Positions 1 through 64,000 of a DNA stretch of 64,000 nt are shown here, piece by piece. The notes beneath the pieces were generated by a model. That model saw nothing but the letters and a program-made list of their open reading frames with translations. It did not search any database and had not been told where the DNA came from. The translations under genes were made by a program, and so were the position numbers. Numbering within the stretch: position 1 is the first letter of the stretch; every line of letters starts with the position of its first letter. The stretch is taken from the NCBI RefSeq assembly GCF_900187445.1, contig NZ_FYEB01000004.1:1-64000 (forward strand), in the 5' to 3' direction. This stretch comes from Pseudomonas sp. Irchel s3b2 (GTDB lineage Bacteria; Pseudomonadota; Gammaproteobacteria; Pseudomonadales; Pseudomonadaceae).

Positions 1-101
1 CATTGGAACCACCTGATCCCATCCCGAACTCAGCAGTGAAACGATGCATCGCCGATGGTAGTGTGGGGTTTCCCCATGTGAGAGTAGGTCATCGTCAAGA
101 T
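1..101 (+). rRNA. rrf: 5S ribosomal RNA, 3' part
   Basis: The first ~100 bases match the middle and 3' end of bacterial 5S rRNA: the conserved CCGAACTCAG loop, the GCCGATGGTAGTGTGGGG helix region and the GAGAGTAGG segment are all present. The 5' ~15-20 bases lie outside the window, so the gene is truncated by the window edge. It would be the last gene of an rRNA operon transcribed rightwards and is followed at once by a strong terminator. Confidence 0.95.
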
Positions 102-110
102 TAAATTCCG

Positions 111-146
111 AAACCCCTATCTGCGTATGCAGGTAGGGGTTTTGTT
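111..146 (+). terminator. Rho-independent terminator of the rRNA operon
   Basis: A 14-bp stem (AAACCCCTATCTGC / GCAGGTAGGGGTTT) with a GTAT loop is followed by a T-rich run. It starts about 10 bases after the mature 5S end. Confidence 0.9.
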
Positions 147-319
147 TTGTCTGCAGAAAAATACCGTGGTGGCTATACCGGGCTGCATTGTTCATGAAGT
201 TTCGGTAGAACGGGCGCTAAAGTAGCCACGCCGTTTTTGGTATGGTGCAGCTCGTTTTTACGGACTGATTTCAAGCCCACGAATCGGCGCCCCTCCACAG
301 TCTAAGAGCTGCTGCAGAA

Positions 320-2212
320 ATGCCCGAACCGATACCGATCAAGGACCACGAAAAAGAGACGCGCCTCGTCAACAAAAGACTGATGGCCTGCGCCTTGTTC
401 GTCGTCATTATTACCTGTGCGCTGGTGGTGCGCCTTTATGTTTTGCAGGTGGTCGAGTACGACTACCACTCGACGATTTCTGAAAACAATCGTGTACACG
501 TATTGCCGATCGCCCCTACCCGCGGGTTGATTTATGACCGCAACGGCGTGCTTCTGGCGGACAATCGGCCCAGTTACAACCTGACCATCACCCGCGAACG
601 CGCCTCCGACGTCAAAGAAGAACTGGATGACGTGGTCAACCTCCTGCACCTGCCGGCAGAAGACCGCACACTGTTCGACAAGGCGATGACGCAGGCTCGA
701 CACCCCTTCGTGCCAGTTACCTTGTTCTATGAACTCAGCGAAGAACAGATCGCAGTACTGGCAGTCAACGAGTTCCGTTTGCCAGGAATCGATATCGAGC
801 CACAGTTCGTTCGCCACTACCCGATGGGCGCGCACTTTGCCCATTCGATCGGTTACGTCGGCCGCATCAACGAGAAAGAATCCAAGGCCCTGGATACGGT
901 GGAATATCGTGGCACCCAATCCATCGGCAAGACCGGCATCGAGAAGTTCTACGAGTCCGAGTTGCACGGCCATGTGGGTTATGAAGAAGTCGAAACCAAC
1001 GCTCAGGGCCGCGTGCTGCGGGTGCTCAAGCACACTGATCCGGTCCCTGGCAAAAACATTGTCCTGAGCCTAGACGTCAAACTTCAGGAAGCTGCCGAGC
1101 AGGCATTGGGCGATCGCCGTGGCTCGGTGGTCGCTCTCGATCCGTCGACCGGTGAAGTGCTGGCCATGGTCAGTAAGCCAAGCTTCGACCCAAATATGTT
1201 CGTGACGGGCATCAGCTTCAAGGAATACGCGGCGCTGCACGATTCCATCGACCGGCCGCTGTTCAATCGTGTGCTGCGTGGGCTCTACGCGCCGGGCTCG
1301 ACCATCAAGCCAGAAGTGGCGATCGCCGGCCTCGACGCCGGGGTGGTTACTCCGCAGACCCGCGTCTTCGATCCGGGTTATTACCAGCTACCGGACTTCG
1401 ATCATAAATACCGTAACTGGAACCACAGTGGCGATGGTTGGGTGGACATGGACGCGGCGATCATGCGTTCCAACGACACCTACTTCTACGATTTGGCGCA
1501 TAAGCTGGGCATCGACCGTCTGCACGACTACATGGCGATGTTCGGCCTCGGCGAGAAGGTTTCGCTGGACATGTTCGAAGAGTCTGCGGGGTTGATGCCA
1601 TCCCAGGCCTGGAAACGCGCCACGCGCCGTCAGCCGTGGTTCCCCGGCGAGACAGTGATCCTCGGCATCGGCCAGGGCTACATGCAGGTCACGCCCCTGC
1701 AGCTGGCCCAAGCCACCGCGCTGATCGCCAACAAAGGTGTATGGAACCGACCGCACCTGGCCAAAACGGTGGATGGCGTAGCGCCGGTGGATGAGCATCC
1801 GATGCCGAACATTTTGCTCAAGGACCCGCGTGACTGGGAGCAGGTCAACCACGGCATGCAGATGGTGATGCACGACGCTCGCGGAATTGCCCGAGCGGCA
1901 GCGGCGGGGGCTCAGTATCGCATCGCCGGCAAAAGCGGGACCGCGCAAGTGGTGGCGATCAAGCAGGGTGAGCGCTACAACCGGGCGAAAACCCTGGAGC
2001 GCAACCGTGACAATGCGTTGTTCGTCGGTTTCGCCCCGGCCGAGAATCCGAAGATTGTCATCTCGGTCATGATCGAAAACGGCGAGGCCGGAGGTCGCGT
2101 CGCCGGTCCCGTGTTACGGCAGATCATGGACGCCTGGCTGCTCGATCAGGACGGCCACCTGAAGCCGCAATACGCCGCACCGAGCAAAACGCCGGGCGAC
2201 CCTCACGTCTAG
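320..2212 (+). CDS. mrdA: Penicillin-binding protein 2 (peptidoglycan transpeptidase), paralogue
   Basis: A 630-residue class B penicillin-binding protein. It has a short cytoplasmic N-terminus, one membrane anchor (about residues 22-45), a PBP dimerisation domain and a C-terminal transpeptidase domain. The serine active-site motif is in GSTIKP (S-x-x-K, near residue 327), SND is the S-x-N motif, and KSGTAQ is the K-S/T-G motif. Family knowledge: PBP2 cross-links peptidoglycan during elongation together with RodA. Here the gene stands alone after an rRNA operon, without rlmH, rodA, mltB or rlpA, so it is probably a second PBP2 copy rather than the elongasome gene of the main dcw-like cluster. 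The spacing to an upstream purine-rich stretch is acceptable but the ribosome-binding site is weak. The symbol refers to the family; this copy could carry a paralogue number. Confidence 0.9.
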   Translation: MPEPIPIKDHEKETRLVNKRLMACALFVVIITCALVVRLYVLQVVEYDYHSTISENNRVHVLPIAPTRGLIYDRNGVLLADNRPSYNLTITRERASDVKEELDDVVNLLHLPAEDRTLFDKAMTQARHPFVPVTLFYELSEEQIAVLAVNEFRLPGIDIEPQFVRHYPMGAHFAHSIGYVGRINEKESKALDTVEYRGTQSIGKTGIEKFYESELHGHVGYEEVETNAQGRVLRVLKHTDPVPGKNIVLSLDVKLQEAAEQALGDRRGSVVALDPSTGEVLAMVSKPSFDPNMFVTGISFKEYAALHDSIDRPLFNRVLRGLYAPGSTIKPEVAIAGLDAGVVTPQTRVFDPGYYQLPDFDHKYRNWNHSGDGWVDMDAAIMRSNDTYFYDLAHKLGIDRLHDYMAMFGLGEKVSLDMFEESAGLMPSQAWKRATRRQPWFPGETVILGIGQGYMQVTPLQLAQATALIANKGVWNRPHLAKTVDGVAPVDEHPMPNILLKDPRDWEQVNHGMQMVMHDARGIARAAAAGAQYRIAGKSGTAQVVAIKQGERYNRAKTLERNRDNALFVGFAPAENPKIVISVMIENGEAGGRVAGPVLRQIMDAWLLDQDGHLKPQYAAPSKTPGDPHV

Positions 2213-2282
2213 GGCGGGGCCCTGTGGCATCCAGAGAGTCCTTTGTCGGCGGGTTTTGTATGATGCAGGGAGCCTCCAAGTA

Positions 2283-2301
2283 TTGTCGCAAATTGCGACA
2301 A
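2283..2301. promoter_or_regulatory. Perfect 19-bp palindrome, possible operator
   Basis: TTGTCGCAAATTGCGACAA is a perfect 9-1-9 palindrome about 125 bases upstream of the DUF1652 start and 70 bases after the PBP2 stop. It has no T-run, so it looks like a dimeric regulator site rather than a terminator. I do not recognise the regulator. Confidence 0.45.
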
Positions 2302-2427
2302 CCAATGAGGCGACGAGCAACCTGTTACGGTCTTGAGACACCTGCTATTGAGGATTAGAATTTTCGGGTTAATGGGTGAATGAGGGAGCATTTTCCCGGT
2401 CACACATCTGGCGTGAGGGAGGTAGCG

Positions 2428-2682
2428 ATGTTCCTTTCAACCCTGGAAATTCAAAACATCATTGAACATAGTTTTTTGCCCGCTGTGTGCACTTGCAGCA
2501 TGGAGGCGGACCAGTCCCTGACAATACGGGTCTGCGATTGCATGACCGGGAAAGTGGATCTGGTGGCCACCCATGTTCCGGTATGGACACTGGATAGCCC
2601 CCACGCGATCGCGTCGCTAGTGGCTGATATGCGGCAAAAAATCGAGGCTCACAAAGGCATTCACCCTCCGTTTTACCGTTGA
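2428..2682 (+). CDS. DUF1652 family protein
   Basis: An 84-residue protein with the typical beginning of the Pseudomonas DUF1652 family (Leu-Glu-Ile-Gln-Asn-Ile-Ile-Glu near the N-terminus, then a Cys-Thr-Cys strand). The ATG at 2428 is chosen because GAGGGAGG lies just upstream; an earlier in-frame ATG at 2380 has no such site. No signal peptide or membrane segment is seen. The family has no established function. It is monocistronic in this context, with a palindromic possible operator upstream. Confidence 0.8.
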   Translation: MFLSTLEIQNIIEHSFLPAVCTCSMEADQSLTIRVCDCMTGKVDLVATHVPVWTLDSPHAIASLVADMRQKIEAHKGIHPPFYR

Positions 2683-2726
2683 ACCTGCGTCACGCCGCGC
2701 GACGTTGGCGGTGCGGCGCGTCTCCA

Positions 2727-2753
2727 GTAGGAGCGGGCTTGCCCGCGAAGAGG
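2727..2753. repeat. Half REP element (GTAGGAGCGGGCTTGCCCGCG family)
   Basis: A single arm containing GCGGGCTTGCCCGC. It belongs to the same repeat family as the copies near 48216, 49180 and 59841. It lies between the convergent DUF1652 and LprI-like genes. Confidence 0.7.
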
Positions 2754-2773
2754 CCCTCAAAAACACCGCCGCA

Positions 2774-3175
2774 TCAAGTCCCAGGCACCGGACAACTCAA
2801 ATCCCCTTCCTGACACTTCAAGTAAGTCCTGAACGCCTCGACTCGCGCCTTGGTCAGCTCAGTGGTGCAGCTGCTATAGATCAGCGGATACACGCTGCCA
2901 CCCGCCACCCCGGACGCCGAGAACTTGCACTCGGCATCGCGAAACCCAATCCATGAGCGCTGCGCACCGACCAACAGTTTTTTGGCCTCGGGATTGTCCT
3001 TCAACCGCGTGGTGATCTGCTGATAAAGCGCATTCAGCTCCTTGTCGGCCGCCTTGTACTGCTGCGCTGCGCACTGATTCATCGTCCCCTGGTCGGTGGC
3101 GTTGGCGCAGTCGATGGCATGCGCAAGAGGAGTGAACAACAGCGGCGTCAGCGCAAGAAGAAAACGTGGGGGCAT
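2774..3175 (-). CDS. Lysozyme inhibitor LprI-like protein (DUF1311)
   Basis: A 133-residue protein with a clear Sec signal peptide (residues 1-20, cleavage after Ala-His-Ala) and a mature LprI-N/DUF1311 domain. The domain is recognised by paired cysteines (DCANA, NQCAAQ, ECKF, SSCT), the helix Ala-Asp-Lys-Glu-Leu-Asn and the RSWIGFRDAEC segment. Some relatives (mycobacterial LprI) inhibit lysozyme; most are uncharacterised periplasmic proteins. Extra C-terminal cysteines (KCQEGDLSC) may form another disulfide. It is a single gene, convergent with the DUF1652 gene. Confidence 0.8.
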   Translation of the reverse strand: MPPRFLLALTPLLFTPLAHAIDCANATDQGTMNQCAAQQYKAADKELNALYQQITTRLKDNPEAKKLLVGAQRSWIGFRDAECKFSASGVAGGSVYPLIYSSCTTELTKARVEAFRTYLKCQEGDLSCPVPGT

Positions 3176-3276
3176 GGTGGGCTCGTTGTGATGATGGAAA
3201 GTTGGGGGCAGTGTAGCGGGGCGCCGCCAGCCGACAAATCAGAGCCTGACGTAACCCTTATGGTGTCTGCGGAAAA

Positions 3277-3675
3277 CTATGCCTGCCATTCAGGACACTT
3301 CTCATTTGATTCATATTCAAGCCAGGGCACTTCATGGGACGTCCAGATATGAGCCTGAGGTGTCATTTTCGGATCATCGTCAAGCGTCGCCACGCGAACG
3401 ATTACATGGGGTTGGGCCAAGCGTTCCGCCATCAAATGCGATCCGCAGATCGAACAGAAATACCGAAGCTTGCCCGGTGACGACTCGTAGGTGCTTAGTC
3501 GGTCCTGTCCTTTTATCCAGCGAAAATGCTCACGCATGACCCCGGCCGTCGAGGCGAATGCCGCTGCGTGCGCCTTGCGACAGGTGTGGCAGTGGCAGTG
3601 ACTGATGGGCATGTCGAGGCTATCAAGTTCGTATTCGATGGCTTTGCACAAGCAGCTGCCATGCAAATTATTCAT
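3277..3675 (-). CDS. GFA family (glutathione-dependent formaldehyde-activating-like) protein
   Basis: A 132-residue zinc-binding Mss4-like fold protein. Metal-binding cysteines are visible in GSCLCK near the start, HCHCHTCRKAH (about residues 27-37) and FCSICGSH further on, which is the arrangement of the GFA/CENP-V family. The start at 3675 is chosen because the GSCLCK strand normally begins a few residues after the initiator; the open frame extends further upstream without family similarity. The family name derives from an enzyme that condenses formaldehyde with glutathione. Most single-copy genomic relatives have no proven substrate. Confidence 0.8.
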   Translation of the reverse strand: MNNLHGSCLCKAIEYELDSLDMPISHCHCHTCRKAHAAAFASTAGVMREHFRWIKGQDRLSTYESSPGKLRYFCSICGSHLMAERLAQPHVIVRVATLDDDPKMTPQAHIWTSHEVPWLEYESNEKCPEWQA

Positions 3676-3975
3676 GTGGCTTTTCCTGGTTGCGTGGCTG
3701 AGATGTCGGCAGCGGTGGCGGCCCGAAGCATCGCGCTGGTGCAGTTTCGCAGGCCAGCGCCGGGGAATGGCTTGAAGGCCATAATGAGCACCGGGCTCCA
3801 CCTCGCTGCAAACGTTAGCAGTTTCAGCTCGCTGACTCCCCCTTCAAACCAGAACTTATGGCCAAAACTGAGGCCGAATATTTCAGGTACGGGTGATTGC
3901 GACACCTGTTTGATACAACTTTTAGGTTGGTCTTATGGTCTTTACAGGCCTACTGTTCAATACAGGAGGTGACTT

Positions 3976-4464
3976 ATGAACCCAGCATCAGATCGCATCG
4001 AAAGGAAAATCCTGCTCAAGGTGCCGCGCTCGCAGGTCTGGCGTGTGCTGGCCAATGCCGAAGCCTTTGGGCAATGGTTCGGCGTGGCACTCGAAGGTAA
4101 GCGCTTTGTCGCCGGCGAGTGGACCCAGGGGCAGATTACTTACCCTGGTTATGAGCACTTGTTGTGGAATGTGCTGGTGGAGCGGGTCGAGCCGGAGCGG
4201 GTGTTTTCGTTTCGCTGGCACCCGTATGCAGTCGAACCCGATACCGATTACTCCCAGGAGCCCACCACGCTGGTGAAATTCGAACTCCAGGATATGGACG
4301 AAGGCACGTTGTTGACGGTCGTCGAGTCCGGTTTCGATCACATCCCTCAGTCGCGCAGGCTCAAGGCGTTCCGCATGGACAGCCGGGGTTGGGATGAGCA
4401 GATGAACAATATCGAACAGTTTCTGGAAACAAGTACCAAGACCCATGAGCGGCAGGGAGGTTGA
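3976..4464 (+). CDS. SRPBCC/AHSA1-domain protein
   Basis: A 162-residue protein of the START-like SRPBCC superfamily, activator-of-Hsp90-ATPase (AHSA1) branch. The N-terminal VPRSQVWRVLANAEAFGQWF segment, the central FSFRWHPYA strand and the C-terminal helix after GWDEQMNNIEQFL are typical. The start is supported by AGGAGGTGAC directly upstream. Members bind hydrophobic ligands, and many sit beside ArsR regulators; no such regulator is next to this copy. Its ligand is unknown. Confidence 0.8.
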   Translation: MNPASDRIERKILLKVPRSQVWRVLANAEAFGQWFGVALEGKRFVAGEWTQGQITYPGYEHLLWNVLVERVEPERVFSFRWHPYAVEPDTDYSQEPTTLVKFELQDMDEGTLLTVVESGFDHIPQSRRLKAFRMDSRGWDEQMNNIEQFLETSTKTHERQGG

Positions 4465-4537
4465 TGGCTGCAGGCCACGAAACACGGGGCTTCAGCGCAT
4501 GATGGCTGACTCGTCTAAGGGTTTTCGGAAGGACGGC

Positions 4538-4555
4538 TATGGCGAATGTCTTACA
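4538..4555 (+). promoter_or_regulatory. GacA-box-like upstream activating site of rsmX copy 1
   Basis: TATGGCGAATGTCTTACA. The right half (CTTACA) matches the GacA-dependent TGTAAG-N6-CTTACA site; the left half is degenerate. Its centre lies about 65 bases before the predicted small RNA start, the usual distance for rsmX/Y/Z genes. Confidence 0.55.
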
Positions 4556-4610
4556 CGCAGTAGTAGCTATGTCGTCTATTGCAGATTGGATCCCAAGCGT
4601 AATCTAGCTC

Positions 4611-4727
4611 CATCAACTGAAGCACAGGAAGTGCTCCAGGGTCACGGATGATCGACCATAGCAAGGATCGCTGCCGACAGGGAGTCGATATGGTCTTGGG
4701 AAAAACCCGCTTCGGCGGGTTTTTTTT
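4611..4727 (+). ncRNA. rsmX: RsmX-like regulatory small RNA, copy 1
   Basis: About 117 nt, beginning after a TAATCT -10-like box and ending at a GC-rich terminator (ACCCGC-TTCG-GCGGGT plus eight T). GGA triplets occur at 4627, 4646, 4665 and 4681. Several are displayed in small hairpin loops such as CAC-AGGAA-GTG and CGAC-AGGGA-GTCG. This is the hallmark of RNAs that titrate the translational repressors RsmA/RsmE in the Gac/Rsm cascade. The size, the GacA-like box and the tandem homologue at 4983 all fit RsmX. Identification is by structure, not by a database search. Some bases differ from copy 2 in loops and stems. Confidence 0.8.
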
Positions 4728-4756
4728 CGTCTTCAGAAAACTGAAACCCGATCTCC

Positions 4757-4889
4757 TGTAGCAGCTGCCGAAGGCTGCGTTCGGCTGCGAAGCAGTCGCA
4801 GAGTCAGACGCCGCGGTTTTTCAGTTTCACCATATTTGTAGGGTTTACGACTGCTTCGCAGCCGAACGCAGCCTTCGGCAGCTGCTACA
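4757..4889. repeat. REPIN-like long inverted repeat, copy 1 (TGTAGCAGCTGCCGAAGGCTGCG family)
   Basis: Two perfect 42-bp inverted arms (4757-4798 and 4848-4889) surround a 49-bp spacer. This is the form of a REPIN, two REP sequences in opposite orientation. A second copy follows rsmX copy 2. Confidence 0.85.
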
Positions 4890-4909
4890 AATGCAGATTT
4901 CAGGCATTG

Positions 4910-4927
4910 AATGGTCAATGGCTTACA
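4910..4927 (+). promoter_or_regulatory. GacA-box-like upstream activating site of rsmX copy 2
   Basis: AATGGTCAATGGCTTACA. It has a perfect right half CTTACA and a degenerate left half. It is centred about 65 bases upstream of the predicted start of the second small RNA, the same geometry as copy 1. Confidence 0.55.
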
Positions 4928-4982
4928 CGGAGCCGGTGGTATGTCGTCTTTTGATGCTTAACCGGTGCGTTTAATCTGGATC

Positions 4983-5099
4983 CATCAACTGAAGCACAGG
5001 AGGTGCTCAGGGTCATGGATGATCGACCATTAGCCAGGATGGCTGTCGACAGGATGTCGCAATGGTCTTGAGAAACCCGCTTAGGCGGGTTTTTTTTCG
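4983..5099 (+). ncRNA. rsmX: RsmX-like regulatory small RNA, copy 2
   Basis: About 117 nt, starting after TTAATCT and ending at ACCCGC-TTAG-GCGGGT plus eight T. GGA triplets lie at 4999, 5017, 5037 and 5052. Two are presented in near-ideal hairpin loops, AGCC-AGGAT-GGCT and CGAC-AGGAT-GTCG, with others in CACAGGAGGTG and CATGGATG. This is the architecture for binding RsmA/RsmE dimers. It is clearly the tandem homologue of the copy at 4611, and the stems are cleaner here, so this may be the more active copy. Confidence 0.85.
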
Positions 5100-5126
5100 T
5101 CTTCAGAAAACTGAAACCCGATCCCT

Positions 5127-5259
5127 TGTAGCAGCTGCCGAAGGCTGCGTTCGACTGCGCAGCAGTCGCAGAATCAGACGCCGCGGTTTTTCAGTTTCAC
5201 CGTGCTTGTAGGATATACGACTGTTTCGCAGCCGAACGCAGCCTTCGGCAGCTGCTACA
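5127..5259. repeat. REPIN-like long inverted repeat, copy 2
   Basis: Same family and layout as the element at 4757, with a few substitutions in the left arm (TCGACTGCGCAGCAGTCG in place of TCGGCTGCGAAGCAGTCG). It occupies the same position relative to the second rsmX terminator, showing that RNA gene and REPIN were duplicated together. Confidence 0.8.
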
Positions 5260-5280
5260 GGGGCAGGTTTTCAGGCGTTG

Positions 5281-5298
5281 GATGGTCAAAGGCTTACA
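5281..5298 (+). promoter_or_regulatory. Orphan third GacA-box-like site
   Basis: GATGGTCAAAGGCTTACA is nearly the same as the box before rsmX copy 2 and sits at the same distance after the second REPIN. No third small RNA follows: the 3' end of the AraC-type gene begins 38 bases later. It looks like the end of the duplicated unit. Confidence 0.45.
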
Positions 5299-5335
5299 TG
5301 CTTTCCCTGCCTGATTCGGTTTGCGTGGAAAATCT

Positions 5336-6262
5336 CTAGATCGCCTGAGCGCGTAGTCGGGCGAGGTCCTTGATCGGCGAGGCGCCGAACAGACGGCTGT
5401 ATTCACGACTGAATTGCGAAGGACTTTCATAGCCCATTTTGTAGCCGATTGATGAAACGTCGCTGCTCTCCGACAACAGCAGCCGCCGCGCTTCCTGCAA
5501 GCGCAATTGCTTCTGATACTGCAACGGGCTCATGGCCGTCACCGATTTGAAGCGGTGATGCAGCGCCGAGGTGCTGAGGTTAATCATCTGCGCCAGGTTT
5601 TCGATGCTCAGGGGGTCGGCGTAATGGTTGTTCAGCCATTCGATAGCACGGCTGATGCGGTGGGTCTGGGTGTCTGGGATGGCGATTTCATGCAAGCGCT
5701 GGCCCTGCTCGCCGCGCAATAACCGATAGAAGATTTCCTGTTGCGCCAGTGGCGCCAGGGTCGCGATATCGTCCGGGGTTTCCAGCAACCTCAGTAGTCG
5801 TAACACGGCATCGAGCAAAGGCGCGTCGATTCGGTCCAGAAACAGCCCACGTCCAGAATCCCTCACCCCGGAGGGGCTGACATCGGCGATCAAACGACAG
5901 ATCTGCGCCGGGTCGATATCCAGACGCAAACACAGATAAGGCCGGTCCGGGCTGGCCTCGATCACTTTGCCGGCCAAGGGCAGGGTGACCGACACCACCA
6001 GGTAATTGAGCGGGTCGTAAACATAGCTTTCAGCGGCCAGGCGTACTTCCTTGCGTCCTTCGACAATCACGCACAGTCCCGGTTTGTGCACTGTGTGCAG
6101 GTCTTCGGTGGGATGGTCGCTGCGGATCAGGTGTAAGTCCTTGATCGGTGTGGCGTGAACGCCGTATCCCGGGGCAAAGCGCTTCATCAGGCTCACCAGT
6201 TCGGCGCGCCGAACGTCGATGCCGTCCTGGGGTAGGGCATTCGCGGAAATGGAAGTCGTCAT
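5336..6262 (-). CDS. AraC-family transcriptional regulator
   Basis: A 308-residue regulator. The N-terminal half is the AraC_N (cupin-like effector) domain found in AraC proteins that sit beside oxidoreductases; the C-terminal ~100 residues carry two helix-turn-helix motifs (SIENLAQMINLSTSALHHRF and the region ending in GYESPSQFSREY). The start at 6262 is chosen because AGGGAG precedes it; an in-frame ATG three codons earlier overlaps that site. It is divergent from the short-chain dehydrogenase gene at 6464 with ~200 bases between, the usual layout of a regulator and its target. The inducer is unknown. Confidence 0.85.
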   Translation of the reverse strand: MTTSISANALPQDGIDVRRAELVSLMKRFAPGYGVHATPIKDLHLIRSDHPTEDLHTVHKPGLCVIVEGRKEVRLAAESYVYDPLNYLVVSVTLPLAGKVIEASPDRPYLCLRLDIDPAQICRLIADVSPSGVRDSGRGLFLDRIDAPLLDAVLRLLRLLETPDDIATLAPLAQQEIFYRLLRGEQGQRLHEIAIPDTQTHRISRAIEWLNNHYADPLSIENLAQMINLSTSALHHRFKSVTAMSPLQYQKQLRLQEARRLLLSESSDVSSIGYKMGYESPSQFSREYSRLFGASPIKDLARLRAQAI

Positions 6263-6463
6263 GCTGAACATCTCCCTGGCCGATGGTTGAATCGGGCTAG
6301 TAAAACCGATTGCGCGCGTGTCGGCCAGCGTCGGTTTCGCTGGTACAGGATCGTGCAAGAACCCAGGAGAAACCGGCTAACGAAACCTATCGAAGCGTCC
6401 TTAATCTGGACCTGTCGCAACGTCCCCTCCGGGATGTTCCAGCCTCCAGATAAGGAAAAAGTC

Positions 6464-7201
6464 ATGTCCAATATTCAAGGCAAAGTGGTTGTCATTACCG
6501 GCGCCAGCAGTGGAATCGGCGAGGCCAGCGCACGTCTTCTGGCCAAACAGGGCGCCCATGTGGTGCTCGGTGCCCGGCGGTTCGATCGTCTGGAAACACT
6601 GGTCGCAGAACTCAATGAGGCTGGCCAGAGCGCAGCGTTCAGGGCGGTGGACGTCACCCGCCGCGATGACATGCAGGCCTTCATCGATTTCGCCGTCGAA
6701 CGCTTTGGTCGGGTCGATGTGATCGTCAACAACGCCGGGGTCATGCCCCTGTCGAAACTCGAGGCGCTGAAGGTCGAGGAGTGGGACCGGATGATCGACG
6801 TCAACATCCGTGGCGTCCTTCACGGCATCGCTGCCGGGTTGCCATTGATGCAGCGACAGCGCTGCGGCCAGTTCATCAATATCGCCTCCATTGGTGCCTA
6901 CACCGTCAGCCCGACTGCCGCCGTGTATTGCGCCACCAAATTCGCCGTGCGGGCGATTTCCGAAGGCTTGCGTCAGGAAGTCGGGGGTGATGTGCGGGTC
7001 ACGGTGATTTCCCCCGGCGTGACTGAATCCGAACTGGCCGAGAGCATTTCCGATGCCGGTGGCCGCGCCGAAATGCGTGAATTCCGCAAGATTGCCATTC
7101 CCGCCGAGGCTATCGCTCGGGCCATTGCCTACGCCATCGATCAGCCGGCCGATGTGGATGTCAGCGAATTGATCGTGCGGCCGACGGCCAGTCCGTTCTG
7201 A
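6464..7201 (+). CDS. SDR family NAD(P)-dependent oxidoreductase
   Basis: A 245-residue classical short-chain dehydrogenase. The cofactor motif TGASSGIGE is at residues ~12-20, NNAGV is near residue 90, and the catalytic Ser plus Tyr-x-x-x-Lys are seen in the stretch ending YCATKFAV. ATG 6464 follows AAGGAAAAAG. Length and motifs are complete. It is probably controlled by the divergent AraC regulator, and a small Atu4866-type gene follows 32 bases downstream. The substrate cannot be told from sequence. Confidence 0.88.
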   Translation: MSNIQGKVVVITGASSGIGEASARLLAKQGAHVVLGARRFDRLETLVAELNEAGQSAAFRAVDVTRRDDMQAFIDFAVERFGRVDVIVNNAGVMPLSKLEALKVEEWDRMIDVNIRGVLHGIAAGLPLMQRQRCGQFINIASIGAYTVSPTAAVYCATKFAVRAISEGLRQEVGGDVRVTVISPGVTESELAESISDAGGRAEMREFRKIAIPAEAIARAIAYAIDQPADVDVSELIVRPTASPF

Positions 7202-7233
7202 ATCGGCACCTATTCGAAATCGGAAGAACTGAG

Positions 7234-7491
7234 ATGACTAAACCATCAGGCAATCAAGATAAATACGTCGGCCTGTGGGTTACCGCCGACGGCGTGATCC
7301 GCCATCAACTGCTGCGCGGCGGTCGCTACGACGAAGCTCGCGGCCATCGTGAAAGCGCCTATCTGGGTCGCTATTGGCTGGAGGGTGACCACATCGAATA
7401 TGTCGACGACACCGGTTTCACGGCTGACGGCGACTTTCGCGACGGAGTGCTCTATCACGCCGGGATGGTGCTGTACCGCCGGCCGGAGTGA
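7234..7491 (+). CDS. Atu4866 domain-containing small protein
   Basis: An 85-residue protein matching the Atu4866 family pattern: an N-terminal YVGLWVTADGVIRHQLL strand pair, a central GRYDEARG, then a GRYWLEGDHIEYVDDTGFTA block and a final YHAGMVLYR strand. The family folds as a small beta-barrel and has no known function. It often lies next to SDR genes with AraC regulators, as here, 32 bases after the SDR stop and in the same direction. GAACTGAG lies upstream of the ATG. Confidence 0.8.
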   Translation: MTKPSGNQDKYVGLWVTADGVIRHQLLRGGRYDEARGHRESAYLGRYWLEGDHIEYVDDTGFTADGDFRDGVLYHAGMVLYRRPE

Positions 7492-7649
7492 CGCGTCATC
7501 GCGATTGCCAGAAGGCCGGTGACCCGGACAAGATTGCCTTGGCAATCATCCAGGCGGCCAATGTCGGCGAGCCGACGCTGCACTTGTTTATGGGCCAGAT
7601 TGCGGTTGACCTGGCGCAGCAGAAAATTACCCGGGTGCAGCAGGACTGA
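7488..7649 (+). pseudogene. C-terminal remnant of a second short-chain dehydrogenase
   Basis: The frame reads on from the end of the Atu4866 gene as about 53 codons ending at 7649. It encodes a sequence (GDPDKIALAIIQAANVGEPT, then LHLFMGQIAVDLAQQKI) that resembles the last ~50 residues of SDR proteins of the type GDPxKxAxAI...P..L.LG..A. No Rossmann or catalytic portion is present in any frame upstream, so this is a decayed fragment of a second SDR gene. Confidence 0.6.
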
Positions 7650-7734
7650 ACCAGTGGCAAGCCACATCGCTGGCAACGGATTTTCCGGCCTGAGTAACTG
7701 GCTGCGGGGGCCTTGACTCCCGCAGCCGTTTCTT

Positions 7735-8421
7735 TCACTGGAGGGCGAGTTTCGCCGCTGCACGCTCGGTGATTTCCGAGCGCAATTTCAACGACGCGGC
7801 AGCGCGTTTGCGGGCTTCCTCCAGCACACTGGCCGGAGCTGTCTCGGGACTGCCCGAAGCAAACGGTGGCGCCGGCGCGTATTCCAGCTGCAACTGAACC
7901 AGTTGTGCCGTGTCCTTATCGAACAATTCAGCGGCCAGGGTCAGGGCAAAATCGATGCCGGCGGTGATCCCGCCACCGGTCAGCAGATTGCCGTCACGCA
8001 CCACCCGATCCTTCACGGGGATCGCTCCCAAAACCCCGAGCAATTCGTGATACGCCCAGTGAGTGGTGGCGCGTTTGCCCTTGAGCAATCCCGCCGCGCC
8101 AAGCACCAGCGCGCCGGTGCAAACCGAAGTGACATACTTCGCATTAGCGGCCTGCACCTTGATGAAGGCCAGGGTTTCGTCATCCTCCATCAACGGCCCG
8201 ACACCGCCGCCACCGGGAATGCAGATCACATCCAGCGGCGGGCAATCGTCGAAGGTGATGGTCGGCTTCAATGCCAGCCCGGTGCTCGCGGTGATCAGGA
8301 CCAGATCTTTCCAGATCAGATGCACTTTCACGTCCGGCAGCGAGGCCAGCACGTCATAAGGGCCGGTCAGGTCCAGTTGTTGAACCTGTGGAAACAACAG
8401 AAAGCCGATCTGCAACGTCAT
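7735..8421 (-). CDS. inhA: Isonitrile hydratase, DJ-1/PfpI superfamily
   Basis: A 228-residue protein that by my recognition closely resembles Pseudomonas isonitrile hydratase along its whole length, beginning MTLQIGFLLFPQVQQLDLTG. The nucleophile cysteine is in SVCTGALVLG (about residue 101) and the following helix, and ATTHW lies after it. The enzyme hydrates isonitriles to N-substituted formamides in the cytoplasm. The start at 8421 is supported by AGGAG upstream. It diverges from a GlxA-type regulator whose start is 91 bases away and which is probably its activator. Assignment to this exact activity rests on family similarity only. Confidence 0.85.
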   Translation of the reverse strand: MTLQIGFLLFPQVQQLDLTGPYDVLASLPDVKVHLIWKDLVLITASTGLALKPTITFDDCPPLDVICIPGGGGVGPLMEDDETLAFIKVQAANAKYVTSVCTGALVLGAAGLLKGKRATTHWAYHELLGVLGAIPVKDRVVRDGNLLTGGGITAGIDFALTLAAELFDKDTAQLVQLQLEYAPAPPFASGSPETAPASVLEEARKRAAASLKLRSEITERAAAKLALQ

Positions 8422-8512
8422 GGCGTTTTTTCTCCTGGTTGGGGTGGACGGCTTCACTGTAGGCTCGTAGGATCTGGCGCATACGCCAATAACCCCACGA
8501 ATTACGCCAAAC

Positions 8513-9505
8513 ATGCCGAACAACCCGAAAACCATTCATGTGCTGGCCTTTGCCAACGTGCAACTGCTCGACGTCACCGGGCCGTTGCAGGTGTTCGCCT
8601 CGGCCAACGACATTGCTCGCCAGCAAGGTTTGCCGCCGCCCTATGCGCCGTCGGTGATTGCCAGCGGTGGCGGGGCGGTGATGTCATCGGCGGGGTTGGC
8701 GTTGTTGGCTGAGCCGCTGCCGGATCGGGGCAGCGATACCTTGATCATTGCCGGTGGCTGGGGCGTTTACGCAGCGGCAAAAGATGAGTCGCAGGTGACA
8801 TGGGTACGTGAGCACGCGATGCAATGCCGGCGGGTGGCGTCTGTGTGCACCGGGGCGTTTTTGCTGGCGGCCAGCGGTTGGCTCGACGGTCGGCGGGTGG
8901 TGACGCACTGGACCCGTTGCGAACAATTGGCGCACCAGCATCCCAAACTACAGGTCGAACCCAACCCGATCTTCATCAACGACGGCCCGGTCTGGACCTC
9001 GGCCGGGGTTACCGCGGGCATCGACCTGGCCCTGGCGATGGTCGAAGAAGATCTAGGGCGAACCATGGCCCTGGAGGTCGCCCGGCAACTGGTGGTGTTT
9101 CTCAAGCGTCCGGGTGGCCAGTCGCAGTTCAGCGTGACCCTGTCTTTGCAAAAGGATGGCGACCGATTTGACGAACTTCACGCCTGGATCAGCGAAAATC
9201 TCACCAAGGACCTCGGCATCCCGACCTTGGCCTTGCAAGCGGGCATGAGCGAGCGCAGCTTCGTCCGTCACTACCGTGCCGACACCGGCCAGACCCCGGC
9301 GCGGGCCATCGAACTGATTCGGGTCGAGACCGCGCGACGGCTGCTCAGCGACACCGGTGTATCGATCAAACGGGTCGCGGTGCAATGCGGGTTTGGCAGT
9401 GAAGAAACCTTGCGCCGCAGTTTTCTACGGGCCATGGGTGTGACACCGCAGGCTTATCGCGAAAGGTTTTCCGTCAGCTCACCAGCAGATTCAGTATTGC
9501 CTTGA
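8513..9505 (+). CDS. GlxA-family transcriptional regulator (DJ-1/PfpI domain plus AraC HTH)
   Basis: A 330-residue regulator. Residues ~5-190 form a DJ-1/PfpI glutamine-amidotransferase-like domain (VASVCTGAFLLAASG, VVTHW, TSAGVTAGIDLAL). Residues ~225-320 carry an AraC-type double helix-turn-helix (TLALQAGMSERSFVRHYRAD and VAVQCGFGSEETLRRSF). It has the architecture of GlxA/CdhR/ArgR-type regulators that sense nitrogen compounds. It is divergent from inhA, so it is likely its regulator (inference from context). Confidence 0.88.
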   Translation: MPNNPKTIHVLAFANVQLLDVTGPLQVFASANDIARQQGLPPPYAPSVIASGGGAVMSSAGLALLAEPLPDRGSDTLIIAGGWGVYAAAKDESQVTWVREHAMQCRRVASVCTGAFLLAASGWLDGRRVVTHWTRCEQLAHQHPKLQVEPNPIFINDGPVWTSAGVTAGIDLALAMVEEDLGRTMALEVARQLVVFLKRPGGQSQFSVTLSLQKDGDRFDELHAWISENLTKDLGIPTLALQAGMSERSFVRHYRADTGQTPARAIELIRVETARRLLSDTGVSIKRVAVQCGFGSEETLRRSFLRAMGVTPQAYRERFSVSSPADSVLP

Positions 9506-9545
9506 GGGTCTTGTTCATTTGACACTCCATAGAGGCTGTAATGGG

Positions 9546-10178
9546 TTATCCGAACAGCACCTTTTGCCAATACTCTTCACTGATGATCGCTATCGGCACA
9601 CCACTTTCTCTTAGTTCGACCGCTCTTTTGATCTTGGTCCCGTAGGTGCTATGCAGCCATTGATCATTGCCGATGCTGCCTACCACTAGATAGTGGATCT
9701 TCTTGCTGACGGATCCGCCGATAAGCCCCCCACGCTCAATAATCAGTGATTCGCACTCCTTGCGCGGACCGTAAGCCATGATCCCGGTAAACAGGAACAT
9801 TCGGTCAGCCCAACTTAAAGAGGGTGCCGGGTTATCGAGAGGAAGGCTGGTCGGTGCAGCGAACGTTTGGGCCGAACCAATCGGCAGGCCTGCAAACTGG
9901 TGAAGCATATCCAACAGTTCGCCAGACTCCTCGGCATCAAGCACGCCGTCGCTCAGCATACCGGCGAGGCGTTTGTAGAGGATATTCACCACCGGATCGC
10001 CGAGATGGCTTAAATGAGTTTCGATCCAGGTCTTGAGAAACTCGGCTTCCTGCTGGTTGATCTTGCCGTCGGCAGCGAGCCCGGCGGCGATTCCCACCAG
10101 TGCGTCAGCCGAGCGTCGATCAATCCGTGCTTCGTGGAAGAAACCGCTGTTTTGAAATTCCTGATGCAGGTCCACCAT
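9546..10178 (-). CDS. BRCT domain-containing protein
   Basis: A 210-residue protein. The C-terminal ~85 residues form a BRCT fold of the NAD-dependent DNA-ligase type: MFLFTGIMAYGPRKECESLI, GGLIGGSVSKKIHYLVVG and the closing IISEEYWQKVL. The N-terminal ~110 residues are helical, acidic and resemble a TerB/tellurite-resistance-like helical bundle (GIAAGLAADGKINQQEAEFL with an EF-like DG.I). BRCT domains usually bind phosphoproteins or DNA ends; small stand-alone bacterial copies are uncharacterised. It follows the unknown gene at 10191 by 12 bases and is probably co-transcribed with it. Confidence 0.75.
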   Translation of the reverse strand: MVDLHQEFQNSGFFHEARIDRRSADALVGIAAGLAADGKINQQEAEFLKTWIETHLSHLGDPVVNILYKRLAGMLSDGVLDAEESGELLDMLHQFAGLPIGSAQTFAAPTSLPLDNPAPSLSWADRMFLFTGIMAYGPRKECESLIIERGGLIGGSVSKKIHYLVVGSIGNDQWLHSTYGTKIKRAVELRESGVPIAIISEEYWQKVLFG

Positions 10179-10190
10179 GCGTCCTTCTCC

Positions 10191-10580
10191 TTAAGCCTCC
10201 ACGTCTGCCACCTGATTGAAATACTTCGACCGGTCCGGCGTAAACGTCACGACCATTTTTGTCCTGGAACAGGTCAACGCCCGTTCTGCACTCAGATCAA
10301 TATCCAGATCTTCCCCGCGCAACCCCTGCCATTCGGCAAGGTATTTAAGGGATCCGTATTTTTCGAGTTTCTTCAGGCTGCGGCTGACGCCACCTTTCCA
10401 GCCTAGCACCGGAAGTTCACCAGTGAGGCATTGTTGGGCGAGGTCGGGGAAGCGGGCGGCGCGTTGGCGGCCGATTTCCCAGCATTTGATCAGGCCTTTG
10501 TCATGGCCTTCCCACAATTCATCCCGGTTCAGGCCTGATCGGAGTGGGGTGTCGATGCTGCGATGGATGCGCTGGGTCAT
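10191..10580 (-). CDS. Hypothetical protein upstream of the BRCT gene
   Basis: A 129-residue soluble protein I do not recognise. It is rich in charged residues and has no signal peptide or membrane helix. Segments such as KGGVSRSLKKLEKYGSLKYL suggest helices with a basic face. It is followed after 12 bases by the BRCT-domain gene on the same strand, so the two form a probable operon. Codon usage resembles neighbouring genes, and the product ends with a clean stop, which supports it being real. Confidence 0.6.
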   Translation of the reverse strand: MTQRIHRSIDTPLRSGLNRDELWEGHDKGLIKCWEIGRQRAARFPDLAQQCLTGELPVLGWKGGVSRSLKKLEKYGSLKYLAEWQGLRGEDLDIDLSAERALTCSRTKMVVTFTPDRSKYFNQVADVEA

Positions 10581-10751
10581 TCTGGTTCCTTGAATTCGGG
10601 TTTTGTTGGACAGCTCCGCTGTGCCCGTTGACGTGGATGGTAGGGATGGATGTAGGCGCTGGCAACAAGGTATTTCTGGATGTAGGAATGAGTTACCGCG
10701 TGTTTATTGGGCTGGTTTTGTTTAGTGATTGTAGGTTCGGCCTACCTGGTT

Positions 10752-10886
10752 CTGTGGTGAGGGGGCTTGCCCCCGTTCGGCTGCGTAGCGGTCGAAAAGC
10801 CAGCAAATGCGGTGCTTCTGGAGGAATGTGGTTGTGGATTTCAGGGCCGCTGCGCGCCCCAACGGGAGCAAGCTCCCTCGCCACAG
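10752..10886. repeat. REPIN-like inverted repeat (GTGGCGAGGGAGCTTGCTCCCG family)
   Basis: The outer arms CTGTGGTGAGGGGGCTTGCC and the reverse complement of GGGAGCAAGCTCCCTCGCCA are separated by ~95 bases containing secondary inverted segments. The same family occurs at 15854 and 61661. It lies in the ~680-base gap between the hypothetical gene at 10191 and the DUF6124 gene. The rest of that gap shows no convincing gene. Confidence 0.75.
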
Positions 10887-11264
10887 GAGGTCAGCCCTGT
10901 CAGGCGGAGTGTGTTTAAGTTCATCGCGGGTAGGCCTTGATCCTACAAAAAGTGTCGTAAATGTGGATATTTCTGACGAGTTTTGGCGGTTGTAGGTTAG
11001 GAAAGGGAGCCGATAGTCTTTCCGGGTCGCTGCCAATTCAGCGACCGGGTTTGGTCACCCGTGCAATGTCAGGCGTGCAAGCGCCAACGTGAGCATGTCG
11101 GCGCTTTTTCTTGTGCTTGTCGGTATGCTTCGCGGTGGGCTGTGCGCGGGGCACTTTCGAGTGCGCCGGGTGCCTGACTTCCCGGTTGACCAACCTGCGT
11201 ACCGCCCACCACCCATCGTTTGGTCACGACGGTGGTGAGCTTCATGAATGTCAGGAGTTACACC

Positions 11265-11639
11265 ATGATAAAAGACAGTCCCAATCCCCCAGAAACCGAC
11301 AACGTTTCCCCCTACGAATCCCTCGATTCGAAAAAACTCCACGACGCCGCCGAACGCGCGCTCGACCACTACCTCAAGCCACCGCCCAAAGAACCCAAGA
11401 GCCGTAAGCCAAGCAAAATGTTTCTGGTTGCCCCGGACATGGACAACGAAAGCCTGCTCGCTCATGTCTGCGAATCCCTGGCCTCAGCCAGCGTCATGAC
11501 CAGCGACATTGCCGCGTATGTCGACGCCCCGCAGCGGCATACGCTCCTGGCGATTCAGCAGGTCATCATGCTGGCCGAGCTGGCGGTGAATCGGGTGCTG
11601 GATAACGTCGACGTACCGAAACCTGCGTCACACAGCTGA
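11265..11639 (+). CDS. DUF6124 family protein
   Basis: A 124-residue protein with the Pseudomonas DUF6124 (formerly DUF3077) pattern: an N-terminal proline-rich SPNPPETDNVSPYESLDSKK, then KLHDAAERALDHYLKP, a middle segment starting FLVAPDMDNESLLAHVCESL, and a C-terminal helix IQQVIMLAELAVNRVLDNVD. ATG 11265 is preceded by AGGAG. The family is widespread and multicopy in Pseudomonas, with no known function. No signal peptide is seen. Confidence 0.8.
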   Translation: MIKDSPNPPETDNVSPYESLDSKKLHDAAERALDHYLKPPPKEPKSRKPSKMFLVAPDMDNESLLAHVCESLASASVMTSDIAAYVDAPQRHTLLAIQQVIMLAELAVNRVLDNVDVPKPASHS

Positions 11640-11643
11640 TCCC

Positions 11644-11673
11644 CTGTGGGAGCGGGCAGGCCCGCTCCCACAG
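11644..11673. terminator. Hairpin between convergent genes, likely bidirectional terminator/REP
   Basis: CTGTGGGAGCGGGC and its exact reverse complement are separated by AG and followed by TTTTG. It lies between the DUF6124 gene and the convergent GH15 gene. The core GAGCGGGC...GCCCGCTC relates it to local REP families. Confidence 0.6.
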
Positions 11674-11773
11674 TTTTGTACGGTGTACATCTCCCACAAT
11701 TGGAACGGTGTACATCTGCAGGAGCGAGCGATGCGGCGATCCGACTGGCCGGCGAAGAAGGCGACGCCGGTCT

Positions 11774-13597
11774 TCAAGGCTGCCAAAAGTTTTTCTCCCC
11801 GCTCAACTTCCGATCCAGAAAACTCGCCGCGCTGATCAGCGCCAGATGCGTCAGCGCTTGTGGTGTGTTGCCCAAGTGCCGGGCATGGCTGTCGAACTCT
11901 TCGGCATACAGCCCCAGCGGGTTGGCATACTTCAGCAATTGCTCGAACTCCAGGTGCGCCTTCTCCACCTGACCGGCCCGGGCGAGGCATTCGACGTACC
12001 AGAACGAGCACGCTGCGAAGGCGCCTTCGGTGCCGGGCAGGCCGTCGATCTGGTTGTCGTCGTTACGGTAGCGGTAGACCATGCCCGCGCGCACCAGGCT
12101 TTTTTCGATGGCTTTAAGGGTCGCGATCCAGCGCGGATCCCTGGCGCTGACGAAGCGCACCAGTGGCATCAGCAGCATCGAGCCGTCGAGGCCGGTGCCG
12201 CCGATGTGCTGGACGAAATGCCCGTGTTCTTCGTTCCAAAAGTTGCTCCAGATGTCGGTGTAGATCGCTTGACGGGTCTGGTCCCAGCGGGCGAACGGGG
12301 CGGGTAGCGAGCGTTTGGAGGCCAGCCGAATGGCCCGGTCCACGGCCACCCAGCACATCAGTCGCGAGTGCAGGAAATGATACTGCTCGCCGCGCATTTC
12401 CCAGATGCCGACGTCTTTTTGCTGCCAGGTTTCGCAGACCTGATCGACCACTTCCACGGTGTGTTTCCAGCCTTCATGGGAGATCGCTTCACCGTGCTTG
12501 TTAACCAGGTACACCGCGTCCAACAGCTCGCCGAAAATGTCGAGTTGGATTTGATCCCAGGCCTGATTACCGATGCGTACCGGTGTCGCGCCGCCATGGC
12601 CGGACAAGTGCGCAAGTTCGACCTCCGGCAGTTCCTGACGGCCATCGATGGCGTAGAGGATGTTGAGTTTCATGGTCTTGCCGTGACAATCCCTGACCCG
12701 ACCGCGCAACCAGCGCGTGTAGGCGTTGGCTTCTTCGACGAAGCCCAGGCGCATGAAGGCATAGACGGTGAACGAGGCGTCGCGGATCCAGGTGTAGCGA
12801 TAGTCCCAGTTGCGTTCGCCACCGGGCACCTCCGGCAGGCCGAAGGTGGCGGCGGCGAGGATGGCGCCGTGCTTGCGCGAGGTCAGCAGCTTCAGGGCCA
12901 GGGCCGAGCGATTGACCATTTCCCGCCAGCGACCGCGATAATTGGATTGGCCGATCCAGTCGCGCCAGAACTTCAGGGTGCGCTCCAGGCACAATGCGGC
13001 GGCGCCTTCCTTGAAGCGCGCATCGTCAACGCCGCCGAGTATGAACTCGGCGCTCTGGTCCTGTTCGAGGATGAACTCGGCGACGGCCGCATGGCCCTCG
13101 ACGCGCAAGGACTGATCCGAACACAGCTGCATGTCTGGCTGGCCGGTGGCCTCGAAATACACACTCCGATCGCGTGCCCGAGCCTTGGTGGGAGCTCGGG
13201 CATAGTCATGACGCACGGCGCAGCGCATGCGGATCGTCGCTTGACCGCTGACCACTCGCACCCGACGCATCAACATCGGCAAATCATCCTCGCTGTCGCC
13301 GATGGGCAGCAAGTCGGTGACTTCGACCACCGCATGATCGCTGAGCCATCGGGTTTGCAGGACGTTGGTGTCGGGCAGGTAAATCTGTTCGCGGCGGGCG
13401 TCGGGCAAGTCAGGAGCAAGCTGGAAGACGCCGGCTTCGGGGCCGTCCAGCAGTGAACAGAAAATCGATGGACTGTCGAATTCCGGCCAGCAGAAAAAGT
13501 CCACGCTGCCCTTGTCGTTGACCAGCGCTGCGCTGCGCATGTCGCCAATGATGCCGTGGGCATCGATGGCGCTTTGTCGTTCGGAATGATCAGCCAT
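11774..13597 (-). CDS. Glycoside hydrolase family 15 protein (glucoamylase/trehalase-like)
   Basis: A 607-residue cytoplasmic protein. The N-terminal beta-sandwich domain (~1-230, starting IGDMRSAALVNDKGSVDFFC) is followed by an (alpha/alpha)6 barrel typical of GH15. Markers are NWDYRYTWIRDASFTVYA (about residues 265-282), IWEMRG (probable general acid Glu) and GLYAEEFD near the C-terminus (probable catalytic base). Family members hydrolyse alpha-glucosidic bonds in maltodextrins or trehalose, or dextran-like substrates; the substrate here is not evident. It stands alone and diverges from the MFS gene at 13761. Confidence 0.88.
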   Translation of the reverse strand: MADHSERQSAIDAHGIIGDMRSAALVNDKGSVDFFCWPEFDSPSIFCSLLDGPEAGVFQLAPDLPDARREQIYLPDTNVLQTRWLSDHAVVEVTDLLPIGDSEDDLPMLMRRVRVVSGQATIRMRCAVRHDYARAPTKARARDRSVYFEATGQPDMQLCSDQSLRVEGHAAVAEFILEQDQSAEFILGGVDDARFKEGAAALCLERTLKFWRDWIGQSNYRGRWREMVNRSALALKLLTSRKHGAILAAATFGLPEVPGGERNWDYRYTWIRDASFTVYAFMRLGFVEEANAYTRWLRGRVRDCHGKTMKLNILYAIDGRQELPEVELAHLSGHGGATPVRIGNQAWDQIQLDIFGELLDAVYLVNKHGEAISHEGWKHTVEVVDQVCETWQQKDVGIWEMRGEQYHFLHSRLMCWVAVDRAIRLASKRSLPAPFARWDQTRQAIYTDIWSNFWNEEHGHFVQHIGGTGLDGSMLLMPLVRFVSARDPRWIATLKAIEKSLVRAGMVYRYRNDDNQIDGLPGTEGAFAACSFWYVECLARAGQVEKAHLEFEQLLKYANPLGLYAEEFDSHARHLGNTPQALTHLALISAASFLDRKLSGEKNFWQP

Positions 13598-13760
13598 TGC
13601 CGCAGGGCTCCGGGATCTGAGGGCCTAACTAGCTGACCGGTTTTGGCCGCAGAGAGTTCATTTGCTGGCAAACCGCCGTTCACACTCAACCAACAATTCG
13701 ACGCTATCGCCTGGGCAGATATTTGTGGCAAGTTGCAGGCCCTTGTTGAGGCCGGATCCC

Positions 13761-14954
13761 ATGGCAAACCCCTACCGCGAGCTGTTCCACGCTCCAGGTG
13801 CACGCGCCTTTGTGCTGGCCGGCATGATCGCGCGCATGCCGATTTCCATGACCGGCATCGGCCTGATCACCATGCTCTCGCAATTGAAGGGCGGTTACGG
13901 CCTGGCCGGCTCCATCGCCGCGACCTTTGCCTTGGCCACGGCATTTTGTGCGCCGCAGGTCTCTCGACTGGTGGACCGTTTTGGGCAAAGCCGGATCTTG
14001 CCGGTATCGGCACTGGTCGGTGGCGGGGCGTTGTTGATGCTGTTGCTCTGTACCCGGTTGCAGGCGCCGCACTGGACGTTGTTTGCGTTTGCCGCGCTGG
14101 CCGGTTGCATGCCGAGCATGTCGGCGATGGTGCGGGCGCGTTGGACCGAGTTGTATCGCGGCCGCCCTGAGTTGCAAACCGCTTATGCGCTGGAATCGGT
14201 GCTGGACGAACTCTGCTTTATTGTCGGGCCGCCGCTGTCGGTGGGGTTGTGCGTGGTGGCGTTCCCGGAGGCGGGGCCATTGGCGGCGTTGCTGATGCTG
14301 GCGATCGGGGTCACGGCGTTTGTGTTGCAACGTGGGACCGAACCGCCGGTGCATCCTCATGAAGAGCACCATCAGGGCTCGATCATCCGTTCAAGCGAGA
14401 TCCAGTTGCTGATGTTGTTGATGGTCGCCATGGGCACCATCGTCGGCGTGGTGGATGTGGTCAGCGTCGCCTTCGCCGAGCAGCAGGGGCAACCGGCGGC
14501 GGCGAGCATTGTGCTGTCGGTATATGCCATTGGCTCGTGCCTGGCCGGGTTGGCGTTCGGTGCATTGCGCTCGAAACTGCCGCTGCCTCTACTGTTCCTC
14601 TACGGCGGGGTGGCGACGGCGGTGACCACGTTGCCGTTGCTGTTGGCGGCCAATATTTTCGGGCTGTCGCTGGCGGTGTTCGTCGCCGGTCTGTTCTTTG
14701 CCCCGACCCTGATTGTGGCCATGGCGCTGGTGGAGCGCATCGTGCCGCCGGCTAAACTCACCGAAGGCCTGACCTGGCTGGTCACCGGTTTGAGCATTGG
14801 CGTGGCGATCGGTGCGGCCAGTTCGGGCTGGCTGGTGGATGCGTTCGGTGCGCGCAGCGGGTTCTGGGTGGCGATTGCCGCCGGTGCCGTGGTGTTGGGT
14901 TCGGCGGTGCAGAGTTTTCGCCATTTAACCGTCGGGTTACCAGCCTCTTCCTGA
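13761..14954 (+). CDS. MFS transporter
   Basis: A 397-residue membrane protein with about 11-12 predicted transmembrane segments spread evenly from residue ~14 to the end. The first half carries AFVLAGMIARMPISMTGIGL and a loop-2/3 motif VSRLVDRFGQSRIL; the second half starts about residue 215 after a His-rich loop (HPHEEHH). The start at 13761 fits the family; an upstream TTG-initiated extension has no hydrophobic or family features. The substrate is unknown. It lies 140 bases before the iron-regulated pvdG promoter, and nothing shows that it belongs to the siderophore system. Confidence 0.8.
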   Translation: MANPYRELFHAPGARAFVLAGMIARMPISMTGIGLITMLSQLKGGYGLAGSIAATFALATAFCAPQVSRLVDRFGQSRILPVSALVGGGALLMLLLCTRLQAPHWTLFAFAALAGCMPSMSAMVRARWTELYRGRPELQTAYALESVLDELCFIVGPPLSVGLCVVAFPEAGPLAALLMLAIGVTAFVLQRGTEPPVHPHEEHHQGSIIRSSEIQLLMLLMVAMGTIVGVVDVVSVAFAEQQGQPAAASIVLSVYAIGSCLAGLAFGALRSKLPLPLLFLYGGVATAVTTLPLLLAANIFGLSLAVFVAGLFFAPTLIVAMALVERIVPPAKLTEGLTWLVTGLSIGVAIGAASSGWLVDAFGARSGFWVAIAAGAVVLGSAVQSFRHLTVGLPASS

Positions 14955-15036
14955 GTTCACTCAGAAATTCACCGACAACTTGGTTTTGGTCTGAACAGGA
15001 ACAAGCACCTGCAGCGCAAATTTAACCGGCGCTGAC

Positions 15037-15060
15037 TAATTTGCATCGCTTGCGGACCGT
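15037..15060 (+). promoter_or_regulatory. Iron-starvation (PvdS-type) promoter before pvdG
   Basis: CTAATT, then 16 bases, then CGT, close to the TAAAT-N16-CGT consensus of PvdS-dependent promoters. It ends 35 bases before the GTG start of the thioesterase gene. Confidence 0.65.
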
Positions 15061-15094
15061 CCTCCTTTACAGACGACTTTTTGAGGTGAACGTG

Positions 15095-15829
15095 GTGACC
15101 AAGCTGACCTTGCTGTGCCTGCCGTACTCTGGCGCCAGTGCCATGGTCTACAGCCGCTGGAGGCGCAAGTTGCCGCAATGGCTGCAGTTGCAGCCGGTAG
15201 AGTTGCCGGGACGTGGTGCACGGTTCGGCGAACCGCTGCACACCGATATGCGCGCGCTGGCGATGCAATTGGCCAGGGAACTGCGTTCGACACTCAAGGC
15301 GCCCTATGCCTTGTTTGGTCATAGCCTGGGCGCCTTGCTGGCGTGCGAGATGGCCCACGCCTTTCGTGCGCTGGGCTGCCCGGCGCCGGTGGCCCTGTTT
15401 GCCTCCGGAACGGCGGCGCCAACGATGCGCGCCGACTACGACCGCGGCTTTGCCGAGCCGAAAACCGATGCGCAGTTGATCGAACAGCTACGAACGCTCA
15501 ATGGCACCAGCGAAGAGGTGCTGGCCAATGAAGAGCTGATGAGCCTGACACTGCCGATCCTGCGCGCGGACTTTCTGTTGTGCGGACGTTTTCAGCCGGT
15601 GCAGCGGCCATTGCTCAAATGTCCGGTGCATGTGCTGGGGGGCACGTCCGACAAGGCCACCACCGAGCAGTTGATCGGCTGGAGCAAGGAAACTCATGGC
15701 AGCTTTTCGGTGGACATGCTGGCCGGTGGGCACTTCTTCATCCATGAGCACGAAGCCAAGGTGCTACGGGTGATCAAGGATCAGCTGGATGTTCATCATC
15801 GGCGGCATGCCTTGGCGGCTGTCGGTTAA
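15095..15829 (+). CDS. pvdG: Type II thioesterase of pyoverdine biosynthesis
   Basis: A 244-residue alpha/beta hydrolase. The nucleophile elbow GHSLGALLACEMAH holds the catalytic Ser (about residue 77); the catalytic His is in AGGHFFIHEHE near the C-terminus. Type II thioesterases remove wrong or stalled acyl groups from NRPS carrier domains. The GTG at 15095 is chosen because GAGGTG lies seven bases upstream and the product then begins MTKLTLLCLPYSGAS, as in PvdG proteins. It lies ~320 bases before the first NRPS gene. In P. aeruginosa PAO1, pvdG sits between pvdS and pvdL; here neither is adjacent. Confidence 0.88.
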   Translation: MTKLTLLCLPYSGASAMVYSRWRRKLPQWLQLQPVELPGRGARFGEPLHTDMRALAMQLARELRSTLKAPYALFGHSLGALLACEMAHAFRALGCPAPVALFASGTAAPTMRADYDRGFAEPKTDAQLIEQLRTLNGTSEEVLANEELMSLTLPILRADFLLCGRFQPVQRPLLKCPVHVLGGTSDKATTEQLIGWSKETHGSFSVDMLAGGHFFIHEHEAKVLRVIKDQLDVHHRRHALAAVG

Positions 15830-15853
15830 CACGATGCTTCAGTTTGGTGATCT

Positions 15854-15987
15854 CTGTGGCGAGGGAGCTTGCTCCCGCTCGGCTGCGCAGCAGTCGTAAA
15901 CCAGCGAATACGGTATTCCTGATACAGCGAGGTCGCAGATTTTAGGGTCGCTTCGCAACCCAGCGGGAGCAAGCTCCCTCGCCACAG
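15854..15987. repeat. REPIN-like inverted repeat between pvdG and the first NRPS gene
   Basis: Outer arms CTGTGGCGAGGGAGCTTGCT and AGCAAGCTCCCTCGCCACAG are exact reverse complements. The internal sequence holds a second imperfect inverted pair. Same family as 10752 and 61661. Confidence 0.85.
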
Positions 15988-16071
15988 GTCTGTGTCTGGC
16001 CGTCATTCCTTCGCTGCGTCCCCTGATTCCAGCCGCTTCGACCTCCCTTCCTGATACTTGTTCTCAAACGC

Positions 16072-16094
16072 TAATTTTTCCGGTCTGCATTCGT
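16072..16094 (+). promoter_or_regulatory. Iron-starvation (PvdS-type) promoter before the first NRPS gene
   Basis: CTAATT, 15 bases, CGTT, about 55 bases before the ATG at 16150. It resembles the pvdM/pvdP boxes (shared TTCCGG just inside the -35 half). Spacing is one base shorter than in the best matches. Confidence 0.5.
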
Positions 16095-16149
16095 TTTATA
16101 GGGACGACGTGCCTTTGTGCTTCCTGCCTACTGATCCGGATGCTAAGAA

Positions 16150-19100
16150 ATGAATGCTGAAGACTCCTTGAAACTTGCTCGCCGGTTTATCGGGTTGCCC
16201 CTGGAAAAGCGCCAGATGTTCCTTGCGGCCTTGCACAAGGAGGGCGTGGACTTCGCCCGTTTTCCGATTCCGCAAGGGGTCGAGGCCGAGGACCGGCAGG
16301 CGCTGTCCTACGCTCAGCAGCGGATGTGGTTTCTCTGGCAGCTGGATCCGCACAGCGGCGCCTACAACTTGCCGGGCGCGGTGCGTCTGAGCGGACGGTT
16401 GAACCTGCCGGCCCTGGAGCAGGTGTTCGCCAGTCTGGTGGCGCGTCATGAAACCCTGCGCACGCTGTTCCAGCGTCAGGCCGACGAGACCCTGCAACAA
16501 GTGCCAGCCAGTGCGCCGCTGGTGATCGAGCAGGTCGATTTCAGCGCGTTGCCGGCCCTTGAACGCGAGCAGGCCGTGGCTGAGGCCGCCCGGGAGCAAT
16601 CGCTGCTGCCGTTCGACCTTGCCGTCGGGTCGCTGCTGCGGGTCAAGCTGCTCAAGCTCGCCGAGCAGGAGCACGTGCTGCTGCTGACCCTGCACCATAT
16701 CGTTTCTGATGGCTGGTCGATGAATGTGTTGATCAATGAGTTCATCCGCTGCTACGACGCCCACGATGCAGGCACGCAACCGCAGCTCGCACCGTTACCG
16801 ATTCAGTACAGCGACTATGCGTTGTGGCAACGCCGCTGGCTGGAAGCCGGCGAGCAGGTGCGGCAATTGGAGTACTGGCAAGCACAATTGGGCTTTGATC
16901 ATCCGATGCTGGAGTTGCCGACCGATCACCCGCGCCCGGCGATGCCCAGTTATCGCGGTACACGTTATGAGTTCGGAGTCGATGGTCAACTGGCCGAGCA
17001 ATTGCGTGCCACCGCGCAGAAACACAACATCACCTTGTTCATGCTGTTGCTCGGCGCTTTCAACGCGTTGCTGCACCGTTACACCGGGCAGACCGACATT
17101 CGCATCGGCGTGCCGATCGCCAACCGCAACCGCGGTGAAATCGAAGGCCTGATCGGCTTCTTCGTCAACACCCAAGTGCTGCGCACCCAGCTCGACGGCC
17201 AGACCCGCGTGGCGGATTTGCTCAGTGACATCAAGGAAACCGCCCTCGGCGCCCAGGCCCATCAGGACTTGCCGTTCGAGCGGCTGGTGGAAGCGTTGAA
17301 GCTGGAGCGCAGCCTCAGTCACACACCGTTGTTCCAGGTGATGTACAACCACCAGCCACAGGTCGCGGACATTTCCACGGTGACCACCGCGTCGGGCCTG
17401 GAGCTAGGCGTGATCGAATGGGAAGGGCGTACCACTCAGTTCGACCTGACCCTGGACACCTATGAAAAGGCCGGCAAACTGCACGCCGCGTTGACCTATG
17501 CCAATGACCTGTTCGACGTCGAGACGATCGCCCGCATGGCACGGCACTGGACTCATCTGCTGCACGGCATGGTCAGCGACAGCCAGCAGCGCATCAGCGA
17601 TTTGCCGTTGCTTGAAGCGGCGGAATACCAGCGCATCGTCCATGACTGGAACCGCGCTGACCAAGGTTTCGCCGACAACCTGTGCATCCATGAGCTGATC
17701 GCCAGGCAAGTCGCGGCCATGCCAGACGCGCTGGCGGTGACCTTCGTCGCAAAACAACTGACCTACGCCGAACTCGACGCTCAGGCCAACCGTCTGGCTC
17801 ACAAGCTGATCGAGTTGAATGTTGGCCCGGAAGTGCGGGTCGGCGTGGCAATGCAGCGCTCCGACAGCCTGCTGGTGGCGTTGCTCGCGGTGCTCAAGGC
17901 CGGCGGTGCATATGTGCCGTTGGACCCGGATTACCCGGCCGATCGCGTGGCCTACATGCTCGAAGACAGTCGGGCACTGGTTTTGCTGACCGAGCGGGCT
18001 GTTGCTGCAACCTTGAACGTGACGGCGGGTACCCAAGTGCTGCTGATGGACGCCGCCGAGCCATGGCTGGCCGCTTACCCGAGCAGCGCGCCGGTGTCCC
18101 GCGTCACACCGGATAATCTCGCGTACGTGATCTACACCTCCGGTTCTACCGGCAAACCCAAAGGCGTGGCCATCGCCCATCGCAATGTGCTGGCGCTGAT
18201 CGACTGGTCGCGGTCGGTGTACAGCCGCGACGATATTCAGGGGGTATTGGCGTCGACGTCCGTGTGTTTCGACCTGTCGGTGTGGGAGCTGTTTGTCACC
18301 CTGGCCAATGGCGGCTCGGTGATCATCGCGCGCAATGCCCTGGAGTTGCCGCAATTGCTGGCTCGTGATCAGGTGCGCCTGATCAACACCGTGCCATCGG
18401 CGATCAATGCATTGCAGCGCGACGGACAGATTCCGCCGAGTGTGCGCATCATCAACCTCGCCGGTGAGCCGCTGAAGCAGAGCCTGGTGGATGCGTTGTA
18501 TCAGCAGCCGACCCTCGAGCACGTCTACGACCTCTACGGTCCATCGGAAGACACCACCTATTCCACCTGGACTCGGCGCGAAGGCGGCGGCACCGCCAAC
18601 ATTGGTCGGCCACTCAAACACACCGCCAGCTATTTGCTGGACGCCGATCTGCAACCGGTGCCCCAAGGCGTATCGGCCGAGCTGTACCTGGCCGGCGCGG
18701 GCATCACTCGTGGTTACCTGGGCCGGCCGGGCATGACCGCCGAGAAGTACCTGCCGAACCCGTTCGCCGGCAACGGCGAACGCCTGTATCGCACTGGTGA
18801 CCTGACCCGTTATCAGGTCGACGGTGCATTGCAATACGTCGGTCGAATCGACCATCAGGTCAAGGTTCGCGGTTTCCGCATCGAACTCGGTGAGATCGAA
18901 GCGCGGCTGTTGCAGCAGGACGCGGTACGCGAACTGGCGATGCTGGCTCAAGACGGCACCAACGGTCAGCAACTGGTCGCCTATATCGTGCCGACCGATG
19001 CTGCCGTGCTGGCGGACGATGCCGATGCCGATGCTCAAGCGAGCCTGCGTGAAACCCTGAAAGCCGCCCTGCGCCAACATTTGCCGGACTACATGGTTCC

Positions 19101-22100
19101 GGCTTATCTGTTATTCCTCGAACAATTGCCGTTGACACCCAACGGCAAACTCGACCGCAAAGCCTTGCCCGCGGTCGACGGCACTCAGCAGCAACGCGAA
19201 CACGTGGCGCCACGCACGGTGATGGAAAAGTCGCTGGCAGCGATCTGGCAGGACGTCCTGGCCATCGACAACATCGGCCTGGAAGACAACTTCTTCGAGC
19301 TGGGCGGTGACTCCATTGTGTCGATGCAAGTGGTCAGCCGCGCGCGTCAGTCGGGCATCGTGTTGAGCCCCAAAGACCTGTTCCAGCATCAGACCATCCG
19401 CAGCCTGGCGCAAGTGGCCCGCAGCGGCGAACAAAACCTGATCGATCAAGGTCCGGCCGTTGGTGCGGTGGCCCTGGCGCCGGTGCAGCATTGGTTCTTC
19501 GAGCAAGCCATTGTGCAGCGTCAACACTGGAACCAGTCGCTGCTGCTGGTCCCACGCGAAAGGCTGGATGACGGGGCGCTGGAGCAAGCATTGACGCAGT
19601 TGCTCACGCATCACGACGGTTTGCGTCTGCGTTATGAAATGACTGATGCCGGTTGGCAGCAAGCCTATGGCGCGGCGTCCAGCGAGTCGGTGTTGTGGCA
19701 ACGCTCGGCGCAATCGGTCGAAGCACTGAATGCCTCGTGCGACGAAGCCCAGCGCAGTCTTGATCTGAGTCACGGTCCATTGCTGCGAGCGCTGTTGGTG
19801 GACATGGCCGACGGCACGCAGCGGCTGCTGTTGGCTATTCATCACCTGGTGGTGGACGGTGTTTCGTGGCGGGTGTTGCTGGAGGATCTTCAGCAGTTCT
19901 ACAGTCAGGTACGCGACGGCTCGACACTGACCGCTGCGGCGAAAACCAGTTCCTACCAACGCTGGGTGGCGCGTCTGCAAAGCCATCTGCCCACGTTCCA
20001 GAACAGTGTCGATTATTGGCAGGCACAACTGCGCGATGCGCCGCAAAACGACTTGCCGTGTGACCACCCTGACGGTGCACTGCAAAACCGTTTCGAGCAG
20101 AAAGTTGAACTCATCTTCGACGCCGAACAAACCCGCAAACTACTGCAAAAGGCACCGGCGGCGTATCGCACGCAGGTTAACGATCTGCTGCTGACCGCGC
20201 TGGCGCGGGCCGTTTGCCGCTGGACCGGGCAGGGCAGCACGCTGATCCAGCTCGAAGGGCATGGCCGCGAAGACCTGTTCGACGACATCGATTTGACCCG
20301 CACCGTCGGCTGGTTCACCAGCCTGTTCCCGGTCAACCTGAGCCCGGCCGGCGATCTCGGCGCATCGATCAAAACGGTCAAGGAGCAACTGCGCGCGGTG
20401 CCGGACAAAGGTCTGGGATACGGTGCGCTGCGCTATCTGGCCGATCCGCAAATTGGCGCCGCACTGGCGGCCCTGCCGCAACCGCGCATCACCTTCAACT
20501 ACCTGGGGCAATTCGACCGCCAGTTCGACGAAGCGGCTCTGTTTGTGCCGTCCAGCGAAGGCAGTGGAGCGGCCCAGGATCCGTCGGCGCCGTTGGCCAA
20601 CTGGTTAACGGTCGAAGGTCAGGTGTACGGCGGTGAGCTATCAATGAGCTGGGGCTTCAGCCGTGAGATGTTCGACACGGCGACCATCCAGCAGTTGGTT
20701 GATCAATACTCCGTCGAACTCAATGCGTTGATCGAACATTGCTGCACCCTCGAAACCCCACAGGCTACACCGTCGGACTTCCCGCTGGCGCGCATCACCC
20801 AGGCACAACTCGATGCACTACCGGTGGCCGCCGGGCAACTCGACGACCTCTACCCGCTATCGCCGATGCAGCAGGGGCTGTTGTTCCACACCCTTTACGA
20901 GCAGGCGGCGGGCGAGTACATCAATCAGCTGCGGGTGGATGTGCAAGGCATCGACCCCGAGCGTTTCCTCGCGGCCTGGCAGGCCACTGTCGATACTCAA
21001 GACATCCTGCGCACAGGCTTTGTCTGGCAGGGCGAACTGGAGCAACCGGTTCAGATCGTCCACAAACAGGTTCAGTTGCCGTTCACTGTGCTGGACTGGC
21101 GTGAGCGTGGCGATCAGGTTCAGGCCTTGCGTGAACGGGCCGATGCCGAACGCCAGCAAGGCTTCGACCTGAGCCTGGCGCCGTTGCTGCGACTGGTGCT
21201 GGTGCAAACCGCGGCTGATCGCTGGCACCTGATTTACACCCACCACCACATCCTGATGGATGGCTGGAGCAATTCGCAGTTGCTCGGCGAAGTCTTGCAG
21301 CGTTACAGCGGCCGGGCGCCGGTGCCCTCTGTCGGGCGCTATCGCGATTACATCGGTTGGCTGCAACGTCAGAATGGGCAATTGAGCCAGGACTTCTGGC
21401 GCGAGCCGTTGGCCGCTTTGCAAGAGCCGACCCGACTGGCCCTGGTGGTGTCCGGCAACGAAACCCTGAGCGGGCACGGCGATCACTTCCAGACCCTGGA
21501 AGTCAGCCGCACTCAAGGCCTTGAAGCCTTTGCCCGGCAACAGAAAGTCACCCTCAACACTCTGGTGCAAGCTGCGTGGCTGCTGTTGTTGCAACGCTAC
21601 ACCGGTCACGAAACGGTGGCCTTCGGCGCTACGGTAGCCGGGCGTCCGGCAGACTTGCCCGGTATCGAGCAAGCTGTCGGCTTGTTCATCAACACCTTGC
21701 CGGTGATCGGCGCGCCGCGTCCGGACCAGAGCGTGGGCCACTGGTTGCAAGCGGTACAGGCGCAAAACCTCAGCCTGCGCGAGTTCGAACACACGCCCCT
21801 GGCGGACATTCAACGCTGGGCCGGGCAGGGTGGCGAAGCACTGTTCGACAACATTCTGGTGTTCGAGAACTACCCGATTGCCCAGGCGCTGCAACAAGGC
21901 GCGGAGCAAGGCGTGGTGTTCGGCGAAGTCGCCAACCTTGAGCAAACCCACTATCCGTTGAGCGTGGCCGTGACGCTGGGCCAGACGTTGGCGCTGCATT
22001 ACAGCTTCGACCGGGCGCATTTTTCCACGTTGGCGATCGAGCGCATCGGTGCGCACCTGCTGCAACTGCTGGAGCAGTTCGCCGAGTCGGCCGAACGCAA

Positions 22101-25100
22101 TCTTGGTGAAATCGCCCTGGCCAGTGCCACCGAGCTGGCGCAGCAACAGGCCGATAACCAGCCGCAACCGTACCCGGTGAACATCGCCGTTCATCAGCGC
22201 ATCGCCGAACTCGCCGCCCAGAGCCCGGAGCGCACGGCGGTGATCTTCGCCGGTCAGCGTTTCAGTTATGGCGATATCGACCGACGCGCCAATCAGTTGG
22301 CCCACGCCCTGATCGCGGGGGGTGTCGGCCCGGAAAGTCGGGTCGGCGTGGCCTTGCCGCGCAGCGAAGGGGTGATCGTTGCATTGCTGGCGGTGCTCAA
22401 GGCCGGCGGTGCCTACGTACCGCTGGACACCAGCTACCCGCGTGAGCGCCTGGCCTATCTGATTGAGGATTCGGGTGTGGCATTGTTGCTGACCGATTCT
22501 TGTGTTTCTGCGCAATTGCCGGTGGATGATTCGGTCCCGGTGCTGGAGCTCGACCGCCTCGATCTGCGCAGCCAATCCCTCAATGTGCCCAAGGTGCAGC
22601 TCGATCCGCAGAACCTCGCTTACGTCATTTACACCTCCGGTTCCACCGGCAACCCCAAAGGCGTGAGCGTTGCCCATGGCCCGTTGGCGATGCACTGCCA
22701 AGCCATCGGCGAGCGCTATGAAATGCGTGACAGTGACTGTGAATTCCACTTCATGTCTTTCGCATTCGACGGCGCCCACGAGCGTTGGCTGACCAGCCTG
22801 ACCCACGGTGCCTCGCTGCTGATTCGCGACGACAGCCTGTGGACTCCGGAACAGACTTACAACGCCATGCGCGAACACGGCGTGACGGTGGTGGCGTTCC
22901 CGCCGGTCTACCTGCAACAACTGGCCGAGCATGCCGAACGTGAAGGCAATCCGCCGAAGGTGCGGATCTACTGCTTCGGCGGCGATGCCGTGCCCAACGC
23001 CAGTTTCGAGCGGGTCAAGCGCGCGCTCGATCCGGACTACATCATCAACGGCTACGGCCCGACCGAAACCGTGGTCACGCCGCTGATCTGGAAGGCCGGG
23101 CGCGAGGTGCCGTGCGGTGCGGCCTATGCGCCGATCGGCAGCCGCATCGGTGATCGCAGTGCTTACGTGCTGGACGCCGACCTGAACCTGCTGCCCCAAG
23201 GTATGGCCGGTGAATTGTACTTGGGCGGCACGGGCCTTGCCCGGGGTTACCTGAACCGTCCGGGGCTGACGGCGGAACGGTTTGTCGCCGATCCGTTCAG
23301 CGCTGTCGGTGGCCTGCTGTACCGCACCGGCGACCTGGTGCGTCAGCGTGCCGACGGCACTTTCGATTATCTGGATCGCATCGACAATCAGGTGAAAATT
23401 CGCGGTTTCCGTATCGAGCTGGGAGAAATCGAAGCGCGCCTGCAAACCCTCGAAGGTGTGCGCGAAGCCGTGGTGGTTTCCCAGGAAGGCACCGCCGGCA
23501 GCGGCAAGCGCCTGGTGGCTTATGTGGTGGCCGACGCGCTCAATGCCGATCGCGCCGATTTCGCCGAAAGCCTGCGCGAACAACTTAAAGCCGCGCTGCC
23601 GGCGCACATGGTCCCGGCCTATTTGCTGCTGCTTGAGCGCCTACCGCTGACCCCCAATGGCAAACTCGACCGCAAGAATCTGCCAAAACCTGAGGTCAGT
23701 CAGTTGCAGCAAGCCTATGTCGCCCCGCAAAGTTTGCTGGAGCAGCAACTGGCGACGATCTGGCAGGACGTGCTGAAACTCGATCAGGTCGGTTTGAGCG
23801 ACAACTTCTTCGAGCTGGGCGGCGATTCGATCATCTCGATTCAAGTGGTCAGCCGCGCCCGACAGGCCGGTATCCGCTTCACGCCAAAAGACCTGTTCCA
23901 GCACCAGACCATTCAGGCACTGGCCACGGTGGCGCGGCTTGGCGAACAGGCTCAGGTCATCGATCAGGGGCCGGTAACGGGCGAACTGGCGTTGTTGCCA
24001 GTGCAGCAGGTGTTCTTCGAACAGGCCATCCCCGAGCGACAGCACTGGAACCAGGCGGTGATGCTCAAGCCGACGCAAACCTTGAATGCCAACGTGCTGG
24101 AGCTGGCTTTGGGCGCACTGGTTGCGCACCACGATGGCTTGCGCTTGAGCTTCGCCGAGCAGGCCGAGGGTTGGCAGGCGCAGTACCGCGCGCTGGACAG
24201 CCAGACCGATGCGATGGTCTGGGCGGTCGATGTCGCCGACGCCACGGCACTGGAAGCGGTGGCCAACGAAGCGCAACGCAGCCTGAACCTGCAAGACGGG
24301 CCACTGATGCGTGCGGTGCTGGCGAACCTCGATGACGGCAGTCAGCGACTGTTGCTGGCGATCCACCATTTGGTGGTGGACGGCGTGTCGTGGCGCATTC
24401 TGTTCGACGATCTGCAAACCGCCTACCGTCAACTGTTGACCGGCGAAACCCTGCAATTGCCAGCTAAAACCAGCGCCGCCAAGGTCTGGGCCGAGCACCT
24501 GCAAACCTACGCTCACAGCGCTGAACTGCGCACCGAACTGGTCTGGTGGCAACAGCAGTTGCAAGGCGTCGAAGTGGCTTTGCCGACGGATAATCCCCAG
24601 GGCGGGCAACAGAACCGACACGCACTGACGGTGCGCACGCAACTGAACAAGGAACTGACCCGCCAATTGCTGCAAGACGCCCCGGCGGCCTATCGCACCC
24701 AGGTCAACGATTTGCTGCTGACCGCACTGGCCCGCGTCATGGTGCGCTGGACCGGCGCCGACAGCGCGTTGATCCAGCTCGAAGGCCATGGCCGTGAAGA
24801 GCTGTTCGACGGCGTTGACCTGACCCGCACGGTCGGCTGGTTCACCAGCCTGTACCCGGCGAAACTGACGCCGGTCGCTGACCTTGGCGGCTCGCTGAAA
24901 CAGATCAAGGAACAGCTGCGCGCGATCCCGAACAAGGGCGTCGGTTTTGGCGCGCTGGCCCATCTGGGTGACGAGGCTGCACGTAAAACTCTCAGCCAAT
25001 TGCCGGTACCGTGCCTGACCTTCAACTACCTGGGCCAGTTCGACGGCAGCTTCACCGAAGCTGACGGCGCGTTGTTCGTGCCGTCCAGCGAAGCGGCTGG

Positions 25101-28100
25101 CGATGAACTGGATGCCCACGCGCCATTGGCTAACCAACTGGCCCTCAACGGTCAGGTGTATGGCGGCGAACTGAACCTGGGCTGGACCTTCAGCCGTGAA
25201 ATGTTCAATGAGGCGACCATCCAGGGTCTGGCCGACGATTACGCACTGGAACTGCAAGCACTGATCGCCCATTGCTGCCGGACCGGAAATCACGGCGTCA
25301 CTCCGTCGGACTTCCCGCTGTCGCGCTTGAGCCAGGCACAACTGGACGGCTTGCCGCTGGCGCCGCAGTCGATCGAAGACCTGTATCCATTGTCGCCGAT
25401 GCAACAGGGCATGTTGTTCCATGCCGTGTACGAAGAAACCACCGGCGATTACATCAACCAGTTACGCCTGGACGTCGAAGGGCTCGACCCCGAGCGTTTC
25501 CATCAGGCCTGGCAAGCGGCCGTGGATGCCCACGACATTCTGCGTACACGATTTGTCTGGCAGGGCGAACTGGAAAACCCGGTGCAAGTGGTCAGCAAAC
25601 ATGCACTGATGCCTTACAGCCTGCATGATTTGCGCATGCATCCGCAGCGCGATCAGGCCTTGCAGACGCTCGCCGACACGGAACGCCAAAACCTGGACCT
25701 GAGCGCATCGACCTTGTTGCGCCTGGTGATTGCGCGCATCGATGACAACCGTCATCACCTGATCTACACCAACCATCACATCCTGATGGATGGCTGGAGC
25801 AACTCGCAGTTGCTCGGTGAAGTGCTGCAGCGTTACAGCGGTCAGTTCAACGCCACTCACGGCGGACGTTATCGTGATTACATCGCCTGGCTGCAACGCC
25901 AGGACATGGCGGCCAGCGAAGCGTTCTGGACCCCGGCGCTGCACGCGCTGGACGAGCCGACGCGCCTCGCTCACACCGTCGCGCGGCCATCGACGGCTGA
26001 TAACGTCCTGGGCTACGGCGATCATTACCAAGTGCTGGATGTCGAACAGACCCGGCGTCTGGGCGAGTTCGCCCGGGCTTCGAAAGTCACCGTCAACACG
26101 CTGGTGCAGGCCGCCTGGTTGCTGCTGTTGCAACGCTACACCGGTAAAAACACCGTGGCCTTCGGCGCGACAGTCGCGGGTCGTCCGGCCGACTTGCCGG
26201 GTGTCGAGCAACAGATCGGTCTGTTCATCAACACCTTGCCGGTGATCGCAAGCCCACGGGCCGAGCAATCGCTCAATAGCTGGCTGCAAGCGGTGCAAGC
26301 GCAGAACCTGGCATTGCGCGAGTTCGAACACACCGCGTTGTTCGATATTCAGCGCTGGGCCGGGCAGGGCGGTGAAGCGCTGTTCGACAACATTCTGGTG
26401 TTCGAGAACTACCCGATTGCCCAAGCCCTGGAGCAGGGCGCCCCGCAAGGACTGCGCTTTGGTCCGGTGGCAAGTCATGAGCAGACCAACTATCCGTTGA
26501 CTCTGCTGGTGGGCCTCGACACGCAACTGTCGGTGCACTTCAGCTATCAGCGCGCCAGTTTTGCGCCGGCGACTGTGGCGCAATTGGCGGCTCATTTGCA
26601 GCACCTGTTGAGCCAGATGATCGACACCGGTGAACGCTGCCTCGGTGAGTTGGTGCTGCTCGACGAAGCCGAACAACAGCAGGTATTGGTCGACTGGAAC
26701 CGCAGCGCCGCCGAGTACCCGACCGACCGTTGCATCCATCAATTGATCGAGGCCCAGGCTCTCTGCACCCCGCAAGCCACGGCACTGGTGTTCGCCGGGC
26801 AATCTCTGAGTTATGCCCAACTCAATCGCCAGGCCAACCAACTGGCGCATCGACTGATCGAACTGGGCGTCGGCCCGGATCAATTGGTCGGTATCGCCAT
26901 CGACCGCAGCCTGGAAATGCTGATCGGTCTGTTGGCGATTCTCAAGGCGGGCGGCGCCTACGTGCCGCTGGACCCGCAATACCCTGAAGATCGGCTGGCG
27001 CACATGATCGAAGACAGCGGTCTGCAACTGCTGCTGACCCAGGCGCATTTGCTCGGGCAACTGCCGATTCCGGCCGGCGTGCAGACCCTGTTGCTCGACC
27101 CGCAAGGCGAGCACGCTCGTGGTTACAGCGAGGCTGATCCGCAGGTATCGATCAGCGCTGAAAACCTGGCGTATGCGATTTACACCTCCGGTTCCACCGG
27201 CAAACCCAAAGGGGTAATGGTGCGCCATCAGGCGCTGGTGAATTTCGTGGTGAGCATGCTCAAGGAACCGGGCATCGATGCCCAGGACCGCATGCTGTCG
27301 CTGACCACGTTTTCGTTCGATATTTTCGGCCTGGAAATTTACGGGCCGCTGCTCAGCGGTGCCCGTGTGGTGCTGGTGGACAAGCAAACCGCCCAGGATC
27401 CGCAAGCGCTGCTGGAGATGATCCGGCAACAGGCGGTCACGGTGGTGCAAGCCACGCCGTCGACTTGGCGCATGTTGCTCGACCACGAACAGGCTCCCAT
27501 CCTGCGGGGCTGTAAATTCCTCTGCGGCGGCGAAGCGTTGGCCGATGACCTGGCCCAGCGCATGCTTGGCCTGGCGGGGCAGGTCTGGAACCTTTATGGC
27601 CCGACTGAAACCACCATCTGGTCGGCGGCCTGGCAACTGACCCGCGAACAGCGTCAGCCGTACCTCGGCAAACCGATTGCCAACACCACGCTGTACATCC
27701 TTGGCGATGATCTGGCGCCGAACCCGGCCGGCTCCATTGGCGAACTGCTGATCGGTGGCGACGGCCTGGCCCGGGGTTATCACGACCGGGCGGCGATGAC
27801 GGCCGAGCGTTTCCTGCCCGACCCGTTCGGCAACGGTGCGCGGTTGTACCGCACCGGTGACCTGGCGCGCCATCGTCACGACGGCGTGCTCGAATACAGG
27901 GGGCGCATCGACCATCAAGTGAAGATCCGCGGTTTCCGCATCGAACTGGGTGAAATCGAAGCGCGCCTGCTGGAGCAGCCAGCGGTCCGCGAAGTCGCGG
28001 TGCTGGCGCAGGAAGCCCTGGGCAGCCAGCAACTGGTGGCCTACGTCGTTGCACCGCAACTGAACCTCGATGCCGCCGACGATCAACTGCGCCTGCGTGA

Positions 28101-28548
28101 TGAACTCAAGGCGCGGCTCAAGGAATGCCTGCCGGAATTCATGGTCCCGGCGCATGTGTTGTTCCTCGTCAGCCTGCCGCTGACCCCCAATGGCAAGCTC
28201 GATCGCAAGGCGTTGCCGACGGCGGAGACCAGCCAGTTGCAGGTGCGTTATCTCGCCCCGCAGAGCGAGCGGGAGCAGCAGGTCGCCGCGATCTGGCAGC
28301 ACGTACTGCAAATCGAGCGCGTCGGCTTGCTGGATAACTTTTTCGAACTGGGCGGCCATTCGTTGTTGGCCGTCAATGTGGTTTCACGCCTGCAACTGGA
28401 ACTGGGCCTGAAACTGACCCCACAACTGATTTTTCAACACCCCGTACTCACGGATTTCGTCAGCAGTCTGGCAACCGCAGGTGAGCAGGTCGATACGTTG
28501 AAACTGAGCAAGCTGGACGCCCTGCTTGACGAAATGGAGGAAGCTTGA
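16150..28548 (+). CDS. pvdI: Pyoverdine NRPS, three modules (Ala, Lys, Gly predicted)
   Basis: 4132 residues, domain order C-A-T-E-C-A-T-E-C-A-T. Active-site landmarks: first C HHIVSDG ~181; first A core YTSGSTG ~660; LGGDSI ~1050; first E HHLVVDG ~1231; second C HHILMDG ~1698; second A ~2161; LGGDSI ~2556; second E ~2739; third C ~3209; third A ~3678; LGGHSL ~4068. Pocket residues read against GrsA give DLWNNALTYK (Ala-type), DGEACGGVTK (basic, probably Lys) and DILQLGLIWK (Gly). The two E domains imply D-residues 1 and 2, and the second and third C domains carry the LYPLSPMQQG form found after E domains. There is no acyl-CoA ligase start, so it is not PvdL; it should accept the PvdL chromophore precursor. 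The gene overlaps the next NRPS gene by one base (TGATG). The pvdI symbol follows function and order and is tentative. Confidence 0.88.
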   Translation: MNAEDSLKLARRFIGLPLEKRQMFLAALHKEGVDFARFPIPQGVEAEDRQALSYAQQRMWFLWQLDPHSGAYNLPGAVRLSGRLNLPALEQVFASLVARHETLRTLFQRQADETLQQVPASAPLVIEQVDFSALPALEREQAVAEAAREQSLLPFDLAVGSLLRVKLLKLAEQEHVLLLTLHHIVSDGWSMNVLINEFIRCYDAHDAGTQPQLAPLPIQYSDYALWQRRWLEAGEQVRQLEYWQAQLGFDHPMLELPTDHPRPAMPSYRGTRYEFGVDGQLAEQLRATAQKHNITLFMLLLGAFNALLHRYTGQTDIRIGVPIANRNRGEIEGLIGFFVNTQVLRTQLDGQTRVADLLSDIKETALGAQAHQDLPFERLVEALKLERSLSHTPLFQVMYNHQPQVADISTVTTASGLELGVIEWEGRTTQFDLTLDTYEKAGKLHAALTYANDLFDVETIARMARHWTHLLHGMVSDSQQRISDLPLLEAAEYQRIVHDWNRADQGFADNLCIHELIARQVAAMPDALAVTFVAKQLTYAELDAQANRLAHKLIELNVGPEVRVGVAMQRSDSLLVALLAVLKAGGAYVPLDPDYPADRVAYMLEDSRALVLLTERAVAATLNVTAGTQVLLMDAAEPWLAAYPSSAPVSRVTPDNLAYVIYTSGSTGKPKGVAIAHRNVLALIDWSRSVYSRDDIQGVLASTSVCFDLSVWELFVTLANGGSVIIARNALELPQLLARDQVRLINTVPSAINALQRDGQIPPSVRIINLAGEPLKQSLVDALYQQPTLEHVYDLYGPSEDTTYSTWTRREGGGTANIGRPLKHTASYLLDADLQPVPQGVSAELYLAGAGITRGYLGRPGMTAEKYLPNPFAGNGERLYRTGDLTRYQVDGALQYVGRIDHQVKVRGFRIELGEIEARLLQQDAVRELAMLAQDGTNGQQLVAYIVPTDAAVLADDADADAQASLRETLKAALRQHLPDYMVPAYLLFLEQLPLTPNGKLDRKALPAVDGTQQQREHVAPRTVMEKSLAAIWQDVLAIDNIGLEDNFFELGGDSIVSMQVVSRARQSGIVLSPKDLFQHQTIRSLAQVARSGEQNLIDQGPAVGAVALAPVQHWFFEQAIVQRQHWNQSLLLVPRERLDDGALEQALTQLLTHHDGLRLRYEMTDAGWQQAYGAASSESVLWQRSAQSVEALNASCDEAQRSLDLSHGPLLRALLVDMADGTQRLLLAIHHLVVDGVSWRVLLEDLQQFYSQVRDGSTLTAAAKTSSYQRWVARLQSHLPTFQNSVDYWQAQLRDAPQNDLPCDHPDGALQNRFEQKVELIFDAEQTRKLLQKAPAAYRTQVNDLLLTALARAVCRWTGQGSTLIQLEGHGREDLFDDIDLTRTVGWFTSLFPVNLSPAGDLGASIKTVKEQLRAVPDKGLGYGALRYLADPQIGAALAALPQPRITFNYLGQFDRQFDEAALFVPSSEGSGAAQDPSAPLANWLTVEGQVYGGELSMSWGFSREMFDTATIQQLVDQYSVELNALIEHCCTLETPQATPSDFPLARITQAQLDALPVAAGQLDDLYPLSPMQQGLLFHTLYEQAAGEYINQLRVDVQGIDPERFLAAWQATVDTQDILRTGFVWQGELEQPVQIVHKQVQLPFTVLDWRERGDQVQALRERADAERQQGFDLSLAPLLRLVLVQTAADRWHLIYTHHHILMDGWSNSQLLGEVLQRYSGRAPVPSVGRYRDYIGWLQRQNGQLSQDFWREPLAALQEPTRLALVVSGNETLSGHGDHFQTLEVSRTQGLEAFARQQKVTLNTLVQAAWLLLLQRYTGHETVAFGATVAGRPADLPGIEQAVGLFINTLPVIGAPRPDQSVGHWLQAVQAQNLSLREFEHTPLADIQRWAGQGGEALFDNILVFENYPIAQALQQGAEQGVVFGEVANLEQTHYPLSVAVTLGQTLALHYSFDRAHFSTLAIERIGAHLLQLLEQFAESAERNLGEIALASATELAQQQADNQPQPYPVNIAVHQRIAELAAQSPERTAVIFAGQRFSYGDIDRRANQLAHALIAGGVGPESRVGVALPRSEGVIVALLAVLKAGGAYVPLDTSYPRERLAYLIEDSGVALLLTDSCVSAQLPVDDSVPVLELDRLDLRSQSLNVPKVQLDPQNLAYVIYTSGSTGNPKGVSVAHGPLAMHCQAIGERYEMRDSDCEFHFMSFAFDGAHERWLTSLTHGASLLIRDDSLWTPEQTYNAMREHGVTVVAFPPVYLQQLAEHAEREGNPPKVRIYCFGGDAVPNASFERVKRALDPDYIINGYGPTETVVTPLIWKAGREVPCGAAYAPIGSRIGDRSAYVLDADLNLLPQGMAGELYLGGTGLARGYLNRPGLTAERFVADPFSAVGGLLYRTGDLVRQRADGTFDYLDRIDNQVKIRGFRIELGEIEARLQTLEGVREAVVVSQEGTAGSGKRLVAYVVADALNADRADFAESLREQLKAALPAHMVPAYLLLLERLPLTPNGKLDRKNLPKPEVSQLQQAYVAPQSLLEQQLATIWQDVLKLDQVGLSDNFFELGGDSIISIQVVSRARQAGIRFTPKDLFQHQTIQALATVARLGEQAQVIDQGPVTGELALLPVQQVFFEQAIPERQHWNQAVMLKPTQTLNANVLELALGALVAHHDGLRLSFAEQAEGWQAQYRALDSQTDAMVWAVDVADATALEAVANEAQRSLNLQDGPLMRAVLANLDDGSQRLLLAIHHLVVDGVSWRILFDDLQTAYRQLLTGETLQLPAKTSAAKVWAEHLQTYAHSAELRTELVWWQQQLQGVEVALPTDNPQGGQQNRHALTVRTQLNKELTRQLLQDAPAAYRTQVNDLLLTALARVMVRWTGADSALIQLEGHGREELFDGVDLTRTVGWFTSLYPAKLTPVADLGGSLKQIKEQLRAIPNKGVGFGALAHLGDEAARKTLSQLPVPCLTFNYLGQFDGSFTEADGALFVPSSEAAGDELDAHAPLANQLALNGQVYGGELNLGWTFSREMFNEATIQGLADDYALELQALIAHCCRTGNHGVTPSDFPLSRLSQAQLDGLPLAPQSIEDLYPLSPMQQGMLFHAVYEETTGDYINQLRLDVEGLDPERFHQAWQAAVDAHDILRTRFVWQGELENPVQVVSKHALMPYSLHDLRMHPQRDQALQTLADTERQNLDLSASTLLRLVIARIDDNRHHLIYTNHHILMDGWSNSQLLGEVLQRYSGQFNATHGGRYRDYIAWLQRQDMAASEAFWTPALHALDEPTRLAHTVARPSTADNVLGYGDHYQVLDVEQTRRLGEFARASKVTVNTLVQAAWLLLLQRYTGKNTVAFGATVAGRPADLPGVEQQIGLFINTLPVIASPRAEQSLNSWLQAVQAQNLALREFEHTALFDIQRWAGQGGEALFDNILVFENYPIAQALEQGAPQGLRFGPVASHEQTNYPLTLLVGLDTQLSVHFSYQRASFAPATVAQLAAHLQHLLSQMIDTGERCLGELVLLDEAEQQQVLVDWNRSAAEYPTDRCIHQLIEAQALCTPQATALVFAGQSLSYAQLNRQANQLAHRLIELGVGPDQLVGIAIDRSLEMLIGLLAILKAGGAYVPLDPQYPEDRLAHMIEDSGLQLLLTQAHLLGQLPIPAGVQTLLLDPQGEHARGYSEADPQVSISAENLAYAIYTSGSTGKPKGVMVRHQALVNFVVSMLKEPGIDAQDRMLSLTTFSFDIFGLEIYGPLLSGARVVLVDKQTAQDPQALLEMIRQQAVTVVQATPSTWRMLLDHEQAPILRGCKFLCGGEALADDLAQRMLGLAGQVWNLYGPTETTIWSAAWQLTREQRQPYLGKPIANTTLYILGDDLAPNPAGSIGELLIGGDGLARGYHDRAAMTAERFLPDPFGNGARLYRTGDLARHRHDGVLEYRGRIDHQVKIRGFRIELGEIEARLLEQPAVREVAVLAQEALGSQQLVAYVVAPQLNLDAADDQLRLRDELKARLKECLPEFMVPAHVLFLVSLPLTPNGKLDRKALPTAETSQLQVRYLAPQSEREQQVAAIWQHVLQIERVGLLDNFFELGGHSLLAVNVVSRLQLELGLKLTPQLIFQHPVLTDFVSSLATAGEQVDTLKLSKLDALLDEMEEA

Positions 28549-31500
28549 TGGATACCAATGTCGCTTTGAAGATCGCCCGGCGCTTCGTTACTTTGCCGCT
28601 CGACAAGCGCAGGGTCTATCTGCAGAAGATGCTTGAGGAGGGTGTTTCGCCGGCGAACCTGCCGATTCCCGAAACACAGTCGCAGTTCGATCCGGTGCCG
28701 CTGTCCTTTGCTCAGGAACGCCAGTGGTTTCTCTGGCAGATGGACCCCGACAGCGCCGCCTATAACATTCCCAGCGCGATGCAGTTGCAGGGCGAGCTCG
28801 ACGTATCGGCGCTCGAACGCGGCTTCAATACACTGATTGCGCGGCATCAAAGCCTGCGCACGACGTTCCAGCAGCAGGATGAGCGGGCGGTGCAGGTGAT
28901 TCATCCGCACATGAGCCTGACCGTCGCCGTGCACGAACTGGATGAAACCCCCGGTGCCCTGTCGCCAGAGGCGCAGATTCAGGCGTTCGTGGCTGAACAG
29001 GCCGGGCAGCCTTTCGATCTGGTCAACGGGCCGTTGTTGCGCGTCAGCCTGTTGCGCGTTGGTGCACAGGAGCACGTGCTGACCCTGACCCAGCACCACA
29101 TCGCCTCGGATGGAGCATCGATGCGGGTCATGGTCGACGAGTTGCTGCAACTGTATGGCGCCTACCGTCAGGGCCAAGAACTCACTTTGCCGCCATTGTC
29201 GATCCAGTACGCCGACTATGGCATCTGGCAGCGGCACTGGATGGAAGCCGGGGAGCGCGAGCGGCAACTGGACTACTGGCGGGCGCACTTGGGCAGCGAG
29301 CATCCGGTGCTGGAATTGCCCACCGATTACCCGCGTCCGGCGGTCCAGAGCCTGCGTGGTGCCCGTCATGAACTGGCGTTGCCGACGGCACTGGGCGAGC
29401 GCTTGAGAGCCTTGGCCAAAAGCGAGAACGTCACGCTGTTCATGCTGTTGCTGGCGTCGTTCCAGACCTTGCTGCATCGCTACAGTGGTCAGGCCGACAT
29501 TCGCGTCGGCGTGCCGACCGCTAACCGCAACCGGGTCGAGACCGAGCGGCTGATCGGCTTCTTCGTCAATACCCAGGTGCTCAAGACCGAATTCGATGCA
29601 CAGGCCACGTTCAGCGCGTTACTGGCCCAGGTCAAGAACACCGCGATGGCCGCCCAGGCGCATCAGGACCTGCCTTTCGAACAGCTGGTCGAGGCCTTGC
29701 AGCCGGAACGCAGCCTGAGTTACAGCCCGCTGTTCCAGGTCATGTACAACCACCAGAGCAGTGGCGCTACCCAAAGCCGGCAGGGCGCGGGCGAGTCAGC
29801 GTTGACGATCCGCCACTTGCATCAGCCATCGCGCACCGCGCAATTCGACCTGACCCTGGAAACGTTCGACGGCCCCGAAGGCGTCGGCGCACAGCTGACC
29901 TACGCCACCGACCTGTTTGACGGCGCGACCATCGAGCGTCTGGCTCGGCATTGGCAAAACCTGCTGGGCAGCGTCGTTGCCGATCCGCAGCAGCGGGTGG
30001 GCGAACTGGCCCTGCTCGAGGAGGCCGAACAACAGCAGGTATTGGTGGACTGGAACCGCAGCGCCGCCGAGTACCCGACCGACCGCTGCATCCATCAATT
30101 GATCGAAGCCCAGGCCTTGCGCGCACCAGAGGCCACGGCACTGGTGTTCGAGGGACAATCTCTGAGTTATGCCCAACTCAATCGCCAGGCCAACCAACTG
30201 GCGCATCGACTGATCGAGCTGGGCGTCGGCCCGGATCAATTGGTTGGTATCGCCATCGACCGCAGCCTGGAAATGCTGATCGGTCTGTTGGCGATTCTCA
30301 AGGCGGGCGGCGCCTACGTGCCGCTGGACCCGCAATACCCTGAGGACCGGCTGGCGCACATGATCGAAGACAGCGGTCTGCAACTGCTGCTGACCCAGGC
30401 GCATTTGCTCGGGCAACTGCCGATTCCGGCCAGCGTGCAGACCCTGTTGCTCGACCAGGGCGAGCACGCTCGCGGTTACAGCGAAGCCGATCCGCAGGTA
30501 TCGATCAGCGGTGAACACCTGGCGTATGCGATTTACACCTCCGGTTCCACCGGCAAGCCCAAAGGGGTGATGGTGCGCCATCAGGCGCTGGTGAATTTTG
30601 TGGTGAGCATGGTCAAGGAACCGGGCATTGATGCCCAGGATCGCATGCTGTCATTGACCACGTTCTCGTTCGATATTTTCGGCCTGGAAATTTATGGGCC
30701 GCTGCTCAGCGGTGCCCGTGTGGTATTGGTGGATAAGCAAACCGCCCAGGATCCGCAAGCGTTGCTGGAGATGATCCGGCAGCAGGAAGTCACGGTGGTG
30801 CAGGCCACGCCGTCGACCTGGCGCATGTTGCTCGACCACGAACAGGCTCCCATCCTTCAGGGCTGTAAATTCCTCTGCGGCGGCGAAGCACTGGCCGATG
30901 ACCTGGCCCAGCGCATGCTTGGCCTGGCGGGGCAGGTCTGGAACCTTTATGGCCCGACTGAAACCACCATCTGGTCGGCGGCCTGGCAACTGACCCGCGA
31001 GCAGCGTCAGCCGTACCTCGGCAAACCGATTGCCAACACCACGCTGTACATCCTTGGCGATGATCTGGCGCCGAACCCGGCCGGCTCCATTGGCGAACTG
31101 CTGATTGGTGGCGACGGCCTGGCCCGGGGTTATCACGACCGGGCGGCGATGACCGCCGAGCGTTTCCTGCCCGACCCGTTCGGCAGCGGTGCGCGGCTGT
31201 ACCGCACCGGCGACTTGGCGCGTCATCGCCACGACGGCGTGCTCGAATACAGGGGGCGCATCGACCATCAAGTGAAGATCCGCGGTTTCCGCATCGAACT
31301 GGGTGAAATCGAAGCGCGTTTGCTGGAGCAACCGGCGGTGCGCGAAGTCGCGGTGCTGGCGCAAGAAGCCCTGGGCAGCCAGCAACTGGTGGCCTACGTG
31401 GTTGCACCGCAACTGAACCTCGATGCTGCCGACGATCAACTGCGCCTGCGCGATGAGCTCAAGGCGCGGCTCAAGGAATGCCTGCCGGAATTCATGGTCC

Positions 31501-34500
31501 CGGCGCATGTGCTGTTCCTCGCCAGCCTGCCGCTGACCCCCAATGGCAAGCTCAATCGCAAGGCGTTGCCGGCGGTGGATGCCAGCCAGTTGCAGACGCG
31601 TTATGTTGCTCCGCAAAGCGAACGGCAGCAGCAAGTCGCCGCGATCTGGCAGGACGTGCTGAAGCTGGACCGCGTGGGCCTGACCGACAACTTCTTCGAG
31701 CTGGGCGGGCACTCCCTGCTGGTCACCCAAGTGGTGTCGCGGGTACGTCGGGTGCTGGACATTCAGGTGCCGTTGCGCAGCCTGTTCGAGCACAGCACCT
31801 TGCAGGGTTTCGTCCAAGCACTGGGCGCTGAACAAGACGAACAGCCACCGGCGATGACCAGGGTCGACCGTGATCAACCGCTGGCACTGTCCTTTGCCCA
31901 GGAGCGTCAATGGTTCCTGTGGAAAATGGACCCCGACAGCGTCGCCTACAACCTTCCGACCGCGCTGCGAATGCGCGGCGCGCTGGACAAAAACGCGCTG
32001 CAACTGAGCTTCCAGGCACTGGTGGAGCGCCACGAAAGCCTGCGCACGGCATTCGTCGAGGAAGACGGCCGGACCTGGCAAGTGATTCGCCCGCAAGGGC
32101 GCGTGAGCTTTGTCGAGCAGCGTCTGGCCGCCAGCGATGAGGCGAGCATCAAGGCCTTCGTCGAACAGGAGACGCAACGCCCGTTCGATGTGCTCGACGG
32201 TTCGCTGGTGCGTTTCGTCCTGCTGCAGGTCGGCGAACAGGATCACGTGCTGGTGCTGACCCTGCACCACATCGTCTCGGACGCCTGGTCGTTGCAGGTG
32301 ATGATCGATGATCTGATGGGCCTGTACTCGGCGATCAGCCAGGGCCGGCCGGCCGAACTGCCGGCGCTTGCGGTGCAGTACGCCGACTACGCGATCTGGC
32401 AGCGTCAATGGATGGCCGCCGGTGAACGGGATCGGCAATTGGCGTACTGGACCGAAAAGCTGGGCAGCGAACAGCCGCTGCTGGAGCTGCCACTGGATCA
32501 TCCGCGTCCGGCGCAGCAAAGTTTCCGTGGGGCGCGTTTGCCGATCACCCTCGACGAATCCCTGAGCAATGCCCTGAAGGCATTGGCCCTGCGTGAAAAC
32601 GTCACGCTGTTCATGCTGTTGCTCGGCTCGTTCCAGACCTTGCTGCATCGCTACAGTGGCCAGGCCGACATCCGCGTCGGTGTGCCGATTGCCAACCGCA
32701 ACCGCTTGGAAACCGAGCGTCTGATCGGTTTCTTCGTCAACACCCAGGTGCTGCGGGCCGAGTTCGACGGCCAGCTGACGGGCGCTCAATTGCTGCAACA
32801 GGTGAAGCAGACGGCCATGGCGGCGCAGATGCATCAGGACTTGCCGTTCGAGCAGTTGGTCGATGCCTTGCAACCGCAACGTAACCTGAGCCACAGCCCG
32901 CTGTTCCAGGCGATGTTCAACCACCGCAGCGAAGCGGCGTCAACGCTGGCCGAATCGTTGCCGGGCATCGAGCTGGCAAATCTCAGTTGGGAACACCGTA
33001 CCGCGCAGTTCGACCTGACCCTGGACACCAGTGATAACCCGCAAGGCCTGCACGCCTCGCTGACCTACGCCACCGATGTGTTCGAGCCATCGACCATCGA
33101 GCGCATGGGCCGACATTGGCTGAATCTGTTGCGGGGGCTGGTCGAGGATATCAACCGTCCGGTCGGGCAATTGGCAGTGCTTGATGACCAGGAGCGGCAA
33201 CTGACGGTTGTCGACTGGAACGCCACCGCCGTCGACTACCCGTTGCACCGCAGCGTGCATGCCCTGATCGAAGAACAGGTCGGTCAAACCCCGGATGCGT
33301 GTGCGCTGGTGTTTGCCGAACAACGCTTGAGCTACGCCGAACTCAATGGCCGAGCCAACCAACTGGCTCACGTGCTGATCGAGCAGGGCGTCGGCCCGGA
33401 TGTGCTGGTGGGCATCGCGGTCGAACGGTCGGTGGAAATGGTCGTGGGCTTGTTGGCGATCCTCAAGGCCGGCGGTGCCTATTTGCCGCTGGACCCGGAA
33501 TACCCGCAGGAACGCCTGGCGTACATGTTTGAAGACAGCGGCATTCAACTGTTGCTGACCCAGAGCCACTTGCTTGAGCAATTGCCGATCCCGGCCGGCA
33601 TTCGCAGCCTGGTGCTGGACCAGGACGGCGACTGGCTGGAAGGGCGCAACGACGCCAACCCGGGCATTGATCTCGACGGCGAAAACCTTGCTTACGTGAT
33701 CTACACCTCGGGCTCCACCGGCAAACCGAAAGGGGCGGGCAACCGTCATTCGGCGCTGGTCAATCGCCTGTGCTGGATGCAACAGGCCTATCGACTCGAC
33801 GCCACGGACAGCGTGCTGCAAAAGACGCCGTTCAGTTTCGACGTCTCTGTCTGGGAATTCTTCTGGCCGCTGTTGACCGGCTCGACACTGGTAGTGGCCG
33901 CGCCGGGTATTCATCGTGATCCGGCGCAGTTGATCGAACTGATCACCACACAACGCATCACCACGCTGCACTTCGTGCCGTCGATGTTGCAGGCGTTCCT
34001 GCAAGACCCTTCGGTGGGCGAGTGCACCAGCCTGACCCGGATCGTGTGCAGTGGCGAAGCCCTGCAAGTGGATGCGCAGCAGCAAGTGTTTGCCAAGCTG
34101 CCCAATGCCGGGCTGTACAACCTCTACGGCCCGACCGAAGCGGCCATCGACGTCACGCACTGGACGTGCATCGAGGAAGGTCGCGACAGCGTGCCGATCG
34201 GCCAGCCGATTGCCAATCTGGGCACTTACATTCTCGATCACGAGTTGTCGCCGGTAGCGGTGGGCGTGATCGGCGAGTTGTATTTGGGCGGCGAAGGCCT
34301 GGCCCGTGGTTATCACCGCCGTGCCGCGTTGACCGCCGAGCGCTTTGTCACCAGTGCCTTCGGTGACGGCCAGCGTCTGTACCGCACCGGCGACCTGGCG
34401 CGTTATCGTGCCGACGGGGTGATCGAATACGCCGGGCGCATGGACCATCAGGTGAAAATCCGTGGCCTGCGCATCGAATTGGGCGAGATCGAAGCGCGCC

Positions 34501-37500
34501 TGGCCGAACACGACGAAGTCCGTGAAACGGTGGTCATCGCCCAGGACGGCACGCTGTTGGTCGCGTATGTGGTGCCGGCCCGCGACGCACTGCTGCACGC
34601 CGACGATGATGTGCGCAACGCCTTGCAGCGCCGTCTCAAGGAACACTTGAGCCAGACGTTGCCGGACTACATGGTCCCGCAGCATTGGCTGTGGCTGGAG
34701 AAAATGCCGGTCAGCCCCAACGGCAAACTGGAACGCAAGGCGTTGCCAAAGGCTGACACGACCACCAGCAGCAAGGCTTACACCGCACCGACCACTGCCA
34801 CCGAGCAGGCGTTGGTGGAGATCTGGAAAAGCGTGCTGGGTCGGCCGCAGGTGGGTATCAGCGACAACTTCTTCGAGCTGGGCGGCGATTCGATCATCTC
34901 GATTCAGGTGGTCAGCCGAGCGCGTCAGGCGGGGATTCATTTCACCCCCAAAGACCTGTTCCTGCACCAGAACGTACAAAGCCTCGCAGCGGTAGCGACC
35001 ATCGGCGACAGCGGGTTGAGCATCGACCAGGGCCCGGTGACCGGTGACACGCCATTGCTGCCATTCCAGCAGTTGTTCTTTGAGCGTGAGATGGCCGAGC
35101 CGCACCACTGGAACCAGTCGGTGCTGCTCAACTCCGCCAAACCGTTGCACGCCCAACACCTGGAGCGTGCGTTGCAGGCACTGATCACGCATCACGACGC
35201 GTTGCGTCTGGCCTTCATTCGTCACGGCGACCGTTGGACTGCGCAGCATCGCTCCCTTGCCGAGCAACAGGCGCTCTGGCAACAGTCGCCCCTGCTCTGG
35301 ACTGCCGGGGTCGCTGATGCGCCGGCACTCGAACAGTTGGGCGAGCAGGCCCAGCGCAGTCTCGAACTGGCGAGCGGCAATCTGCTGCGCGCCGTGCTGG
35401 CGAACATGGCCGATGGCAGCCAGCGTCTGTTGCTGGTGATCCATCACTTGGTCGTCGACGGCGTGTCCTGGCGCGTTCTGCTCGAAGACCTGCAACAGGC
35501 TTACGAGCAATTGCAGGCCGGCGCGGCGCTCAAATTGCAGGCCAAGACCAGCGCGACCCAGGCCTGGGCGCGACGCTTGCAACAGCATACCGACAGCGCC
35601 GCGATGCAGGCTCAGCTGACGTTCTGGCAAGGGCAATTGCAGGATTCGCGCAATGACTTGCCCTGCGATCGACCGCAGGGCGAGTTACACAATCGTCACG
35701 CCTTGCACGTGCAGACCCGTCTGGACAAAGAGCAGACCCGCCAGCTGTTGCAGGAGGCGCCGGCGGCCTATCGCACACAGGTCAACGATCTGTTGCTGAC
35801 GGCTCTGGCGCGAGTGATCGCTGACTGGACGGGCGACGCATCGCCCCTGATCCAGCTCGAGGGCCATGGTCGCGAGGCGCTGTTCGACGAGCTCGACTTG
35901 AGCCGCAGTGTGGGCTGGTTCACCAGCCTGTTTCCGGTCAAGTTGACACCGGCGTCCACGCCGCAGGATTCGATCAAGGCGATCAAAGAGCAACTACGGG
36001 CGATCCCCGATAAAGGCCTGGGTTTTGGCGCGCTGCGCTACCTGGGCAATGACAGCACCCGGCAGGCGCTGCAAGCCTTGCCCGTGCCGCGCATTACCTT
36101 CAACTACCTGGGCCAGTTCGATGCCGGGTTCGGCGACGAGGCGGCTGCACTGTTCACCCCGGCCAGTGAATCGGCGGGTGCCGAGCAAAGTCCATTGGCG
36201 CCTCTGGACAATTGGCTGACCCTCAATGGTCGGGTGTATGGCGGCGAATTGAGTATCGGCTGGACATTCAGCGGGCAGATGTTCGATCAGTCGACCATCG
36301 CGCGGTTGGCGGATGCTTATGCCCGGGAACTGGGGATCTTGATCGAGCACTGCTGTGAGACTCGGCATCAGGGGCTGACACCGTCGGACTTCCCGCTGGC
36401 CGGGTTGACGCAACGCCAGCTCGATGCGTTGCCCGTGGCGCCACGCCAGGTCGAAGATATTTACCCGTTGTCACCGATGCAGCAAGGCATGTTGTTCCAC
36501 ACCCTCTACGAGCAACAGGCCGGCGATTACATCAATCAGCTGTGCGTGGACGTCGAAGGTTTGCAGGTCGAGCGTTTCCGCGAGGCCTGGCAAGCGGCAC
36601 TGGATGCCCACGATGTGCTGCGCAGCAGTTTTGTCTGGGACGGCGAATTGCAGCGGCCACAGCAAGTGATCCACAAGCGCTTGCCGGTACCGTTCACCTT
36701 CCATGATTGGCGTGGGCAAAACGATCTGCCACAGGCGCTCGAAGCGCTGGCCAATGTACAACGGCAACAGGGCTTCGACCTGCATGAGGCGCCTCTGCTG
36801 CGCCTGGTGGTGGTACAAGTCGCCGCCGAACGCTTTCAGCTGATTTACACCAGCCACCACATTCTGATGGATGGCTGGAGCAACTCGCAGCTGCTGGGCG
36901 AAGTGCTGCAACGCTACAGCGGCCAGGTACCGGCGATCGCGGCGGGTCGTTATCGGGATTACATCCAGTGGCTGCGGCAACAGGACGCGCAGGTTACCGA
37001 GCACTTCTGGAAGGGCCAACTGGCGAACTTCGAAGCGCCGACCCGTCTGGCCGACGCGCTCGTTTACCGTGGCAACGAGGCTGGCATCGATACGCAGGGC
37101 GAGCATTTCCTGACCCTGGACGCGGCTGTCACCGATGACCTCAACACCTTTGCCCGGGGACAGAAAGTCACCGTCAACACGCTGGTTCAGGCCGCCTGGC
37201 TGCTGCTGTTGCAGCGCTACACCGGGCAGGACACCGTCAGTTTCGGCGCCACGGTCTCTGGCCGTCCGGCGCAGCTGAGTGGGGTCGAGCAGCAGATCGG
37301 TCTGTTCATCAACACCTTGCCGGTCATCGCCAGCCCCCGTGCCGAACAACCGTTGGCGCAGTGGTTGCAGCAGGTGCAGGCACAGAATCTGTTGCTGCGT
37401 GAGCAGGAACATACGCCGCTGTTCGACATTCAGCGCTGGGCCGGGCAGGGCGGTGAAGCCCTGTTCGACAACATTCTGGTGTTCGAGAACTACCCGATTT

Positions 37501-40500
37501 CCCAGGCGCTGGAGAAAGGCGCGCCGCAAGACCTGCGCTTCGGCGAGGTGGCCAGGCATGAGCAAACCAACTACCCGTTGACGCTGGCGGTGAGCCTGGA
37601 CAGCCAATTGACGGTGCATTTCAGCTATCAGCACAGCCGTTTTGCCGCGACCACCGTGGCGACACTGGCCGCGCAGTTGCAGCACCTGTTGATTCACATG
37701 AGCGCGAGCGCCGAGCGTTGTCTCGGCGAGTTGGAGTTGCTGGACGAAGCCGAACAACAATTGGTACTGCGCGACTGGAACCGCACCGAAGCCTGTGGCG
37801 TCGAGGATCTGTGCATTCAGCAGATGATCGAACGTCAGGTCGCCCTCCAGCCGCAAGCGTTGGCCGTGACCTTCGGCAATCGGCAACTGACTTACGCTGA
37901 CATCGACGCGCGGGCCAATCGTCTGGCCCATAAGCTGATCGAATGCGGTGTCGGCCCGGAAGTCCGTGTTGGCGTGGCGATGCAGCGTTCCGACCACTTG
38001 CTGGTGGCGCTGCTGGCGGTGCTCAAGGCCGGTGGCGCCTATGTGCCGCTGGACCCGGATTATCCGGCCGATCGCGTGGCCTACATGCTTGAGGACAGCG
38101 GTGCTCTGGTGCTGCTGACCGAACAAGCGGTAGCGATGACGCTGTCCACAGGCGCCAACACTCAGGTGCTGCTGCTCGATCAGCTCGACGCGCCACTGGC
38201 GGCTTATCCGCACCACGCGCCGGTGACGACGGTGACCCCGGACAACCTGGCCTACGTGATCTACACCTCCGGTTCCACCGGCAAGCCCAAAGGCGTGGCG
38301 ATTACCCATCGCAATGTGCTGGCGCTGATGGACTGGTCGCGGTCGGTGTACAGCCGCGACGATATTCAAGGGGTATTGGCCTCGACGTCGGTGTGCTTCG
38401 ACCTGTCGGTGTGGGAGCTGTTTGTCACCCTGGCCAACGGCGGCTCGCTGATCATCGCCCGTAATGCGCTGGAACTGCCGCATTTGCCTGCACGCGATCA
38501 GGTGCGTCTGATCAACACCGTACCGTCGGCCATTGCCGCCTTGCAGGATGCCGGGCAGATTCCATCGGGCGTGCGGATCATCAACCTGGCCGGTGAGCCA
38601 CTGAGGCAGAGTTTGGTGGAGACGTTGTACCAGCAGGCGAGCATCGAACATGTCTACGACCTGTATGGCCCGTCGGAAGACACCACTTACTCCACCTGGA
38701 GTCGCCGCGAAGCCGGCGGCACGGCGAACATCGGCCGGCCGCTCAATGGCACCGCCAGCTACCTGCTGGGTGCGCATCTGCAACCGGCGCCGCTGGGTGC
38801 ATCCGCCGAGTTGTACCTGGCCGGTGCGGGCATCACGCGTGGTTATCTGGGGCGACCGGCGATGACCGCCGAGAAGTTCGTGCCGAACCCGTTTGCCAAC
38901 AACGGCGAACGCTTGTACCGCACCGGTGACCTGACCCGTTATCAGGCCGACGGTACGTTGCAATACGTCGGGCGTATCGACCATCAAGTGAAAGTGCGTG
39001 GCTTCCGTATCGAGCTGGGGGAAATCGAAGCGCGCCTGCTTCAGGCGCTGAGCGTGCGCCAGGCGCTGGTCGTGGCGCATCCGGGCGCGTCGGGCCAGCA
39101 CTTGGTCGCCTATGTGGTGTGTGACGACCCGGCGCTGGCGCTTGGCGATGCCTCGGCACAGGCCGTACTGCGCGAAGAACTCAAAGCACGACTTAAGGAA
39201 AACCTGCCGGATTACATGGTGCCGGCGCATGTGCTGTTCCTCGAAAGCCTGCCACTGACGCCCAATGGCAAGATCGATCGCAAGGCGTTGCCGAGCATTG
39301 ATGCCAGCGCGTCGGCCCGGGACTTTATCGCCCCGGTCGGTGAACTCGAAGAACAAATTGCGACGGTCTGGCAGAACGTGCTGGAACTCGACCGGGTCGG
39401 TCGCGAGGATCACTTCTTCGAGTTGGGCGGGCATTCCCTGCTGGCGACTCAGGCGGTTTCACGCCTGCGCAAACTCACGGCACAGTCGCTGAGCCTGCGT
39501 GACCTGTTCAACCATCCGCGGCTCAAGGCTCTGGCGGCCTGGATGCGTCAGCAACTGGACGCACCAACGAGGGGTGCAGGCGTTGGTTCCGTGGTGCTCA
39601 AGGCTCATGGCATCAAGCACAGCGCACCGTTGTCGCTGGTGCAACGCCGCTTGTGGATCGCCGAACAACTGTCCGGCGGCGGCTCCGCCTATGGCATGCC
39701 GATGGCCCTGCGTTTGCGCGGTGAGCTGTCGGTCGAGCGACTGTTGAGTAGCTTTGCCGAGGTGGTGCGCCGCCACGAAGTATTGCGCACCGCTTATACG
39801 CAGGATGACGAGGGCGATCCGATTGCGCTGATCGCCGAACAGGTCGAGCTGGATTTTCCGCTGATTGACTTGTCCGGTCTGTCGCGCAGCGCTCAGGAAG
39901 AGCAGGTGGCGCAAGCGGCGCTGGACAACGCACGCACACCGATCGACCTGGAACAGGCACCGCTGTTGCGTGGGCGCATCCTGCACCTGGGACCGACCGA
40001 GCATGTGTTGCTGTACGCCATGCACCACATCATTTCCGACGGTTGGTCGATGGGGGTTTTGATCAACGAACTGGTGCAGATTTACGACCGTGCCGACGAC
40101 GGCGACCTGACGCCACTGCCGGCACTGGAGGTGCAATATTCCGACTTCGCACTGTGGCAGCAGGCGCTCAAGGCGCAAGGGGTTCTGGGGCAACAGGCCG
40201 AGTACTGGAAATACCGCCTCGCCGGTTACAGCGGGCAGTTGATGCTGCCACTGGATAACCCGCGCGGCCTGACACCGTCCTTTGCGGGCGACGCGGTGCA
40301 GTTCCGGCTCACCAGTGGTTTGACGGGCGCACTGCGCAAGCTGTCCATGGCCGCGGGCGTCACGTTGTACAGCACGCTGCTGGCATCGTTCCAGGTGCTG
40401 CTGCATCAGGTCAGTGGCGCCGCCGATGTGCTGGTCGGCGCCGATGTCGCCGGACGCGAGCAGCCGGAGCTTGAGCGGCTGATCGGTTTCTTCGTCAACG

Positions 40501-42062
40501 TGCTGCCGCTACGTTCGCGGTTCGAGGCCGGCGCCGCGTTCTCGAACTTCCTCGCGCAGACCCAGGAAACCCTGCTCAGCGCCCTGGAGCATCAGGACCT
40601 GCCGTTCGACATGATCGTCGACGCCTCGGGCGTACCGCGACACAAGGGCATGAACCCGTTGGTTCAGGTGTTGTTCGTGATGAACAACCTGCCGGGACGC
40701 GTGCAGGCCATGGGCGGTTTGAGCGTGGAAGCGCTGCCGGCGCTCGAGACCCATTCTAAATTCGACATGGCGTTGTTCGTTGACGATGAAGAAGGGCAAT
40801 TGCTGGGTACTTGGCAATTCGCCACAACCTTGTTCGGACATGAGCGCATTCAGTACCTGGTCAAGGCCTGGATAGCCCTGTTGGAACAGATCGTCGCTGA
40901 TCAGGACATTCAATTGGGAGCTATCAGCATGCCAGTCGACAACCGCGCGGTGGCCGCCATGCCCGCCGCTGTTCCGGGACCCAAGGCCGACAAGCTCGGC
41001 AAGTTTCTCAAGCGTTCCCAGGCCCCGGTCGCCAAGGTCCGGCCTCTGCCGGTGCGTGAATCCCTGCTGGCCGCGCCGCAGCGGTTTCCGTTGCTGCTGG
41101 AGCCGAACGAGCCGCAGCTGGACGTGATCGAGTGGATCAACCACAACCGGCCACTGATCGAACAGAAACTGGCCGAGCACGCCGGCATTCTGTTCCGCGG
41201 TTTCGAACTGGACGGCATTCAGGGCTTTGAAGCCTTTGCCGAAGCGATCCAGCCAGGGCTCTATGGCCAGTATGGCGACCTGCCGAAGAAGGAGGGTGGC
41301 AAGAACACCTACCGCTCCACGCCGTACCCGGAACGCAAGATGATCCTGTTCCACAACGAGAGTTCTCATCAGGACCGCTGGCCGCGCAAGCAGATGTTCT
41401 ATTGCGAGCAGGCAGCGCCCGTGGGCGGTGCGACACCGGTGGTCGATTGCCGGTTGATGTACGAAAAACTGCCGGCGGACCTGCGTGAAAAGTTCGAAGA
41501 CAAGGGCTTGCTCTACGTGCGCACGTTCACCGACAAACTCGACGTGTCCTGGCAGCATTTTTTCAAGACCGAAGATCGCGCCGAGGTCGAGGCCCGCTGC
41601 CGGGCCGGTGGTATCGAATGGCGCTGGCTCGACAACGATGAGTTGCAAACCCGTACGCCGGCACCGGCGATCATCCGTCACCCGATCACCGGCGCGAAGT
41701 CGTTCTTCAATCAGGTGCAGCTGCACCACATCTATTGGCTGGAGCCGGATGTGCGTGAAGACCTGCTGTCGATGTTCGGCCTGGAACGCATGCCGCGTCA
41801 TGTCTATTACGGTGATGGTTCGCCGATCGAAGACGAGGTGATGCAGCGTATCGGTGAGTTGTACGAAGCGTGTGCGGTGCGTTTCGACTGGCAAAAAGGC
41901 GATGCGATCCTGCTGGACAACATGCTCGTGGCTCACGCCCGTGACCCGTTCGAAGGCCCGCGCAAGATCGTCGTGGCCATGGGCGACATGTTCGACCGCA
42001 GCGCCCTTGAAAGCGCACAGACCACTCAAGGCGCAATGAACACTGAGGAAACCGGAGCATGA
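28548..42062 (+). CDS. pvdJ: Pyoverdine NRPS, three modules (Gly, Ser, Ala predicted) with extra C domain and fused aspartyl beta-hydroxylase
   Basis: 4504 residues, order C-A-T-C-A-T-E-C-A-T-C-hydroxylase. Pocket codes: DILQLGLIWK (Gly, A core ~662), DVWHVSLIDK (Ser, ~1718), DLWNNALTYK (Ala-type, ~3238). The single E (~2299) would give D-Ser. The second C has HHIVSDA in place of HHxxxDG. The last C (HHIISDG ~3825) has no A domain after it. Residues ~4140-4470 form a TauD/SyrP-like Fe(II)/2-oxoglutarate dioxygenase with an H-x-E pair in LFHNESSH (~4267), a distal His in VAHARDPF (~4461) and an Arg in GPRKIV. Family knowledge: C-terminally fused enzymes of this kind (IbetaH-Asp) hydroxylate Asp tethered on the partner NRPS. 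The next gene, which overlaps by ATGA, carries that Asp module. ATG 28548 is preferred over the adjacent TTG at 28545. The symbol is tentative. Confidence 0.87.
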   Translation: MDTNVALKIARRFVTLPLDKRRVYLQKMLEEGVSPANLPIPETQSQFDPVPLSFAQERQWFLWQMDPDSAAYNIPSAMQLQGELDVSALERGFNTLIARHQSLRTTFQQQDERAVQVIHPHMSLTVAVHELDETPGALSPEAQIQAFVAEQAGQPFDLVNGPLLRVSLLRVGAQEHVLTLTQHHIASDGASMRVMVDELLQLYGAYRQGQELTLPPLSIQYADYGIWQRHWMEAGERERQLDYWRAHLGSEHPVLELPTDYPRPAVQSLRGARHELALPTALGERLRALAKSENVTLFMLLLASFQTLLHRYSGQADIRVGVPTANRNRVETERLIGFFVNTQVLKTEFDAQATFSALLAQVKNTAMAAQAHQDLPFEQLVEALQPERSLSYSPLFQVMYNHQSSGATQSRQGAGESALTIRHLHQPSRTAQFDLTLETFDGPEGVGAQLTYATDLFDGATIERLARHWQNLLGSVVADPQQRVGELALLEEAEQQQVLVDWNRSAAEYPTDRCIHQLIEAQALRAPEATALVFEGQSLSYAQLNRQANQLAHRLIELGVGPDQLVGIAIDRSLEMLIGLLAILKAGGAYVPLDPQYPEDRLAHMIEDSGLQLLLTQAHLLGQLPIPASVQTLLLDQGEHARGYSEADPQVSISGEHLAYAIYTSGSTGKPKGVMVRHQALVNFVVSMVKEPGIDAQDRMLSLTTFSFDIFGLEIYGPLLSGARVVLVDKQTAQDPQALLEMIRQQEVTVVQATPSTWRMLLDHEQAPILQGCKFLCGGEALADDLAQRMLGLAGQVWNLYGPTETTIWSAAWQLTREQRQPYLGKPIANTTLYILGDDLAPNPAGSIGELLIGGDGLARGYHDRAAMTAERFLPDPFGSGARLYRTGDLARHRHDGVLEYRGRIDHQVKIRGFRIELGEIEARLLEQPAVREVAVLAQEALGSQQLVAYVVAPQLNLDAADDQLRLRDELKARLKECLPEFMVPAHVLFLASLPLTPNGKLNRKALPAVDASQLQTRYVAPQSERQQQVAAIWQDVLKLDRVGLTDNFFELGGHSLLVTQVVSRVRRVLDIQVPLRSLFEHSTLQGFVQALGAEQDEQPPAMTRVDRDQPLALSFAQERQWFLWKMDPDSVAYNLPTALRMRGALDKNALQLSFQALVERHESLRTAFVEEDGRTWQVIRPQGRVSFVEQRLAASDEASIKAFVEQETQRPFDVLDGSLVRFVLLQVGEQDHVLVLTLHHIVSDAWSLQVMIDDLMGLYSAISQGRPAELPALAVQYADYAIWQRQWMAAGERDRQLAYWTEKLGSEQPLLELPLDHPRPAQQSFRGARLPITLDESLSNALKALALRENVTLFMLLLGSFQTLLHRYSGQADIRVGVPIANRNRLETERLIGFFVNTQVLRAEFDGQLTGAQLLQQVKQTAMAAQMHQDLPFEQLVDALQPQRNLSHSPLFQAMFNHRSEAASTLAESLPGIELANLSWEHRTAQFDLTLDTSDNPQGLHASLTYATDVFEPSTIERMGRHWLNLLRGLVEDINRPVGQLAVLDDQERQLTVVDWNATAVDYPLHRSVHALIEEQVGQTPDACALVFAEQRLSYAELNGRANQLAHVLIEQGVGPDVLVGIAVERSVEMVVGLLAILKAGGAYLPLDPEYPQERLAYMFEDSGIQLLLTQSHLLEQLPIPAGIRSLVLDQDGDWLEGRNDANPGIDLDGENLAYVIYTSGSTGKPKGAGNRHSALVNRLCWMQQAYRLDATDSVLQKTPFSFDVSVWEFFWPLLTGSTLVVAAPGIHRDPAQLIELITTQRITTLHFVPSMLQAFLQDPSVGECTSLTRIVCSGEALQVDAQQQVFAKLPNAGLYNLYGPTEAAIDVTHWTCIEEGRDSVPIGQPIANLGTYILDHELSPVAVGVIGELYLGGEGLARGYHRRAALTAERFVTSAFGDGQRLYRTGDLARYRADGVIEYAGRMDHQVKIRGLRIELGEIEARLAEHDEVRETVVIAQDGTLLVAYVVPARDALLHADDDVRNALQRRLKEHLSQTLPDYMVPQHWLWLEKMPVSPNGKLERKALPKADTTTSSKAYTAPTTATEQALVEIWKSVLGRPQVGISDNFFELGGDSIISIQVVSRARQAGIHFTPKDLFLHQNVQSLAAVATIGDSGLSIDQGPVTGDTPLLPFQQLFFEREMAEPHHWNQSVLLNSAKPLHAQHLERALQALITHHDALRLAFIRHGDRWTAQHRSLAEQQALWQQSPLLWTAGVADAPALEQLGEQAQRSLELASGNLLRAVLANMADGSQRLLLVIHHLVVDGVSWRVLLEDLQQAYEQLQAGAALKLQAKTSATQAWARRLQQHTDSAAMQAQLTFWQGQLQDSRNDLPCDRPQGELHNRHALHVQTRLDKEQTRQLLQEAPAAYRTQVNDLLLTALARVIADWTGDASPLIQLEGHGREALFDELDLSRSVGWFTSLFPVKLTPASTPQDSIKAIKEQLRAIPDKGLGFGALRYLGNDSTRQALQALPVPRITFNYLGQFDAGFGDEAAALFTPASESAGAEQSPLAPLDNWLTLNGRVYGGELSIGWTFSGQMFDQSTIARLADAYARELGILIEHCCETRHQGLTPSDFPLAGLTQRQLDALPVAPRQVEDIYPLSPMQQGMLFHTLYEQQAGDYINQLCVDVEGLQVERFREAWQAALDAHDVLRSSFVWDGELQRPQQVIHKRLPVPFTFHDWRGQNDLPQALEALANVQRQQGFDLHEAPLLRLVVVQVAAERFQLIYTSHHILMDGWSNSQLLGEVLQRYSGQVPAIAAGRYRDYIQWLRQQDAQVTEHFWKGQLANFEAPTRLADALVYRGNEAGIDTQGEHFLTLDAAVTDDLNTFARGQKVTVNTLVQAAWLLLLQRYTGQDTVSFGATVSGRPAQLSGVEQQIGLFINTLPVIASPRAEQPLAQWLQQVQAQNLLLREQEHTPLFDIQRWAGQGGEALFDNILVFENYPISQALEKGAPQDLRFGEVARHEQTNYPLTLAVSLDSQLTVHFSYQHSRFAATTVATLAAQLQHLLIHMSASAERCLGELELLDEAEQQLVLRDWNRTEACGVEDLCIQQMIERQVALQPQALAVTFGNRQLTYADIDARANRLAHKLIECGVGPEVRVGVAMQRSDHLLVALLAVLKAGGAYVPLDPDYPADRVAYMLEDSGALVLLTEQAVAMTLSTGANTQVLLLDQLDAPLAAYPHHAPVTTVTPDNLAYVIYTSGSTGKPKGVAITHRNVLALMDWSRSVYSRDDIQGVLASTSVCFDLSVWELFVTLANGGSLIIARNALELPHLPARDQVRLINTVPSAIAALQDAGQIPSGVRIINLAGEPLRQSLVETLYQQASIEHVYDLYGPSEDTTYSTWSRREAGGTANIGRPLNGTASYLLGAHLQPAPLGASAELYLAGAGITRGYLGRPAMTAEKFVPNPFANNGERLYRTGDLTRYQADGTLQYVGRIDHQVKVRGFRIELGEIEARLLQALSVRQALVVAHPGASGQHLVAYVVCDDPALALGDASAQAVLREELKARLKENLPDYMVPAHVLFLESLPLTPNGKIDRKALPSIDASASARDFIAPVGELEEQIATVWQNVLELDRVGREDHFFELGGHSLLATQAVSRLRKLTAQSLSLRDLFNHPRLKALAAWMRQQLDAPTRGAGVGSVVLKAHGIKHSAPLSLVQRRLWIAEQLSGGGSAYGMPMALRLRGELSVERLLSSFAEVVRRHEVLRTAYTQDDEGDPIALIAEQVELDFPLIDLSGLSRSAQEEQVAQAALDNARTPIDLEQAPLLRGRILHLGPTEHVLLYAMHHIISDGWSMGVLINELVQIYDRADDGDLTPLPALEVQYSDFALWQQALKAQGVLGQQAEYWKYRLAGYSGQLMLPLDNPRGLTPSFAGDAVQFRLTSGLTGALRKLSMAAGVTLYSTLLASFQVLLHQVSGAADVLVGADVAGREQPELERLIGFFVNVLPLRSRFEAGAAFSNFLAQTQETLLSALEHQDLPFDMIVDASGVPRHKGMNPLVQVLFVMNNLPGRVQAMGGLSVEALPALETHSKFDMALFVDDEEGQLLGTWQFATTLFGHERIQYLVKAWIALLEQIVADQDIQLGAISMPVDNRAVAAMPAAVPGPKADKLGKFLKRSQAPVAKVRPLPVRESLLAAPQRFPLLLEPNEPQLDVIEWINHNRPLIEQKLAEHAGILFRGFELDGIQGFEAFAEAIQPGLYGQYGDLPKKEGGKNTYRSTPYPERKMILFHNESSHQDRWPRKQMFYCEQAAPVGGATPVVDCRLMYEKLPADLREKFEDKGLLYVRTFTDKLDVSWQHFFKTEDRAEVEARCRAGGIEWRWLDNDELQTRTPAPAIIRHPITGAKSFFNQVQLHHIYWLEPDVREDLLSMFGLERMPRHVYYGDGSPIEDEVMQRIGELYEACAVRFDWQKGDAILLDNMLVAHARDPFEGPRKIVVAMGDMFDRSALESAQTTQGAMNTEETGA

Positions 42063-45000
42063 ACGAGGTATCGATGGCCGCGCAGGATCTGGGTTACGCC
42101 TTGACCCCCGAGCAGCAAGGGGTGCTGGAGAAGCTGCCCAAGGCCCCGGTCTGCCGTGATGCGCTGCATTGGCTGGAAGTGGGCATTGCCGGTGAGCTTG
42201 ACCCGCAGCGTCTGCAAACGGCGCTGGATGCGCTGTTGGCGCAGCAACCCATGCTGATCCCGCGTTTGGCCAAGGCGGCGGGCTTCCATGGTCTGCGCCA
42301 GTTCGCCGGGGGCGCCGAGCGCTTCCCGTTGACGGTGCAGACCCGCCCGGAAACGGCGGCCGGCATCCAGGCTCAAGTCGCCGAATGGGCGGCACGCTCG
42401 TTTGTTGTCGGTGAGTCGGAGAACGTCCAGGCGGTGCTGTATCGCCTGGCGGACAATCACTGGCAGCTGGTGCTGGGCGTTGCCCGGCATTGCGTCGATG
42501 AAAGTGGCTTGCGGCTGATTTATCAGCAACTGTTGCAGACGTATGAGCAGGGGCTGACCGAGGCGGATGACGAGACCGGGGAATTCACCCAGTACCTGGA
42601 ATGGCGCAGTGAAGTGGTGCTCGACGAGGATGCGGCAACTGCCCGGATTTACTGGCAGCAGCACCTGCAAGGCGCGGATGTCGACCTGTCCACCCCATGG
42701 CTGGGCTATCGGGCTGCAACCGCCCAGACTTCTTCCGCGACAGCGCTGTTGACGAGCACGCTTGAGCCCTCGCTACACAACGCACTACAACAGTTGGCAG
42801 GCTCGCTGGCGCAACCGCTGAGCGTGGTGATGCAAGCGGCCTGGTGGCTGCTGCTGGGGCGCCTTGGCGGGAACGAACAGATGCTGGTTGGGGTGCGGCA
42901 CGACAGTCGCGACGACTACGAGTATTTCGCCGACGCCGTGGGCGTTTTCGAGAGAACCCTGCCGCTGCATGTGTCGCTGGCGGCGAGTACTTCGTTCAGC
43001 GCCTGGGTCAGTGAACTGGCGACGGGCCTGGATGAGCATCGCACCTGGCAGGAATACTGGTCACCGGAACTCGCGCCCGCAGCGGCCAGCCCGGCCTATG
43101 GTTTCGCGGTCTGGCGTGCACCGCAGCCCCAGACTTCAAGCACGCTACAGTGGACACCCGTGCAGCGTCCCGTTGCTCGGGAAACTCAATTTGAACTGAT
43201 GCTACAACTCGAACCGGGCGAATCGGGCCGCCTGCATCTTCATTACGCCACGCAGCGTTATTCGCTGATGGCTGTCGAAGGGCTGATGGCGCAGTTCAGC
43301 GTATTGCTGGCGAGCATCGTGGCCAATCCTCAGGCCGAGCCGGGTCAACTGGCATTGCTGGGGGCCGTCGAGCAACAACGCTTGCTGGCAATCAACCCGC
43401 CACCCCGGCCGCTGGTGGATGGCCGATACCTGCCGCAGCGCATTGCCGATTGGACGCATGCCACACCGGACACCGTCGCGCTGACCGACGCGCAGCAACA
43501 CTTGAGCTACGGGCAATTGCAGGCGAACGTCGACGTGTTGGCCAAGGCTTTGAAAGCTCAGGGCCTGGCCCGTGGTTCGATCGTCGCGTTGGCGTTGCCG
43601 CGCTCGGCCGATCTGGTGGTGGCGATGCTGGCGGCCTGGCGTGTCGGTGCGGCGTATCTGCCGCTGGACCCGCAATGGCCGATGGCGCGTCAGGTGTTGA
43701 TGCTGGAACAGGCCGGGGCCGATTTGCTGCTGGTGGATGCCGCGCAAATCGATCAGTGGCACGGTCATTCGCTGAGCGTCTGCACCCTGAATCAATTGCG
43801 CCAATCGGCGGACCTGTCGGCACCGACTGTCGAACTCGATACACAGGGTAGCGATGCGGCCTATGTGCTGTTCACTTCAGGCTCCACCGGCGTGCCCAAA
43901 GGCGTGGTGATCGAGCATCGACAATTGCTCAATTACACCGCCAACGTCAGCCAGGCCCTGGGGCTTGATCAGTGCAAACACGTTGGCTTCACCTCCACCG
44001 TAGCGGCGGACCTGGGTAACACCGCGCTGTTTGGCGCCTTGTTCAACGGTGCGACGCTGCATGTGGCCAGTGACGAACAGATGCAGGACAGCACCTTGTT
44101 CGCTGATTTCCTGAAACAACAGACGATCGATTGTCTGAAGATCGTTCCGTCGCACCTCGCCGCACTGCTCGACAGCGACAGCCCGCAACTACCGTCTACG
44201 CTGATTCTCGGCGGCGAACCGATCGCCCCTGCGCTGCTCGAGCGCATCGCTCGGTTACACGGCAATTGCCGGGTGTTCAATCACTATGGCCCGACGGAGG
44301 CGACGGTCGGGGTGTTGGTCCATCCGCTGGTGCCGGGCACTGCTGCTGAACACACGGGCGCTGAAAACGCTGCCGCCCTCAGCCAGGTGCTGGGTAACAA
44401 TCAGGTGTATGTCCTTGACGACCATCTGCAACTGGCCCCGGTCGGGATGTTGGGCGAACTGTACCTGGGCGGCGCGCAATTATGCCGTGGTTACCTCAAT
44501 GCCGAGGCCGATGCGCAGGTGTTCATTCAGCACCCGTTCAATCCGCAGGAGCGCCTGTATCGCACCGGAGATCTGGCGCGCTATCGCCCGGATCTGGCGA
44601 TTCAGCTGCACGGTCGGCGCGATCAGCAAATCAAGGTGCGTGGGTTCCGTATCGAACTGGCAGAGATCGAGGCCCAATTGCTGAGCCTGCCTCAGGTCGC
44701 TGAAGCACTGGTGTTGCCAGGATCTTCGGCTGAGCAGGGGATGCAGGCATTCGTCGTTCCTCATCAGCCACCTTCGTCGGCCTTGCTTGAAGCAGTTCGC
44801 AGTGAAATGGCCCAGCGTCTGCCCGCCGTGATGCTGCCGCAGCATGTGCAGTTCATCGAGCGTTTTCCACGGCTGGCCAATGGCAAGATCGACCGCAAGG
44901 CGTTGCAGCAACTCAGCACAAGCCTGATTGACGAAGAGTGTCTGGCGCCACGCGATGCGCTCGAACAATTGCTCGCGGCACGCATGGCGCAACTGCTGGG

Positions 45001-45304
45001 CGTTGAGCGCCTGGGCATCGATCGGGATTTCTTCGCCGCCGGTGGTCATTCGTTGTTGGTGATCAAACTGGTGGCCGGTATTCGCAAGTTGTTGCAGTGC
45101 GAAATCCATCCCGGTGTGGTGTTTGATCATCCGACCGTGGCCGGTCTGGCAGGGGCGTTGCGATCGCGGGAAAGCAGCCCCGGTCAACTGGAGAAACTGG
45201 CCCATGCGCGGTTGCGCCTGGACACCATGAGCCCGGAAGAAAAAGCCTTGTTGACGGAAAAAGCCCGGCAACTGCAAAACGCCAAAGCTGCACAGAACAG
45301 CTGA
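42059..45304 (+). CDS. Pyoverdine NRPS, single Asp module with condensation-like interface domain
   Basis: 1081 residues, order condensation-like/A/T. The N-terminal ~430 residues have the condensation fold, but the catalytic HHxxxDG is degenerate (ARHCVDESG at the equivalent place), which suggests the non-catalytic interface domain described with fused siderophore beta-hydroxylases. The A domain (core FTSGSTG ~604) gives pocket code DLTKIGHVGK, a standard Asp code. T domain GGHSLLVIK ~994. The C-terminal tail (~50 residues, MSPEEKALLTEKARQLQ) is helical and may dock to another NRPS. It overlaps the preceding NRPS stop (ATGA). Inference: Asp is loaded here, hydroxylated in trans by the dioxygenase at the end of the preceding protein, and condensed by that protein's last C domain. 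A strong terminator follows. Confidence 0.85.
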   Translation: MNEVSMAAQDLGYALTPEQQGVLEKLPKAPVCRDALHWLEVGIAGELDPQRLQTALDALLAQQPMLIPRLAKAAGFHGLRQFAGGAERFPLTVQTRPETAAGIQAQVAEWAARSFVVGESENVQAVLYRLADNHWQLVLGVARHCVDESGLRLIYQQLLQTYEQGLTEADDETGEFTQYLEWRSEVVLDEDAATARIYWQQHLQGADVDLSTPWLGYRAATAQTSSATALLTSTLEPSLHNALQQLAGSLAQPLSVVMQAAWWLLLGRLGGNEQMLVGVRHDSRDDYEYFADAVGVFERTLPLHVSLAASTSFSAWVSELATGLDEHRTWQEYWSPELAPAAASPAYGFAVWRAPQPQTSSTLQWTPVQRPVARETQFELMLQLEPGESGRLHLHYATQRYSLMAVEGLMAQFSVLLASIVANPQAEPGQLALLGAVEQQRLLAINPPPRPLVDGRYLPQRIADWTHATPDTVALTDAQQHLSYGQLQANVDVLAKALKAQGLARGSIVALALPRSADLVVAMLAAWRVGAAYLPLDPQWPMARQVLMLEQAGADLLLVDAAQIDQWHGHSLSVCTLNQLRQSADLSAPTVELDTQGSDAAYVLFTSGSTGVPKGVVIEHRQLLNYTANVSQALGLDQCKHVGFTSTVAADLGNTALFGALFNGATLHVASDEQMQDSTLFADFLKQQTIDCLKIVPSHLAALLDSDSPQLPSTLILGGEPIAPALLERIARLHGNCRVFNHYGPTEATVGVLVHPLVPGTAAEHTGAENAAALSQVLGNNQVYVLDDHLQLAPVGMLGELYLGGAQLCRGYLNAEADAQVFIQHPFNPQERLYRTGDLARYRPDLAIQLHGRRDQQIKVRGFRIELAEIEAQLLSLPQVAEALVLPGSSAEQGMQAFVVPHQPPSSALLEAVRSEMAQRLPAVMLPQHVQFIERFPRLANGKIDRKALQQLSTSLIDEECLAPRDALEQLLAARMAQLLGVERLGIDRDFFAAGGHSLLVIKLVAGIRKLLQCEIHPGVVFDHPTVAGLAGALRSRESSPGQLEKLAHARLRLDTMSPEEKALLTEKARQLQNAKAAQNS

Positions 45305-45323
45305 GAACCCCGGAAATAGACAG

Positions 45324-45353
45324 GCCGACGCCCAGAGCGTCGGCTTTTTTTTA
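45324..45353 (+). terminator. Rho-independent terminator of the NRPS operon
   Basis: GCCGACGC-CCAGA-GCGTCGGC stem followed by eight T, about 20 bases after the third NRPS stop. Confidence 0.9.
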
Positions 45354-45373
45354 AATGTGTCGTTAATGATAAA

Positions 45374-45396
45374 TAAACTCATTCCGGTTTATGCGT
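45374..45396 (+). promoter_or_regulatory. Possible iron-starvation promoter of fpvA
   Basis: ATAAAC, then 15-16 bases including TTCCGG, then CGT, about 260 bases upstream of fpvA. It overlaps an AATGATAA stretch that resembles half of a Fur box. The match is weaker than at pvdM/pvdP. Confidence 0.4.
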
Positions 45397-45652
45397 GGTG
45401 CTACGTCTTACTAAGGTATGCAGACAATTCGGGTCGGGCAGGGTAGCCCCAGGGTTCGAATTTGTAGGGCAGAACACGATTTTGCCGTTGTCCAGACAGA
45501 TGACCTATGCCCGGGGAGGGGCCGGGTCGACCGCCCGCTAACGTGCTGCCCCTGAGGTGGCCGACAGACAGAGCGGTTTACGTGTCCGGGCAGCGTCGGG
45601 CCCTCGGTGGCCCATCGGTCTTATCCACTTCTAACGAATAATAGAGAGCACG

Positions 45653-48130
45653 ATGTCAGCAATTCATGAGTTGAAACCTCTGTTCAAGGCTTTGGTCATT
45701 TCCCGAACGCTTCGCTCGCGTCACTCGCTGGCCGGTCTGGGCATGGTCTGTCTGATGCCGTTCAGCGCGCAGGTCTGCGCCGAAGAAATCGCCGTCAACA
45801 TTGCCGCGCAGCCCTTGCCGCAGGCGTTGCAAGCGTTCGGCGAGCAAACCAACCGGCAGGTGATCTATAACGCCGCCGACATGGCCAACCTGCGCAGCAA
45901 TCGCGTCAGCGGCAAACTGAGCGCCGAAGCGGCCATTGCCGAACTGCTCAAGGGCACCGGCGTGCGCTACAGCTTTGAAGGCAACACGTTGATGCTGGTG
46001 CGCGGTTCCGCCACTGAAGGCCTTGAGCTGGGCGCGACCACCGTCAATGCACGGCAGCTGGATGCGACGACCGAAGACAGCAACTCATACACCAGTAACG
46101 CCGTGACCATCGGCAAGGGTACCCATACCCTCAAGGAAATTCCCCAGTCGATCACCGTGATGACGCGTAAGCAGATGGATGACCAGAACCTGGTCGATCT
46201 CAAGGACGCCGTCAACCAGACCACCGGCATCGTCGGCCTGCAGGGCGTCGGAGAAGGCATGATTCTATCGTCGCGCGGTTTCCAGATCGACGACTGGCAG
46301 TACGACGGTGTGCCGATCCCGCGTAACACCTATTCGCTGGGCAACTGGGCGACCCAGGACCTGATCTTCTATGACCGCCTGGAAATCCTGCGCGGCGCCT
46401 CCGGCCTGCTGCAAGGCACCGGCAGCCCCGGTGGTGCCATCAACCTGGTGCGCAAGCGTGGCCAGAACGCACCGACCGTGACCCTGACCGGCAAGGCCGG
46501 CTCTTGGGATCACTACGGTCTGCAAGTGGACGCCGGCGGCCCGCTGAACCAGGCCGGCAACATCCGCGGCCGCATCGTCGTCGACGAAGACCAGAGCAAC
46601 TCGTTCATCGACCACGCGTGGAGCAAGACCCACTCGCTGTACGGCGCCCTGGACATCGACCTGCGCGAAGACACCACCCTGGGCTTCGCGGTCAGCCAAT
46701 CCAACGGCGAATCGCGCGGCAATATCCGTGGCCTGCCACTCTACGCCGACGGGTCGATGCCGGACGTTTCGCGTTCGACCTACACCGGCGCGCGCTGGAA
46801 CCGCTCCGAAATCGACGTCACCACCCTCTACGCCGATCTCGAGCACCGCTTCAACGACGATTGGGCCCTCAAGGTCGGCACCGTGTACATGACCGAAGAC
46901 AATCAGTCGAAAAACCAGCGAACCCAAAGTCCTGGCGGTCTCTTGCCGGATGGCAGTCGCGTGCAATATGCCGACTTCGTGACCGATTTCCAGTCCACGA
47001 AGGCCGGTCTGGACATGAACCTGACCGGCAAGTTCGAAGCCTTGTCGATGCAGCAGGAAGTCATGCTGGGCGGCAACTTCTCTCAGCTGGAGACGGATGA
47101 TCGCTTCGCCCGTACCTTCAACAGCAGCAGCGACACCATCTTCGACCTCGACAATGACCGTCCGGACATCAGCTACAACAGCCTGCTAGCCGCGGGCGGC
47201 CAGGGCACCCTCAGCAAATACGATATCCGCCAGAAAGGCCTGTACGGCACCTGGCGCGTCAAGCCGGTTGACGATCTGACGCTGGTACTGGGTTCCCGGG
47301 TTAGCTGGTACGACTTCAGCTACAAATCGAAAACCCAGACCGCGTCCAACGGCATCACATCCAACGCTCCAAGCACCGGAAATGAAACCGGAGAGGTCAC
47401 GCCCTACGCCGGTATCGTCTATGACCTGAGCCGCGAGTGGGCGGTATACGCCAGCTACACCGACGTGTTCCAGCCGCAAACCAACCGTGATTCCAACGGT
47501 ACGGTGCTCAAACCCATCATAGGCACCAACTACGAAATCGGCCTCAAGGGTGAGTTGATGGACGGTCGGGTCAATACCTCCTTGGCCATCTTCCGTTACG
47601 ACCAGGAAAACCGTGCCGTCAACGACATCGCCGGTGGTATGGAGTGTAATGGCTGGTACTGCTCGGCAGCCTCGGGGAAAGTTCGTAGCCAGGGTGTCGA
47701 CGCGGAAATCAGTGGTGAAGTGACGGACAATCTGCAGTTATTTGCGGGCTACACCTACAACACCACCAAATACCTGGAAGACCCGACTAACGAAGGCAGC
47801 GTCTATAGTACCTGGACGCCGAAACACATGCTGCGCGTGTGGGGCAACTACCAGTTCACCGGCGACTGGAGCCGTGTCAGCACCGGTCTGGGCTTCACCA
47901 CCCAAAGCCACACGCTGGTTTACGATCTTAACAAAGACGTACCGGGTTACACCGTGTGGAATGCCCGCATCGGTTACCAGCTGACGCCGGAGATCGGTTT
48001 GGCGGTCAACGCCAACAACCTGTTCGACAAGACGTACATTTCGCCCGCTTACAACCAGATCAATGGCAACAATAACTTTGGTGATCCGCGTAACATGATG
48101 TTCAGCGTGACCTACAAACCGCAGTTCTGA
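45653..48130 (+). CDS. fpvA: Ferripyoverdine TonB-dependent receptor with signalling domain
   Basis: 825 residues. An N-terminal signal peptide (~1-43, ending FSAQVCAEE) is followed by an STN secretin/TonB signalling domain (about 45-118, LPQALQAFGEQTNRQVIYNA), a plug domain (~145-270, LKEIPQSITVMTRKQMDDQ) and a 22-strand barrel ending in a C-terminal Phe. It takes up ferric pyoverdine across the outer membrane and, through STN, signals to the FpvR/PvdS/FpvI system (family knowledge). Its place directly after the NRPS operon and before pvdD/pvdE identifies it as the cognate receptor. No fpvR or fpvI is next to it. AGAGAGCACG precedes the ATG. Confidence 0.92.
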   Translation: MSAIHELKPLFKALVISRTLRSRHSLAGLGMVCLMPFSAQVCAEEIAVNIAAQPLPQALQAFGEQTNRQVIYNAADMANLRSNRVSGKLSAEAAIAELLKGTGVRYSFEGNTLMLVRGSATEGLELGATTVNARQLDATTEDSNSYTSNAVTIGKGTHTLKEIPQSITVMTRKQMDDQNLVDLKDAVNQTTGIVGLQGVGEGMILSSRGFQIDDWQYDGVPIPRNTYSLGNWATQDLIFYDRLEILRGASGLLQGTGSPGGAINLVRKRGQNAPTVTLTGKAGSWDHYGLQVDAGGPLNQAGNIRGRIVVDEDQSNSFIDHAWSKTHSLYGALDIDLREDTTLGFAVSQSNGESRGNIRGLPLYADGSMPDVSRSTYTGARWNRSEIDVTTLYADLEHRFNDDWALKVGTVYMTEDNQSKNQRTQSPGGLLPDGSRVQYADFVTDFQSTKAGLDMNLTGKFEALSMQQEVMLGGNFSQLETDDRFARTFNSSSDTIFDLDNDRPDISYNSLLAAGGQGTLSKYDIRQKGLYGTWRVKPVDDLTLVLGSRVSWYDFSYKSKTQTASNGITSNAPSTGNETGEVTPYAGIVYDLSREWAVYASYTDVFQPQTNRDSNGTVLKPIIGTNYEIGLKGELMDGRVNTSLAIFRYDQENRAVNDIAGGMECNGWYCSAASGKVRSQGVDAEISGEVTDNLQLFAGYTYNTTKYLEDPTNEGSVYSTWTPKHMLRVWGNYQFTGDWSRVSTGLGFTTQSHTLVYDLNKDVPGYTVWNARIGYQLTPEIGLAVNANNLFDKTYISPAYNQINGNNNFGDPRNMMFSVTYKPQF

Positions 48131-48148
48131 TTGCAAGCGACAACCCTG

Positions 48149-48183
48149 AGCCCGGCCCGAATTTTGCGGGCCGGGCTTTTTTA
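48149..48183 (+). terminator. Rho-independent terminator of fpvA
   Basis: AGCCCGGCCCG / CGGGCCGGGCT 11-bp stem with a short loop and a following T-run, 19 bases after the fpvA stop. Confidence 0.92.
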
Positions 48184-48215
48184 TTTGCCTATGATTGGGT
48201 GGGCGGACACACACA

Positions 48216-48309
48216 CCTGTAGAAGCGGGCTTGCCCGCGAAAGCGGTATGTCAGGCGACATCAATATTGACTGCGCCTCCGCTTTCGCGAGCAAGCCCGC
48301 TCCTACAGG
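48216..48309. repeat. REPIN-like inverted repeat (GTAGGAGCGGGCTTGCTCGCG family)
   Basis: CCTGTAGAAGCGGGCTTGCC at one end and the reverse complement form GCAAGCCCGCTCCTACAGG at the other, separated by ~50 bases. Confidence 0.8.
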
Positions 48310-48376
48310 CATAGGGACTTGCCCGCTAGTGAGTTGCTGCCGCATAAGTGGATGTCCGCAAACCCTATAGGATGTA

Positions 48377-49006
48377 GTGACAGGCAGCTTTCTACCCAAC
48401 GATGCCTTGGAGGTGTCAGTGGATAACGCTTCAAGCGTCCAGGCAATCATTTCAGCAGACCCCGTTCGATGGCATCTACTCCAGCTTGTTCATTCCTTGG
48501 GATTACCGGATTGTTGGATCGGTGCAGGTTTTGTCCGGAACGCGGTTTGGGATTACTTGCACGGACGCTACCCATCCCCTGTCTCGACCGACGTCGACGT
48601 AATTTGGTTTGATCCATGTCACTGCACACCCGCGGATGACAGGGCATTAGAAGCAGCGCTGCGAAATTTGGACTCTACGGTCCTCTGGTCAGTAAAAAAT
48701 CAGGCGAGAATGCATGTTCAAAACGGCGATAAGCCTTACATTTCCACGACTGATGCAATGCGTTACTGGCCAGAGACAGCAACGGCAATAGCCGTTAGAT
48801 GGCGAGAAGGAAATACCTGTGAGGTATCTGCGCCGTTGGGGCTTGATGATCTTTTTAACCTTATTGTCAGACCCACCTGGAGGTTTACAGTAGAAAAAAA
48901 AGCGATATACCAAGAGCGCTTGAAATCCAAGGAGTGGGCGGTAGCATGGCCTCTACTCAGGCAGGAGTGTGGTCTACTGACAGACTCCTTCGAATTTGAA
49001 AGATGA
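48377..49006 (+). CDS. Nucleotidyltransferase family protein
   Basis: A 209-residue protein of the DUF925-like nucleotidyltransferase family. The core has IGAGFVRNAVWDYLHG (about residues 48-63) followed by STDVDVIWFD, which supplies the paired acidic residues of the Pol-beta-type fold, and ends with PTWRFTVEKKAIYQERLKSKEWAVAWP. The GTG at 48377 with AGGATG upstream is the likely start. The second half of the gene is clearly more AT-rich than its surroundings and it sits between repeat elements inside the pyoverdine locus, so it looks like an acquired insertion. The substrate is unknown. Confidence 0.78.
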   Translation: MTGSFLPNDALEVSVDNASSVQAIISADPVRWHLLQLVHSLGLPDCWIGAGFVRNAVWDYLHGRYPSPVSTDVDVIWFDPCHCTPADDRALEAALRNLDSTVLWSVKNQARMHVQNGDKPYISTTDAMRYWPETATAIAVRWREGNTCEVSAPLGLDDLFNLIVRPTWRFTVEKKAIYQERLKSKEWAVAWPLLRQECGLLTDSFEFER

Positions 49007-49045
49007 CTGAACCAGACACCCGCACTTTGCGGTGGACACACACTT

Positions 49046-50055
49046 GTGGAAGCGGGCTTGCCCGCGATGGCCATGGGTATCTACACATCTCTTGCGCTAC
49101 AGAGATTCACTGCCGGGGCTTGGTGTTTTGGAGTACAGATCCGTTTCTGCGGTTGTGCTGGCTGACGGTTCTTGCCCTTTGTAGGAGCGAGGCTTGCCCG
49201 CGAAGGCGGCCTGGTAGGCGATTGGGGTCTTTGATCGTGTACATATCCGTTTCTGCGGTCACGGCCGCTGGCGGTTTCGCTTTTACAGCGAGTCACTTGG
49301 AAAAGCCCCAAGTAACCAAGGGCTCTTGCCCCACCATTCGGTGCCTCGCTTAGGCTCGGCATGCCCTCACTCCGGCATTGCTCCGGGGGCCCGCCGCCAT
49401 CGGCCATCCATGGCCGGGGGCGGCTACCGCGGCATCCTTGCCGCGGTGCCCCCTGCGCAATACCTGCGTTCGGCCTCTGGGAAAGGGGCAAACAGATCAA
49501 GATCAAAAGCCAAAGCAACGGCAACGGCAACGGCAACGGCAAGATCAACAGCTTCGCGGGCAGGCTCGCTCCCACATTAGTTGGAGTGGGTACGTCCGGG
49601 GAAGATTGGTCGGCTGACAGGCCGCCACCGCAGCGATGCGGCGACCCGACAAGCCAGCTCCCACAAAAAATCAGAGCACATCCAAAATCAGCGCCCATCC
49701 ACTCTGCTTTCACCACTCTACAGGCCGAGCGTTAGCTCGCCTGCAGCTGTTGATCTTGACGCACCGCGCCCTCGAGAGGCCGAGTGGAGGTTCTGCGCAG
49801 TGGGCAACCCGGCATGGATGCCGGGTTAGCCGCGCACGGCCATGGATGGCCGATCGCGGCGGGCCCACGGAGCAGGACCGGAGCGAGGGCATGCCGAGCC
49901 TGGGCGAGGCACCGAACGACAGGGGCAAAGAGCCCTTGGTTACTTGGGGCTTTTCCAAGTGACCCGCCGTAAGGGCGGAACCCTAGGCGGCCGTTACCGC
50001 AGAAACGGATATGTACACCATCAAAATCGGGAAGATATGTAGATACCCATGCCGC
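49046..50055. repeat. Repeat-dense intergenic region with long imperfect inverted repeat
   Basis: About 1.2 kb between the nucleotidyltransferase and the terminal NRPS gene holds no convincing gene. Two arms, ~49230-49580 and ~49735-50055, are imperfect reverse complements. Both contain the ACTTGGAAAAGCCCCAAGTA block, an ATCCGTTTCTGCGGT block and a CGGCCATCCATGGCCG block. Extra single REP arms lie at ~49046 and ~49180. The centre includes a hexamer run (GGCAAC)4 near 49515-49542. Open frames here are by-products of the repeats. Confidence 0.8.
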
Positions 50056-50155
50056 GATAGCTGTGTCTCAGGCAGCACTGAAGTCGACTGACACACCGCT
50101 TTCGCTGGCAAGCCTGGCTCCTACAAAAAGCGATTCATTCGCTTATCCGACTGAC

Positions 50156-50192
50156 ATCAAAGGCAACCCGCCGAAATCTTCCGGCAGGTTGC
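50156..50192 (-). terminator. Possible terminator of the pvdMNOE-NRPS transcript
   Basis: GCAACC-GCCG and CGGC-GGTTGC form a stem just downstream of the terminal NRPS stop when read on the - strand. The following T-run is short (CTTTG), so termination may be weak. Confidence 0.4.
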
Positions 50193-50205
50193 GATGGAGC
50201 GGGGA

Positions 50206-54351
<4,146 letters not shown>

Positions 54352-54390
54352 GGGGGTTCTCGCAAAAGGCGGCAATGCGTCGGGCAGGGC

Positions 54391-56049
54391 TCAAGCCGTG
54401 GCGGCCGGGGCTTTTTCACTGATGACCTGACCCGCTTCCATACGCACCAGTTGGTCGGCGACATCGAAGTAACGGTCATCGTGGGAAATGACGATGATGG
54501 TCTTGCCCAGGTACTTCAGTTCCGGCAGTAATTCGGTGTAGAAAATTCGCCGGAACACCGGATCCTGATCGGCCGCCCACTCGTCGAACACCAGCACTGG
54601 GCGTTCCTCCAGCCAGGCGTTCAACAGGGCCAGACGCTTGCGCTGGCCGGTGGATAGATCGGTGGTGCTGAATGCGCCATCGCGAATGCTGACTTTGTGG
54701 GCGATTTCCAGGCGTTCCAAATAACGGTTGGCGTCTTCGGGAACCTGCTGGTCGCCTTGCACCAGTTCGTCGAACAGGTAGTAGTCGGCAAAAATCGTGG
54801 TGAACAACTGGCGATAATCATCGCGATTGCTGGCCAGTACCGGCGCGCCGTTGAGGATGATTTCACCACCCTGTGGCGCGTAGAGGCCCAGCAGCAACTT
54901 GATCAACGTGGTCTTGCCGCCGCCATTCTCGCCGACGATAAAGACGATTTCGCCCTGGGCGATGGAGAGGTTGACCGGGCCGAGGCTGAAGGGTTTGCTG
55001 CCGTCCACCGGAGGGAAGGCGTAATGCACGTCGCGCAGTTCGAGGTGTTCGACCACCGTTTTGGCGGTGTTCTTGTCGCTGAGCAACAAGTGCGGCTCGG
55101 GCGAGGAAAACTGTTCGGCAAGGTCGGCAATACGCTTGAAGGCGATGTTGGCGCGGCTGATGATCGGCAGGGTGATGACCAGGTATTCCAGCGGGCCTTT
55201 CATGTACAGCAACACCAGCACGAAACCGCTGAGCACCGCTTTATCGGTGCCCAGCCAGAACGATTGCAGCGCCAGCGCCAGGCCGATGACCACGAAAAAC
55301 AGCATCGAACCGAAGGTCTTGGCCACCACGAAGGTGTTGATCGAACGGATGTTGGTATTGCAGATGTAGTCGGCGGTGCCTTCGATGCACTGGCTGAACA
55401 TGCGTTGGCGGCGCGGGCGATGGATGCGCAGTTCCTTGGCGCCGGCCGCAATCGCGCTGTAGTGTTTTTGCAGTTCGTCTTCAGCCTCGCGAGCGGCTTC
55501 GAAGCCCTTGATGCCTTTGGCCCGGGCCGCATATTGCACCACGGTGCCGATCACCAGCGCCACCAGCAACAGGGCAAACATCGGCAGCGACAGATACGCC
55601 AGGTAACTCAGGCAGCCAAGGGTCACGGTGAAGGCAATGGCCAGCGGTGCAAAGGAGAAGGCGAAGCTGCTGACGGTGTTGACATCGTGGGTCAGGACCG
55701 GAATGAGCCGATGGCTGCGATACCGCTCGATCTGTTCGATCGGGGCCAACAAGACTTTCTCGCCCAGGGATTTACGTAGCGCGGCAATGATGTGCTGCCC
55801 GACATGATTGGTGCCGATATCCGACAGAATCGATGTCAGCAGGGCCAGCGCGCACAAGCCGACAAACATCATCAGCACACTGGCGGGTGGGCTGCCTTCG
55901 CCGTTCAGGGCGTTGTTGATGGTCGCAAGCAGGGCGGTAATGCTGAGTCCACCCAGCATGCCAAGCATGATCGACAGCACCACGACGACCCGGAAAGGCT
56001 TGAGCAGGCTGAGGACTTCACTGATGGCTCCGCGGGAATTCGAGGTCAT
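54391..56049 (-). CDS. pvdE: Pyoverdine precursor ABC exporter (cyclic-peptide exporter type)
   Basis: 552 residues. Six transmembrane segments occupy residues ~10-330. The ATP-binding domain then shows Walker A GENGGGKTTL (about 375-384), the signature LSTGQRKRLAL, Walker B VLVFDEW and H-loop VISHDDRYFD. It carries acylated ferribactin from cytoplasm to periplasm (family knowledge). The ATG at 56049 (MTSNSRGAISE) is chosen; the TTG at 56076 is a less likely start. It lies between pvdO (about 80 bases upstream) and the terminal NRPS gene. Confidence 0.92.
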   Translation of the reverse strand: MTSNSRGAISEVLSLLKPFRVVVVLSIMLGMLGGLSITALLATINNALNGEGSPPASVLMMFVGLCALALLTSILSDIGTNHVGQHIIAALRKSLGEKVLLAPIEQIERYRSHRLIPVLTHDVNTVSSFAFSFAPLAIAFTVTLGCLSYLAYLSLPMFALLLVALVIGTVVQYAARAKGIKGFEAAREAEDELQKHYSAIAAGAKELRIHRPRRQRMFSQCIEGTADYICNTNIRSINTFVVAKTFGSMLFFVVIGLALALQSFWLGTDKAVLSGFVLVLLYMKGPLEYLVITLPIISRANIAFKRIADLAEQFSSPEPHLLLSDKNTAKTVVEHLELRDVHYAFPPVDGSKPFSLGPVNLSIAQGEIVFIVGENGGGKTTLIKLLLGLYAPQGGEIILNGAPVLASNRDDYRQLFTTIFADYYLFDELVQGDQQVPEDANRYLERLEIAHKVSIRDGAFSTTDLSTGQRKRLALLNAWLEERPVLVFDEWAADQDPVFRRIFYTELLPELKYLGKTIIVISHDDRYFDVADQLVRMEAGQVISEKAPAATA

Positions 56050-56129
56050 GGGGGGTTCCGCTTCAAGTGCCGTCAAGGGCAGAAGTTCAAGGGTTGAGGT
56101 TCAAGAATTGAGCTGTTCGTGGGCGTGCA

Positions 56130-57020
56130 TCACAGGTCTCGCGCGACGCGAAAACCGATCCAGTCGCCACGGGTATCGGGGTAGGTGGCATTACGGTTGC
56201 CCGAACGCGAGAACACCGGTGCTTCACCCCAGTCATTGCCACGAATGCGCCGGGCCTTGCAGTCGCCGGTCAACCACGCGCTGCCATCGCTTGGTGCACC
56301 GGTGTAGTTCTCGTTGTAGCAATCGGCGGTCCACTCATAGACGTTGCCGTGCATGTCGTACACGCCGAAGGCGTTGGCCGGGAAAGTGCCCGCCGGTGAG
56401 GTGAAGTTGTAACCATCGGCGGCGCCGTAGGTGTTGGCGTGTTTGGCGATGCTGTATTCCTTGCCTTCATCGAACGGGAAGGGGAACGGGCCGCTGCTGC
56501 CTGCGCGCGCGGCGTACTCACGCAGCGATTCGCTGACCAGTCGATAATGCTTGCCGGTCTTCTTCGAGAGCCAGGCCACGTAGGCATTGACCTCGGGGAA
56601 GTCCATGCACACCGCCGGATGCCTCGCGGTGCGTTCATAGCGCGGCACGCCGGCCTTGCACTCGCGGCCGGGCCGGGTGTCGCCGTCGGGCATGACGTAA
56701 CCGCTGTCGCGCAGGTACGCGTCCCACTCGCCGGCCAACACCTGGAAGCGGCTGATGGCCAGCGGTTTGGCGAAGGTCACCGGGTGCAACGGGCCTTCAT
56801 CGGGCTCGCGGCCCACCTCATTGTCCGGGGTACCCATGGTGAAGGTCCCGGTGGGCAGCACGACCATCTCCGGGCAGTCCTTGCAGTCCTTGAAGACTTT
56901 CCCGGGCGGGGCAGGTGCTGCGGCCTGAGCGGCGCCCGGCATCAGGTTTGCAACCACGGCGGCGAAGGCCAGTGCGGGGAGCGTCTTCAAGGAAAAACTG
57001 CGCAGCTCACTGTTCATCAT
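56130..57020 (-). CDS. pvdO: Periplasmic pyoverdine maturation protein PvdO (FGE-sulfatase fold)
   Basis: 296 residues. A signal peptide (~1-33, ending GAAQA) precedes a formylglycine-generating-enzyme-like domain: VVLPTGTFTMGTPDNEVG near the start, then the middle motif NVYEWTADC, RRIRGNDWG and the closing IGFRVARDL. The cysteine pair that binds copper in true FGE near the C-terminus is not present (SRSGNRNAT occupies the area), so sulfatase activation is unlikely. PvdO is known to be needed for the last oxidation that completes the fluorescent chromophore. Start M1 or M2 cannot be separated. It is in the pvdM-N-O-E series. Confidence 0.9.
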   Translation of the reverse strand: MMNSELRSFSLKTLPALAFAAVVANLMPGAAQAAAPAPPGKVFKDCKDCPEMVVLPTGTFTMGTPDNEVGREPDEGPLHPVTFAKPLAISRFQVLAGEWDAYLRDSGYVMPDGDTRPGRECKAGVPRYERTARHPAVCMDFPEVNAYVAWLSKKTGKHYRLVSESLREYAARAGSSGPFPFPFDEGKEYSIAKHANTYGAADGYNFTSPAGTFPANAFGVYDMHGNVYEWTADCYNENYTGAPSDGSAWLTGDCKARRIRGNDWGEAPVFSRSGNRNATYPDTRGDWIGFRVARDL

Positions 57021-57089
57021 TGCTCTCGATAAAAAGTTAAAAGGAATCAGGGGGGCTGATGCTCGTAGGAGCCAGGCTTGGGAACGGCA

Positions 57090-58370
57090 TCAGAGCTGTT
57101 GGCCGAGCAACGCCATGAAGCGGTCGACCTCGGCTTCAGTGTTGAGCAGCCCCGGCGCCGTGCGGACCACCGGGCCCACGTCGCGCTCCACGGCATCGGC
57201 GATCACGCGGTTTTGCATCAGCCAGGCGGCGATCTTGTCGCTGCTCTGGCCCTTGACCCGGAAGAAGCTGAAGCCCGACGACAGCTCGGGACTCAGGGGC
57301 GTGACCAGTTCGATCCGAGGGTGCGCTTGCAGGCGTTTTTTCATATAGCTGTTCAAGGCATGGATACGCGCCTGAACCTCGGCCTTGCCCAATTGCAAAT
57401 GCAATTTGAAGGCTTCGTTCAGCGCCCAGCGGTACTCGAACGAGTGGTAGCCACCCGGCGTCATGGTGGTGGAGAACGCCGTGGCTTCGGAGAAGGTCGG
57501 GATGATCGGCGTGACGTATTTGACCTCTTCACTGCGGCTGCAAACGATGCCTGTACCGCGGGGGCCGAACATCCATTTGTGCGTGCCGGCGATGAAAAAA
57601 TCGCAGTTCATGGCCGGGAAACTCAAATCCTCGACACCAAAACCGTGCACGCCGTCGACCAGGTAAATGATGCGGTCCTGCTCGCTGCGGTGGCGGTTGT
57701 GCTTATCCACCAGCGCGCCGATTTGCGCGATCGGCAGTTTCACGCCGCTGCCGGAGTGCACCCAGGTCATGCCCAGTACACGGGTTTCGGGTTTGATGTT
57801 CTGGTCGATCGACGCAAGGATCTCGGCTTTGGAGGCCGTCTGCGGATCCTTGAACAGCCTGATCTTGCGCACCCGGGTGCCGTCCCGTTGGGTGCGCAGA
57901 TTGAGGATCGTATGGGTCGCGTAATGCTCGTGGGCGGTGGTGAGGATTTCCTGGTCCGGTCGCACATGCACGCCGCCGTAAATCATCGCCAGGCCCTCGG
58001 TGGTGCTGCCGGTCAGCGCGATCTGTTTGGCATTGGCTTGCAGGTAACGACCTGCCCAGACGCGCACCTCTTCTTCGCGTTGCTCGATAACCCCCAGGTC
58101 CCAGTCCATGGCCAGCCCAGGGTTTTTATCGAGGGCGGCGCGGTGCATCTCGATCGCTTCACGCACCGGTTTGGGGTGCGAGGTGATCAGGAAGTTGGAA
58201 AAGTGCAGGTAGTCCGGATCCTGGTCGAACAGCTGCCGCAGTTGCGCCCATTTGTCCCCTGGCAGCGAGGGCTGTGGCGTGGCGCTGGCAACGTTGTGCA
58301 GGCCGGCAGTCAGGGGCAGGCCGGCGGCGAGGATCCCGGCCTGTTTCAGAAAGGTTCGACGATCGCTCAT
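57090..58370 (-). CDS. pvdN: PLP-dependent periplasmic enzyme modifying the pyoverdine side chain
   Basis: 426 residues. A twin-arginine signal (SDRRTFLKQAGILAAGLPLT) precedes a fold-type I aminotransferase class V domain. The PLP-binding Lys is in AGTHKWMFGPRG (about residue 261), and VDGVHGFGVEDL supplies the cofactor Asp/His environment. PvdN converts the glutamic side chain on the chromophore into succinamide in the periplasm (established for P. fluorescens-type pyoverdines). The ATG overlaps the pvdM stop (ATGA), so the two are translationally coupled. Confidence 0.92.
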   Translation of the reverse strand: MSDRRTFLKQAGILAAGLPLTAGLHNVASATPQPSLPGDKWAQLRQLFDQDPDYLHFSNFLITSHPKPVREAIEMHRAALDKNPGLAMDWDLGVIEQREEEVRVWAGRYLQANAKQIALTGSTTEGLAMIYGGVHVRPDQEILTTAHEHYATHTILNLRTQRDGTRVRKIRLFKDPQTASKAEILASIDQNIKPETRVLGMTWVHSGSGVKLPIAQIGALVDKHNRHRSEQDRIIYLVDGVHGFGVEDLSFPAMNCDFFIAGTHKWMFGPRGTGIVCSRSEEVKYVTPIIPTFSEATAFSTTMTPGGYHSFEYRWALNEAFKLHLQLGKAEVQARIHALNSYMKKRLQAHPRIELVTPLSPELSSGFSFFRVKGQSSDKIAAWLMQNRVIADAVERDVGPVVRTAPGLLNTEAEVDRFMALLGQQL

Positions 58371-59743
58371 GGTTTGCTCGTGCCTTGATGTGAAATCAGC
58401 GCCGGCTTGGCGGCTTTCTGTACCTGATCCCAGACCCGCAGGAAGTTACCGCCCCAGAGCTTGGCGATGTCTGCTTCGGAGTAGCCGCGCGAGATCAGTT
58501 CCGCGGTGACATTGCGAATTTCACCGACGTTGTTCCAACCCTTGACCCCGCCACCTTCGTTGAAGTCGGAGCTGATGCCGACATGATCAATGCCGATTTT
58601 TCGCACCGTGTAATCGATGGCGTCACCGAGGTCCTTGAGGGTGGCTTTGGGTTCTTCTTCAAGAATCGCGTAGAGACGGCTGGCGTATTGGCCGAATTTT
58701 TTCTCGGACCAGGCGGCGATGACCGGATCACCCGGCATCAACGCCATGGCGAGGTTCGGCAGCGGCGGCAGGTCGAACTGTTGGCGCAGTTCGTTGAGTT
58801 TGTCCTGGGTGGTCTGGGTCAGCGGTCGCAGGTATTGGGAGAACCCGACCACCTGCACCACGCCGCCGCTGTTCTTGATCAGCTGCAATTCCTTGTCGCT
58901 GAGATTGCGCGGGATATCGACCATCGCCCGTGGCGCCGAGTGCGAAGCGACCATCGGCGTGCGGCTCAATTGCGCGACTTGTTCCAGGGCTTTGGTCGAC
59001 ATTTGCGACACGTCGATGATCACGCCCAGGTCATTCAAGCGATGCACGGCTTGCTTGCCCAGGTCCGAGAGGCCGTCGAGGGCATCTGGCGAATCGTTGA
59101 AAAACGGCAAGGGACGCGAAGAATCGGCCCAGTCGTTATTGCCGATGTAGCTGAAACCGAACATGCGCATGCCGCGCGCCGTCCACAAGTCCAGCAGGTT
59201 CAGGTCATGGCCCAGTGGATAGGCATTGAGCATGCTGATGAAAATCGCGAACTTGCCTTCTCCGTGCAATCGACGGAAATCGTCGGGGGTGTAGGCAATG
59301 GCAACCTGATTGGGAAAATCGCGGACCATGCCGGAAATAATCTTGTAGCGGATTTCCTGCTGGTTGCGTGCCTCTTCGACGAAACCGGCGGTGGGCCGGT
59401 GCGGCGCGTTGGCGCCATTCCACAGTTCGGGCCAGCCGAAAATCGTCAGGGCCGCGCCGGACAGATGTCCGCGGTTAGCCTTGACCAGGTCGAACTGGCC
59501 TTTGCCATCCTTGTCGGCCTCGTTGCCCCGCGTGCCGAAGTTCTGCATCAGGCTGATGTGGCTATCGAAGGAGAGCATGCGCTCGTGCAACTCGTCGGCC
59601 TGTTTCATCACCTTGATCGGGTAACCGAGGTTGTCCTTGAACCCGTAATACCAGACCGCGAAGCCTGCGCTGGCGGTGATCGCCAGGGCCAGCGGCAGGC
59701 CGATGTAAAGAGCCTTTTTCGAACGTGGTTTTGTCATTGCCAT
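58367..59743 (-). CDS. pvdM: Periplasmic dipeptidase-like protein PvdM
   Basis: 458 residues. An N-terminal membrane anchor/uncleaved signal (~10-32) is followed by a renal-dipeptidase (M19) fold: FDSHISLMQNFG, then VIIDVSQMSTKALEQV, MVASHSAPRAMVDIPRNLSD and IGIDHVGISSDFN. In active M19 enzymes the first metal motif is H-x-D; here it reads H-I-S, so one ligand is missing. PvdM is known to be essential for oxidising ferribactin to dihydropyoverdine rather than for peptide cleavage. It is first gene of the - strand pvdMNOE-NRPS series, with an iron-starvation promoter at 59800. M1 or M3 could be the start. Confidence 0.9.
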   Translation of the reverse strand: MAMTKPRSKKALYIGLPLALAITASAGFAVWYYGFKDNLGYPIKVMKQADELHERMLSFDSHISLMQNFGTRGNEADKDGKGQFDLVKANRGHLSGAALTIFGWPELWNGANAPHRPTAGFVEEARNQQEIRYKIISGMVRDFPNQVAIAYTPDDFRRLHGEGKFAIFISMLNAYPLGHDLNLLDLWTARGMRMFGFSYIGNNDWADSSRPLPFFNDSPDALDGLSDLGKQAVHRLNDLGVIIDVSQMSTKALEQVAQLSRTPMVASHSAPRAMVDIPRNLSDKELQLIKNSGGVVQVVGFSQYLRPLTQTTQDKLNELRQQFDLPPLPNLAMALMPGDPVIAAWSEKKFGQYASRLYAILEEEPKATLKDLGDAIDYTVRKIGIDHVGISSDFNEGGGVKGWNNVGEIRNVTAELISRGYSEADIAKLWGGNFLRVWDQVQKAAKPALISHQGTSKP

Positions 59744-59799
59744 CTCAGTCAGGTTCGCCGCCCCGGTGCGGGCGCAGGGGCCTTTGCTATCTGGGTGGA

Positions 59800-59823
59800 A
59801 CGAGTGGCTGGCCGGGAAATTTA
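59800..59823 (-). promoter_or_regulatory. Iron-starvation (PvdS-type) promoter of pvdM
   Basis: On the - strand CTAAAT, exactly 16 bases, CGTT: a full match to TAAAT-N16-CGT, 57-80 bases upstream of pvdM. Confidence 0.8.
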
Positions 59824-59840
59824 GGTGAGCTTGCGGGCCT

Positions 59841-59947
59841 CTTCGCGGGCAAGCCTCGCTCCTACAGGTTTTGTGTCGTCCACATCATTGTGATCCACCA
59901 CCAACCTGTAGAAGCGAGCGGTGCGGCGATCCGACTTGCCCGCGAAG
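59841..59947. repeat. REPIN-like repeat between the divergent pvdM and pvdP promoters
   Basis: CTTCGCGGGCAAGCCTCGCT at the left end and its imperfect reverse complement (ending TTGCCCGCGAAG) at the right, with CCTACAGG / CCTGTAG inside. The right arm carries a short insertion (GGTGCGGCGATCCGA). Confidence 0.75.
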
Positions 59948-59951
59948 CTTT

Positions 59952-59975
59952 TAAATTTCCGGACCCAACAAACGT
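59952..59975 (+). promoter_or_regulatory. Iron-starvation (PvdS-type) promoter of pvdP
   Basis: TTAAAT, exactly 16 bases, CGTT: a full match to TAAAT-N16-CGT, ending 45 bases before the pvdP ATG at 60021. Its TTCCGG-like interior matches the pvdM box. Confidence 0.8.
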
Positions 59976-60020
59976 TCTAGCTTGGATAAAGCCTGCTTCA
60001 TGGCTGACACAGGTAGGGCA

Positions 60021-61649
60021 ATGACGATTTCTCGACGATGGTTCATGGCAGGCCTGGCGCTGACTGGCGCTGCTGTGCCTGCGGCTTTTTATGGGCATCG
60101 CGAATGGACGAAGCCAGACCCGACGATCACCCCGGGTGAAGCGACGGTCGATCTGGCGGATACCGCGGGTCAGCAGTTGGCCAACTCGCTGCGAGGCATC
60201 TGGGATATCCGCTTCGAAGGTTCCCGCGCGGGCCTCGACGGTTTACCGCAGAGCGGGCTGGAACTGTTTCTCGACATCGCCCAGCGCGGCCGCGGCCTGC
60301 GTGGTTGCCTCGATACGGCGCAGCACTTACGTGGCGAAGCCGAGCCACGTTACCGGGTGATCGGCGATCTGGTTTCGCCCGACGCCAGTCAGCTGTACTG
60401 GCGTCTGGTCGATACACGATCGGCCAACGGCGCACCGGCCTATGAACTGGCGGTCACGCTCGATGAGGTCTGGGCTGATTTCGGCAATGCCGGCAGTGGC
60501 ACGCTCAGCGGGCGGATTCTGCGTCTGGATCGCCCGCTCGGCTTGCCGGAACTGGACAATCGATTTGTCGCGCGTAAACGGCTGTTTCCCGAAGCCCGCG
60601 AGCGTGTCGGTCTGAATCCGCCGTTACTGGCGTGGCTGATTTCCCCCGAACACCGCTTGTTCCATCAGCTCTGGCATGCCACGCGGGACAAATGGCACAA
60701 ACTCACCGAAGACCAGCGCGGTGCCTTGCGTGGTATCGGTTGGCAGCCGGGTCCGCGGGGCGAGGAGCGCGATGCCCGTGGGCCGCGCAAAGACCGGAAT
60801 GGCTCGGGGGTGGATTTTTTCTTCATGCATCGGCACATGCTTGGCACTGCGCGTTCGATGCAGGACCTGCCGTCCTGGCCGAGCTTCCCGATGCCACAGC
60901 CGGAACTTGAACGCGACCGCCAGGGCTTTGCCCGCTATTTCGATAATCACGATGGCACGGCGCTGCCGCCCACCTGGCTGGCCGCCGAAGACACCGAGTA
61001 CACCCGGTGGGTCAGCGACATCAAGACGGCCGAGACCTATCACAGTAATTTCCAGGTTTGGGAATCGCGCTACAGCGATCCGCGTTATCTGTCGAAGCTG
61101 ACCCTGGGGCAGTTCGGTTCCGAGATCGAGCTAGGCCTGCACGACTGGCTGCACATGCGCTGGGCCTCGGTGCCACGCGATCCCTCCAACGGTCAGCCGG
61201 TGCCTTTTGCCCGGGATCCGGCGGACTTTTCCGCGCGTTGGTATGCGCCGGAAAACGACTTCCTCGGTGACCCGTTTTCCTCTCATGTGAACCCGGTGTT
61301 CTGGCACTTCCACGGCTGGATCGATGACCGTCTGGAAGACTGGCTCCGCGCCCATGAGCGTTTCCATCCGGGGGAGGTCAGCCGGCTCGAGGTCAATGGC
61401 GTGCCCTGGTTCGCCCCGGGGCGCTGGGTTGAAGTCGATGATCCGTGGCTCGGCCCGAGCACCCACGGTTGCAGCACCACGCCGGGATTGCAGGTCGGCA
61501 AGTCGGTGGAAATGGACCCGGAAACGATGAAGCTGGCGCTGCGCATTACCTTTGGCACTGACGAAAAGAAACTCGCCGAGTTGTTTCGCCGCGTGCCGCA
61601 ACGGCCGTGGTATGCGCGGAATCTGAAGGTCAAGCCGCTGAGGTCGTAA
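60021..61649 (+). CDS. pvdP: Periplasmic copper tyrosinase PvdP
   Basis: 542 residues. A twin-arginine signal lies at the N-terminus (SRRWFMAGLALTGAAVPAAF), followed by a ~120-residue beta domain and a tyrosinase domain. Copper-ligand histidines are visible in HRLFHQLWHATRDKWH, FFMHRHMLG and VFWHFHGWIDDRL. PvdP oxidises the D-Tyr of ferribactin and starts chromophore ring closure (established). The ATG at 60021 is chosen: AGGTAGGG lies just upstream and the length fits known PvdP (~544). ATG 60000 is the alternative. It diverges from pvdM across two facing iron-starvation promoters. Confidence 0.92.
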   Translation: MTISRRWFMAGLALTGAAVPAAFYGHREWTKPDPTITPGEATVDLADTAGQQLANSLRGIWDIRFEGSRAGLDGLPQSGLELFLDIAQRGRGLRGCLDTAQHLRGEAEPRYRVIGDLVSPDASQLYWRLVDTRSANGAPAYELAVTLDEVWADFGNAGSGTLSGRILRLDRPLGLPELDNRFVARKRLFPEARERVGLNPPLLAWLISPEHRLFHQLWHATRDKWHKLTEDQRGALRGIGWQPGPRGEERDARGPRKDRNGSGVDFFFMHRHMLGTARSMQDLPSWPSFPMPQPELERDRQGFARYFDNHDGTALPPTWLAAEDTEYTRWVSDIKTAETYHSNFQVWESRYSDPRYLSKLTLGQFGSEIELGLHDWLHMRWASVPRDPSNGQPVPFARDPADFSARWYAPENDFLGDPFSSHVNPVFWHFHGWIDDRLEDWLRAHERFHPGEVSRLEVNGVPWFAPGRWVEVDDPWLGPSTHGCSTTPGLQVGKSVEMDPETMKLALRITFGTDEKKLAELFRRVPQRPWYARNLKVKPLRS

Positions 61650-61660
61650 GACGGGCACTT

Positions 61661-61790
61661 GTGGCGAGGGAGCTTGCTCCCGCTGGGCCGCGAAGCGGCC
61701 CTAAACCTGCAGTCACATAGTGTCAGGCACACCGAATGCACAGGTTTTGCGACTGCTGCGCAGTCGAGCGGGAGCAAGCTCCCTCGCCAC
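61661..61790. repeat. REPIN-like inverted repeat between convergent pvdP and opmQ
   Basis: GTGGCGAGGGAGCTTGCTCC at the left and the exact reverse complement GGAGCAAGCTCCCTCGCCAC at the right; the interior has a GGCCGC...GCGGCC hairpin. Same family as 10752 and 15854. It may also stop convergent transcription. Confidence 0.85.
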
Positions 61791-61813
61791 ATAGGGCGTA
61801 CAGATAACCTCGA

Positions 61814-63208
61814 TCAAAGCACCTGCCATCCCCCACCCAACGCCTTGTACAAGGCAATGCTCGCCTGCAACCTCGACAACCGCAGTTGCACATTCGAATC
61901 CTGCGCCGCATACAACGTGCGCTGTGTTTCCAGCACCGTCAGCAAATCCTCGGCTCCGGCCTGATAGCGACTTTGCGCAATGTTGAACGCGGTCTGCGCC
62001 TGGTTCAATTCTTCGCGTTGCCATTCCCGCTGTTCCTCCAGGCCGCGAATGCTGTTCAGGGCTTTTTCGACGTCGGCAAACCCGTTGATGATCGCGCCTC
62101 GATAGGTTTCCAGCAGTTCTTGTTGACGGGCCATGGCCTTGTCACGCTCAGCGCCGAGGCGGCCGTTGTTGAAGATCGGTGCGACCAGCCCGGCGGTGAG
62201 GTTATAGAACGGGCTGCGCAGAATATCGTTGGCCGTGTTGGCACCCGAGCCGATGTTGGCGCTCAGGGTCACGGCGGGTAGCATCGCGGCGCGAGCGACA
62301 GTGACGTCGGCCTGGGCGGCGGCCAGTTGCGCTTCGGCGCGGGCGATGTCCGGGCGGCGGCTGAGCAGTTCGCTGGGCAGCCCGGCCCCGATGGCAGGCC
62401 ACTGCAGTTGATCGAAGGACTCCTGGCTGGGCGACAGTTGCTGAACCGGCCGGCCAAGGAGGGCGGCGAGGCTGATCAGGGCGTCCTCGGCTTGCTGGCG
62501 AATCAGCGGCAGTTGCCGTTGTTGCGCCGCCACCAGGCTTTTCTGTTGCGCCAGTTCCAGTGCGGTGGCCGAGCCTGAATCGAAACGGGTCTGCACCAGT
62601 TTCAGGACATTCTGTGCATTGGCCAGGTTCAGCTCGGCAATGCGACTTCGTTCACCCAGCGCCAAGGTTTGCGCGTAGCTGTCGGCAACCCCGCTGAGCA
62701 AGGTCAACTCGACCGTAGCCTGATCGAACTCGCTGGCGCGCAGCCCGAACTGCGCACTGTCTCGGGACGCGCGCTTGCCGCCCCAGAAGTCGATTTCGTA
62801 ACTGGCGCTGAGGCTGGCGTCAAAGTAGTCCACGGCTTTATCGCTGCTGCTGGCATCGAGTTGGCGGTAGCCGTTGCCGTGCAGCAGTCGCTGGTGGTTG
62901 GCGTTCATGCCGGCCGTGACCTCTGGTAACTGCGAGCCGCCGGCAATCACTGTGTCGGCCTGAGCCTGGCGCACTCGAGCGATAGCGGCGGCCAGATCAT
63001 AGCTGCCGACGCGGGTCTGTTCGATCAGGTGATCGAGCTGCGGGCTGCCAAACTGCGTCCACCATTGCCGATTCGCTAGGGAAGCGCTTTCGCGGTGTGG
63101 TGATTGCCAGGCCAGCGGGGGTTGAATGCCGCTGGCCGGGCGCGGAGCGGGGTGGCTGCACGCGCCGAGTAACAGGCAAAGGGTCAACAGGCTCAATTGC
63201 GGTTTCAT
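61814..63208 (-). CDS. opmQ: Outer-membrane efflux lipoprotein OpmQ (RND/MacAB-type outer channel)
   Basis: 464 residues. It starts with a lipoprotein signal peptide (LLTLCLLLGAC, lipidation Cys ~17) and contains two outer-membrane efflux (TolC/NodT-like) repeats with long coiled helices, e.g. AAIARVRQAQADTVIAGGSQ and ARAEAQLAAAQADVTVARAA. The start at 63208 gives the lipobox at the right place; it lies seven bases after the pvdT stop. With PvdR and PvdT it forms the PvdRT-OpmQ pump, which recycles pyoverdine and exports it from the periplasm. The upstream pvdR would lie beyond the window. Confidence 0.9.
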   Translation of the reverse strand: MKPQLSLLTLCLLLGACSHPAPRPASGIQPPLAWQSPHRESASLANRQWWTQFGSPQLDHLIEQTRVGSYDLAAAIARVRQAQADTVIAGGSQLPEVTAGMNANHQRLLHGNGYRQLDASSSDKAVDYFDASLSASYEIDFWGGKRASRDSAQFGLRASEFDQATVELTLLSGVADSYAQTLALGERSRIAELNLANAQNVLKLVQTRFDSGSATALELAQQKSLVAAQQRQLPLIRQQAEDALISLAALLGRPVQQLSPSQESFDQLQWPAIGAGLPSELLSRRPDIARAEAQLAAAQADVTVARAAMLPAVTLSANIGSGANTANDILRSPFYNLTAGLVAPIFNNGRLGAERDKAMARQQELLETYRGAIINGFADVEKALNSIRGLEEQREWQREELNQAQTAFNIAQSRYQAGAEDLLTVLETQRTLYAAQDSNVQLRLSRLQASIALYKALGGGWQVL

Positions 63209-63215
63209 AGATCGA

Positions 63216-64000
63216 TCATTCACTGGTAAGGGCCGTGACCGGGTCGAGCCGGGCAGCTTTGCGGGCCGGCATGAAGCCGAAGACAACGCCGGTAATCAGT
63301 GCGCAGGCGAACGCGCCGATGACGGCCGCCAGGGAAAAGGCGACCGCGACGTTGCTGAGCACCAATACGCCGCCGACGATCAGCGCCAGGGCGATGCCGG
63401 CGATCCCGCCGACCACCGAAAGCATCACTGCTTCGGTAAGGAACTGGCGCAGAATGTCGCGTTGGCGGGCTCCGGTGGCCATACGGATACCGATCTCCCG
63501 GGTCCGTTCGCGCACGGTCATGAGCATGATGTTCATCACCCCGATCCCGCCCACCAGCAGCGAGATCGCTGCAATCGAACCGAGCATCAGCGACAGCGTA
63601 TTCTGTGTGCTGGCCTCGGCCTGAATCATCGCGGCATTGTTGGTGAGTTCGAAATCGTGTTTGCCGTTGTGCAGGCGCAGCATCAACTGCTCGATGGCCT
63701 TTTCGGTCTCTTTGACCTTGCGCGCATCGGCCGCGGCAATGGTCACGTATTCGGGGTTTTGGGTGCCGAACAGCCGGACACTGGCCGCCGAGTAGGGCAC
63801 GGCGATCCGGTTGTCGCTGTCGGAGTCGCCGGAGCTGGCGCCTTTTTCAGCGAGCACGCCCACGACCTGAAAGGGCACGTTCTCGATCAAGATGTATTGA
63901 CCGATCGGGTTGGCGACATCCTTGAGTAGCTTGGTGCGAACCTTATGGCCGATCACTGCGACCGCCGCCGCGTTGTGTTCATCGGCCTCGGTGAAGTAGC
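63216..64000 (-). CDS. pvdT: PvdT, MacB-like inner-membrane ABC transporter, C-terminal part
   Basis: The C-terminal ~261 residues of a MacB-type protein, cut by the window edge; the reading frame continues to base 64000 without a start. It has a periplasmic core ([36 protein letters not shown]), three transmembrane segments ([60 protein letters not shown]) and the conserved [14 protein letters not shown] loop. The ATP-binding domain is off-window. It lies directly upstream of opmQ (gap 7 bases), as in pvdRT-opmQ operons. Confidence 0.9.

Follow-up and report, generated by a model that had tools for sequence, protein, structure and literature searches.

Tandem rsmX genes in related pseudomonads

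The tandem arrangement of rsmX genes is already known from related soil bacteria. In Pseudomonas brassicacearum NFM421, rsmX-1 and rsmX-2 form a tandem in which either gene has a box of its own; both are reported to be exclusively GacA-dependent on the basis of Northern blot and lacZ fusion, and tandem rsmX is noted for F113 and P. stutzeri as well (PMC7911923). The window, by which we mean the entire 64,000-nt stretch of Pseudomonas sp. Irchel s3b2 DNA analysed here, resembles NFM421 in having two tandem rsmX genes that each possess a box. It differs from NFM421 as described in the passages covered, which make no mention of a REPIN, in also containing REPINs and a third box. In P. brassicacearum CCUG 51508 the tandem lies beside the araC orthologue, and its box 2 is identical to the published sequence (PMC7911923). 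No account of rsmX together with REP elements was found in the part of the open-licence PMC literature that was covered.

The window locus is a tandem rsmX-1/rsmX-2 pair of ordinary type, part of the Gac/Rsm cascade, and its history is mostly ordinary genome evolution. Probably, two superimposed duplications produced the tandem pair and left box 3 as the right-hand end of the younger copy. Coordinates of all features are collected in Table 1.

Table 1 Features of the rsmX locus in window coordinates.
Feature	Position	Strand	Remarks
GacA-type box 1, TATGGCGAATGTCTTACA	4538..4555	+	CTTACA begins 61 nt before rsmX-1
TAATCT, likely -10 hexamer of rsmX-1	4600..4605	+	role inferred
rsmX-1 small RNA including terminator	4612..4725	+	RF02144, 119.6 bits
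Source segment: terminator 1, spacer, REPIN 1, spacer, box 2	4700..4927	+	direct repeats
REPIN 1, a pair of inverted REP ends with GTAG heads	4757..4889	.	arms 42 nt, 100% complementary
GacA-type box 2, AATGGTCAATGGCTTACA	4910..4927	+	CTTACA begins 61 nt before rsmX-2
TAATCT, likely -10 hexamer of rsmX-2	4972..4977	+	role inferred
rsmX-2 small RNA including terminator	4984..5095	+	RF02144, 105.4 bits
Younger copy of 4700-4927	5070..5298	+	direct repeats; ~228 nt, behind rsmX-2
REPIN 2	5127..5260	.	arms 46 nt, 91% complementary; 93% identical to REPIN 1
Orphan box 3, GATGGTCAAAGGCTTACA	5281..5298	+	read as fossil
Old flank, last rsmX unit to araC stop	5299..5335	.	aligns with P. farris and P. 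lini by way of P. mandelii 29
AraC-family regulator gene, convergent with rsmX	5336..6262	-	AraC_N and HTH_18 (Pfam); start codon picked by eye

The rsmX RNAs of the window

Both RNAs score above the gathering score of 56 of the Rfam covariance model RF02144, and the Rfam search found no further rsmX above the cut-off in the rest of the 6.2-Mb genome. These scores bear out the initial annotation, made from the sequence alone, which had taken the two RNAs to be rsmX-like and duplicated in tandem. Both predicted folds outdid each of 200 dinucleotide shuffles, with z at -3.65 for rsmX-1 and -4.25 for rsmX-2, and several of the GGA triplets, five in rsmX-1 and four in rsmX-2, are unpaired in them. 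TAATCT lies 50 nt past the start of CTTACA in both units and was found at the corresponding place in 70 of the 83 rsmX copies examined. Elsewhere the genome encodes one RsmZ and one RsmY above the cut-off, along with three CsrA-family genes. By analogy with the family, GacA would activate rsmX-1 and rsmX-2, each through its own box, and the RNAs would take up RsmA/RsmE-type repressors through their GGA motifs.

GacA-type boxes and the orphan box 3

The pattern ATNGNNAANNNCTTACA has three matches in the whole 6.2-Mb genome, all at the rsmX locus, a count on which we rejected box 3 as a chance site; the reversed box pattern, run as a control, matched once forward and once in reverse. For comparison, boxes were examined at 46 rsmX loci, a selected rather than random sample. 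At these loci 82 copies carry a box, with exact CTTACA in 77 and a one-base variant in 5, and the box is absent from two truncated copies. Spacing between box and RNA is 61 nt in 80 of the 82 boxed copies and 60 nt in the other two. The three window boxes had been described as combining a perfect right half with a poor left half. CTTACA is indeed intact in all of them, but weakness on the left is the normal state of rsmX boxes rather than a sign of decay: TATAGCGAATGTCTTACA is the copy-1 box at 30 of the 42 loci where that copy carries exact CTTACA, and the box published for P. brassicacearum rsmX (PMC7911923), TATAGCGAAACGCTTACA, is likewise weak on the left. The commonest copy-2 form, present at nine of the 46 loci, is AATGGTCAATGGCTTACA.

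A third box does lie at 5281, as the initial annotation had proposed, and its orphan status is supported: RF02144 finds no rsmX match after it, and at the conserved spacing of 50 nt past the start of its CTTACA there is GCCTGA in place of TAATCT. The box was also said to run into the AraC gene, but 37 nt separate its end from the araC stop. It might nonetheless be a live GacA site that drives an RNA antisense to araC or serves as a GacA decoy, given that its CTTACA is intact, that its left half is no poorer than in copy-2 boxes that work (G049 and G087, for instance, have AATGGTCAAAGGCTTACA), and that AAATCT is present at 5330. This hexamer, however, starts 37 nt after the CTTACA start and not 50, which is 13 nt too close; no RNA is recognisable downstream, and the corresponding box of P. 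mandelii 29 has lost one base in its left half. We regard a live box 3 as quite improbable.

Box 3 is best read as the fossil of a third unit, its RNA either lost or never copied, and is presumably inactive. This reading from sequence comparison follows from P. mandelii 29 (a genome from a collection other than our 398-genome genus sample), which shares the box and whose flank aligns behind the rsmX-2 terminator. After rsmX-2 this strain has the copied spacer, a short REPIN remnant, the box, the flank, and the araC stop, with the same breakpoint as the window. In P. farris and P. lini, the sequence that aligns with this flank lies immediately 3' of the rsmX-2 terminator. The segment from terminator through REPIN to box 2 was therefore placed between rsmX-2 and the old flank, probably before the lineages of the window and of P. 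mandelii 29 separated. Compared directly with P. farris, the window flank that follows box 3 gives a weak match, with 21 of 2000 shuffles as good, so the link to the old flank is made through P. mandelii 29. That strain has no full REPIN at either place, and loss there or later gain in the window must be assumed.

An 87-nt probe reaching from before box 3 to araC matched 4 of the 398 genus genomes, at full length only in the window's own genome and partially in G114 (40 nt) and G220 (30 nt), both on the box-2 side, and in G179 (21 nt). Among the relatives examined, none was seen with an intact third rsmX unit at the place of box 3. The gene 3' of rsmX-2 is the araC orthologue in some relatives and another gene in others; gene content on this side of rsmX-2 is thus unstable. 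By eye, the sequence at this place in some relatives resembles the DJ-1/PfpI-type gene of the window (7735-8535, PF01965).

Age of the RNA duplication

Within the genus sample, rsmX was found above the cut-off in 234 of 398 genomes. At least two copies are present at 37 of the 46 loci examined, in keeping with the initial annotation's remark that rsmX is doubled in some P. fluorescens-group strains and with the tandem described in PMC7911923. At 24 of these 37 tandem loci the starts of the copies are separated by under 245 nt, compared with 372 nt in the window.

The window repeats had been ascribed to a single duplicated unit of box, RNA, terminator, REPIN and box. One recent tandem duplication of this whole unit would account for the direct repeats, which run at a spacing of 370-372 through box, RNA, terminator and REPIN, but it is contradicted by the distribution of the copies. 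In a tree of 82 rsmX copies (midpoint root, bootstraps not settled), window copy 2 and copy 2 of 21 other loci form one clade (100/99), and window copy 1 groups with other copy-1 and single sequences, so that each has its counterparts in other genomes. Tandem relatives that are free of REPINs also exist: inspection by eye found none in the rsmX spacer of G005, G049, G046, G058, G108, P. lini or P. brassicacearum, and several loci of the 22-member copy-2 clade have a spacer without one. Moreover, the two window units are alike at 51 of 71 aligned positions (72%) from box to RNA start but at 124 of 133 (93%) in the REPIN, gap columns excluded. This is a fairer contrast than one with the RNA body (77 of 86, likewise without gap columns) because the latter is presumably under selection. 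A single whole-unit duplication, which we rejected on the tree and the REPIN-free tandem relatives, is very improbable.

The evidence instead indicates that the RNA duplication is old and common to many relatives and that the REPIN entered the spacer afterwards, and it points to at least two superimposed duplication events in the window. Fifteen copy-2 sequences from P. brassicacearum, P. corrugata and relatives make up a second clade of the same tree; window copy 2, unlike that of P. brassicacearum, falls outside it, and one duplication or two may lie behind these copy-2 groups.

REPINs and the younger duplication

Each window REPIN consists of an inverted REP pair and a spacer that form a hairpin in the predicted fold, with 49 nt between the paired arms in both. 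They resemble the REPINs described for P. fluorescens SBW25 (PMC3116915) in having two inverted REP ends in a hairpin and apparently many genomic copies, and differ from the GI type described there in their arms and spacer. Our genome search gave 75 matches, many of which are the same palindromic element scored on each strand. As in SBW25 (PMC3116915), the window genome contains a RAYT-type gene with REP ends of nearly identical sequence next to it. Two Y1_Tnp genes score above the cut-off: one (L146) has TGTAGGAGCTGCCGAAGGCTGCG nearby, one base off the REP end of the window, and REP ends near the gene at L147 resemble those in the spacer of G328. With a matching REP beside it, the L146 RAYT-type gene is a candidate cognate of the window REPIN family.

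The spacers of other relatives hold differing kinds of REP, as judged by eye, with one kind in G262 and G383 and another in G053, G328 and G100. REPs of the GTAGCAGCTGCC type occur in the spacers of G114, G355, G083 and G220, often as a short palindrome or remnant (again by eye). A REPIN may collapse to a single long palindrome, as mentioned in PMC3116915, and G114, G355 and G083 look to be cases of this.

The initial annotation noted that a REPIN of one family follows each RNA and was co-duplicated, and this held: REPIN 1 and REPIN 2 are 93% identical, and the nearest other copy in the genome reaches 84%. Similarity between the units extends into both REPIN flanks (27 of 29 positions alike on the left and 31 of 37 on the right, box included) and drops to 17 of 38 after the box, gap columns excluded throughout. 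The 37 nt ending with box 3 match the flank of box 2 better than all of 2000 shuffles. Homology was called from the longer spacer-REPIN-box stretch only; the bases after the last T run were set aside as having no diagnostic value by themselves, given that TTCG also stands there in copies of the P. brassicacearum group. Gene conversion between the two spacers could be an alternative source of the raised REPIN identity. Independent insertion of the two REPINs at matching places by RAYT transposition, although REPINs are mobile, RAYT-type genes are present in the genome and relatives' spacers carry different REP families, was rejected as scarcely credible in view of the shared flanks and of REPINs that are mutual best matches by nine points of identity. 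Unlike the transposing REPINs of SBW25 (PMC3116915), the window element was copied by local duplication.

A proposed sequence of events for the locus

Homology, order, breakpoints and distribution of the segments are observed in the comparisons above, and from here we infer how the duplications came about. An old duplication of box, RNA and terminator, without a REPIN, would have come first, and a REPIN would then have entered the spacer between the two RNAs. Subsequently, ~228 nt from terminator 1 to box 2 would have been copied locally behind rsmX-2. This last copying most likely took place by unequal exchange at the near-identical terminators, which would have created a short-lived third unit whose RNA was later deleted. 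Alternatively, one replication slip with two template switches may have produced the same end sequence in a single step.

Two events that by eye look like one are separated in this way, and a regulatory box that stands alone is not necessarily a hidden promoter. Gain and decay of extra rsmX copies do occur in this group. Conceivably, though we think it rather unlikely, REPINs within rsmX tandems serve as sites of breakage or template switching and repeatedly change rsmX copy number and Gac/Rsm dose; G083, P. mandelii 29, the window and P. frederiksbergensis 38F7 would then be stages. REPINs as the cause are only a suggestion from comparison by eye. If REPINs do destabilise rsmX arrays, secondary metabolism would have a global regulator whose dose is tuned by a small mobile repeat.

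Truncated rsmX copies were seen in two relatives. In P. frederiksbergensis 38F7 (L112, a contig also present as G328; reverse complement, 2882-2965), a third rsmX copy lacks its box and 5' part, begins at a REPIN end and is followed by the araC orthologue. In G083, a copy-1 rsmX RNA without its 5' end lies behind a REPIN (L069 1-190, contig 105), while on a second contig (end of L068, contig 124) a complete copy 1 runs up to the contig end. As these copies are on separate contigs, they may represent an extra copy or an assembly break.

Other structured RNAs in the window

A C4 antisense RNA (RF01695, 64.9 bits) lies beside its c4-a1b1 target partner (RF03163, 57.4 bits) at 11013-11216. The pair is upstream of a DUF6124 gene (11220-11639; Pfam PF19619), which is not an evident prophage immunity gene. 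TwoAYGGAY, an RNA of the same Rfam clan as rsmX, has matches at 49387-49451 (-) and 49802-49866 (+), with 46 and 52.3 bits against a cut-off of 43. The two are in opposite orientation, 350 nt apart, and each spans positions 45-113 of the 168-position model.
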